39,417 bases of DNA from assembly GCA_020431405.1 (NCBI GenBank), contig JAGQIK010000514.1, positions 1 to 39,417 on the forward strand, written 5' to 3'. Below, in pieces: positions 1 through 39,417 of the stretch (the stretch's first letter is position 1; every line of letters starts with the position of its first letter). Below the pieces are notes generated by a model that worked only from the letters and a program-made list of their open reading frames with translations, was not told the origin of the DNA and searched no databases. Source of the DNA: Myxococcales bacterium. GTDB lineage: Bacteria; Myxococcota_A; Polyangia; GCA-2747355. The translations under genes and the position numbers were made by a program.

Positions 1-234
1 CCCTCGTCGGCAGCGGCAACTGCCAGCACCGCGCCCGCCGCGGCGGTCACGCAGCCCTCGCCGCCAGCAGCGCCGGTCCGCCGCGCGCGTCCGTGGTATC
101 GACGCTGGTGGGTCTGGACGCTGATCGGTGGCGCCGTCGCCGCGGCCGCGGGCGTCAGCATCGGCGTGGCCGCTGCTAACAGCGGCGACACGCCGCCTGG
201 CTTCGACCTGCGGCTGCGTTTTCCAGGGCGCTAG
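1..234 (+). CDS. C-terminal fragment of a membrane-anchored protein (TPR/PEGA-type tail)
   Basis: Frame 1 is open from the window edge to a TAG at 232-234, giving 77 residues of a longer protein whose start lies outside. An Ala/Pro/Ser-rich linker (about residues 1-28) is followed by a basic, Trp-rich entry motif (RPWYRRWWVW) and one hydrophobic Ala/Gly/Val segment (about 37-60), then a short tail ending FDLRLRFPGR. In deltaproteobacteria this layout, with a low-complexity linker and a two-Trp anchor, is typical of the C-terminus of TPR- or PEGA-domain proteins. The domain that would settle function is upstream of the window, so the family assignment is inference. The membrane anchor itself is well supported. 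Confidence 0.6.
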   Translation, partial: PSSAAATASTAPAAAVTQPSPPAAPVRRARPWYRRWWVWTLIGGAVAAAAGVSIGVAAANSGDTPPGFDLRLRFPGR

Positions 235-255
235 GCCACCCCCAGACCCCACCGG

Positions 256-273
256 GTGGGCGCGTGCGCCCAC
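256..273. terminator. GC-rich hairpin after the first gene
   Basis: Two perfect 8-bp arms (GTGGGCGC / GCGCCCAC) are separated by 2 nt, 22 bases after the first stop codon. There is no T-tract on either strand, so this could be an intrinsic terminator of the GC-rich kind or simply an mRNA 3'-end hairpin. The remainder of the 235-446 gap holds an AT-rich patch (AGATAAT near 307-313) that could be the -10 element of the next gene, but no matching -35 is seen. Confidence 0.35.
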
Positions 274-446
274 GCCTGCCTCGCGCCGCTAAGATGCTGT
301 AATCATAGATAATTGTGGCGGCCGTCAGGGGTGTCGCGCAGCGCCCACCCCGGCAGCGCGCCGCGCGCATTTTCCGCAACGATTTCAAGGTGCGAACAGC
401 GGTCCGGCCCTTGCTCTTGTCGACACCCAACAAGGAGAACCACTCG

Positions 447-1529
447 ATGAGACGCACCGCCACCCTGTTCGCCACCTTCGTCGCCCTCGCCAGCATCGGC
501 TGTGGGTCCAGCTCGATCGACAGCACCTCCACCGAGGACAACGTCGAGCTCTTCGCCTCGACCACGCTGAGCGCCGGCACCGTGGCGCAGGCCTGCGCCG
601 AGCTGGACAAGGCGTGCAAGAACCAAGGCATCGGCTGCGCGGCGCACGCGCAGTTCTGCTCGCCGCCGCCGAGCGGCCCCGTGACCGTCGACAAGACGTT
701 CGTCTGCACCAAGATCGCCGACTTCTGCACGCAGGGATTCCAACAGGCCTGCGACGTGCACAAGCTGTACTGCAGCACGAGCAACGCGCCCACGCCGCCC
801 ACGCCGCCGACCAATCCGCCGACCAACCCGCCGCCTCCGCCGAGCGGCGGCTCGAGCGCGACGCAGTGTTGCACCGACGCGCGCGCCTGCATCAACGGCG
901 GCGACTGCAGCAAGGCGATCGCGAGCTGTGGCGGCTACCTGAGCGCAAATCCGCAGGTGCTCGCCAGCGTGGCGCAGAAGGTTCAGTCCGTGGTGTGCGG
1001 CCCGCTGCTGCCGCAGAGCTCGACCTGCTGCACGCAGCTTTCGACCTGCGCCAGCGGCGGCAACGCCGCGCAGTGCGCGCAGGCGGCCCAGACCTGTCTG
1101 CAGATCTCGGGCAACACGCTGCCGCCGCAGCTCGGCGCCGCGCTCGACCCGTTCTGTCCCGCGTCGCCCACGCCGCCGACGCCGCCGACGCCGCCGACGC
1201 CGCCCGCGCCCTCGCCGATCCAGCAGTGCTGCACCGCGGCCAAGACGTGTCTGGGCGGTGGCGACTGCCTCAAGGCGATCAACGACTGCCAGAGCTTCTT
1301 TTCGGGACAGCCCTCGTTGCTGCTCGGCAACGCCCGCGATGTCTACAACCTCGTCTGCACCAGCCTGCTGCCCAAGAGCTCTGCGTGCTGCACGCAGCTC
1401 GATGATTGCGCCAACGGCAAAGGCAACTGCCTGCAGGCAGCGGGCACGTGCTTGGCGCTGACCGGCGGCAAGCTCCCGCCCGGTCTGCCGCTCGGCCTGC
1501 AGAACGCTGTCAACACGTACTGTCCGTAG
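447..1529 (+). CDS. Cys-rich lipoprotein with a duplicated domain
   Basis: 360 residues from the ATG at 447, which has AAGGAG 10 bases upstream; longer in-frame openings lack a signal peptide. A lipoprotein signal ends in LASIGC (Cys near residue 21). The mature protein has a first Cys-rich block (about 50-112), then two copies of a Cys-rich domain of about 100 residues. Each copy starts QCCT, contains GGDC and a SS-x-CCTQL motif, and ends in a single Cys. They are joined by Pro/Thr linkers built from repeated PTPP units. The even Cys spacing implies disulfides and an extracytoplasmic location. I do not recognise the family; a surface or structural role is a guess. The linker DNA repeat (about 1168-1204) is coding and not a separate element. 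Confidence 0.8.
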   Translation: MRRTATLFATFVALASIGCGSSSIDSTSTEDNVELFASTTLSAGTVAQACAELDKACKNQGIGCAAHAQFCSPPPSGPVTVDKTFVCTKIADFCTQGFQQACDVHKLYCSTSNAPTPPTPPTNPPTNPPPPPSGGSSATQCCTDARACINGGDCSKAIASCGGYLSANPQVLASVAQKVQSVVCGPLLPQSSTCCTQLSTCASGGNAAQCAQAAQTCLQISGNTLPPQLGAALDPFCPASPTPPTPPTPPTPPAPSPIQQCCTAAKTCLGGGDCLKAINDCQSFFSGQPSLLLGNARDVYNLVCTSLLPKSSACCTQLDDCANGKGNCLQAAGTCLALTGGKLPPGLPLGLQNAVNTYCP

Positions 1530-1556
1530 CCGCCCGGGGCCTTTATCTTCTACTGA

Positions 1557-2327
1557 GTGCCCACCCGTCCACAGTCTCGGCCTCTGCCGCGCGCGCTCGC
1601 CAGCCTGCTGCCGCTGCTGCTGCTGCTGCTGCTGGCGAGCGCCTGCACTCGAGACGCCGCGCGCATCGCCATCGAGGTCGACAGCAGCGGCTGCGATCCC
1701 TGCATCGACAGCGCCCAGCTCAGCGTCGGGCGCGACGGCTGCTTGCTCACCAAGTACGACGCGGCGACCACCAGCGGCGAGCGCTCGCTGGCCGCTGGCT
1801 CGGTGCGCGCTGGCGACATGCTCACGCTCGCGCTGGTGATGCACTGCCCCAACCAGACCTGCGCCAACTGCGTCGCCAGCGCCGAGGTCACCGCGCGCGA
1901 TGGGCTCGTCGTCACGCTGACGGGAAAGAAGCCCACGGGCTGCGTCGAGCGCGGCGCGTTGCCGCCAGTCGAGGGCCTATCGCTGTGCAACACGCCCGAC
2001 GGCGCGCTGCCCGATACCACGCCGCCGCGTGACAGCACGCGCGACAGCACGCGCGATCGCGGCCCGCAGGATCTCGACAGCGGCGGCGGCGGCAAGAGCA
2101 CCTGCGCCCAGGTGCGCGAATGCGGCTTCGCGTGCACAGATCAGACCTGCCTGACCGCATGCTTGCTGGCCGCCTGCCCCAGCTCGGCGGTCATCGCCAC
2201 CCAGCTCGTCACCTGCGTCGGGCTGCGCTGCCCGTCGTGCCTGCAAGATTTCAGCACCTGCGCCTCGTGCATCGAGCTCAAGTGCAAGAATGAAAACGAC
2301 GCCTGTACCAACGCCACCTGTCCCTGA
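1557..2327 (+). CDS. Cys-rich lipoprotein, unknown function
   Basis: 256 residues from a GTG at 1557, only 27 bases after the previous stop, so probably co-transcribed with it. A poly-Leu signal peptide runs into a lipobox ending ASAC. The N-terminal half (about 35-140) has paired Cys in a probable beta-sandwich region. A linker with DSTRDSTRD and a Gly run follows. The C-terminal third is dense in Cys (AQVRECGFACTDQTC, CPSCLQDFSTCASCIELKC), resembling the Cys-rich tail domains of deltaproteobacterial lipoproteins. No enzymatic motif is visible. Function unknown; secretion and lipidation are well supported. No ATG lies near enough to be an alternative start that keeps the signal. Confidence 0.75.
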   Translation: MPTRPQSRPLPRALASLLPLLLLLLLASACTRDAARIAIEVDSSGCDPCIDSAQLSVGRDGCLLTKYDAATTSGERSLAAGSVRAGDMLTLALVMHCPNQTCANCVASAEVTARDGLVVTLTGKKPTGCVERGALPPVEGLSLCNTPDGALPDTTPPRDSTRDSTRDRGPQDLDSGGGGKSTCAQVRECGFACTDQTCLTACLLAACPSSAVIATQLVTCVGLRCPSCLQDFSTCASCIELKCKNENDACTNATCP

Positions 2328-2354
2328 CCTCGCCTCGAACCCCAGGAGCTCGCC

Positions 2355-2711
2355 ATGAACAAGCTCGCCGCGCTCGCGCTGGCGCTCGCCTTCGCCTTGC
2401 CGCCGCTGCTCGTAGCCGCCCCCGCGCGCGCCAAGCCGGCCTCGGCGCTCGCGCTGGCCACCAAGGGCTTCGCGCTGGCGCAGACGCAGTACCGCGTGGG
2501 TAGAACCACGTTCGAGACGGTGTTGGGCTGGGCGCACCGCCTGCGCCGGCTCGAGGGCCGCGCCGCGCGCAAGAAGCACCTCGCGCGCGTCAAGGCGCTC
2601 GGCAAGCTGGTCAAGGCGCGCGTGGCCTCGGGGCAGGCCACGCAGCTCGACGCCATCCTCGCCGAGCTCGAGCTGGCCTTGGCGCGCGAGGGCAAGCTGC
2701 GCTGGAAGTAG
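2355..2711 (+). CDS. Small exported helical protein, TolC-helix-like
   Basis: 118 residues; the ATG at 2355 has AGGAG 9 bases upstream. A signal peptide ends near ARA-KP (residue 26). The mature 90 residues contain two helix-forming segments separated by a basic patch. The first, with spaced Gln, Tyr and Gly followed by FETVLGWAHRLRRLE, and the second, with VKARVASGQATQLDAILAELELA, look like the paired helices of outer-membrane efflux (TolC) proteins, but beta strands and the rest of the barrel are absent. It may be a free-standing periplasmic helical hairpin or a convergent coiled coil. It follows the two Cys-rich lipoproteins by 27 bases and could be in their operon. Function unknown. Confidence 0.7.
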   Translation: MNKLAALALALAFALPPLLVAAPARAKPASALALATKGFALAQTQYRVGRTTFETVLGWAHRLRRLEGRAARKKHLARVKALGKLVKARVASGQATQLDAILAELELALAREGKLRWK

Positions 2712-2895
2712 CGGCCGCAGGCGTGCCCACGCGCGCGCGCGTCGCCCACCTGCTCGCCGCGCGCGCGCGCGATCCGATCGGGGAGCGCGCCCGCCACGTC
2801 GGGAACTGAATCTCCCACTGCTTTGGCGCGCCCCTAGCTAACTGCGCTAGATCGCGGGACACGCCGCTGGCCTCGGCCTTGCTCTCTAGCGCGGC

Positions 2896-4032
2896 ATGTC
2901 TGACCGCCACATCGTGATCGTCTGCGCGCTCTCGCTGCTCGTCGCCTGCGGCGGCGACAAGCCGCCCGCCGGCTCGCCGCTGCCAGCCGACGGCGGTCCC
3001 GGCGCGGACACGCGCGCGGCCGACAGCACCGCGCCGCCGAGCGGCGACACCCTCGCCTTCAGCGACATGGCGCCGATGCCCGACACGCAGCCGGCCGCCG
3101 ATGGGTCGCCGCCGCCAGCCGCCGACGCGCAGCCTGCGGCCGATGCGTCACCGGCCGCCGACGCGACACCCGCGGCCGACAGCGGCGGCACGCCGGCGAG
3201 CAAGGGCTGCAACGGTCAGGTGCCCGCCACGCGCGACTACACGCTGACCATCACCCACGGCGGCATCGCGCGCACCGCGCTGGTGCACCTGCCGCCGAGC
3301 TACGACGGCAAGAAGCCGATGCCGATGGTCTTCAACAACCATGGCAACCTGCACTCGGCGCCGCTGCAGGCGGACATGTCTCAGCTCGACGCGCGCGCCG
3401 ACACGCGCGGCGTCATCACCGTCGCGCCGCAAGGCACCGGCGGGCTGTTCTCCGGCTGGAACGTCGGCAAGTCGCCCATCGGCCAGCTCTACACCAACGT
3501 CGACGACGTTGGCTTCTTCGGCGCGCTGATCGACGAGATGCAGCGCACGCGCTGCATCGACAGCAAGCGCGTCTACTGCACCGGCTTCTCGCTGGGCGGC
3601 TCGATGTGCTACCGGCTCGCCTGCGATCTCGCCGACCGCATCACCGCCTTCGCCTCGGTCTCCGGCCCTGACGGCACGCAGAGCTGCGCGCCCGCGCGGC
3701 GCGTGCCGCTGCTGCACATCCACGGCACCGCCGACAACTTCGCCGGCTACAACTCCGACGGCAACCTCAACAAGGGCGTGCTCGGCTACGTCCCCGAGCA
3801 CGCCAAGCGCGTCGGCTGCAGCGCGAGCAAGTCGGTGTCGCTGACCAAGGGCGCCGTCGTCTGCTACCAGTTCGGCGGCTGTCCCGCCGGCGTCGAGGTC
3901 GGGCACTGCGACGTCAACGGCTTTGGCCATAGCTGGCCCGGCGGCAAGGGCTGGTTGCTCAGCGGCCCGGTCAACCAGGACATCGACGCCTCGTCGATGA
4001 TCCTCGACTTCTTCCTCAAGTACTCGCTCTAG
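2896..4032 (+). CDS. Lipoprotein esterase, LpqC / PHB-depolymerase-like
   Basis: 378 residues with a lipoprotein signal (LLVAC, Cys18), a Pro/Ala/Asp-rich linker (about 20-100, with repeated AAD units), then an alpha/beta-hydrolase of the polyhydroxybutyrate-depolymerase/feruloyl-esterase type (COG3509-like). Visible elements are a FNNHGN oxyanion region, the nucleophile elbow GFSLGG (Ser232), an acid in HGTADN (Asp280) and the catalytic His in GFGHSWPGG (His345). Family members cleave short acyl esters, aryl esters or polyesters; the substrate here cannot be told. Lipidation puts it on the envelope, facing the periplasm or outside. Several Cys suggest disulfides. It is convergent with the next gene, 19 bases away. 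A related acetyl-xylan-esterase role is possible. Confidence 0.85.
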   Translation: MSDRHIVIVCALSLLVACGGDKPPAGSPLPADGGPGADTRAADSTAPPSGDTLAFSDMAPMPDTQPAADGSPPPAADAQPAADASPAADATPAADSGGTPASKGCNGQVPATRDYTLTITHGGIARTALVHLPPSYDGKKPMPMVFNNHGNLHSAPLQADMSQLDARADTRGVITVAPQGTGGLFSGWNVGKSPIGQLYTNVDDVGFFGALIDEMQRTRCIDSKRVYCTGFSLGGSMCYRLACDLADRITAFASVSGPDGTQSCAPARRVPLLHIHGTADNFAGYNSDGNLNKGVLGYVPEHAKRVGCSASKSVSLTKGAVVCYQFGGCPAGVEVGHCDVNGFGHSWPGGKGWLLSGPVNQDIDASSMILDFFLKYSL

Positions 4033-4039
4033 ATCAGCC

Positions 4040-4053
4040 GAGCGCTCGCGCTC
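4040..4053. terminator. Short hairpin between convergent genes
   Basis: GAGCG-CTCG-CGCTC forms a 5-bp stem with a 4-nt loop in the 19-base gap between two convergent genes, overlapping the stop codon of the minus-strand gene. No T-tract. Plausible as a shared weak terminator. Confidence 0.3.
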
Positions 4054-5530
4054 AGGCCGCGAGCTCCTCGGCGACCTCGGCCCGCCGCGCCTCGTCATGC
4101 AGCGCGGGCGCCGGCACGTGATCGCTGCGGCTCGAAAACGCGATCTGTGGCTCGCAGCCTTCGACGAAGCGCGCCTCGAGCACGTTGCGCAGTCCTGGTG
4201 CCAGCTCGCCGCGGCGTAGCACCGGCGCCCAGGTGCCGGTGTTGACGTAGGTCGAGCCGCCGCTCAGCGGCACCAGCTCGGGGCGGTGCGTGTGGCCGAA
4301 GGTCACGAGCTTGCATCGCGTCAGCCGCGCGACCTCGCGCGCGACCTCGAGCGCGTGGCGCTCGATGGAGAAGATCGTCTCGCCGCGCGCGAGGTGCTCG
4401 TAGCCGAACCACAGCAGCGGCATCACCGACAGCGGCACCACGAGCTTGATCCACAGCGGGATCGGCACCAGCGCGAGCGCCACCGTGCCGCCCGTCATGG
4501 CGAGGGCGAGCAGCACGCGGTCGAGCCATAGCTCGCGCATCATGCGGTAGACGCGCTGGTGGATCGGCCGGCGCCGCAGCCGCTCGAGCGCGTGCACCGT
4601 CTCGAGCGGGACGCCCGCGCGCTCGGCCTGCTGCGCCAGCAGCGCGTCGTAGTCGGCGGGGCGGCGCCTCAGCCGGCGGCGGATCGCCAGCATGCGGCGC
4701 AGCACCGCGAGGCTGCCCAAGATCCAAGCGCCGATCAGCGAGCGCCGCGTGAAGGCGTAGTGGCGCAGCCAGTGTCCGACGTAGCTCAGCGCGCCGAGGA
4801 TGTAGTCCGAGGCGTGCGGGTTGAACGTGCCCATGCGGCCGAGCAGCAGCCGGTTGGACAAATCGCCCATGGAGATCGTGACCTCGCGCTCGCGACCCGG
4901 CGACTCGAGCGTCGGAGAGAGCACGAAGCGCTGAGCGCAGTAGACGTCGTACTGCTGTCCATGCTCGACGTAGATCTCGCCGGGCACCATGTAGAACCAG
5001 CGCTCGAAGCGCACGCGCGCCTCGACGTCCGCCTCGCGCGCGCCCGCCGCGCGCAGCGCCTCGCGCACCGCGGCCTGCACCTCGTCGAAGACCAGCTCGG
5101 GGTCGTGGTTGCCGGCGATGATCACCAGCTCGTGTCGCGCGCTGGCGCTGACGAAGCGCGCCAGCGCTTCGACGAAGAACGGGTGATCGGCGAGCACGCG
5201 GCGTGCTTTCCAGGCCGACTTGCTCGCGGTCGCGTCGAGGCCCACGCGGCGCTCGCGCCGGCTGACGGAAAACGGTGCGCGCTCGTCGGCGTCGGGCACG
5301 GCCGAGACGAGATCGAAATCGAGCGTGTCACCGTTGAGCACGAGCACGCGCCGCTCGTCGCGCGCGGCGCGCCCGTCGTCGTCGCCGTCGCCGTCATCGG
5401 CGAAGCGCGCGATGGTCTCGGCGAGCGCGTCGTCGTAGGTATGACGGCGCGCCTTGTGCGCCTTCCAGCCGTCGTCGTGCTCTTCGATGTCGGCGAGGTG
5501 CAGATCGGACAGGACGAGATAGCGCGTCAT
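4052..5530 (-). CDS. Membrane-associated calcineurin-like metallophosphoesterase
   Basis: 492 residues, start ATG at 5530 (complement). The metallophosphoesterase signature is complete: LSDLHLAD near the N-terminus, VLNGDTLDFD (about 75-85), IIAGNHDPE (about 140), and near the C-terminus TFGHTHRPEL and VNTGTW. Between them a Leu/Ile/Val-rich stretch (about 340-375, including ALVPIPLWIKLVVPL) looks like two membrane segments, and arginine-rich helices lie before it. The family hydrolyses phosphomonoesters or phosphodiesters with two metal ions; the substrate is unknown. The HGQQYD motif after the second metal block recurs in UDP-2,3-diacylglucosamine-hydrolase-like and cyclic-nucleotide-type relatives, but the insert and length do not fit LpxH. 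It is divergent from the RiPP locus and probably separate from it. Confidence 0.85.
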   Translation of the reverse strand: MTRYLVLSDLHLADIEEHDDGWKAHKARRHTYDDALAETIARFADDGDGDDDGRAARDERRVLVLNGDTLDFDLVSAVPDADERAPFSVSRRERRVGLDATASKSAWKARRVLADHPFFVEALARFVSASARHELVIIAGNHDPELVFDEVQAAVREALRAAGAREADVEARVRFERWFYMVPGEIYVEHGQQYDVYCAQRFVLSPTLESPGREREVTISMGDLSNRLLLGRMGTFNPHASDYILGALSYVGHWLRHYAFTRRSLIGAWILGSLAVLRRMLAIRRRLRRRPADYDALLAQQAERAGVPLETVHALERLRRRPIHQRVYRMMRELWLDRVLLALAMTGGTVALALVPIPLWIKLVVPLSVMPLLWFGYEHLARGETIFSIERHALEVAREVARLTRCKLVTFGHTHRPELVPLSGGSTYVNTGTWAPVLRRGELAPGLRNVLEARFVEGCEPQIAFSSRSDHVPAPALHDEARRAEVAEELAA

Positions 5531-5550
5531 GGTGCTTATGACCTAGCACC
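5531..5550. promoter_or_regulatory. Inverted repeat at the start of the phosphoesterase gene
   Basis: GGTGCT-N8-AGCACC, perfect 6-bp arms, directly abutting the minus-strand start codon and within the 68-base divergent gap facing the RiPP locus. Could be an operator or a 5'-leader hairpin sitting over the ribosome site. No regulator can be assigned. Confidence 0.3.
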
Positions 5551-5586
5551 CGGCAGCATGGAGGAATGTAACAGTAGTGTAATCGC

Positions 5587-5592
5587 TATACT
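5587..5592 (+). promoter_or_regulatory. Possible -10 element of the RiPP operon
   Basis: TATACT lies in the AT-richer part of the divergent gap, 6 bases before the ATG at 5599, with GGAG between them. No convincing -35 hexamer is found 16-18 bases upstream. If it is the real -10, transcription would begin at or near the start codon, giving a nearly leaderless message. Confidence 0.25.
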
Positions 5593-5598
5593 GGAGCG

Positions 5599-7680
5599 AT
5601 GCCGCTGCGCGTGCACCCAGGCGTGATCGGCCGGCGCCTCGACGACTGCTACGTGTTGATCGACGGCGACGGCGAGCAGATCTACGAGCTCGACGCCACC
5701 GGCGCGCGCGTCTGGGAGCTGCTGCTCGAGGGCGTGCCCGTCGCCGGCTTGGCGGCACGGCTGCTCGACGAGTTCGAGGCCGACGCGGCGCGACTGCGCG
5801 CCGACGTCGAAGCGTTGGTGGCCGAGCTGCGTGACGCGCGGCTGCTCGTCGAGGCCGGCAGCGTCGAAGCCGACGCGCCACGGTCGCCGCTGACGCCGAG
5901 CGACGCGCGCGCGCCCAGGCTCGCGCAGGGCGCGTGGCTTCTGCGCTGGTGCGCGGCGAGCGGTGATGCGCCGCAGCTTTCGCGCGGCGACGCCGCCGCC
6001 CTCGACGTGCAGCGCCGCCCCGACGGCAGCTGGCTGGCCCTCGCCGGCGACGTGCACGACGCGCCGCGCGCGGGCTTTCTGGTTCGCCTGCTGGCGCGCG
6101 AGTCGCTGGCGCCCGCCATCGAGGCGCTGCGCGGCGCATTCGTCGTGCTGAGCTTCGAGGCGGGCACCAACACGCTGCGTGTGTGGCGCGACGCGATCGG
6201 CCTTTGGCCTTGCTATGTCGTCTGGTGCGCCGAGCAGAAGACGCTGCTCGTCAGCTCCGATCTCGACGTGCTGCAGGCGCAGCCCGAGCGCGCGCGCGGC
6301 TTCAACGCGGCGCTCGTCGCCGAGTTCGTGCGCGGGCGGGCAAGCGTCGCGCAGTGCCGCGAGACGTTCTACCAGGCCATCGAGCGCCTGCCCGGCGGCC
6401 ATCGGCTGACGCTCGGCCGCGGCGGCGCTGCGCCGCGCGTAGAGCGCACCTGGGATCTCTTCGCCCGCCCACTGCGCTGGGCCGACGACGACGAGATCGC
6501 CACGCTCGAGCCAACCCTCGAGCGCGCGGTGGTGCGCTGCATCGAGTCGGGGGCCGACAGCGTCGCGCTCAGCGGCGGCTACGACTCGGTGACGATAGCG
6601 CTGCTCGCCGCGCGCGCGCGCCAGCGCCGCGCCGCCGTGCCTTTGACGGCGCTGTCGCTGGCGATGGTCGGCACGCCGAGCGACGAGAGCGCCATCCAGC
6701 GCGGCGTGGCCGAGGCGCTCGGCATGCCATTTCGAGTCTTCGAGCTGCCGGCGCTCGAGCGCTGCGACGACTTCTGTCAGCGCGCCCTGGCGCACAGCGC
6801 GCGCTCGCCCGTGCCGATCCTCAGCATGTGGCAGTGGGCCTTCGATGCGCTGCTCGCGGGCGCGACCGACGGGCGCCGCGTGATGATGGGCACCGGCGGC
6901 GACGAGATGTTCATCGTCGACGCGCGCTACGCCGAGGACCTGCTGCGCGCCGGCGACCTGCGGCGCTTGCTGCCCTTCGTGCGCGCCTGGCTGGCCACCT
7001 CGCCGCTGCCCACGCGCCGCGTGCTCGCCGAGCTTTTGTGGCGCGCCGGCGCGCGGCCGCTGCTCGCCGACACGTTGGGGCCGCAGCTGACGAGGCTGCT
7101 GCGGTCGGTGCTCGCCTTCGGCCGCAGCGTGTCGCCCGCGCCGCCGGCGCTCAGCACGCGACCGGTGACCGAGCTGCTCGAGGCGCGCGCGGCTCGCGAA
7201 GCACGCCGCGACGGCAGCGCCTACGTCGCGGCGCTGCGCGAGCTCGTGCACGGCCCGACGCTGATGCTCGAGCTCGACCAGTCCGGCGCGTGGTCGGCGC
7301 GGCACGGCCGCCGCCTGTGTTACCCGTTCTTCGACCGCGACCTCGTCGAGCTGGCGCTGCGCTTGCCTCCCGAGCACCTCTACCGGCGCGGGCAGATGAA
7401 GTCCCCGCTGCGCGAGCTCGTCGCGCGCGAGCTGCCGGCGCTGCCGCCGACGCAGCGCAAAGTCGACTTCACGGCGCTCGGCTGCGAGCTGGTGCGCCGC
7501 ACGGGTGCCGCGGTATGGCAGGCGCTGGGCGGCGCGCCGGCGCTGGCGGCGCTCGGCGTCGTCGAGCGCGAGGAGGCCGAGGCCTGGATGCGTGCCTACT
7601 TCGCGGGCCAGGTCGAGCGGCCCGCGCAGGCCTGGCGGCTGCTCAGCACCGAGCACTGGCTACAACAGCGTACGGACTGA
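5599..7680 (+). CDS. PqqD-like RRE fused to lasso-cyclase-type asparagine synthetase
   Basis: 693 residues. Residues 1-85 form a PqqD-like RiPP recognition element (a GDGEQIYELD strand, then ATGARVWELL and a helical C-half). Residues about 110-260 resemble the class-II amidotransferase part of asparagine synthetases (RDAIGLWPCYV, LLVSSDLD) but there is no N-terminal Cys2 nucleophile, because the PqqD part occupies the N-terminus. Residues 285-680 are the ATP-pyrophosphatase domain, with the PP-loop SGGYDS at 325-330 and TGGDEMF near 433. In lasso-peptide systems the C protein adenylates an Asp/Glu side chain to form a macrolactam, while the RRE (B1) is usually a separate protein or is joined to the protease. 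Here recognition and cyclisation are joined. A precursor and a kinase-like gene follow, supporting RiPP maturation rather than asparagine synthesis. Confidence 0.85.
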   Translation: MPLRVHPGVIGRRLDDCYVLIDGDGEQIYELDATGARVWELLLEGVPVAGLAARLLDEFEADAARLRADVEALVAELRDARLLVEAGSVEADAPRSPLTPSDARAPRLAQGAWLLRWCAASGDAPQLSRGDAAALDVQRRPDGSWLALAGDVHDAPRAGFLVRLLARESLAPAIEALRGAFVVLSFEAGTNTLRVWRDAIGLWPCYVVWCAEQKTLLVSSDLDVLQAQPERARGFNAALVAEFVRGRASVAQCRETFYQAIERLPGGHRLTLGRGGAAPRVERTWDLFARPLRWADDDEIATLEPTLERAVVRCIESGADSVALSGGYDSVTIALLAARARQRRAAVPLTALSLAMVGTPSDESAIQRGVAEALGMPFRVFELPALERCDDFCQRALAHSARSPVPILSMWQWAFDALLAGATDGRRVMMGTGGDEMFIVDARYAEDLLRAGDLRRLLPFVRAWLATSPLPTRRVLAELLWRAGARPLLADTLGPQLTRLLRSVLAFGRSVSPAPPALSTRPVTELLEARAAREARRDGSAYVAALRELVHGPTLMLELDQSGAWSARHGRRLCYPFFDRDLVELALRLPPEHLYRRGQMKSPLRELVARELPALPPTQRKVDFTALGCELVRRTGAAVWQALGGAPALAALGVVEREEAEAWMRAYFAGQVERPAQAWRLLSTEHWLQQRTD

Positions 7681-7704
7681 TCGTATTTTGAGATACACTT
7701 ACTC

Positions 7705-7869
7705 ATGGCCGAAAAGAGCGTCAGGCCCTCGGCCTCGCCCAAGCCACGCTGGACGCGTCCTAAGCTGACGCGCGTCGGCGCCCTGCACGAGGTCGTGCAG
7801 GGTGGCGGCAAAGCGGCCTCCAACCTCGACAGCGACCCCCAGGTCACGTTCAAGAACGGCATGGGCTAG
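7705..7869 (+). CDS. Lasso-type RiPP precursor peptide (candidate)
   Basis: 54 residues, starting 24 bases after the cyclase stop and in the same frame. The leader consensus of lasso precursors, YxxPxLxxxGxxxxxT, is matched at Trp16, Pro19, Leu21, Gly25 and Val31 (Trp for Tyr, Val for Thr). A GGG run (33-35) follows, then Asp42 and Asp44. A core starting at Gly34 or Gly35 puts Asp42 at position 9 or 8, the normal ring size for a lasso macrolactam, leaving a 12-residue tail SDPQVTFKNGMG. The core has no Cys; Ser39, Ser43 and Thr48 are the hydroxyl residues. No clear Shine-Dalgarno precedes the ATG, so it may be translationally coupled to the cyclase. The ring assignment is inference; the leader match is directly visible. 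Confidence 0.7.
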   Translation: MAEKSVRPSASPKPRWTRPKLTRVGALHEVVQGGGKAASNLDSDPQVTFKNGMG

Positions 7870-7905
7870 TCCCTGAAAAAGCTCGGTTTAGCGGGATTCG
7901 AGGGA

Positions 7906-8748
7906 TTGCTGGCTGCGCCGCGTGTGACCCGCGGCGCCGCGAAAATGCTCGCGTCTGGGCCACGCCACGAGACGGGCCATCGCTTCGTCGACGCCGCAGG
8001 TGCGCTTCAGGCCTACAGCGTACGCCTCGACGGCGTGCTCGAGATCTTGCTGCCGGGCCGGCTGCGCTGCCGGCTGCGCGAGGGCGAGCAACACAGCGAG
8101 GTCGACGCCGCTAGCGACGACGCGCTCGATCTGTTCTACCGCTTCGCGCTGCCGCGGCTGATGCACGCGCGCGGGGCCGAGGTGCTGCACGCGTCCGCGG
8201 TGAGGCTCGCCGATGGCTCGCTGCTCGCGTTCTGCGGCGACTCCGGCAGTGGCAAGTCGACGCTCGCCACCGCGGTGTGCCAGCTCGGGCACGCCACGTC
8301 GAGCTGGGCCGACGATGCGTTGGTCTGGACCGAGGACGCGGGCGCGCCCTATTCGCTGCGCCTGCCTTTTCGTCTGCGCCTGCACCGAGAGGCCGCAGCG
8401 CGCCTCGAGCGCCTCGGCGCCCTCGACGACGCCACGCTCGACGACGCCATCGCCACCCACGTGGCAGCGCGCGCCCCGCTGCGCGCCATCGTGTTGCTCG
8501 ACGCCGCCGCGATGCCCGCCGACCGCGCCGACGCCCAGCTCGCGCGCCTCTCGCCGGCTAGCGCCTTCAGCGCGCTGCTCGCGCACGCGATCACCTTCGA
8601 CGCCGGCGACGTCGCACGCCGCAAGGCGATGGCCGCGCGCTACCTCGCCCTCGCCGACCTCGCGCCCACCTACCGGCTCGACGTTCGCCGAGATCTCGAA
8701 CGACTGCCCGAGGTGGTCGACCTGCTCGCGCGCGGCCTCGAAATCTAG
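7906..8748 (+). CDS. HPr-kinase-like P-loop protein of the RiPP locus
   Basis: 280 residues from a TTG at 7906; an ATG at 7945 would shorten it by 13. In-frame codons are open back to the precursor stop at 7867, so the true start is uncertain. After an N-terminal beta region (about 15-85) comes LHASAV and the P-loop GDSGSGKST (111-119), then SSWADDALVW, the order seen in HPr-kinase C-terminal domains and their RiPP-associated relatives. In the paeninodin lasso cluster such a protein phosphorylates the C-terminal Ser of the precursor; this precursor ends in Gly, so another residue would have to be the target. The gene is 36 bases after the precursor and same-strand. A role in core modification is inference. 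An alternative is a carbohydrate-regulatory HprK relative, unlikely in this context. Confidence 0.75.
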   Translation: MLAAPRVTRGAAKMLASGPRHETGHRFVDAAGALQAYSVRLDGVLEILLPGRLRCRLREGEQHSEVDAASDDALDLFYRFALPRLMHARGAEVLHASAVRLADGSLLAFCGDSGSGKSTLATAVCQLGHATSSWADDALVWTEDAGAPYSLRLPFRLRLHREAAARLERLGALDDATLDDAIATHVAARAPLRAIVLLDAAAMPADRADAQLARLSPASAFSALLAHAITFDAGDVARRKAMAARYLALADLAPTYRLDVRRDLERLPEVVDLLARGLEI

Positions 8749-8807
8749 CCCGCGACCGATTCCGATCCCTCAAGTGTTGCCGCGCACGGCCGATGTGCTG
8801 TGCAGGA

Positions 8808-8840
8808 GCGCGCGCGCGCCCCCCTCTCAGCGCGCGCGCG
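8808..8840. terminator. Long alternating GC hairpin downstream of the RiPP locus
   Basis: Two runs of alternating G and C (8808-8819 and 8830-8840) flank a pyrimidine-rich loop (CCCCCCTCTCA-like) and can pair over about 11 bp. It lies in the 109-base gap between the kinase-like gene and the next lipoprotein. There is no T-tract. Alternating GC is common in this genome, so the hairpin may be partly compositional. Confidence 0.3.
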
Positions 8841-8857
8841 TCCACAACGAGGCGATC

Positions 8858-9799
8858 ATGACCATCACCCACCGAACGCTGACCCTCGTCGTCCCCCTGA
8901 TCCTCTCGGCTTGCGGCGGCCGCGCCTTCGAGCCGCTGCTCGGCGCCGACGACAACGCCGTGACCATCACGCGCCCCGCGCAGCCCGCGCTTGCACTGTG
9001 CGCCACGTCCGACGTGACCTTGGGCAGCAACAGCGAGATCTTCACCTTCGATCAGCCGAGCGGGACGCGCAGCGAGCGCGCGCACGTGGCGGCCAACGGC
9101 GTGCTCGCGCTGTCGCGCAATGCGCACGTGGAAGGCAGCGTCGTCAGCGGCGGCGACCTCGTGCTCGAAAACGGTGCGCAGGTCGAAGGCGACGGCACCT
9201 ACGGCGGCGCGCTGACGTTGCCGCGTCGCGCGACGATCTTCGGCGCGCTGACCAGCGCCGCGCCAGCGCCCGCACCCTGCGGCTGCGCACCTGACATCGA
9301 CCAGATGTTCGCCCAGGCGGCCGCCAGCAACGACAACGCCGAGCTCGCCGCGTCGTCGCCGCTCGCGCCCTATCTGGTCGGCGGCAAGCTGGTCATCCCG
9401 CGCTCGACGCTGGTGGAGATCGCGCGCTCGGCGGTGCTCTACGTCAGCGAGCTGACCGTGCAGCGCGGCGCCGTCTTCGCGCTCAACGGCAGCAACACGC
9501 GCCTCGACATCTTCGTCGAGGGGCGGGTCACCATCGAGCGCGGCGCCGAGGTCGAGGCGCACCCGGGTGTGCATCAGATCTGGATCTACAACCGCGCCAG
9601 TTGGCCGATCCGGCTCGCGTCGTCGAGCACCACCTGCGCGCGCATCCACGCGCCGCGCGCGGCGGTGACCTTCGACGCCGGCGCGCGCGTGCTCGGCGCG
9701 GTGCAAGCGGCGTCGATCACGCTCGGCAGCAAGGCGCGCGTTCGCTTCGATGGTGCGGAGGTGGCGTCGCCGGCGCCGAGCTGCGTCGCGGCGCCCTAG
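8858..9799 (+). CDS. Lipoprotein with beta-repeat (polymer-forming-like) domain
   Basis: 313 residues from the ATG at 8858 (CGAGG upstream); the frame is open earlier but only this start gives a lipoprotein signal, ending LILSAC. The body has short hydrophobic-turn repeats (GVLALSRNAHVEGSVVSGG, LVLENGAQVEGDGTYGG, then VLYVSELTVQRGAVFALNG and LDIFVEGRVTIERGAEVEA), each rung roughly 10-18 residues. This is the pattern of right-handed beta-helices such as bactofilin-like or DUF-type polymer-forming lipoproteins. A Pro/Ala linker with CGC splits the two blocks. A structural or adhesive surface role is likely but unproven. It is separated from the RiPP genes by a hairpin and a start-proximal ribosome site, so I treat it as its own unit. 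Confidence 0.75.
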   Translation: MTITHRTLTLVVPLILSACGGRAFEPLLGADDNAVTITRPAQPALALCATSDVTLGSNSEIFTFDQPSGTRSERAHVAANGVLALSRNAHVEGSVVSGGDLVLENGAQVEGDGTYGGALTLPRRATIFGALTSAAPAPAPCGCAPDIDQMFAQAAASNDNAELAASSPLAPYLVGGKLVIPRSTLVEIARSAVLYVSELTVQRGAVFALNGSNTRLDIFVEGRVTIERGAEVEAHPGVHQIWIYNRASWPIRLASSSTTCARIHAPRAAVTFDAGARVLGAVQAASITLGSKARVRFDGAEVASPAPSCVAAP

Positions 9800-9822
9800 C
9801 GCGTGTTGGCGGGGCTGACGAG

Positions 9823-11370
9823 CTAGCGCTTCTTGCCGACGAAGGGCACGCGGGCGAGCAGCGCGTCGCGCGCCTTCTCGACGCGATCGAAGACGGCCAT
9901 CGCCGGCTCGCCGTACTTGGCGATGAGGCGAAACAGCAGGTCGTCGTCCTCGCTCTGACCGATGGCCGACAGGTCGGGCACCTCGCCGGTGGGCCCGTAC
10001 ATGCCCTCCATGATCTTGCGCACGCTGAGCTTGACGAAGCCGCGCACGGGCACCTTGGCCATCATGCCGTACATCGCCGCGTTGCCCGACTGCGCCGCCT
10101 CGGGGTGCGCCCTGACGTACTCGACGGCGTCACGCAGGTCGGCGAGGTAGCCCTCGATGGCGGCTTCGTTGCCGGCGCTGCAGGTGCAGTGGATGCAGTT
10201 GGGGTTCTGGTGGCGATCGAACTGCCAGCCGCGCGCCTCGAGCTGGTCGGCGACGGCGAAGATGTCGAGGCCCGACTCGGCCGTGGTGCTGTAGCTGACC
10301 AGCGCGGCGTCGGGGCGGCCGAGCACCTCGAGCCCGTCGATGTCGGTGACACCTTCGACGAGCTTGTCGCGCACCTTCATCGAGCGGCGCGTCAGGTCGA
10401 GGTAGCCGTCCTCGCCGAGAGTCATCAGCGTCGCCCAGGCCGCCGCGATGGTGCCGCCCGGGCGTGTGCCGGGCAGCGTCGCCGAGGCGTAGATGCCGCC
10501 GGGCCAGTCCGTCGAGACGAAGAACTGGTGCTTGAGGTAGTCCATCGAGCGATAGATCACCGACGAGGCGCCCTTGGCGGCGTAGCCGTACTTGTGCAGG
10601 TCGGCCGAGATCGACGTCACGCCGTCGACGCGAAAGTCCCACAGCGGCAGCGCGTAGCCGAGCTTCTCGATGAACGGCAGGATGAAGCCGCCCACGCAGG
10701 CGTCGACGTGGAAGGGCAGCTTCTTCTTCTTGGCGAAGGCGGCGATCTCCTCGATGGGATCGATCACGCCCTGCGGGTAGTGCGGCGCGCTGGCGGCGAT
10801 CATCACCGTGTTGCGGTTGACGGCCTTCTTCAGCGCGCGCATGTCGACGCGGTAGTCCTTGTCCACCGGCACCGTGCGCAGCTTCATGCCGAAGTAGTGC
10901 GCCGCCTTCTCGAAGGCGACGTGGACCGTCACCGGCGCGACGATCTCGGGGCGCCGCACCCACGGCTTGCGCCACTTGGCGCGGTCGCGATAGGTCTTGC
11001 ACGCGAGCAGGATCGACTCGGTGCCGCCCGAGGTCAGCGTGCCCACCGACTTGTCGTCGCCGTTGAGCATGGTGGCGATCATGCGCACGCTCTCGGCTTC
11101 CATGCGCTTGAGGCTCTTGAAGGCGAGCGGGTTGAGCGCGTTCTCGGTGAAGAACGTGTTGTGCGCCTTCTTGAGAAACTCGCGGTGCGCCTCGCCCGCG
11201 TCGTAGACCAGCGCCCAGGTCTTGCCGGCGCGCCAGTCGGCGTCCGACTGCGCCATCTTCTGCATGGCACCGAGCAGCTGGTCGTGGCTGTAGCCGTGCC
11301 GCGGCAGGCTGCGGGCCTCGGGGATGTCTTTGCTCATATCGTGAAGCGGCGTGACGGGGCTGGCGGCCAT
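9823..11370 (-). CDS. PLP-dependent decarboxylase, sphingosine-1-phosphate-lyase-like
   Basis: 515 residues, fold-type-I PLP enzyme of the group II decarboxylase/Dpl1 lineage. Visible elements are LTSGGTESILLA for phosphate binding (about 120), APHYPQGVIDPIEEIA, the cofactor Asp in FHVDACVGGF (about 230), and the Schiff-base Lys in SADLHKYGYAAKGAS (about 270). The combination HKYGYAAKG, with FVSTDWPGGIYASATLPGTRPGG after it, is typical of sphingosine-phosphate lyases, which cleave a phospho long-chain base into an aldehyde and phosphoethanolamine. Glutamate or tyrosine decarboxylases share the fold. There is no N-terminal membrane anchor, unlike eukaryotic Dpl1, as expected for bacterial members. 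The gene follows the amidohydrolase by 9 bases, so the two are co-transcribed. Exact substrate is not settled by sequence. Confidence 0.85.
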   Translation of the reverse strand: MAASPVTPLHDMSKDIPEARSLPRHGYSHDQLLGAMQKMAQSDADWRAGKTWALVYDAGEAHREFLKKAHNTFFTENALNPLAFKSLKRMEAESVRMIATMLNGDDKSVGTLTSGGTESILLACKTYRDRAKWRKPWVRRPEIVAPVTVHVAFEKAAHYFGMKLRTVPVDKDYRVDMRALKKAVNRNTVMIAASAPHYPQGVIDPIEEIAAFAKKKKLPFHVDACVGGFILPFIEKLGYALPLWDFRVDGVTSISADLHKYGYAAKGASSVIYRSMDYLKHQFFVSTDWPGGIYASATLPGTRPGGTIAAAWATLMTLGEDGYLDLTRRSMKVRDKLVEGVTDIDGLEVLGRPDAALVSYSTTAESGLDIFAVADQLEARGWQFDRHQNPNCIHCTCSAGNEAAIEGYLADLRDAVEYVRAHPEAAQSGNAAMYGMMAKVPVRGFVKLSVRKIMEGMYGPTGEVPDLSAIGQSEDDDLLFRLIAKYGEPAMAVFDRVEKARDALLARVPFVGKKR

Positions 11371-11379
11371 GGTGAGCTC

Positions 11380-12486
11380 CTACGCGGCGGCGGTGCGCGT
11401 CGAGGGGTGAACGATCTTGCTGCCGTTGCCGTTGCCGGCGCTGGCGCGCTCGGGCTGCTGCTGCGCGCGGGCGGTCTCGAGGCCGTACAGGCGCGCCGCG
11501 TTGTCGTGCAGGATCAGGCGGCGCTCGGTGGGCATGCCCTCGGTGGCGATCAGCGCCTTGGCGATGCTGATCGCGAGCGGATAGAACGGCCAATCCGAGC
11601 CCTGCATGATGCGCTCGACGGGCGCCTCGGCGAGGATGCGGCGCGTGCCGGCGATGCCCTGGCTGGCGAGCTCGAGCCACACGTTGGGGTAGACCTTGGC
11701 CAGCTGGATCGCCATGTCGTACTGCAGCGCGCCCGAGTGGCCGAAGATGAACGTCGTGCCCGGAAAGTCGTGCACGGCCTTCCAGTAGTGCTTGAGCTGG
11801 CAACGCTCGCGCGCGCGCGAGCTCTCGATGCCCACCGGACCGCCGTGCCACATGATCGGCAGACCGAGCTCGCCGCAGGCGCCGTAGAGCGCCATCGCTT
11901 TGGGGTGATCGGGCGGCAGCATCTGGACGGCCGGGTGCATCTTGAGCCCGCGCGCGCCGGCGGCGGCGTGGTGCTCGAGCACGCGCAGCGCGTCCTTCTT
12001 GTGCGGGTGCACGCCGGAGGTGCTGACGAGGCCGTCGTAGCGCTGCGCCGTCTCGATGAACGTCTCCGAGTTCCACGAGAACATCGGAAAGTCGATCGGC
12101 AGCAGCACCGAGTGGGTGATGTTGAGCGCCTTCATCTCGGCGAGCAGGTTGGCCGCGGTGTGCGTCTCGCGCATGCCCGTTCGCGTCACCGACTTGAGCG
12201 ACAGATCGACCTTGAGCGTAAAGAGATCGTCGTCGGTGAAGTTGCGGTTGCAGTAGGGATCGAGGTCGAGCTCGTGCGCCATCGGCAGGTAGTGCTCGGT
12301 GGCGCGCGGCGAGGCGTCGAGGTCGACCGACGTGCGCCGCCCGTAGGTCAGCGCGAGGTGCGTGTGCACGTCGATGACCGGGCCCACCGCGGGGTCGAGG
12401 GTCAGCAGATCGCCGCGGCGCTCGAACCAGGGCAGCTTGGCCAGCTCGTAGGTGGACGAAAAGCGCGTGGGGTGTTTGTCAGTCAT
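11380..12486 (-). CDS. Amidohydrolase-family TIM-barrel protein
   Basis: 368 residues from the ATG at 12486 (complement); a TTG six codons upstream is possible but lies inside a dyad. Metal-site motifs are in order: IDVHTHLA (about 39-46), GLKMHP (about 182), IMWHGGP, FIFGHSGA and MQGSDWPFYP. This is the amidohydrolase-2 (ACMSD/resorcylate-decarboxylase-like) family, which uses one metal for hydrolysis or non-oxidative decarboxylation. The Gln-, Ser- and Asn-rich C-terminus after about 340 looks disordered. First gene of a two-gene operon with the PLP decarboxylase, suggesting linked steps on one metabolite; the metabolite is unknown. Three Cys are scattered but no signal peptide is present, so it is cytoplasmic. 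Confidence 0.8.
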   Translation of the reverse strand: MTDKHPTRFSSTYELAKLPWFERRGDLLTLDPAVGPVIDVHTHLALTYGRRTSVDLDASPRATEHYLPMAHELDLDPYCNRNFTDDDLFTLKVDLSLKSVTRTGMRETHTAANLLAEMKALNITHSVLLPIDFPMFSWNSETFIETAQRYDGLVSTSGVHPHKKDALRVLEHHAAAGARGLKMHPAVQMLPPDHPKAMALYGACGELGLPIMWHGGPVGIESSRARERCQLKHYWKAVHDFPGTTFIFGHSGALQYDMAIQLAKVYPNVWLELASQGIAGTRRILAEAPVERIMQGSDWPFYPLAISIAKALIATEGMPTERRLILHDNAARLYGLETARAQQQPERASAGNGNGSKIVHPSTRTAAA

Positions 12487-12500
12487 GCGGACATAATTAA

Positions 12501-12516
12501 TCAACTGCCCAGTTAA
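12501..12516 (-). promoter_or_regulatory. AT-rich leader with dyad, amidohydrolase operon
   Basis: The gap 12487-12567 is strikingly AT-rich for this genome. It holds TCAACTG-CC-CAGTTAA, arms matching 6 of 7, flanked by ATTAA and ATCAA. Read on the minus strand, TTGATT followed 17 bases later by AATTAT would be a weak -35/-10 pair spanning the dyad, with the start very near the ATG. The layout suits a repressor operator over the promoter. The regulator is not identified. Confidence 0.45.
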
Positions 12517-12567
12517 ATCAAGAGGCGCATGTAATTTCTGGTTTTAATTCTCCCAGGCGCCAAAAAT

Positions 12568-13851
12568 CTAGTTGATCCAGAGCAGATAGCGCAGCTTGCG
12601 TCCGAGCGTGCTCTCGCCGCGCAGAAGCTGCTGCTGCACCCGCGAGAGGCGCTGGCCGAGCCCCGAGCGCGCCATGCCCGTGCGCAACGCGGCGCCGAAG
12701 GTCGCACGCAGCGCCAGCTCGGGGTTTCGCAGGAAGGCGCGCGGGCGCACGTGGTGAAGGTCGATCACGAGGTCACCGGGCTCGCGGAACATGCGGGCGA
12801 TGTCGATGAAGCTGTCGGGCAGCCGCCCGAGCCGCTTGGCCCAGCGCCCGCGGCGACCGAACAGCGTGGCCGCCACGTCGCGCACGCCGAGGCCCGTCTT
12901 GCCTTCCACCAGCGCGGTCAGGTCGACCAGCACGCCGCGCCACGTCTCGTAGAGCGCGGCGTCCACCGGCAGCGGCAGCGGGTGGTCCTTCTGGCGCGGG
13001 TTGGGCAGCCACTCGCGGCGGTCGTCGGTCTCGGCGAGGTAGGCGCGACGGGCAGCGTCCGAGTGGCGCAGGCCGGCCAGCACGTGCGCGCGCGCGCCGA
13101 TGACACGGCCCTTGTCGACGAGCGGGATGCGCAGCTCGCCGCGGCGGCGCGCGTGACGCACGATGGTCTCGATGTCGCGCCAGTCGTAGGCGAGGGCGAG
13201 GTCGAGCGCCGCGCGGCTGAAGGCGACGAAGGCGCGCGCCCAGTAGATGTCGCCCACGTCGAAGCGAAACGTCGGGCGGCGGCGCGGATCGTCGGGCGCG
13301 ATGCGCTGGCCGTTGGCGTCGCGCTCGATGGCGAAGATGCGCGCGTCGCGATAGTTGATGCGGCCATCGTGGTTCCAGTCGACGCGCCAGCAGGCGATAC
13401 AAAGCTCGAGCGAGAAGTCGCGATAGGGCGCTGCGCGGGCGAGGTGGCGCTCGACGCGCCCGAGCGCCTTGGCGGTGCGCGCCATCGCCTCGCGCAGCGC
13501 GACGGCGCGTTCGCTCACGCCGCCGCGCCGCCCCGACAGTAAGCCCAGCGCGCTGCGGCCGAGCGGATCCATCGCGCGCTTGTAGCGCACGATGGCGGCG
13601 ACCACGTTGACGCGCGCGTTGTCCGCGTCGCGCGTCAGCACGGTGTCAGCGAGCCCGAGGGCTTCGTCGAAGCGGCCGGCCCGCAGCGCCTGTACCGCGG
13701 GGGCGGCGCTGCGCGCCTGATCGGGCTTGGCGCGGCGCGCGGGCGGATCGGCGCTGCGCGGGGTCGTCGCGCAGCTGGTGGCCGCGAGGGCGGCGACGAG
13801 CGCGGCGATGCGCGCGACGTGTGCGAGGAGCAGCTTGACGGTGTGGTTCAT
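12568..13851 (-). CDS. Lipoprotein with TPR-like N-terminus and EF-hand-like loop
   Basis: 427 residues. Signal peptide with lipobox ALAATSC (Cys about 27), then a Pro/Arg-rich linker. Residues about 50-130 are helical with a TPR-like repeat (LRAGRFDEALGLADTVL). Near residue 158 a loop DWNHDGRINYRD followed by FAIERDANGQ has the D-x-N-x-D-G-x-I spacing of an EF-hand calcium-binding loop (Asp, Asn, Asp, Gly, Ile, then an acidic residue). The rest is helical with many Arg. Function unknown; a calcium-dependent envelope protein is a reasonable guess. It is divergent from the S9 peptidase, with an inverted repeat between them. Confidence 0.75.
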   Translation of the reverse strand: MNHTVKLLLAHVARIAALVAALAATSCATTPRSADPPARRAKPDQARSAAPAVQALRAGRFDEALGLADTVLTRDADNARVNVVAAIVRYKRAMDPLGRSALGLLSGRRGGVSERAVALREAMARTAKALGRVERHLARAAPYRDFSLELCIACWRVDWNHDGRINYRDARIFAIERDANGQRIAPDDPRRRPTFRFDVGDIYWARAFVAFSRAALDLALAYDWRDIETIVRHARRRGELRIPLVDKGRVIGARAHVLAGLRHSDAARRAYLAETDDRREWLPNPRQKDHPLPLPVDAALYETWRGVLVDLTALVEGKTGLGVRDVAATLFGRRGRWAKRLGRLPDSFIDIARMFREPGDLVIDLHHVRPRAFLRNPELALRATFGAALRTGMARSGLGQRLSRVQQQLLRGESTLGRKLRYLLWIN

Positions 13852-13921
13852 AACGGGTCTCTCGAAGCAGCGTGCGTGCCAGCGCTAACTATCCGCACGT
13901 AGGCGATCACGCTGCGTAGCG

Positions 13922-13952
13922 CGCTATGCGGCGCGCAGCTTGGCGCATAGCG
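13922..13952. promoter_or_regulatory. 9-bp inverted repeat in a divergent promoter region
   Basis: CGCTATGCG and CGCATAGCG are perfect 9-bp arms 13 bases apart, in the 161-base gap between two divergent lipoprotein genes. The centre-to-centre spacing is 22 bases, two helical turns, which suits a dimeric regulator binding one face of the DNA. No T-tract, so a terminator is unlikely. Regulator unknown. Confidence 0.45.
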
Positions 13953-14012
13953 GGCTGCCCACAGCGTGCGCTCGGTCACGCGCCGCGCGCTGTCAGTGTA
14001 TGCTCGCGCGCT

Positions 14013-16379
14013 ATGGACGACCACGCTCGCATCTCGCGCCCGACGGCGCTCTTGCTCTCGCTGTTGCTCGTGGTGCTCGGCGCGGCGGGTTGCTCGTCGG
14101 GCAAGTCTTCGAAGACCAAGTCGACCAAGGGCTCGACGAAGAAAGGGCAAGCGGGCGGCGCGAGCCACCGCGGCCCGGGCAGGCCAGCGGGTCAAGCGCC
14201 GGTCGATCCGCCCACGGCGTCGCCGTCGTCGGACAAGCGCGACGTGCTGCGCGTGGCCTACGATGCGGCGAAAGACCCCGCCAACAAGGCCAAGGGCGGC
14301 TTCGACTTCACCGACAAGCGCGCCCCCGACGCGCCCGCCGATCGCCGCAAGCGCCCCTTCGACATCGAGGCGCTCTACAAGGTCGCCAGCGTCTCGTCGC
14401 CGGCATTTTCGCCCGACGGCAAGTGGCTGCTTTTCACCGTCACGCGCTACGCGCTCGCCAAGGGCAAGAGCAACACCGATATCTATCGCGTGCGTCCCGA
14501 CGGCAGCGAGCTTCGGCGCCTGACGCATCACGAGTCGTCGGACAGCTCGCCGGTGTGGGCGCCCGACGGCCGCTCGTTTGTCTTCGTCTCGGGCCGCAAG
14601 GACGGCGCGCAGCTTTGGCGCATGCACGTCGACGGGGGCGAGCCGAAGAAGATCAGCGACATCAAGACCGGCGTGTCGCATCCGCGCTTCACGCCCGACG
14701 GCAAGTCGCTGCTCTTCGTCTCGCGCGTCTTTCCCGAGCTCGGCGCGGACCAAGCCAAGAACAAGGCGCTCGTCGACGACATCAAAAAGAGCCCGATCAA
14801 GGCGCACCTCGCCGACGAGCTGCTCTACCGGCACTGGACGTTCTACAAGGACGGCCGCCGCTCGCACATCCTGCGCCTCGAGCTCGCGACGAACAAGCTC
14901 ACCGACCTGACGCCCGGCGACTTCGACACGCCCGCCTTCGGTCAGGGCGACGCCGGCTTCGACATCTCGCCCGACGGCGCGGAGCTGTGCTTCGTCAGCA
15001 ACCGCGAGCCGGGCAGCGCGCGCGCGTGGACGACCAACAAGGACCTCTTCGTCGTGTCGCTGCGCGGCGCGCCGAACCGCAACCCGCGCAACCTGACCAA
15101 GGCCAACAAGGCCTTCGACGGCCACCCGCGCTACTCGCCCGACGGCAAGCACATCGCCTTCGTCACGCAGAAGATCCCCGGCTACGAGTCGGACCGGCTG
15201 CGGTTGGCGGTCTACGACCGCAAGGCCGGCAGCACGCGCGTGCTCAGCGAAGGCTTCGACAACTGGGTGATGGACTTTCAGTGGAGCTACGACAACGCCG
15301 CGCTGATCTTCAAGGGCGCCGAGAAGGGCCGCTTTCCGCTGTTTCGGCTCAACGTCACCAGCGGCAAGATCGAGCGGCTCGCCGTGCCGCCTTCGGTGCG
15401 CAGCTTCGACGTGGCCAAAGACGGCCGCGTGGCGTTCACGTTCACCAGCGTTGGCCGGCCGGCGGAGCTCTTTATCAGCGACGTGATGGCGTCGCAGGCC
15501 AAGCGGCTGACCTTCATCAACCGCGAGGTGGTCGAGCGCTACGACCTGCGTCCGGTGGAAGAGATGTGGATCGAGGTCGGCGGGCGCAAGGTGCACACGT
15601 TCATCGTCAAGCCGCACGGCTTCGTCAAGGGGCGCCGCTACCCGCTGATCATCAACGTGCACGGCGGGCCGCAGTATCAGTGGACCGATCGCATGCGCGG
15701 CGACTGGCAGGTCTATCCGTCGGCCGGCTACGTGGTGGCGTTCTTCAACCCCACCGGCTCGATCGGCTACGGCCAGCAGCTGACGTACGCCATCTCGAAG
15801 GACTGGGGCGGCGCCGTCTATCGCGACGTGATGGCCGTGACCGACGCGCTGGCCAAGCTGCCCTTCGTCGACGCAAAGAAGCTCGGCGCCATGGGCTGGT
15901 CCTACGGCGGCTACATGATGGCCTGGCTGCTCGGCAACACGACGCGCTTTCGCGCCATCGCGGCGATGATGGCGGTCTACGACCTGCCGTCGTTTCACGG
16001 CGCCACCGAGGAGCTGTGGTTCCCCGAGTGGGATCTCGGCGGCGTGCCGTGGAACAACGCGGCCGCCTACAGCAAGTTCAACCCGTCGAGCTTGGCGGCG
16101 AAGTTCAAGACGCCGACGCTCGTCATCACCGGCGAGCGCGACTACCGCGTGCCCTACACGCAGAGCCTGCAGCTGTTCACGGCGCTGCGGCGCCAGAACG
16201 TGCCGGCGCGGCTGATCGTGTTTCCCAACGACGGCCACTGGCCGAGCTGGGTCAAGTCGATGCCGCTTTACTACGCGGCGCACCTCGACTGGTTCGCGCG
16301 CTATCTCGGCGGCAAGAAGTCGCCCTACGATTTGAAGGCGATGATCCGCGGGCGCGCCTTCAACAAGAAGAAGAAGTAA
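14013..16379 (+). CDS. S9 family prolyl-oligopeptidase-like lipoprotein
   Basis: 788 residues from the ATG at 14013; the frame is open upstream but this start gives the lipoprotein signal ending LGAAGC. A Lys/Ser/Thr-rich linker (about 30-55) precedes a WD40-like beta-propeller (about 110-480) with repeated FSPDGKWLLF-type units (SPAFSPDGKW, FTPDGKSLLF, YSPDGKHIAF). The C-terminal alpha/beta-hydrolase domain has the S9 triad: GWSYGGYMMAW (Ser630), GERDYRVPY (Asp710) and NDGHWP (His742), plus the HGGPQYQW oxyanion region. It resembles dipeptidyl/acylaminoacyl peptidases of the S9B/C type that trim peptides; lipidation places it on the envelope. The C-terminal tail is Lys-rich. Stand-alone gene, convergent with the YedK gene. 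Confidence 0.9.
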   Translation: MDDHARISRPTALLLSLLLVVLGAAGCSSGKSSKTKSTKGSTKKGQAGGASHRGPGRPAGQAPVDPPTASPSSDKRDVLRVAYDAAKDPANKAKGGFDFTDKRAPDAPADRRKRPFDIEALYKVASVSSPAFSPDGKWLLFTVTRYALAKGKSNTDIYRVRPDGSELRRLTHHESSDSSPVWAPDGRSFVFVSGRKDGAQLWRMHVDGGEPKKISDIKTGVSHPRFTPDGKSLLFVSRVFPELGADQAKNKALVDDIKKSPIKAHLADELLYRHWTFYKDGRRSHILRLELATNKLTDLTPGDFDTPAFGQGDAGFDISPDGAELCFVSNREPGSARAWTTNKDLFVVSLRGAPNRNPRNLTKANKAFDGHPRYSPDGKHIAFVTQKIPGYESDRLRLAVYDRKAGSTRVLSEGFDNWVMDFQWSYDNAALIFKGAEKGRFPLFRLNVTSGKIERLAVPPSVRSFDVAKDGRVAFTFTSVGRPAELFISDVMASQAKRLTFINREVVERYDLRPVEEMWIEVGGRKVHTFIVKPHGFVKGRRYPLIINVHGGPQYQWTDRMRGDWQVYPSAGYVVAFFNPTGSIGYGQQLTYAISKDWGGAVYRDVMAVTDALAKLPFVDAKKLGAMGWSYGGYMMAWLLGNTTRFRAIAAMMAVYDLPSFHGATEELWFPEWDLGGVPWNNAAAYSKFNPSSLAAKFKTPTLVITGERDYRVPYTQSLQLFTALRRQNVPARLIVFPNDGHWPSWVKSMPLYYAAHLDWFARYLGGKKSPYDLKAMIRGRAFNKKKK

Positions 16380-16383
16380 CGCC

Positions 16384-16401
16384 AGCGCGCGCTCGCGCGC
16401 T
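16384..16401. terminator. Bidirectional hairpin between convergent genes
   Basis: AGCGCGC-GCTC-GCGCGCT has perfect 7-bp arms and a 4-nt loop, lying in the 20-base gap between two convergent stop codons. It has no T-tract. Position makes a shared terminator plausible. Confidence 0.45.
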
Positions 16402-17170
16402 AGAGATCATCGAACAGCGACTGCTGCACGGGGCGCTTGCGTTTGTCGGCGGCGTCGAGCACTTCGTCGACATCGCCTTCGAACGGCGCGAGACACTCGG
16501 GGTCGTCGTTTTGCGGCGAGCCCACGCGGCGGCTCACCGCCGAGGCGACGAGCTCGTCCTCGTAGGGCACGAGCAGCGCTTGCAGCTCGGCGAGCGCGTC
16601 GCGGTCTTTGATGTGCTCGGGATCGAGCCACGCGTCCCAGCGCGCGGGCGGCAAGATCACCGGCATGCGATCGTGGATCGGCGCCACCAGCGGCGTAGGG
16701 GTGGTAGTGACGATGGTGCACGAGGTCAGCGGCTGCTTCTGTTTGCGCCACACCGCCCACAGCCCGGCGAAGGCGAATGGCGCGCCGTCGGCGCGACGGA
16801 TGTACATCGGCACCTTGTTCTTGCCCTTGCCGCGCCGCCACTCGAAGAAGCCGTCGGCGAAGACCAGGCAGCGGCGCTTGGCGAAGTAGCGCCGGAAGGC
16901 GGGCTTTTCAGCGAGCGTCTCGGCGCGCGCGTTGATCATGCGGTAGCCGATGCTCACGTCGTCGGCCCAGAACGGCACCAGGCCCCAGCGGAAGGCCTCG
17001 AGGTGACGGTCATCGGAATTCGGCATCACCAGCACCGGCTGGCTCGGCGCCACGTTGTAGCGCGCGATGTCCATGCCCTCGGGCAGCACGAGCTCTTCGT
17101 CGAGGCCGAGCGACGAGCCGATGGAGGCGACGAGCGACTTGGGATCGGTGAGGGTGAAGCGGCCGCACAT
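16400..17170 (-). CDS. yedK: HMCES/YedK abasic-site DNA-protein crosslinker (SRAP)
   Basis: 256 residues, start ATG at 17170. The SRAP signature is clear: Cys2 directly after Met (MCGRFT), NVAPSQPVLV, MINARAETLAEKPAFR, FADGFFEWRR with the catalytic Glu, and TPLVAPIHDRMPVIL with the catalytic His. Cys2 becomes N-terminal and forms a thiazolidine with abasic sites in single-stranded DNA, protecting them. The C-terminal extension (about 225-256, Lys/Arg-rich then QQSLFDDL) is longer than in E. coli YedK, and QQSLFDDL resembles a sliding-clamp-binding peptide (QxxLF), a feature I see but cannot confirm. No partner genes are adjacent. Confidence 0.93.
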   Translation of the reverse strand: MCGRFTLTDPKSLVASIGSSLGLDEELVLPEGMDIARYNVAPSQPVLVMPNSDDRHLEAFRWGLVPFWADDVSIGYRMINARAETLAEKPAFRRYFAKRRCLVFADGFFEWRRGKGKNKVPMYIRRADGAPFAFAGLWAVWRKQKQPLTSCTIVTTTPTPLVAPIHDRMPVILPPARWDAWLDPEHIKDRDALAELQALLVPYEDELVASAVSRRVGSPQNDDPECLAPFEGDVDEVLDAADKRKRPVQQSLFDDL

Positions 17171-17221
17171 GCACCGACTAGTGTATCGCGGGAAGGAGCG
17201 CCGCTTGACGGCGGCGCGACC

Positions 17222-17278
17222 GCGAGCGTAGCGAGCGACATTGGGGTGAGCCGGCGACGGGCCGCCCCTAGCCGGCGA
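17222..17278. repeat. Intergenic short repeats (GCGAGCG, AGCCGGCGA)
   Basis: Within the 133-base gap 17171-17303, GCGAGCG occurs twice two bases apart (17222-17228, 17231-17237), and AGCCGGCGA occurs twice 21 bases apart (17249-17257, 17270-17278). The GCGAGCGTAGCGAGCG form recurs in many bacterial genomes as a dispersed intergenic motif. It looks like a small repetitive element that has landed between the yedK and PilZ genes, but copies elsewhere in this window were not found. Confidence 0.45.
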
Positions 17279-17298
17279 GGGGGCTGGGACAGCCCCCT
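17278..17298 (-). terminator. Strong hairpin after the PilZ gene
   Basis: AGGGGGCTG-GGA-CAGCCCCCT forms a perfect 9-bp, very stable stem with a 3-nt loop, 5 bases after the stop of the minus-strand PilZ gene. No T-tract follows, but the stem strength and place argue for a 3'-end structure. Confidence 0.55.
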
Positions 17299-17303
17299 AG
17301 AGA

Positions 17304-17753
17304 TCACGCGCAGGCGCGGACGGGGCCGTGGCGCAGCTCGAGCGGGGCGCCGTTGAAGCGCAGGCCGAGGCCTCGCTCGCTGTGGCGGGTCACGACGCAG
17401 CCGAAGATGTACTCGGTCTCGCTGCGCTGTCCGACGCGCACCTCGACGCGGCTGCCCACGGGCAGGCGCACGTCGGTCTCGAGGTACATGCCGCTGCCGG
17501 AGATGTCGTAGATGGTGGCGGGGACGTCGATGCCGCGCAGGCGAACCGACGCTTGCGCTTGCAGGGTCATGCGGCGGTGGCTGCGGCGATTGCGTTCGGG
17601 ATCGCCCTCGAGGGTGCTCTGCAGGACCGCCCAAATGATACGCTCGGCACGGTTGAGATCGTCGTGGCGCTCGCGAAGGTAGGCGTAGCGATAGCAGAGC
17701 GTGACGACGCGCAGGCTGTCTTCGGCGGAGGTGCTTGTTTTCGCGTTCAACAT
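17304..17753 (-). CDS. PilZ-domain protein (cyclic-di-GMP binding)
   Basis: 149 residues, ATG at 17753. The N-terminal 50 residues are helical and unrelated to a known domain. The PilZ domain begins with RRSHRR (56-61), giving the R-x3-R c-di-GMP switch, followed by DISGSGMYLET (from Asp83), the D/N-x-S-x-x-G motif, and a beta-barrel (VEVRVGQRSETEYIFGCVVTR). Both motifs needed for c-di-GMP binding are intact, so it is predicted to respond to that messenger. No output domain is attached; stand-alone PilZ proteins work through protein partners. The target (motility, exopolysaccharide, or other) is not evident from the neighbours. Confidence 0.85.
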   Translation of the reverse strand: MLNAKTSTSAEDSLRVVTLCYRYAYLRERHDDLNRAERIIWAVLQSTLEGDPERNRRSHRRMTLQAQASVRLRGIDVPATIYDISGSGMYLETDVRLPVGSRVEVRVGQRSETEYIFGCVVTRHSERGLGLRFNGAPLELRHGPVRACA

Positions 17754-17930
17754 GGACGGTGCCTTTGCTTACACATTCTTGATGCAGTTTTGCTGCAAAC
17801 GCCGATCCATCGCTGCGCGCGCGTGTAACGGATTAGAAACACTTGGTGTTGATCTCCGTCACGTGTCAAAGCTACGACATCTGCGTCAGATCCACGTCGC
17901 GATAGTAGACGTCTGTTCACGGGGCGATAT
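17754..17930. promoter_or_regulatory. AT-richer divergent gap with two small dyads
   Basis: 177 bases between the PilZ gene (minus) and the SGNH lipoprotein (plus). It contains TGCAG-N5-CTGCA (17783-17797) close to the PilZ start and ATCTG-CGT-CAGAT (17879-17891) before the plus-strand gene, both perfect 5-bp arms. No clear -35/-10 pair was picked with confidence. Nothing else is seen in the gap. Confidence 0.3.
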
Positions 17931-19337
17931 TTGAGGACGCGTTACATAGCGCTGCTCGCCACGGTCGCCGCGCTCGCGCTAGCCGCTTGCGGCGAAGTCC
18001 CCTCGCGCGGTGGCGACGCGCTGCCGCTCACCGACACCACCGTCTTCCCCGATGGTGCGCGTCCAGTGCCCGACGCGTTCGTCGGCGAGGGCGGCGGCGG
18101 CCTCGACGGCGGGCCGGGCGATGGCGCGCCGCCGAGCGAGGGCGGCGTGGCGATGCATCCGGCGCGCTACGTCACGGGCCGTACGCAGTCGCCGCTGTCG
18201 CCTTACGTGGTGCGCGAGCTGAAGAAGATCGTGCAGCAGGGCACGCAGCGCGAGGCGCGCGCGTTCGCCAAGATCGGCGCCTCGGCGACCAAGAGCACGA
18301 GCTTCATGCACTGCTTCGCTGGCAGCAACGTCGACCTCGACGGGCGCAACGGGCTGCAGCTGACGATCCAGCACTTCAGCGCGCCGCTGCCCGGCGGCAC
18401 CACGTCGTTCGATCGCACCAGCCTCTGCGCGACCGTCGGCTGGAACGCGGCCAAGGCCATCGCCGGCTCGCCGACGCCGCTGGCGCAAGAGGTGGCGGCG
18501 ATCTCGCCGCGCTTCGCCGTCGTGATGTATGGGACCAACGACATCGGCTACAAGGACATCTTCGGCTACGCCAACAACATGCTCGAGCTGTCGGACCGGC
18601 TGATGGCTGACGGCGTGATCCCGATCCTGACCTCGATCATGCCGCGCGACGACAACGCGTCGGCCGACGTCGACGTGCCGCGCTACAACGCCGTCGTGCG
18701 CGGCGTGGCGCAGGCGCTGCAGATCCCGTTTATCGACTTTCACCGCGAGCTGCTGCCGCTGCCCGGCCACGGGCTGGCAGGCGACAACCTGCACCCGTCG
18801 ACCTACAGCGGCGGCGCCTGCGTGTTGACGGCCGCCGGGCTTCAGGACGGCTACAACGTGCGCAATCTGATCACCATCGAGGCGCTCGATCGCATGCGCC
18901 GCGTGGTGCTCGGCGCGGACCCGGCGCCCGATGCGGCTGGCCCAGCGCTCGCCGGCGACGGCTCGCCGTCGTTTCCGTTCGTCATCGATCACTTCCCGTT
19001 TTCCGACATGCGCAACACGGCGGGCAGCCCCTACAAGAACCTCCAGAGCTACAGCGGCTGCAACGCCACGCAGGACGAGTCGGGCGGCGAGTATCTGTAC
19101 AAGCTGGTGCTGACCAAGCAGACGACGATCCACGCTTACGTCTTCGACCGCGGCAGCGTCGACATCGACCTGCATCTGCTCGACGCCACGGCGAGCGAGG
19201 CGGGCTGCATCGCGCGCGACCACCAGGAGATCACGCGCACGCTGCAGGCGGGCACGTATCACTTGGCGCTCGATACGTTTGTGATGGGCGGCAGCGCCAA
19301 GGCGGGCGAATACCTGCTGGTGGTGCTCGAGGAGTAG
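17931..19337 (+). CDS. SGNH/GDSL-hydrolase-like lipoprotein with C-terminal beta domain
   Basis: 468 residues from a TTG at 17931, the only start preceding the lipoprotein signal (ALALAACG, Cys20). A Gly/Asp-rich linker is followed by an SGNH-hydrolase core: block I KIGASATKS (GAS instead of GDS, Ser kept), block III MYGTNDIG with the Asn, and block V GDNLHPSTY with Asp and His. These give the Ser-Asn-His/Asp set used for esterase activity. From about 330 a beta-rich domain (FPFVIDHFPFSDMRNT, then DIDLHLLDA and AGTYHLALDTF) resembles a pre-peptidase-type carbohydrate- or surface-binding module. Substrate unknown; likely an envelope esterase. Stand-alone or leading the next lipoprotein, 18 bases away. 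Confidence 0.75.
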   Translation: MRTRYIALLATVAALALAACGEVPSRGGDALPLTDTTVFPDGARPVPDAFVGEGGGGLDGGPGDGAPPSEGGVAMHPARYVTGRTQSPLSPYVVRELKKIVQQGTQREARAFAKIGASATKSTSFMHCFAGSNVDLDGRNGLQLTIQHFSAPLPGGTTSFDRTSLCATVGWNAAKAIAGSPTPLAQEVAAISPRFAVVMYGTNDIGYKDIFGYANNMLELSDRLMADGVIPILTSIMPRDDNASADVDVPRYNAVVRGVAQALQIPFIDFHRELLPLPGHGLAGDNLHPSTYSGGACVLTAAGLQDGYNVRNLITIEALDRMRRVVLGADPAPDAAGPALAGDGSPSFPFVIDHFPFSDMRNTAGSPYKNLQSYSGCNATQDESGGEYLYKLVLTKQTTIHAYVFDRGSVDIDLHLLDATASEAGCIARDHQEITRTLQAGTYHLALDTFVMGGSAKAGEYLLVVLEE

Positions 19338-19355
19338 GCGCGCTATATACGCGCC

Positions 19356-19913
19356 ATGAATTTCAAGCTCCTCATCGCCGCTGCCGGCGTGGCCCTCGCG
19401 CTCGGTGGCTGCAAAAAAGACAAGGCTTCCACGACGCCCCCCGCCGCGACCAAGACCGCCAACAAGACGACGCCGACCTCCAAGCCCTCGGCGACCTCCA
19501 AGCCGACGGCCACCTCCAAGCCCACGGCCAGCGGCATCCCCAAGACGTGCGACCGCGCCAAGTACGCCAAGCTCGCGCTCGAGCAGGGCACCAAGGTGAT
19601 GGCCGGCGTGTCGATGAAGGACAGCACCAAGCAGGCCGATCTGCTCGCCTCGATGACGCTCTACAGCGGCAAGAAGGTGCGCATCGAAGGGCCGATCGTT
19701 GGCATCTGCCAGGGCGCCGGCTGCTGGGCTGCGGTGCGCGGGCCGAGCGGCAAGCACCTCAACCTCAAGGTCAAAGACGGCGTCGTCGACTTCCGCGCGC
19801 TGTCGAAGCTCGGCTACTACGCGGTGGGCGAGGGCGTGTTCACGCCCACCGGCCACCACGGCGCACAGCTCGCGCTCAGCGGCGCGATGATCAGCAAGAC
19901 GCGCTGCCAGTAG
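19356..19913 (+). CDS. DUF4920-type lipoprotein
   Basis: 185 residues. Lipoprotein signal ending ALGGC (Cys about 19), a Lys/Thr/Ser/Pro linker with repeated TSKP units (about 28-58), then a domain with KKVRIEGPIVGICQGAGCWAA-like strands, a paired Cys pattern (ICQGAGCW), and FRALSKLGYYAVGEG. This matches DUF4920, found in secreted or lipidated proteins and often near copper or respiratory genes; its activity is unknown. The fold is probably an OB-like barrel. It lies between a hydrolase lipoprotein and the haem-oxidase-like gene, convergent to the latter with a 6-base gap, so a respiratory link is possible but not shown. Confidence 0.7.
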   Translation: MNFKLLIAAAGVALALGGCKKDKASTTPPAATKTANKTTPTSKPSATSKPTATSKPTASGIPKTCDRAKYAKLALEQGTKVMAGVSMKDSTKQADLLASMTLYSGKKVRIEGPIVGICQGAGCWAAVRGPSGKHLNLKVKDGVVDFRALSKLGYYAVGEGVFTPTGHHGAQLALSGAMISKTRCQ

Positions 19914-19919
19914 CGCCGC

Positions 19920-20375
19920 TCACGGCTCGCCTTTGGCCTGCGGCCGCTCGGCGTCGAGGCGCGGGCCGCGCGCGCGGTGATAGGCCAGCGCGATGAACAT
20001 CACGATGGCGGCGACCTGCATCGTCGCGCCCGCCGTGGCGAGCACGAAGGCGGCCGTGCTCTCGAGCTGAAACGGCGCCGCCAGCGCGCGCAGCAGCGTG
20101 CCGCCGCTGAGCAGCGCGTAGAGCGTCCAGCCTTGCGCGCCGGTGGGCCACTGCGGCTGCTCGGTGCGTCGCGGGAACATCCACAGCGCCACGCCGACGA
20201 TCATCTGGATCACGCCGCCGACGAGCAGCATGTGAATGTGGCTGCTGCGCAGCGCGTGCGCCCACGCGAGCTGCGGGATGCGGTAGGCCAGCTGCATCAG
20301 CAGGCCGGTGAGCGCGCCGGCGACGATGAAGAGCATCGCCGAGCGCACCATCCATCTGAGGTAGGCGAATTTCAT
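19920..20375 (-). CDS. Small haem-oxidase-like membrane protein (cbb3 subunit I fragment family)
   Basis: 151 residues with four predicted membrane segments. The central part, with WAHALRSSHIHMLLVGG then VALWMFPRR, holds His40, His46 and His48 and resembles a truncated haem-copper-oxidase subunit I (cbb3/NorB-like), which retains the low-spin haem ligand region but not the full 12-helix core. Such small paralogues occur in several phyla and may bind haem without pumping. The ATG at 20375 is used; a GTG at 20381 and the in-frame ATG at 20351 are alternatives. It is divergent from the NorR-type regulator and has a sigma-54-type promoter upstream, so it may respond to nitric oxide. Function is not established. 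Confidence 0.65.
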   Translation of the reverse strand: MKFAYLRWMVRSAMLFIVAGALTGLLMQLAYRIPQLAWAHALRSSHIHMLLVGGVIQMIVGVALWMFPRRTEQPQWPTGAQGWTLYALLSGGTLLRALAAPFQLESTAAFVLATAGATMQVAAIVMFIALAYHRARGPRLDAERPQAKGEP

Positions 20376-20390
20376 CGCCACGACGCTAAA

Positions 20391-20405
20391 GCAGACGGCG
20401 TGCCA
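20391..20405 (-). promoter_or_regulatory. Sigma-54 (-24/-12) promoter for the haem-oxidase-like gene
   Basis: On the minus strand TGGCACG-N4-CTGC matches the sigma-54 consensus TGGCACG-N4-TTGC at all but one fixed position, with the invariant GG and GC 10 bases apart. Its start point would be about base 20379, only about 4 bases before the ATG at 20375; either translation is nearly leaderless or the real start is the downstream ATG at 20351. The adjacent divergent gene encodes a sigma-54 activator, which makes a chance match less likely. Confidence 0.6.
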
Positions 20406-20427
20406 GCGCGCGCTTCGTGTAGCTCGT

Positions 20428-20444
20428 GAAACCCTAAGGGTCTC
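20428..20444. promoter_or_regulatory. Dyad between norR and the haem-oxidase-like gene
   Basis: GAAACCCT-A-AGGGTCTC is a 17-base dyad with 7 of 8 arm positions matching. It lies about 25 bases upstream of the -24 element, in the zone where an enhancer-binding protein would act. It is not the GT-N7-AC site known for E. coli NorR, so if NorR binds here its site differs. Only one copy is seen, whereas characterised NorR targets usually have three. Confidence 0.4.
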
Positions 20445-20469
20445 GGGGCTGTGTTAGGCTCTCGTTGTC

Positions 20470-22065
<1,596 letters not shown>

Positions 22066-22104
22066 CGCGCGGCGCCCGCCAATTCGACCGCTGACGCGGC
22101 CCAA

Positions 22105-22118
22105 TTGATCTAGATCAA
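22105..22118. promoter_or_regulatory. Perfect FNR-type binding site upstream of the nap operon
   Basis: TTGATCTAGATCAA matches TTGAT-N4-ATCAA exactly and is fully palindromic. It lies 40 bases after the norR stop and 78 bases before the cytochrome c start. Its centre (22111.5) would place a class-II start near base 22153. No good -10 is seen at the expected place, as is usual for activated promoters. The window's own Crp/Fnr gene has a recognition helix that suits this site. Confidence 0.8.
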
Positions 22119-22195
22119 GTCAGAGCAAGCGGCGGCGCAAGGTCGGCGACCTGCGTGCGTGATTGACTGTTGTCAGCGCGCGCGCGAGAGGTTGC

Positions 22196-22969
22196 ATGGA
22201 ACCGCAGGCAAAACGACTGTTCGCTCACCTCGCCGTCGTCGCCGCAGGGCTGGCGGCGATGGTGCTCTCGATCTTCTACGGGTTGCCCATGTGCAACCCC
22301 GACTATCAGCACCGCCCAGGTGTCGCGTCGTCGGGCGCAGGCGGTGCGCGAGGCGCGCCCGCGCGCGCGCCCGACACGGTGATGCGCAGCGTCGGCGTCA
22401 ACTCCGAGCGCATCGCGGTCGGTCAGGCGCTCTTCAACGAGCGCTGCATCGCCTGCCACGGCAAAGAGGGCAGCGGCAAGATCGGCATCGGTCCGCGTCT
22501 CAACAGCAAGACCTTCCTCGCCGCCGCCAGCGACGCCTTTCTGATCCGCACCATCACCAAAGGCCGCGCGGGCACGACGATGGTGCCGTGGGGCGCGCAG
22601 CTCGACGCGGGGAAGATCAAGGCCATCGTCGGCTACATCCGCTCGTGGCAGCAGGTCGCGCCGGCCAAGCTCGACGAGCGGCCCGTCGCGGGCAACGCCG
22701 CCGCCGGTCGCGACACGTTCCGCGGCATCTGCGCTGCCTGCCACGGCCGCACGGGCGCGGGCTACATGGAGACGGCCAACGGCACCGGCATCGGGCGCAA
22801 GGCGTTCCTCTCGGCGGTCACCAACGGCTACCTGCGCTACCTCGTCAACCACGGCAAGTCGGGCACCAAGATGAAGCCCTTCGCCAAGGGCAGCAAGGTC
22901 GCCGTCGCCAACCTCGGCAAGCAAGAGATCGAAAACGTCATCGCCTATCTGCGCCAGAGCGCGTGGTGA
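22196..22969 (+). CDS. Membrane-anchored dihaem cytochrome c
   Basis: 257 residues from the ATG at 22196, with GAGAGG 5 bases upstream; an upstream TTG (22163) would add 11 residues but lacks a ribosome site. One N-terminal hydrophobic segment (about 8-30) is a signal anchor. Two class-I cytochrome c domains follow, with CIACH (about 85) and CAACH (about 180) haem sites and downstream Met candidates (TMVPW, TKMKPF). It is the first gene of the nap operon, 15 bases before napA. NapB, the usual dihaem partner of NapA, is smaller and has a different fold, so this protein may replace it as electron donor. That role is inference from position. Confidence 0.8.
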   Translation: MEPQAKRLFAHLAVVAAGLAAMVLSIFYGLPMCNPDYQHRPGVASSGAGGARGAPARAPDTVMRSVGVNSERIAVGQALFNERCIACHGKEGSGKIGIGPRLNSKTFLAAASDAFLIRTITKGRAGTTMVPWGAQLDAGKIKAIVGYIRSWQQVAPAKLDERPVAGNAAAGRDTFRGICAACHGRTGAGYMETANGTGIGRKAFLSAVTNGYLRYLVNHGKSGTKMKPFAKGSKVAVANLGKQEIENVIAYLRQSAW

Positions 22970-22984
22970 TCGGGGAGCTCCTCA

Positions 22985-25777
22985 ATGTCCCGTAAGCAAC
23001 GTCGCCATCCGGAGTCGCACTACGGCGGTCGCGATATCGAGCTTCGCGCCGAGCCGCCGCCCGCCGAAGAGCTGCCGCCCACCGGGCGGGTGCGCCGTCG
23101 CGCGTTTCTTGGTGGCCTCGCCGCGGCCGGCGTGATCGGCAGCGCCGCCTGCAAGAAGAAGCCGAGCGGCCAGGGCGCGGGCAGCGGCGCGACCAAGCGC
23201 GTCAACGTCGACTCGCCGCGTCAGCACGGCATCGGCGACAGCAAAGGCTCGGTCTCGCCGCCCGAAAAGAACGTGCCCAACAACATCTTGGCGCAGTGTC
23301 CGTATTGCGGCGTCGGCTGCGGCACGCTGATCCAGGTCGAGAAGGGGCGCATCGTCGGCATGAAACCCGACCCCAAGCACCCCACCAACCGCGGCCTGCA
23401 GTGCATCAAGGGGCTGACCTCGGCCGAGGCGATCTACGTCGATCGGCTCACCAAGCCGCTAGTGCGCAAGGACATGACCGACATCCTGAAGGGGCACGTC
23501 AGCAAGACCAAAGGGCGCTTCGACGCGTCGGTCTTTCGCGAGGCGAGCTGGGAGGAGGCCGAGCACATCGTCGTCGAGCAGATCGCCGGCATCGTCAAGA
23601 AGCACGGCGGCAACTCGGTGGGGCTGTATGGCTCGGGGCAGCTGCCGGTCGAAGGGCAGTGGCTCGAGAACCTGTTCATGAAGGGCGTGCTCGGCTCGAA
23701 CACCATCGAAGCCAACGCGCGCATGTGTATGACGTCGGCGGTGACGGGCTACTTCAAGTCGTTCGGCTCGGACACGCCGCCGACCGCCTACGACGACATC
23801 GAGCTGGCCGACATGGTCACGCATTGGGGTCACAACGCGCGCGGTTCGCACCCGATCATCTTCTGGCGCATCGCCGACCACAAGTCGAAGACCGGCATCC
23901 CGACGCTGGTTGTCGATCCGCGGCGCACCGGCACGGTGCAGGGCTACGAAGAGATCGCCAAGACGCCCAACGCTTATCACTTCTCGACGATCAACGGCGA
24001 CATCTCGATCCACAACGCCATCGCGCACGTGCTGCTGACCAAGCACGAGAAGGCCTGCGACTTCGACTTTCTCAAGAAGCACACCACGGGCTGGGAGAAG
24101 TACATCAAGGCGTGCAAGGAGCGCTACTCGCCCGAGCAGGTAAAAGACATCACCGGCATCAGCCCCGCCTATCTGCGCAAGGTCGCCGCCGAGTGGGCCG
24201 AGGCGTCGATCAAGGGCAAGAAGCGCGGCAAGGGCGGCGTGCTGTCGTTCTGGGGCATTGGCTACAACCAGCACCTGCACGGCCAGAACAACACGGTGAG
24301 CCTGATCAACTTGATGGCGCTCTCGGGCAACATCGGGCGCCCCGGCTGCGGACCGTTTTCGATGACCGGCCAGCCCAACGCCATGGGCGAGCGGCTCACC
24401 GGCGGACTGACTGGGCGACTGCCCTTCAACCAGGGCATCGCCAACCAGTCGTGGCGCGATCACATCGCCGACAGCTGGCGCATCCCGCGCGACCGGCTCG
24501 CCGGCGTCTCCAAGCTGAGCAACACCGGCTACGCCGTCGGCATGATGGAGCGCGCGCTCAAGGGCGAGGTCAAGGCGATGTTCTTGATCTACGCCACGCA
24601 CATCGATCTGCCCGACCAGCACACGCTGGTGCGCCCGGCGCTGAGCAAGATGTTCAACGTGGTGCAGGAGATCTATCGCCACGCGCCCAACAACCTCTAC
24701 GCCGACGTGATCCTGCCGGCGGCGACATGGGGCGAGTGGGTCGGCGGCACGTACATCCAGTCGGAGCGCCGCTTCTACGTCACCGATGGCACGGCCAACC
24801 CGATCCCGGGCACGCGCCCCGACATCGACATGGTCATCGACAAGGGCAAGGCCATCGCCGAGAAGCTCGGGCTCGATGGCGAGAAGATCTTTCCCTACAA
24901 GCGCAAGAAGAACGGCTTCTACGACCCCGAAGACGTCTTTCGCGACATCGTCGTCGCGTCGAAGGGATCGGACGCCGACCTGACCGGCATGCTCGAGGTC
25001 GAAAAGCGCGACAAGGTTGGCCTCTACGATCAGATCCGCAAGCACCGCGGCATGCAGTGGCCGGCGCCGACCTACGAGATCGCCAAGAAGGGCGGCACGC
25101 CGCGGCGCTACATGTCGCAGGAGCACTGGGCGGGCAAGCCCTACGGCGAGTTTCGCACCGCCGACGGCAAGCTGCACATCCACCTCTGCGAGCAGGACTA
25201 CTCCAAGCGCAAGGAGATCACGGCGCAGCTCGCGCGCGCGGGCACCGAAGAGGGCTTCTACCTGATCGACAACTACCATCTGCTGGTGCAGGCGCGTGAC
25301 ATGGGCCTCACGCCCGAGCTGCCCGACGCCGAGCACCGCGACAAGACGTGGCAGAAGATCCCCAAGGACAAATACCCCTACTGGCTCGGGCTCGGTGTGG
25401 TCTACGAGCACTTCCACACCGCCAAGACCGTGCGCTCGGGCACGACGCGGCGGCTGGTGCCCGAGCAGTACCTCGAGATGCATCCCGACGACGCCAAGAC
25501 GCTCGGCATCAAGGACGGCGAGTGGGTACGCGTCATCACGCGGCGCGGCAGCTACGAGGCGCGCGCGTCGATCGGGCTCGACTCGAAGGTCAAGCCGGCG
25601 CGCAACACGGTGCCGCGCGGCTACATGTTCAGCCCCTGGAACCTGTCGGTGGCCGACTCGGCGGACCCGAAGAAGAACCGCTGGCTCGTCAACGGCGTGA
25701 GCCATCGCGCGTTCGATCCGGTCAGCGGGCAGGCGGACTTCAAGAAGCTCGCCGCGCGCATCGAGAAGATCGGGTGA
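22985..25777 (+). CDS. napA: Periplasmic nitrate reductase catalytic subunit NapA
   Basis: 930 residues, about 100 longer than E. coli NapA. The signal RRRAFLGGLAAAG is Tat-type and is followed by GSAAC, so it may be a lipoprotein anchored after Tat export. The [4Fe-4S] Cys set is C105-C108-C112 and C140 (QCPYCGVGCG ... LQCIKG). The Mo-ligand Cys is C248 in RMCMTSAVTGYFKSFG, followed by PPTAYDDIELAD. Further matches are NLMALSGNIGRPG, GQPNAMGER, and YEHFHTAKTVRSGTTRRLVPE near the C-terminus, as in NapA rather than formate dehydrogenase. It reduces nitrate to nitrite at the bis-MGD molybdenum. It sits second in the operon, before two NapGH-like pairs; napB, napC and napD are not present. Confidence 0.93.
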   Translation: MSRKQRRHPESHYGGRDIELRAEPPPAEELPPTGRVRRRAFLGGLAAAGVIGSAACKKKPSGQGAGSGATKRVNVDSPRQHGIGDSKGSVSPPEKNVPNNILAQCPYCGVGCGTLIQVEKGRIVGMKPDPKHPTNRGLQCIKGLTSAEAIYVDRLTKPLVRKDMTDILKGHVSKTKGRFDASVFREASWEEAEHIVVEQIAGIVKKHGGNSVGLYGSGQLPVEGQWLENLFMKGVLGSNTIEANARMCMTSAVTGYFKSFGSDTPPTAYDDIELADMVTHWGHNARGSHPIIFWRIADHKSKTGIPTLVVDPRRTGTVQGYEEIAKTPNAYHFSTINGDISIHNAIAHVLLTKHEKACDFDFLKKHTTGWEKYIKACKERYSPEQVKDITGISPAYLRKVAAEWAEASIKGKKRGKGGVLSFWGIGYNQHLHGQNNTVSLINLMALSGNIGRPGCGPFSMTGQPNAMGERLTGGLTGRLPFNQGIANQSWRDHIADSWRIPRDRLAGVSKLSNTGYAVGMMERALKGEVKAMFLIYATHIDLPDQHTLVRPALSKMFNVVQEIYRHAPNNLYADVILPAATWGEWVGGTYIQSERRFYVTDGTANPIPGTRPDIDMVIDKGKAIAEKLGLDGEKIFPYKRKKNGFYDPEDVFRDIVVASKGSDADLTGMLEVEKRDKVGLYDQIRKHRGMQWPAPTYEIAKKGGTPRRYMSQEHWAGKPYGEFRTADGKLHIHLCEQDYSKRKEITAQLARAGTEEGFYLIDNYHLLVQARDMGLTPELPDAEHRDKTWQKIPKDKYPYWLGLGVVYEHFHTAKTVRSGTTRRLVPEQYLEMHPDDAKTLGIKDGEWVRVITRRGSYEARASIGLDSKVKPARNTVPRGYMFSPWNLSVADSADPKKNRWLVNGVSHRAFDPVSGQADFKKLAARIEKIG

Positions 25778-25781
25778 CCCC

Positions 25782-26399
25782 ATGAGCGAAGGCGTGGCGC
25801 GACGCACCGCCCTCGGCGCGCTGGTCGCCGGGGCGGTGGCCGGCGCCGCGGGCGTGTTCGCCAAGCCGCGTCGCGTCGAGGCTGCGCTGTTGCTGCGGCC
25901 GCCCGGCGCGCTGCCCGAGCCGGAGTTTCTCGCCGCCTGCGCGCGCTGCTTTCGCTGCGCCAACGCCTGTCCCAACGACTGTATCCAGATGCGCGGCCTC
26001 GCGAGCGGCCTGCGTCAAGCCTTCACCCCGGTGATCCGCGCGCGCGAGCGCGGCTGCACGCTGTGCGGCGAGTGCGCGCGCGTCTGCCCCACAGGGGCGC
26101 TGCGGCCGTTCGCCGCCACGCGCGAGGGCTGGAAGGCGGGCGTCAAGATGGGGCTGGCGCGCGTCAACAAGGCGATGTGCTACAGCTACCACGGCCGCAC
26201 CTGCGGCGCGTGTTATCGGGCCTGTCCGCTGGCCGGCGAGGCGATGACCATCGGCGTCTTCGAGACGCCGCACGTGCATCGCGACAAGTGCGTCGGCTGC
26301 GGGCTGTGCGAGCAGGCGTGCTTGCACTTGCCGCAGGCGATCCGCGTGATCCCTGTCGAGCGCCCGCGCGCGGCGCGCAGACGAAGGCGCGTCGCATGA
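25782..26399 (+). CDS. NapG-like ferredoxin with four [4Fe-4S] sites
   Basis: 205 residues, 4 bases after napA and overlapping the next gene at ATGA (26396-26399). The N-terminus has ARRTALGALVAGAV, a Tat-like signal without the full twin-Arg consensus. Four Cys motifs follow: CARCFRCANACPNDC (about 53), CTLCGECARVCP (about 96), CGACYRACP (about 150) and CVGCGLCEQAC (about 175). This is the NapG/NapF-like polyferredoxin layout. NapG passes electrons from NapH (quinol side) toward the periplasm. The adjacent NapH-like module in the next gene is its obvious partner. The export status depends on whether the short twin-Arg stretch works. Confidence 0.85.
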   Translation: MSEGVARRTALGALVAGAVAGAAGVFAKPRRVEAALLLRPPGALPEPEFLAACARCFRCANACPNDCIQMRGLASGLRQAFTPVIRARERGCTLCGECARVCPTGALRPFAATREGWKAGVKMGLARVNKAMCYSYHGRTCGACYRACPLAGEAMTIGVFETPHVHRDKCVGCGLCEQACLHLPQAIRVIPVERPRAARRRRRVA

Positions 26400-29300
26400 G
26401 ACGGAGATTGCCTCAGATCGCGCGGCGCGCGCTGCAGCTGGCGGTGCTGGCGTTCATCGTCTACGCCGCGCTGGGTGGGCCGTGGCGCAACTACAAGGTG
26501 GCGCACAACAACGCGCGCTTGGTGAGCCTGATGCACGGTGCGACGGTGGCCGCGCTCTATCGCGCCAACGAGCGCGCGCTGCGCCTGCTCGGCGATCCGT
26601 ATGGCGCGAGCCTCGGCTTTCTCGGCATGCCCGGCTCGGCGCGCCTGTTCGGCGTCGATCTCACCGATCCGGTGCTGGCGCTCGCGCACGTGATGCGCGC
26701 GCGCGCGCTGCCCGACAAGCTGGCGCTCGGTCTGCTCGCGCCGCTGCTGCTGGTGTTGCTGCTGGGCAAAGTCTTCTGCAGTCACCTCTGCCCGATGCGG
26801 CTCTGCTTCGAGCTCGCGCAGGCGGTGCGTCGCGGGCTGCTGCGGCTCGGCGTGCCGCTCGGCAGCTTGCGTGGCGGGCCACGTCTCGGCGGGTGGGTGC
26901 TGCTCGGCGGGCTGGTCGCGTCGACGTTGGTCGGCGGCGCGGTGTGGCTGCTGCTGCTGCCGTACTTCGCGCTCGGCGCGAGCCTCTTCGTAGCGCTGGC
27001 CGCGGGGGCGGCGAGCGGCCTCGTGTGGGTCGTCGGCGCGCTCGTCGTCGTCGATCTGGCGTTGGCGCCGGGCTACGTCTGTCACAACCTGTGCCCGACG
27101 GGGTTTCTGCTCGAGCAGCTCGGGCGGCTGGCGCTGATCAAGCTGCGCAAGCGCGGCACGCAGGACTGTCCGCCAGGCTGTGCGCAGTGCGTGACGCAGT
27201 GTCCGTACGGGCTCTCGCCGCGCGCGCAGACGCATCTCCCGGCGTGCGACAGCTGCGGGCGATGTGTCGCGGTGTGTCCGCTGCAGCGGCTCGAGCGCGG
27301 CTTGGCCACGGCGCGACGCGGCCGGCGCGTGGCGGCCGGCGCGGCGGCCGCGCTGCTCGTGCTGCTGACGTTTGCCGGCGCCGCCGAGGCGCACCACAAC
27401 AAGGGGCTGCCGCACTACGGCTACTTCAAGAACTACCCGCAGGTGCCCACCAAGGAGTACGTGCGCATCCAGGGCCGCTGGGAGATCGGCGCCACGATCT
27501 TCAACTTCCAGGGGCTCGATCGGCGCAGCGCGGACACCCCCAACGACGTCAAGATCTACTGCTACCTCTACGACCTCGCCGCCGATCGCGCCTATCTCGG
27601 GGCCGTTCGCTTCGTCATCGAAAAGGACGGCAAGCGCGTCAAGGCGTTCGCGCGCGAGCGCGTCGACGAAGAGGCGGTCTACTCGACGCGCGAGACGCTG
27701 CCCGAAAGCGGCGACTACGCGCTGGTCGCACACGTGGGCGGCGAGCGCGTGCAGCTGCCCTTCCACATCGACATCGCCTCCGAGGGGCCGTCGTTGGCGG
27801 CCATCGCCGGCATCGGTGGGCCGGTGCTGGCCGTGTTCGTGCTCGCGCTGATCGGTCGTCGTCGGCGCCGGCGGCGCGCGCGCTCGTCGTCGTCGCCGTC
27901 GTCGCAGCGCGCGCACACGGCGAGCGCCGCGGCCAGCGCCCTGCTGATCGCCTCGCTCGCGATGCCGGGGCTGGCGCGGGCCGAGACGCCGGCCTCGCAG
28001 CCGAGCTGTCACGGGGCCGGCGCCTACGCGCCCGGGCTCGGCGGCGCGGCGAAGGCGCACGGCCAGCATGCGATGCACGGCCAGCACGCGATGCACGGCA
28101 AGCACGCGATGCACGGCAAGCACGCTCGGATGAAGCACTACAAGACGCCCGCCGGCGCGGTGGTGATGGTGATGGGCGGCTTTCCTTTGTGGTGGCTGCT
28201 CGTCGGCGTGGCGCTGGTGATCGTGCTCTCGTTCGTGGCCACCGAGTGGCTGGCGCCGCGCGCCGGACGCGGTTTGCGCGTCAACCTGGCCAAGAACAAG
28301 CGCATCTATCGCTGGCTGCGCAGCCGCTGGTTTCAGGCGATCCCGCAGCTTCTGATGATCGCCGTGCTGGCGCTGCTGATCTACGTCGGCCTCGCCGGGA
28401 GCCGCGTCAAGAACCTCACGCCGGTGATGGTGTGGACCATCTGGTGGGGCGGGCTGATCTTCACTGTGCTGCTCTTCGGTGCGGCGTGGTGTTTCGTCTG
28501 TCCGTGGGACGGGCTGGCCAACCTGCTGTCGCGGCTGCGCCTCGCGCGGCGCGTCGAGGGGCTCTCGCTGCGCTGGTCGTTTCCGAGCTGGCTGAAGAAC
28601 GTCTACCCGGCCATCGCGCTCTTCTGCGTGCTGACTTGGCTCGAGCTCGGCTTCGGGGTGACCAGCGATCCGCGCTGGACGGCGTATCTCGGCCTCGGCA
28701 TGGCGGCGGCGGCGGTGATCTGCGCGCTGCTGTGGGGCGAGAAGGTCTTCTGCGCGCACCTGTGCCCGGTGGGCCGCATCTGCGGCGTGTACGGCAACTT
28801 CGCGCCGGTCGAGATCCGCGCCAAGAAGGCCAAGACCTGCGAGATGTGTCTCACCGAGGACTGCCTACACGGCAACAAGGACGGCTACGCCTGCCCGGTG
28901 GGCATCTCGCTCAAGCACGAGCGCATGGCGACGATGTGCACCATGTGCACCGAGTGTTTCAAGAGCTGCGACAAGCACAACGTCGCGATCAACCTGCGCC
29001 CCTTCGGTGCTGACCTGCGCGAGGTCAAAGCGCCGCGCGCCGACGTCGCCTGGCTGGCGGTGTTTCTGCTCGCGCTGACGCTCTTTCACGGGCTGTCGAT
29101 GACGCCCGCCTGGGAGAGCTTCGCGCCCGGGCAGATGAGCATTCTCAAGTGGTTGATGGTCACGCTGGGGCTGTCGCGCATCAGCAGCTTCACGCTGGGC
29201 ATGGCCGTGGCGATCGTCGTGCCGGCGCTCGCGTACCTGGCGAGCTGCCGGCTCGGCGCCTGGTGGGCGGGCGGCTCGGTGCCATGGCGCCAGCTGTTGG

Positions 29301-29683
29301 TGCGCTACGCGTACTCGCTGCTGCCCATCGCGCTCTTCTATCACCTCGCGCACAACCTGATGCACGTGATGATGGAGGGCACACACGTGGTGCCGCTGCT
29401 CTCCGATCCGCTCGGGCGCGGTGCCGATCTGTTCGGCACGGCGAGCGCGCAGCCGGCGGCGATCCTCTCGGAGAAGGCGCTGTGGGTCATGCAGATCGCG
29501 CTGATCTTGATCGGCCACGTCTACGGCGTGATCGTCGCGCACCGCAGCGCGCGCGCTCTCTATGAAAACAAACACGCGGCGCGGCGCTCGCTCTTGCCGA
29601 TGCTGCTGTTTGTCGTCGCGCTCTCGCTGGCTGCGCTCTACCTGATGCACATGGACATGAACATGCGCGTGGGGCGCATGTGA
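26396..29683 (+). CDS. Giant NapH / FixH-like / His-Met repeat / NosR-NapH-like fusion
   Basis: 1095 residues from the ATG at 26396, overlapping the NapG-like stop. Residues 1-330 are NapH-like: membrane helices, CSHLCP (about 128), CHNLCP (from 229), and CPPGCAQCVTQCP and CDSCGRCVAVCP ferredoxin sites (258-295). About 335-460 is a periplasmic region starting HHNKGLPHYGYFKNYPQ, FixH-like in its beta-sandwich character. A membrane helix and poly-Arg (about 467-495) lead to a signal-peptide-like segment (SLAMPGLARA), then a His/Met repeat (about 555-582). From 595 a second module has CFVCPWDG (about 700), CAHLCPVGRIC (about 785), two Cys4 sets (from 815 and 848) and about four helices, ending in MHMDMNM. 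No stop separates the parts. It probably carries quinol electrons and may bind copper at the His/Met repeat; the latter is inference. Confidence 0.82.
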   Translation: MRRRLPQIARRALQLAVLAFIVYAALGGPWRNYKVAHNNARLVSLMHGATVAALYRANERALRLLGDPYGASLGFLGMPGSARLFGVDLTDPVLALAHVMRARALPDKLALGLLAPLLLVLLLGKVFCSHLCPMRLCFELAQAVRRGLLRLGVPLGSLRGGPRLGGWVLLGGLVASTLVGGAVWLLLLPYFALGASLFVALAAGAASGLVWVVGALVVVDLALAPGYVCHNLCPTGFLLEQLGRLALIKLRKRGTQDCPPGCAQCVTQCPYGLSPRAQTHLPACDSCGRCVAVCPLQRLERGLATARRGRRVAAGAAAALLVLLTFAGAAEAHHNKGLPHYGYFKNYPQVPTKEYVRIQGRWEIGATIFNFQGLDRRSADTPNDVKIYCYLYDLAADRAYLGAVRFVIEKDGKRVKAFARERVDEEAVYSTRETLPESGDYALVAHVGGERVQLPFHIDIASEGPSLAAIAGIGGPVLAVFVLALIGRRRRRRRARSSSSPSSQRAHTASAAASALLIASLAMPGLARAETPASQPSCHGAGAYAPGLGGAAKAHGQHAMHGQHAMHGKHAMHGKHARMKHYKTPAGAVVMVMGGFPLWWLLVGVALVIVLSFVATEWLAPRAGRGLRVNLAKNKRIYRWLRSRWFQAIPQLLMIAVLALLIYVGLAGSRVKNLTPVMVWTIWWGGLIFTVLLFGAAWCFVCPWDGLANLLSRLRLARRVEGLSLRWSFPSWLKNVYPAIALFCVLTWLELGFGVTSDPRWTAYLGLGMAAAAVICALLWGEKVFCAHLCPVGRICGVYGNFAPVEIRAKKAKTCEMCLTEDCLHGNKDGYACPVGISLKHERMATMCTMCTECFKSCDKHNVAINLRPFGADLREVKAPRADVAWLAVFLLALTLFHGLSMTPAWESFAPGQMSILKWLMVTLGLSRISSFTLGMAVAIVVPALAYLASCRLGAWWAGGSVPWRQLLVRYAYSLLPIALFYHLAHNLMHVMMEGTHVVPLLSDPLGRGADLFGTASAQPAAILSEKALWVMQIALILIGHVYGVIVAHRSARALYENKHAARRSLLPMLLFVVALSLAALYLMHMDMNMRVGRM
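28061..28132 (+). repeat. Coding 18-bp tandem repeat (His/Met units)
   Basis: Four 18-base units encode GQHAMH, GQHAMH, GKHAMH and GKHARM, the last one diverged. The DNA is nearly identical between units, so the repeat is likely to vary in copy number. It sits at the join of the two halves of the 1095-residue protein, just after a signal-peptide-like helix, and is predicted to face the periplasm. Confidence 0.85.
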
Positions 29684-29994
29684 TGGCGCAGGCGATCGAC
29701 CGCCGCGCCTGGCTGCGCCAGGCCCTGCCGCGCGCAGCGCACGCCCTGCGCAGCGGCCTGTCGCAGGCGCCGGCGCCGCGGCTCGTCTTCGAGCACGAGC
29801 ACTGCATGCCCTACCGAGGCCCCGAGTGCGGCGCCTGCGCGGGGCTGTGTCCGCCCGGTCTCGACGGCTTGTGGCTGGTAGCCGGCAAGCCGCGCATCGA
29901 TGCCGACGCGTGCACGGGGTGCGGCGCTTGCGTCGAGGCCTGCCCGGTATCGCCGCCCGCCCTGCGCCTCTCGCGGCGCGAGGCCGCGCGGTGA
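29683..29994 (+). CDS. NapF-like small ferredoxin
   Basis: 103 residues. The start ATG at 29683 overlaps the previous TGA (TGATG), and its own stop overlaps the next GTG (GTGA), so translation is coupled on both sides. The N-terminus DRRAWLRQALPRA has a twin-Arg-like stretch but little hydrophobic core. Two [4Fe-4S] sites are CGACAGLCPPG and CTGCGACVEACP (about 47 and 80), with another Cys (HCMPYRGPEC) before the first, as in NapF. NapF is usually cytoplasmic and helps NapA maturation. Shorter than E. coli NapF (164 residues), lacking its first cluster region. Confidence 0.75.
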   Translation: MAQAIDRRAWLRQALPRAAHALRSGLSQAPAPRLVFEHEHCMPYRGPECGACAGLCPPGLDGLWLVAGKPRIDADACTGCGACVEACPVSPPALRLSRREAAR

Positions 29995-30665
29995 GCGAGA
30001 TCCGAAAGCCGCCGCTGCGGCCGCGCCGACTGCGTGCGCCGACCTCGCGGCGCGCTTTCCTCGCCGGCGGCGTCGGACTTTGCGCCGCCGGTGGCGCGCT
30101 GGCAGCCCTCGGGGCGGCGACCAGCAGCGAGAGCGCTTGGGGCATCGAGCACGACAGCCCGCCGGTCCGACCGCCCACCGCGCACGCCGACGACACGCGC
30201 TTCATCGCCGCCTGCGTGCGCTGTGGCCTCTGTGGCACCGTCTGCGAGAACGGCTGCATCCGCTTCTTCGGGCTCGACGCACAGGGCCACGGCGCGTTGA
30301 CGCCGTATCTCGACGTGCGGCGACGCTCGTGCACGCTGTGCATGCGCTGCACCAACATCTGCCCCACCGACGCCTTGAGCGCCGTGCCCGAGAACCTGCT
30401 GGCGGCCAGCGAGCAGGTGGCGATGGGCGTGGCGGTGGTCGACCGCGACCGCTGCTTGTCGTTCCTCGGGCGCATCTGCGGCTATTGCCACGACGCCTGC
30501 CCGCTGCCGCGCAAGGCGATCCGGCTGCGTCCGCCGGCGCGGCCCGAGGTGCTGCTCGACGGCTGCGTCGGCTGCGGCCGCTGCGTCGAGCACTGTCCCG
30601 CCGTGCCGACGGCCATCGATGTCGACGTCACGCGCGGGCGAAGAAAGCGCAGGCGCACGGCATGA
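29991..30665 (+). CDS. Second NapG-like Tat-exported ferredoxin
   Basis: 224 residues from a GTG at 29991. A canonical Tat signal (TSRRAFLAGGVGLCAAGG) precedes four [4Fe-4S] motifs: CVRCGLCGTVCENGC (about 70), CTLCMRCTNICP (about 113), CGYCHDACP (about 160) and CVGCGRCVEHCP (about 185). It resembles the first NapG-like protein but has a better Tat signal and is paired with the next NapH-like gene, with which it overlaps by 4 bases (ATGA). The operon thus has two G-type electron carriers. Whether both work in the same chain or with different partners cannot be told. Confidence 0.88.
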   Translation: MSEIRKPPLRPRRLRAPTSRRAFLAGGVGLCAAGGALAALGAATSSESAWGIEHDSPPVRPPTAHADDTRFIAACVRCGLCGTVCENGCIRFFGLDAQGHGALTPYLDVRRRSCTLCMRCTNICPTDALSAVPENLLAASEQVAMGVAVVDRDRCLSFLGRICGYCHDACPLPRKAIRLRPPARPEVLLDGCVGCGRCVEHCPAVPTAIDVDVTRGRRKRRRTA

Positions 30666-32224
30666 GCGGCGCGCGCGACGGATACGCGCCCGGTGGGTGG
30701 TATCGTTGGCTGCGGCGCGCCTGTCAGGTGCTGGCGCTCTCCGCGTTGGTCTCGGCGCCGCTGCTCGGCGGCTGGCAGCGCCTCGATCGCGCCGAGCTTT
30801 CGGCCTGGGAAAACCGCGGCTGGGACCTCGACGCGCGCCTGCGCGCGCGGCTACCGCTCGGCGACGCGCCAGCACGCGCGTACGTCGCGCTGAAGCTGCG
30901 CGGCGGCGGCGCCGCCATCGACTACCTCGGCCTCGCCGTGGTCGATCCCGTGCTCGGATTGCCGGCGCTGCTGCGCGGCGTGACCTTCGTGCTGGTGCTG
31001 GCGCTGGCGATCCCGCTTCTGCTCGCGCTGCTCGCCGGACGTGTCTTCTGCGGCTGGTTCTGCCCGTTCGGCACGCTGGCGCGGGCCCTCTCGTGGCTGC
31101 GCGGCAAGCTGCTCGGGCGTCGCGTGCGCGACCTGTCCTTGCCGCGCGCGCGCCCGCTGCGTTGGCTGCTGCTCGCCGGCTGCGTGCTCGCCGGTGCGCT
31201 CGGCGCGCACGGGCTCTCGGTGTGGCTGCTGCCGCACGTGCTGCTGCAGCAGGCGGCCTACACCGCGTGGCTGCTCGGCGGCGCGGGCGCTGCGCTCGGC
31301 GCGCTGTGTGGCTTGGTGCTGGCAGGGCTCGTCTTCGGCCCCACGCTCTACTGCGCGGCGCTCTGTCCGACGGGCGCGCTGTTCGGTCTGCTCGGTCGCG
31401 CGCGGCGTGTGCGCGTCGAGATCGCCGAGCCCACGGCCTGCGGCGCGCACTGCTCGCAGTGCACGGCCGCCTGCTGGCTGCAGCTCGACCCGGCCTCCGG
31501 GCAGGCGGGGCCGCACTGCGACGGCTGCACGCGCTGCTTCGATGCCTGTCCGCGCGTCAACTTGCGGCTGCGCTTGCGCGCGCGTCGACCGGTGCGCGCG
31601 GCTTCGGCGGCGAAGGCTGCGCTGCTGCTGCCGCTCGTGCTCGCGCTGCTCGGCGCCGGCACGGTGCACGCGCGCTCGTCGCGCCCGCGGGCCGAGCGCA
31701 AGCCGGAGATCGTGCTGCGCGTCGAGCGTCGCATAGGCGACGTGGTCGTCGCGTTGAGCGTGATCGACCGCAGCGGGACCAAGCTCGGCATCGACGACCC
31801 GCGCCGCGAGCAGGGCGTGCGCGTCTCGCTGCTGATCGTGCGCGGCCGGCGCGCGCTGCTGGCCAAGGGACCGTGGTCGGCCGAGGCCAAGCAGCGGCAG
31901 GTCTATCGCGGTCCCGCCACGATCACGCTGCGGCCGCGCGCCGGCCAATCGGTGGCGCTGGTCTTCAAGCGGCCAACCTCGCCGCGCTCGACGCCGCGCC
32001 ACACCATCTTTCGCGCGTCGCACCCGACGACGCTGGCGCCCGGCGACGTGGTCGAGATCGCGCCCATCGCGTCGTGGCTGCCGAGTGGCGCGCGCTTCGT
32101 GATCCCCGATCGCGGCACAGCGCGCGCGGCGCCGCGCTTTGTCAGCACGCTGCTCTCGGCGCTGCTGGTCTTCGGGGGGCTATTGGCGCTGTCGCTCGCG
32201 AGCGCTGGCCGGTCCGAGCGCTAG
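30662..32224 (+). CDS. Second NapH-like membrane ferredoxin with periplasmic tail
   Basis: 520 residues from the ATG at 30662. An N-terminal helix, a periplasmic stretch with DYLGLAVVDPVLGLPALLRG, and a set of helices carry CGWFCPFG (about 123) and CAALCPTG (about 237). Cytoplasmic ferredoxin sites are CGAHCSQCTAACW and CDGCTRCFDACP (about 260-300). Unlike E. coli NapH (287 residues) it then has a helix, a signal-like junction (GAGTVHARSS) and about 160 residues of extracytoplasmic beta-rich sequence, ending in one more helix (LLSALLVFGGLLALSLA). The tail's role is unknown; the first NapH-like module also carries an extra periplasmic domain at this place. Last gene of the operon, convergent with the Crp/Fnr gene. 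Confidence 0.85.
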   Translation: MSGARDGYAPGGWYRWLRRACQVLALSALVSAPLLGGWQRLDRAELSAWENRGWDLDARLRARLPLGDAPARAYVALKLRGGGAAIDYLGLAVVDPVLGLPALLRGVTFVLVLALAIPLLLALLAGRVFCGWFCPFGTLARALSWLRGKLLGRRVRDLSLPRARPLRWLLLAGCVLAGALGAHGLSVWLLPHVLLQQAAYTAWLLGGAGAALGALCGLVLAGLVFGPTLYCAALCPTGALFGLLGRARRVRVEIAEPTACGAHCSQCTAACWLQLDPASGQAGPHCDGCTRCFDACPRVNLRLRLRARRPVRAASAAKAALLLPLVLALLGAGTVHARSSRPRAERKPEIVLRVERRIGDVVVALSVIDRSGTKLGIDDPRREQGVRVSLLIVRGRRALLAKGPWSAEAKQRQVYRGPATITLRPRAGQSVALVFKRPTSPRSTPRHTIFRASHPTTLAPGDVVEIAPIASWLPSGARFVIPDRGTARAAPRFVSTLLSALLVFGGLLALSLASAGRSER

Positions 32225-32246
32225 CCGTCCGTCCGAGCGCTAGCCG
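32212..32246. repeat. 16-bp direct repeat covering both convergent stop codons
   Basis: GTCCGAGCGCTAGCCG occurs at 32212-32227 and 32231-32246, 19 bases apart. The plus-strand NapH-like gene stops inside the first copy (TAG 32222-32224) and the minus-strand Crp/Fnr gene stops inside the second (complement 32240-32242). It looks like a local tandem duplication that now carries both gene ends; AGCGCT in each copy is palindromic. Confidence 0.8.
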
Positions 32247-32983
32247 GCGCTGCGCGACCAGACGTCGTCGTCGGGCGTGTCGGGCTCGACCAGATCGAAG
32301 AGGCGGTCGAGGTCGGGCACCGACACGCGCCGGCCGCTGAGCTCGGCGATGCCGTCCGTCTCGAGCGAACGCAGACAGCGCGTGACGGTCTCGGGGCGGC
32401 TGCCCACGATCGCGGCGATATCCTGGCGGCTCAGCGGAAGCTCGATGACGAGCACGCCGTGGTCGTCGACGGTGCCGAAGCGGTGACGCAGCTCGAGCAG
32501 CAGCCGCGCGATGCGCGCGCGCGTGTCGAGCGTTCGGCCAGCGAGCTTCTGCGCGTCGGCCTGCGAGACGTCGCCGGCGAGGCGCTCGAGCAGCCTGCGC
32601 GCCAGCTTCGGCTCGCGTGAGAGCGCGGCCTCGATGGCTGCCGCGCCGATGAAGCACACCGAGGTGTCGGTGAGCGCTTCGGCCGTCGCGTCGTAGGGCT
32701 CGCCCGCGAAATACGCGCGCTGGCCGAGCACGTCGCCGGCGGTGCGCAGGCGCACGATCACGTCGCGGCCGCTCGACGCGTCGCGCTTGCGCAGCGCGAC
32801 GGCGCCCGACCCGACGCAGTAGATGCCGGCGGGTGGATTGCCCTGATAGAAGATCGCGTTGCCCGCGCGATAGATGTTCGCGCTGGTGCCGCGCTCGATC
32901 AGCTGCAGCGCGTCGCGGCCGAGCTCGCTGAATACCGAGCGCGCGCAGTTCGTGCAGCTCGTGCAGCGTTTGATCTGTCGCAT
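32240..32983 (-). CDS. Crp/Fnr regulator with FNR-like Cys set
   Basis: 247 residues, ATG at 32983 preceded by a strong GGAGG-type site. An N-terminal CTSCTNC (Cys7, 10, 13) together with Cys110 in the effector domain parallels the Cys20/23/29/122 iron-sulphur ligands of E. coli FNR, though the N-terminal spacing is tighter. The cAMP-binding-type barrel (FYQGNPPAGIYCVGSGAVAL, about 45-65), the dimer helix and a C-terminal HTH follow: LSRQDIAAIVGSRPETVTRCL, where the recognition helix has E-x-x-x-R (ETVTR) as in FNR. That motif suits TTGAT half-sites such as the one before the nap operon. It lies downstream of the porin gene by 28 bases, so the two may be co-transcribed. An oxygen or NO sensor is expected; which one is not known. 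Confidence 0.85.
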   Translation of the reverse strand: MRQIKRCTSCTNCARSVFSELGRDALQLIERGTSANIYRAGNAIFYQGNPPAGIYCVGSGAVALRKRDASSGRDVIVRLRTAGDVLGQRAYFAGEPYDATAEALTDTSVCFIGAAAIEAALSREPKLARRLLERLAGDVSQADAQKLAGRTLDTRARIARLLLELRHRFGTVDDHGVLVIELPLSRQDIAAIVGSRPETVTRCLRSLETDGIAELSGRRVSVPDLDRLFDLVEPDTPDDDVWSRSAG

Positions 32984-33011
32984 CCTCCGCCTCCTCCCGC
33001 TGCCTCGCCGG

Positions 33012-34316
33012 CTAGAGCGTCACGCCGGCCATCAGGTAGCCCCAGTACTCGGCTGGCGCGTCGCTGCGGCAGCCGCCGTGCAGGCACGTCACGCCGCGCC
33101 TGGGCAAAAACGCGGCGAAGCCACCCTGCACGTTGATGACCTTGTTGATCGGAAAGACGAGCACCGCGTCGAGCTCGTGGCCGAGGATCAGCAGCGACTC
33201 GCCGTCGAGCGTGTAGCGCTTGGCGTAGCGAAAGTGGTGCAGATCGACGAGCAGCTTGAGCCAGCGCCGCGGACGCAGCGAGAAGCGTCCGCCGATGTCG
33301 ATGAGGCCGAAGCCCGCGGTGTTCGCCGGGATGTTGAGGAAGTAGTCGGCGAAGCCGTAGAACTTGTGGTTGGTGGCGAAGAGCGTGTCGAAGCTGTTGT
33401 TGATGTTGTCAGTGCGGTCGCCGTCGCCCGAGACCTGCTCGAACCAGCCAGCCAGCGTTGGCTTGCCCCACACCGGCAACGTGTACTGCGCGCGCACGGC
33501 GACGAGAAACGCGCGCAGGTCCTGTTTGGCGGCGTCGCGGCCGCTGGTGCCAACCTGTCCGTAGAGCTCGAACCAGTAGCGCAACCCTTTGGCAGGTTGG
33601 CCGTCGGCGTAGAGGCCGAAGGTGGCGCGACGGCGGCGCGTGCGCGAGTCGGTGTCGAAGAGGCCGAGCAGCGACGGGCGCAACCAGGCGAGCTTGCCGT
33701 AGCGCACGTGCAGCCCGAAGAAGTCTTGCGTGGTGACCTCGGCGGGATCTTGCGCCGCCGCGCCGAAGGGCGTCGGATCCTCTTCGCGCAGGCGGAACCA
33801 GAACGCTCGGCCGACAAAGCCCGCGCCCGCGCCCTGCAGCAGCACGCCATCGAAGCTGCGCGCCTGATCGAGCCAGTCGAGATTGCCCACCAAGCGCTGG
33901 CCATCGAGGATGATCTCTTGACGCCCGATGCGCAGCAACAGGCCCTTGGGGCAGCGCACCTCGGCGTAGGCTTGGTGCACGTCGAGACCATTGGCGATGA
34001 AGTCGACCGTCGACGTCTCTTCGCCCCAGCTGCGTACGTCTTGCACCTGCACGAAGGCGGTGGCCCAGCCGAACATGTCGACGCGCAGGCCGAGGCGGGC
34101 GCGCTGCATCACGGCGTCGTAGCTGTTGCCGTCGGCGAAGTTGCGCCCGCCGTGGGCCAGAAAGCGCGCGCGGTATTGCAGGCTCGGTCTGAGCACGAAG
34201 TGCTCGCCAAGCTCGAGCGCGAGCGGGTGGTCGCGTGGGTCGGCGGGCTTGGCCGCCGCGGGCGAGGGCGAAAGACAGACGACTATCAGCGAGAGAGCAA
34301 GTGCGCTGCGCAGCAT
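33012..34316 (-). CDS. Alginate-export-type outer-membrane porin
   Basis: 434 residues with a cleavable signal peptide (PSPAAA, about residue 22). The rest alternates short hydrophobic strands with turns: FVLRPSLQYRARFLA, LGLRVDMFGWATAFVQVQDVR, LLLRIGRQEIILDGQRLVG, LDWLDQARSFDGVLL. IGRQE-x5-QRLVG with DW-x2-QARSFDG is the hallmark of the AlgE/alginate-export family, now known to include porins for other solutes. In deltaproteobacteria and others such porins often neighbour anaerobic-respiration genes. The C-terminus ends in TL, not the common terminal Phe, but the length fits an 18-strand barrel. The substrate is unknown. It lies upstream of the Crp/Fnr gene. Confidence 0.8.
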   Translation of the reverse strand: MLRSALALSLIVVCLSPSPAAAKPADPRDHPLALELGEHFVLRPSLQYRARFLAHGGRNFADGNSYDAVMQRARLGLRVDMFGWATAFVQVQDVRSWGEETSTVDFIANGLDVHQAYAEVRCPKGLLLRIGRQEIILDGQRLVGNLDWLDQARSFDGVLLQGAGAGFVGRAFWFRLREEDPTPFGAAAQDPAEVTTQDFFGLHVRYGKLAWLRPSLLGLFDTDSRTRRRRATFGLYADGQPAKGLRYWFELYGQVGTSGRDAAKQDLRAFLVAVRAQYTLPVWGKPTLAGWFEQVSGDGDRTDNINNSFDTLFATNHKFYGFADYFLNIPANTAGFGLIDIGGRFSLRPRRWLKLLVDLHHFRYAKRYTLDGESLLILGHELDAVLVFPINKVINVQGGFAAFLPRRGVTCLHGGCRSDAPAEYWGYLMAGVTL

Positions 34317-34398
34317 CAGCGGCCTCCGCCGGCCGCTCTGTGCAGCGCGCGGGCCACCGCCAGCTGCCAGTCAGCACGCGGGGTTGGCCGCGCCAGGC

Positions 34399-34458
34399 GG
34401 TGTCACCAACACCACACGTAGTCTTCGTGACCACCTGCGGTCGTTGTGTCGATGACAC
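34399..34458. promoter_or_regulatory. Dyads upstream of and over the nnrS start
   Basis: The 129-base gap before nnrS holds GGTGT-CACCA-ACACC (34399-34413) and GTGTC-GAT-GACAC (34446-34458), both with perfect 5-bp arms. The second spans the GTG and ATG start candidates. They resemble the GT...AC type of NorR half-site, but the spacing of the first (N9) is wrong and no -24/-12 element is seen here. Possible operators, weakly supported. Confidence 0.3.
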
Positions 34459-35705
34459 CGCGCGGCATCCGACCCCGCGATCTGACCGATCTGATAGGCA
34501 TCAGGGCGGTGGGAACGCCGTTTGCTGATCGTCAGGCCGTGCTCCTCGCGACCGGATTTCGGCCGTTCTTTCTGCTCGCAGCGCTGCTCGGCGCGGCGTG
34601 GGTTCCGCTGTGGATCGCGGTGCTGGTCGGCTACGCGCCCATCGCGTCGCACTTCGGACCCGTCGGCTGGCACAGCCACGAGATGATCTTCGGCTACGCC
34701 GCCGCGGTCATCGCCGGCTTTCTGCTCACCGCGGTGCAGAACTGGACCGGCCGGCGCACGGCGCACGGCGCGGGCCTTCTGCTGCTGTGTCTGCTGTGGC
34801 TCGGTGGGCGGCTGACGCTACTCTTCTCGGCGCGTCTGTCGCCGCTCTTCGCCGCCAGCATCGACTGCGCCTTCCTGCCGGCACTGGGCGTCTTCGTCGC
34901 GCGTCCGCTGTTCGCCGAGCGCAACCGCCGAAACTACGCCTTCGTCGCGTTGATCGCGTTGATGACCGGCTGCAACGTGCTCTTGCACCTCGCCGCATCA
35001 GGCGTGCTGGTCGTGTGCGGCAAGGCGGCGCTGGCGGTGGCGCTCGACATCGTGCTGGTGATGATCGCCATCGTCGGCGGACGCATCGTGCCGCTCTTCA
35101 CGCGTAACGCGCTGCCCGCCGAGCACAAGGCTGCCGTGCGCGAGCGCGACCTGCGCGACACGCTCGCCATCGTCGCCGTCGTCGCCGTGATGCTGCTCGA
35201 CGCGATCTGGACGCTGCACCCGCTGGTGGTAGCGCCGGTCTGCGCGCTGGCTGGCCTGCTCAACCTGGCGCGCCTTTTCGGCTGGGGCGGCAGCCGCACG
35301 CTGCGCCAGCCGATCCTTTGGGTGCTGCACGTGGGCTACGCGGCGCTCGGCGCGGGCCTGCTGCTGCGCGGCATCGCGCTCGGCGCGCCGGCGCTGCTCG
35401 ATAGCAGCGTCGGAACGCACGTGCTGACCATCGGCAGCATCGGGCTGCTCACGCTGGGCATGATGTCGCGCGTGGCGCTCGGGCACACCGGACGCGCGCT
35501 GCGTGTGCCGCGCCCGGTGGCGCTCGCCTTCGGGCTGCTCGCGCTGGCGCTGGTGGCGCGCGCGCTGTGGCCGCTGATCTCGCCGCGCACGCTGGTCAGC
35601 GCGCTGTGGGTCTCCGCGGTGGCCTGGGCGATCGCCTTCATCACCTACCTCGCCTGCTACGCGCGCATCCTCGTCAGCCCGCGCGCCGACGGCAAGCCGG
35701 GCTAG
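34452..35705 (+). CDS. nnrS: NnrS family haem-copper membrane protein
   Basis: 417 residues from the ATG at 34452, or 419 from the GTG at 34446. About twelve membrane helices. The family motifs are plain: LATGFRPFFLLAA, GWHSHEMIFGYAAAVIAGFLLTAVQNWTG, RNYAFV, and a later TRNALPAE. NnrS proteins bind haem and copper, are induced by NO in denitrifiers and protect against nitrosative stress. The context (FNR-type regulator, NapA, NorR) fits. It precedes the YwiC-like gene by 10 bases in the same direction, so they form a likely operon. No obvious FNR or sigma-54 site lies upstream. Confidence 0.92.
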   Translation: MTPRGIRPRDLTDLIGIRAVGTPFADRQAVLLATGFRPFFLLAALLGAAWVPLWIAVLVGYAPIASHFGPVGWHSHEMIFGYAAAVIAGFLLTAVQNWTGRRTAHGAGLLLLCLLWLGGRLTLLFSARLSPLFAASIDCAFLPALGVFVARPLFAERNRRNYAFVALIALMTGCNVLLHLAASGVLVVCGKAALAVALDIVLVMIAIVGGRIVPLFTRNALPAEHKAAVRERDLRDTLAIVAVVAVMLLDAIWTLHPLVVAPVCALAGLLNLARLFGWGGSRTLRQPILWVLHVGYAALGAGLLLRGIALGAPALLDSSVGTHVLTIGSIGLLTLGMMSRVALGHTGRALRVPRPVALAFGLLALALVARALWPLISPRTLVSALWVSAVAWAIAFITYLACYARILVSPRADGKPG

Positions 35706-35715
35706 GCGCCGAGCG

Positions 35716-36501
35716 ATGGCCACCTCGCGCGGCGTGATAGCGTCTTCGTCGATGCGCCTCGGAGCACCACTGCTGCCGCGCGAGCACGGCGTGTGGGCGA
35801 TGATCATCGCGCCGTGGCTGTTGGCGCTGCTCGTCGCGGGCACGGCGGCGCGTTGGCAGCATGGGCTGCTGCTCGGCGCGGCGCTGCTCGGCTACCTCGC
35901 GATCGCCGCGCTGCTGAGCTACCTGCGCACGGCGCCGGCGCGTCGCGAAGCACGCGCGCTGTGGTGGGCGGCGATCTACGCCGTGCTCGGAGGCGCGCTC
36001 GGCGCACCGCTGGTGCTCGCGCAGCCGCTGCTGCTCGTCGCCGTCGGCGGCGCCGCGCTGGCGCTTCCTGTCGAGCTCTTCTATCTGCGTCGCCGTGACG
36101 AGCGCGCGCTGGCCAACGGCGTCGCGTCGATCGTCGCGCTGACCCTCGCCGGACCCGCGGCGCTCTATCTCGCCTCGCCGCGCTTCGACCTGCGCCTGCT
36201 CGTGCTGTGGCTCGGCTGTCTGTGCTTCTTCGGCCTCAGCCTGCTCTACGTGCGCTCGCGCATCCGCGCGCGCCACAGCCGCGCCTTCGCCGCGCTGACC
36301 TGGATCGCACACCTCGCGCTGCCCGCGGCGCTGCTCGCCGTCGCGCCCGCGCTGCTCGCCGTCGCGCTTTTGCCTTCGCTGCTGCGCCTCGCCGCGACCT
36401 ACGGCCGCACGCTGTCGCCCAAGGCCATCGGCCTGCTGGAGCTCGCCAACGTCGCCGCCTTCGTCGCCATCGCCGCCTGGGCACTTCGCGCGCCGATCTG
36501 A
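35716..36501 (+). CDS. YwiC-like membrane protein
   Basis: 261 residues (ATG 35716; the in-frame ATG at 35752 gives 249). It starts the family motif PLLPREHGVWAMIIAPW soon after, then has about seven to eight hydrophobic helices rich in Leu and Ala, with a basic loop FYLRRRDERAL and a second YVRSRIRARHSRAF. YwiC-like proteins lie near nitrate-respiration genes in Bacillus subtilis and near denitrification genes elsewhere; the molecular role is unknown. It is second in the likely nnrS operon. No catalytic residues can be named with confidence. Confidence 0.8.
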   Translation: MATSRGVIASSSMRLGAPLLPREHGVWAMIIAPWLLALLVAGTAARWQHGLLLGAALLGYLAIAALLSYLRTAPARREARALWWAAIYAVLGGALGAPLVLAQPLLLVAVGGAALALPVELFYLRRRDERALANGVASIVALTLAGPAALYLASPRFDLRLLVLWLGCLCFFGLSLLYVRSRIRARHSRAFAALTWIAHLALPAALLAVAPALLAVALLPSLLRLAATYGRTLSPKAIGLLELANVAAFVAIAAWALRAPI

Positions 36502-36516
36502 TAGTTGCCATAAACA

Positions 36517-36529
36517 GCGCCAACGGCGC
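36517..36529. terminator. Small hairpin after the YwiC-like gene
   Basis: GCGCC-AAC-GGCGC, perfect 5-bp arms with a 3-nt loop, 15 bases past the YwiC-like stop and 17 before the tryptophanase start. A short stem without a T-tract, so a terminator role is weakly supported. Confidence 0.3.
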
Positions 36530-36546
36530 GTGGTCACGTCGAAGCT

Positions 36547-37917
36547 ATGAAAACCATCATCGAGCCGTTTCGCGTCAAGATGGTGGAGCCGATCCGTATG
36601 ACGACGCGCGCCGAGCGCGCGGCCATCCTCGAGGCGGCCCACTACAATCTGTTCATGGTGCGCGCCGAGGACGTGATCATCGATCTCCTCACCGACAGCG
36701 GCACCTCGGCGATGAGCGCCGCGCAGTGGGCGCGCCTGATGGAGGGCGACGAGAGCTACGCCGGCGCGCGCAGCTACTACCGCTTCCGCGACACGGTACG
36801 CGCGCTGACGGGCTACCACCACGTGATCCCCACGCACCAAGGCCGCGCCGCCGAGCGGATCCTCTTTTCGGTGGCGGTCAAGCCAGGCGACGTGGTGCCC
36901 AACAACACGCACTTCGACACCACGCGCGCCAACGTCGAGGCCGCGGGCGGCCGCGCGCTCGATCTTCCGTGCAGCGAGGCCGACGATCTGACCAGCGACC
37001 AGCACTTCAAAGGCAACGTCGATCTGGTCGCGCTCGAGCGCTGCCTCGAAGAAAACCGCGGTCACGTGCCGATGGTGATGCTCACCGTGACCAACAACTC
37101 CATCGGCGGACAGCCGGTGTCGCTGGCCAACATCCGCGCCGCGCACGAGCTGACGCGCGCGCACGGCGTGCCGCTCTATCTCGACGCGGCGCGCTTCGCC
37201 GAGAACGCCTACCTGATCAAACAGCACGAGCCGGGGCAAGGCGATCGCGAGGTGCGCGACATCGCGCGCGAGATCTTCAGCCTCGCCGAAGGCTGCACCG
37301 TCAGCGCCAAGAAGGACGGCCTCGTCAACATGGGTGGCTTCGTCGCGACCACCGACGACGAGCTCGCCACGCCGATGCGCAACCTGTTGATCCTCACCGA
37401 AGGCTTTCCAACCTACGGCGGCATGGCTGGCCGTGATCTGGAAGCGCTCGCGCAGGGGCTCGACGAGGTGCTCGACGAAGACTACCTGCGCTACCGCATC
37501 GCCACCGTGCGCTACGTCGTCGACCGGCTCGTGGCGCGCGGCATCCCGGTGCTGCGGCCGCCGGGCGGGCACGCCGTCTATCTCGACGCGCGCGCGTTCT
37601 TGCCGCACGTGGCGCCGACGCAGTTCCCCGCGCAAGCGCTCGCCTGCGCGCTGTATCTCGAAGGCGGCATCCGCGGTGTGGAGGTCGGCGCGGTGATGTT
37701 CGGCGGCGTCGATCCGGCCACCGGCGAAGAGCGCGAGGTCCCGCGCGACCTGCTGCGCCTCGCGCTGCCGCGTCGTGTCTACACGCAGAGCCACATGGAC
37801 TACGTGGTCGAGGTCATCGAGACGCTGTGGGCCGAGCGAAAGCGGGTCAGCGGGCTACGCATTACGTGGCAGGCGCCCACGCTGAGGCACTTCACCGCGC
37901 GCTTCGCCGTCGCCTAG
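36547..37917 (+). CDS. tnaA: Tryptophanase (tryptophan indole-lyase)
   Basis: 456 residues, close to the usual 470. Motifs in order: EPFRVKMVEPI at the N-terminus, IDLLTDSGTSAMS, PTHQGRAAE, FDTTRANV, LDAARFAENAYLI (cofactor Asp), SAKKDGLVNMGG (Schiff-base Lys), EGFPTYGGMAGRD, GGHAVYLDAR, and HMDYVVEVIE near the end. The GIRGVEVG segment follows the tryptophanase form (E. coli GIRAVEIG) rather than tyrosine phenol-lyase (SMERG), so indole is the likely product, along with pyruvate and ammonia. There is no leader peptide or tnaB next to it, so regulation differs from E. coli. Tyrosine phenol-lyase is the main alternative. Confidence 0.87.
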   Translation: MKTIIEPFRVKMVEPIRMTTRAERAAILEAAHYNLFMVRAEDVIIDLLTDSGTSAMSAAQWARLMEGDESYAGARSYYRFRDTVRALTGYHHVIPTHQGRAAERILFSVAVKPGDVVPNNTHFDTTRANVEAAGGRALDLPCSEADDLTSDQHFKGNVDLVALERCLEENRGHVPMVMLTVTNNSIGGQPVSLANIRAAHELTRAHGVPLYLDAARFAENAYLIKQHEPGQGDREVRDIAREIFSLAEGCTVSAKKDGLVNMGGFVATTDDELATPMRNLLILTEGFPTYGGMAGRDLEALAQGLDEVLDEDYLRYRIATVRYVVDRLVARGIPVLRPPGGHAVYLDARAFLPHVAPTQFPAQALACALYLEGGIRGVEVGAVMFGGVDPATGEEREVPRDLLRLALPRRVYTQSHMDYVVEVIETLWAERKRVSGLRITWQAPTLRHFTARFAVA

Positions 37918-37936
37918 TCGTCGCCTCCAGTGGCTC

Positions 37937-37961
37937 GTCGCTTGCTGTAGATCCAAGCGAC
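37937..37961. terminator. Inverted repeat after tryptophanase
   Basis: GTCGCTTG-N9-CAAGCGAC has perfect 8-bp arms, 20 bases after the tryptophanase stop and 80 before the prenyltransferase. It could be a terminator stem, but the 9-nt loop and lack of a T-tract leave an operator for the following gene possible. The gap (124 bases) holds nothing else except GGAGGT before the next start. Confidence 0.45.
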
Positions 37962-38041
37962 AAGCCGCGTTCGTGCGCGAAACCGCTGCTCCGAGGGCCA
38001 TGCTGACCCGCTCGCGCCCGACGCGTCTGCGGAGGTGCACC

Positions 38042-38965
38042 ATGGCGACCACGTTGGTTCACTCGCACTGGTGGGCTGGTCTCAGTCGCGTAGCCGACCC
38101 CAAGATCACGCTCGCCTCCATGGCCTCGGTTTTCATCGGCGCGAGCGCGGCGGCCCGCGATGGCCCGATCTCGTGGCCGTGGCTGCTGCTCACGGTGGCC
38201 GGCATCTTCTTCATCGAAGCGGCCAAGAACGCGTCGGGCGAGATCTTCGACTGGGAATCCGGCGCCGATCTCAACGTCGCCGACGAGGACCGCTCGCCGT
38301 TTTCCGGCGGCAAGCGCGTGCTCGTCGAAGGGCTGATGACACGCGGCGAGCTCGGCGTGCTCGCGGCGCTGCTCTACATGCTGGCGGCAGCGGTGGGCTT
38401 CGCCATCGTCGCGCTGCGCGAGCCGTACGTGCTGTGGCTCGGCCTGGCGGGCGCGGCGCTGGCGTTCTTCTATCACGCGCCGCCGCTGCGCCTTTCCTAT
38501 CGCGGACTCGGCGAGCTGACGGTGGCGCTCGCCTACGGGCCAATGATCTGCGCCGGTACTTATCTCGTGCAGCGCCGCGCGCTGTCGGCTGACGTCATCG
38601 CGCTGGCCTTGCCGCTCGCGCTGCTCGTCGCGGCGTTTCTGTGGATCAACGAGTTTCCCGACGCGCGCGCCGACGCCAAGGCGGGCAAGCGCACGCTGGT
38701 GGTGCGGCTCGGTCGCCGCGACGCCAGCCGCATCTATCCGGTGATCGCAGGCGTCGCATACCTGGCGCTGCTGGCGCTGCCGCTGCTCGGCACCACGCGC
38801 TGGGTTTGGCTCGGCCTCGCCGGCGCGCCGCTGTCGGCCGCCGCCGCGCATCGGCTGTGGTTCGACTACGGCGACACCCAGCGTGTCGTCGCCGCGCAGG
38901 GCTGGACGCTGATCGCCTTCGTCACCGCCGCCGTCGGCGTCGGCATCGGCTTGCTCGTCGGCTAG
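38042..38965 (+). CDS. UbiA-type prenyltransferase, MenA-like
   Basis: 307 residues from the ATG at 38042, with GGAGGT 7 bases upstream; the frame is open earlier but that part is not conserved-looking. About eight membrane helices. The second Asp motif is standard (NEFPDARADAKAGKRTLVVRLG), matching MenA-type enzymes. The first is unusual: NASGEIFDWESGAD, with Glu where NDxxD would have the second Asp, although Asp38-type acidic residues follow (ADEDRSPFSGGKRVL). UbiA enzymes attach a prenyl tail to an aromatic ring; MenA makes demethylmenaquinone. A quinone role would fit the respiratory genes upstream but no other men genes are present. Substrate is not settled. Confidence 0.78.
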   Translation: MATTLVHSHWWAGLSRVADPKITLASMASVFIGASAAARDGPISWPWLLLTVAGIFFIEAAKNASGEIFDWESGADLNVADEDRSPFSGGKRVLVEGLMTRGELGVLAALLYMLAAAVGFAIVALREPYVLWLGLAGAALAFFYHAPPLRLSYRGLGELTVALAYGPMICAGTYLVQRRALSADVIALALPLALLVAAFLWINEFPDARADAKAGKRTLVVRLGRRDASRIYPVIAGVAYLALLALPLLGTTRWVWLGLAGAPLSAAAAHRLWFDYGDTQRVVAAQGWTLIAFVTAAVGVGIGLLVG

Positions 38966-39009
38966 AGACCGTTTCCTGCCTCTGTTGCGCCTGATACTGT
39001 TGCCGCGCG

Positions 39010-39417
39010 ATGGCAACGACACCCGCGTTCGAGCTGAAGGGCACCGTCTCGACCTTGACCGTGCTGCGCTTGCGTTGCACCGACCTCGAGCGCATCGGTG
39101 CCGAGCTGGGCAAGAAGGTGACGCAGCTGCCGCACTTCTTTTTGCAGGCGCCCGTGGTGGTCGACGTCTCGGCGCTCGAGCAAGACGAAAGCGACGCGCT
39201 CGACCTCGCCGCGCTCGCCGCGCTGCTGCGCGAGCACAAGCTGGTGCCCGTCGCCGCGAGCGGGCTCGGCGAGTCGCGCCACGCCGACGCGGCGGCAGCG
39301 GGCCTCGGGCTGCTCAAGGGGGCGCTTCCCAGCGAGCGCAAGCGTAAGCCGGCAGCTGCACCACCCGCCGCGCCCGCGGCCGAGGCCGAGGCCGTCGAGG
39401 CAACATCCGCGGTCGAG
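39010..39417 (+). CDS. minC: Septum-site-determining protein MinC, N-terminal part (cut by window end)
   Basis: 136 codons from the ATG at 39010, running off the window. The first 105 residues form the MinC N-terminal domain: FELKGTVSTLTVLRLRCTDLERI, then LPHFFLQAPVVVDVSALE and LREHKLVPVAASG. A Pro/Ala-rich linker begins near 110, where the C-terminal beta-helix domain would follow. MinC blocks FtsZ polymerisation away from midcell. minD and minE, if present, would be downstream of the window. Only 44 bases separate it from the prenyltransferase. Confidence 0.8.
   Translation, partial: MATTPAFELKGTVSTLTVLRLRCTDLERIGAELGKKVTQLPHFFLQAPVVVDVSALEQDESDALDLAALAALLREHKLVPVAASGLGESRHADAAAAGLGLLKGALPSERKRKPAAAPPAAPAAEAEAVEATSAVE

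Follow-up and report, generated by a model that had tools for sequence, protein, structure and literature searches.

A dedicated B2 protease is thought to be necessary in lasso peptide maturation, where it frees the ring-closing amine. The locus analysed here raises the question of what removes the leader, if anything does, in a gene set that has a lasso-type precursor, an RRE (B1), a cyclase (C) and a kinase, but no B2 of its own, and in which the RRE is part of the cyclase. The locus lies in what we call the window, the whole stretch of DNA analysed (39,417 nucleotides), which is the entire contig C314 within a fragmented 11.2-Mb genome.

Layout of the locus

The features of the locus are as follows.

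5599-7680, + strand: ORF of the fusion protein, 693 aa
5599..5871, + strand: RRE (PqqD / lasso B1-type) domain, N-terminal part of the 693-aa fusion (Pfam PF05402, NCBIfam, PDB, model)
5935..7680, + strand: lasso-cyclase-like (asparagine-synthetase-like) part of the fusion (Pfam PF00733, fold, alignment columns, trees)
7705..7869, + strand: precursor peptide, 54 aa, MAEKSVRPSASPKPRWTRPKLTRVGALHEVVQ-GGGKAASNLDSDPQVTFKNGMG (leader motif; location as in related loci)
7906..8748, + strand: HprK/lasso-kinase-type ATP-dependent kinase, 280 aa, TTG start (HMM, alignment, profile, fold)

The three co-directional genes of the preliminary description were recovered by ORF analysis of the window, with all three ORFs on one strand and 24 and 36 bases between them. 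In the RRE part, the precursor and the kinase, third codon positions have a GC of 0.89-0.93, as real genes do. The preliminary description had also noted that B2 and an ABC exporter are missing from the flanks, and Pfam indeed found neither among the window genes scanned on the 39-kb contig. A local B2 under another name was considered and rejected on the same Pfam scan. The remark that there is no separate B1 is right insofar as no discrete B1 exists, but B1 itself is present, fused to the cyclase.

The RRE-cyclase fusion

Pfam places PqqD (PF05402) at residues 17-83 of the fusion (E 1e-15), and the NCBIfam model lasso_PqqD_Strm matches the RRE below its cut-off (E 2e-13). The top PDB matches by sequence are the lasso B1 proteins TfuB1 (6jx3) and TbiB1 (5v1u). 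In the AlphaFold model of the fusion, which has a mean pLDDT of 79.5 and a confident fold over most of the protein, the RRE superimposes on leader-bound TbiB1 with a TMt of 0.83-0.87 and an rmsd of 1.3-1.8 A. By sequence and by fold this domain is a lasso-type RRE, although fused and not discrete.

The remainder of the protein consists of a shortened GATase-like domain without the catalytic Cys, followed by an ATP-PPi synthetase domain. Asn_synthase (PF00733) covers residues 303-689 (E 3e-28), GATase_7 gives only a partial match below cut-off, and the best NCBIfam model for the cyclase part, macrolact_Ik_Al, also stays below its cut-off (E 1e-24). The ATP-PPi motifs are kept (SGGYDS 325-330, DE 362-363, GGDE 433-436 and K621). 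The N-terminal catalytic Cys that a glutamine-dependent asparagine synthetase has in its glutaminase domain is missing, and the RRE occupies the N-terminus. Fold matches of the non-RRE part of the model are the hydroxyamidotransferase TsnB9 (top), beta-lactam synthetase and asparagine synthetase. At alignment column 432 the fusion has Thr; Asp, Glu or Gln occupies this column in 87/93 asparagine-synthetase-type sequences, and lasso-locus cyclases are variable there. Column 623 is Asp in the fusion and Gly in 81 of the 93. Uncommon residues are Tyr328, within the PPi loop, and Gln619 in place of the customary Arg.

In a quick maximum-likelihood tree of 72 rows, which has long branches including that of the window cyclase, 45 asparagine-synthetase-type proteins fall on one side (SH-aLRT 100) and the window protein groups with 26 cyclases from loci having B1, B2 or a kinase. 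A 34-row maximum-likelihood tree gives the same split, again with SH-aLRT 100 and with the window cyclase on the lasso side. The outcome that would have spoken against the preliminary description, a cyclase firmly among true asparagine synthetases, did not occur, though in the AU test on the 34-row tree a sister position to the asparagine synthetases was unrejected (p 0.376). Gene context therefore bears much of the argument, and the group labels of the trees were themselves derived from gene context.

Precursor peptide and ring register

The precursor carries the leader motif WxxPxLxxxG at residues 16-25. It is the only short ORF in the whole window with [YW]xxPxLxxxG; a second-order Markov model built on the same DNA predicts 0.05 in 39 kb. 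The NF033521 lasso leader model matches it weakly, below cut-off (E 0.06), and its position equals that of the precursors in related loci. The residues named earlier (W16, P19, L21, G25, V31 and D42) are correct.

Counted from the leader Tyr/Trp across 27 related precursors, an Asp or Glu stands at core position 7, 8 or 9 in 25/27, and position -2 is Thr in 26 and Ile in one. The window precursor has Val31 at -2, and an Ile or Val here has been reported as a rare variant in phosphorylated lasso precursors (PMC10368454). In the common register its core residues 8, 9, 10 and 12 are Asn, Leu, Asp and Asp, and positions 7-9 hold no acidic acceptor. The earlier claim that Asp42 gives a ring of 8 or 9 residues thus holds with a moved cut, which puts Asp42 at 9 (after Gly33) or at 8 (after Gly34), but not in the register that serves 25 of the 27 relatives, where Asp42 is residue 10. 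Judged from the peptide sequence, only a cut displaced by one or two residues would permit a standard ring, a cut behind Gly-Gly (Gly1/Asp8) being one example. A single base separates the Asn8 codon from one for Asp, so that decay would be possible as well.

The kinase

An alignment of 29 lasso-locus kinases places the catalytic residues of the window kinase at H95, K117, D136 and D137; a Lys retained by 86% of these kinases is absent from it. The His-Lys-Asp-Asp motif is essential in lasso kinases (PMC9266682). Our own HMM of lasso-locus kinases matches the protein with E 5e-102, a circular value since the window kinase is among the seeds. A profile of the kinase group finds HprK in the PDB (E 5e-7), and the structural model, with a pLDDT of only 66.8, matches PEPCK/HprK folds. 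Motif and HprK/PEPCK fold together fit a kinase of the lasso type. The core GGGKAASNLDSDPQVTFKNGMG has no Ser at position 3 nor at the C-terminus; other Ser and Thr residues are present.

Related loci and the whereabouts of B2

With our own HMMs, B1, B2, cyclase and kinase were found together in Acidobacteriota, Cyanobacteriota, Rubrobacter, Rokubacteria, Sphingomonas and Nitrospira, and B1, B2 and cyclase in one Chloroflexota record. In such loci a lasso-type precursor often sits between cyclase and kinase (C-A-K). The search for the same order in related genomes, proposed in the preliminary description, thus showed C-A-K with lasso-type precursors recurring in many phyla; homologous loci with the C enzyme but no precursor-like ORF at that place, which would have counted against the idea, were not what we found.

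The absence of B2 holds for the locus only. Sought genome-wide, a single PF13471 (B2) protein was found on contig C519, inside a complete B1-B2-C-A-K cluster. Help in trans would therefore be possible. This second cluster of the same genome (G000:C519, L018) resembles the window in having a lasso precursor, a cyclase and a kinase in the order C-A-K. It differs in its separate B1 and B2 and in its precursor (MKPREK...YRAPRLTLHGTVPATTL-DGSSGPSDAPLGGPQG), which has Thr(-2) and Asp8, and its proteins are distant relatives of those in the window, the two cyclases sharing 24% identity.

B2 loss is not unique to the window locus. Two further loci, L049 (B1-C-A-methyltransferase-K) and G522 (C, K, B1), have no local B2 and a B2 elsewhere in the genome. 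Six genomes from a single related family have no PF13471 match anywhere; five carry A-C-K-B1 loci (G384, G054, G407, G547 and G520) and one a C-K-B1 locus (G521). Like the window they combine RRE, cyclase and kinase in a locus without B2, and the first five also have a lasso-type precursor, none being found in G521. Unlike the window they have another gene order and an unfused RRE, and the five precursors keep Thr(-2) and an acidic residue 8. Among the lasso-bearing genomes of the phylum included in a tally, B2 is absent in 6/6 with the C-K-B1 order and in 1/12 others (Fisher p 0.0004); the comparison was made post hoc and the six are close kin, so that it is purely descriptive.

No second RRE-cyclase fusion was found in samples of 379 genomes of the phylum, 318 of the class and 347 of the phylum of L049, and none of the 80 loci listed by a broad scan of genome contigs was a fused relative. 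Long frames in G216, G527 and G528 were rejected, since our HMM scans found no cyclase in them; L044 and L097, where matches spanned the entire query, have B1 and C as separate genes. A plasmid search returned merely partial matches of the asparagine-synthetase type. As a singleton in these searches, the fusion draws no support from conservation. An RRE-cyclase fusion was undescribed in the literature searched, which did not include the 2017 and 2024 lasso surveys and the pseudomycoidin paper.

Comparison with known systems

The paeninodin and pseudomycoidin clusters encode B1 and B2 separately. The window shares with these clusters a precursor, an RRE, a cyclase and a His-Lys-Asp-Asp kinase (PMC9266682). 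The known kinases target a C-terminal Ser (PMC9266682), which the window core does not have. The bsf cluster of Bradymonas sediminis has in common with the window an HprK-type kinase, an RRE, a cyclase, the YxxPxL leader and a non-Thr residue at -2, and has in addition a discrete B1, a B2, a transporter, a nucleotidyltransferase and a core with Ser3 and Asp8 (PMC10368454). In the window, by comparison, B1 is fused to C, B2, transporter and Ser3 are absent, and residue 8 is Asn. RRE-Finder describes discrete lasso RREs as well as RRE-leader peptidase fusions (PMC7470986). The McjB-like fusions also join a lasso-type RRE to a maturation enzyme (PMC7470986, PMC12710340), but the partner is a peptidase in McjB and a cyclase in the window protein.

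Interpretation and alternative explanations

The match of the RRE to TfuB1 and TbiB1, the recurring order of cyclase, precursor and kinase and the side of the tree on which the cyclase falls support a lasso-type locus. Of the lasso-maturation reading in the preliminary description this much stands, while the ring size would be right only with a shifted cut, B1 is fused and a B2 does exist in the genome. Because a local B2 and Thr(-2) are both missing, we file the locus as a lasso-type variant and not as a proven lasso cluster. Our preferred reading, which we consider rather probable, is a lasso-type RiPP locus of compact form: B1 now serves as the N-terminal domain of the cyclase, and the B2 of the C519 cluster is the best candidate for leader removal.

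The domain identities and folds are computed, and all chemical steps we infer. The RRE would hold the WxxPxL leader, as homology and fold suggest, and being fused it might hand the core straight to the attached ATP-dependent synthetase domain, with no separate B1. By analogy with BsfK and PadeK, the HprK-type kinase may phosphorylate the leader-bound precursor at Ser or Thr; the bsf kinase acts on its precursor with the assistance of B1 (PMC10368454). The leader would be removed before ring closure. Since the locus has no B2, the C519 enzyme acting in trans is the best candidate for this step, and another cellular protease could be the alternative. The cyclase would then adenylate an Asp side chain, most likely that of Asp42, and close the macrolactam onto the N-terminal amine of the core. 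The cluster probably yields a knotted-ring (lasso-type) peptide. Several features count against this reading: Asn8, Val(-2), the lack of an acidic residue at core 7-9 in the common register, the singleton nature of the fusion, the long branch and the AU test, and further Tyr328, Gln619, the lost kinase Lys and the lack of a target Ser at position 3 or the C-terminus.

According to a title cited in PMC9266682 and PMC13381572, a lasso peptide (pseudomycoidin) was made in vivo with neither leader nor leader peptidase. If that report is taken as cited there, a missing B2 alone does not exclude a lasso. A B2-independent lasso-type pathway would have its cut moved to the double glycine (VVQGG|GKAASNLD), the work of a C39-type peptidase or some other protease, to give a Gly1-Asp8 ring with Ser5. 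A cut after Gly34 does put Asp42 at 8 and Ser39 at 5, like the Asp8 (often with Ser5) of relatives, the genome encodes a C39 peptidase (782-codon open frame, contig C11), and six genomes with loci of the same C-K-B1 type are wholly without B2. However, C39 peptidases are widespread (8/14 control genomes), many relatives that have B2 and Thr(-2) also begin their core with Gly-Gly, and the B2-less relatives retain Thr(-2) and have no preceding Gly-Gly site. We regard this route as improbable.

The locus could also be a decaying or drifting paralogue of the C519-type cluster that has lost B2, changed Asp8 to Asn, is losing a kinase Lys and makes little or no product. The long cyclase branch would fit, as would the several positions, spread over the three genes, at which normally conserved residues have changed, but the three open frames with their strong codon-position signal, the intact ATP-PPi and His-Lys-Asp-Asp motifs and the confident fold over most of the fusion make decay doubtful.

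Very improbable, in our view, is a non-lasso product, an amide of another kind formed on the leader-bound precursor with the leader retained, such as a Lys36-Asp42 isopeptide or Asp amidation. It would account for the lack of a local B2 and of an acceptor in the usual register; the RRE is tethered to the catalytic domain, Lys36 lies near Asp42, and asparagine-synthetase folds do varied amide chemistry, the top fold match being a hydroxyamidotransferase. We found no precedent for a member of this cyclase family crosslinking side chains, though, and relatives with this gene order retain lasso cores of the classic kind. That the enzyme is simply an asparagine synthetase or an exopolysaccharide amidotransferase whose neighbours stand there by chance is hardly credible: the AU test does not reject the sister place to that group, but the RRE is fused and of the lasso type, the glutaminase Cys is absent, a leader-motif precursor and a lasso-type kinase adjoin, and the cyclase lies outside that group (SH-aLRT 100).

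Significance

A bolder proposal, which we put forward tentatively and think rather unlikely, is a lasso-type pathway without any B2, in which the RRE is built into the cyclase, some other protease cuts the leader at a shifted site or the leader is retained, and ring closure proceeds in a way so far undescribed. If true, the B2-less C-K-B1 family would be a second case of a B2-free pathway. The window locus and this family allow a direct test of whether the leader is taken off in trans, taken off by a different protease, or left in place. The RRE-cyclase fusion would be a simple one-protein tool for leader binding and macrolactam closure, and it would reveal how an RRE can present its substrate to a cyclase.

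Lasso-type loci with and without a B2 peptidase

The genome of the window carries a second, complete lasso cluster on another contig, whose precursor is YRAPRLTLHGTVPATTL-DGSSGPSDAPLGGPQG.

L018, 5232-8771 (G000:C519): B1, B2, cyclase, precursor and kinase

Six cyclase-kinase-B1 loci of lasso type, all from one family (L159, L160, L164, L208, L209 and L193), lie in genomes that contain no B2 family member anywhere, and a precursor was found in five of the six (L159, L160, L164, L208 and L209). In the window, precursor and kinase (7705-8748) share one reading frame, for which the chance expectation is one in three, and are separated solely by the TAG at 7867-7869.

Associated and other genes

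PrmA/PRMT-like methyltransferases are encoded in or near five lasso loci, three of which (L159, L164 and L049) were covered by Pfam.

L159, 1167-2093
L164, 7349-8518
L049, 7401-8501
L042, 6883-8046
L097, 3139-4302

In L042, L049 and L097 the methyltransferase gene sits between precursor and kinase, and the precursors end in Cys-Leu. By eye, some of these methyltransferases look PqqD-like at the C-terminus.

Two further loci encode PqqD domains.

L038, 6-2769 (G199:C3), strand opposite to the nearby B2-C-A-K genes: nucleotidyltransferase (PF14907), discrete PqqD protein and ABC transporter
L040, 932-7772 (G000:C136): HlyD-type proteins on both sides of an M16 peptidase

The PqqD protein and transporter of L038 may supply B1 and the exporter to the nearby B2-C-A-K cluster. 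One HlyD-type protein of L040 carries PqqD and M50 peptidase domains, and this locus is possibly a separate peptide export or processing system.
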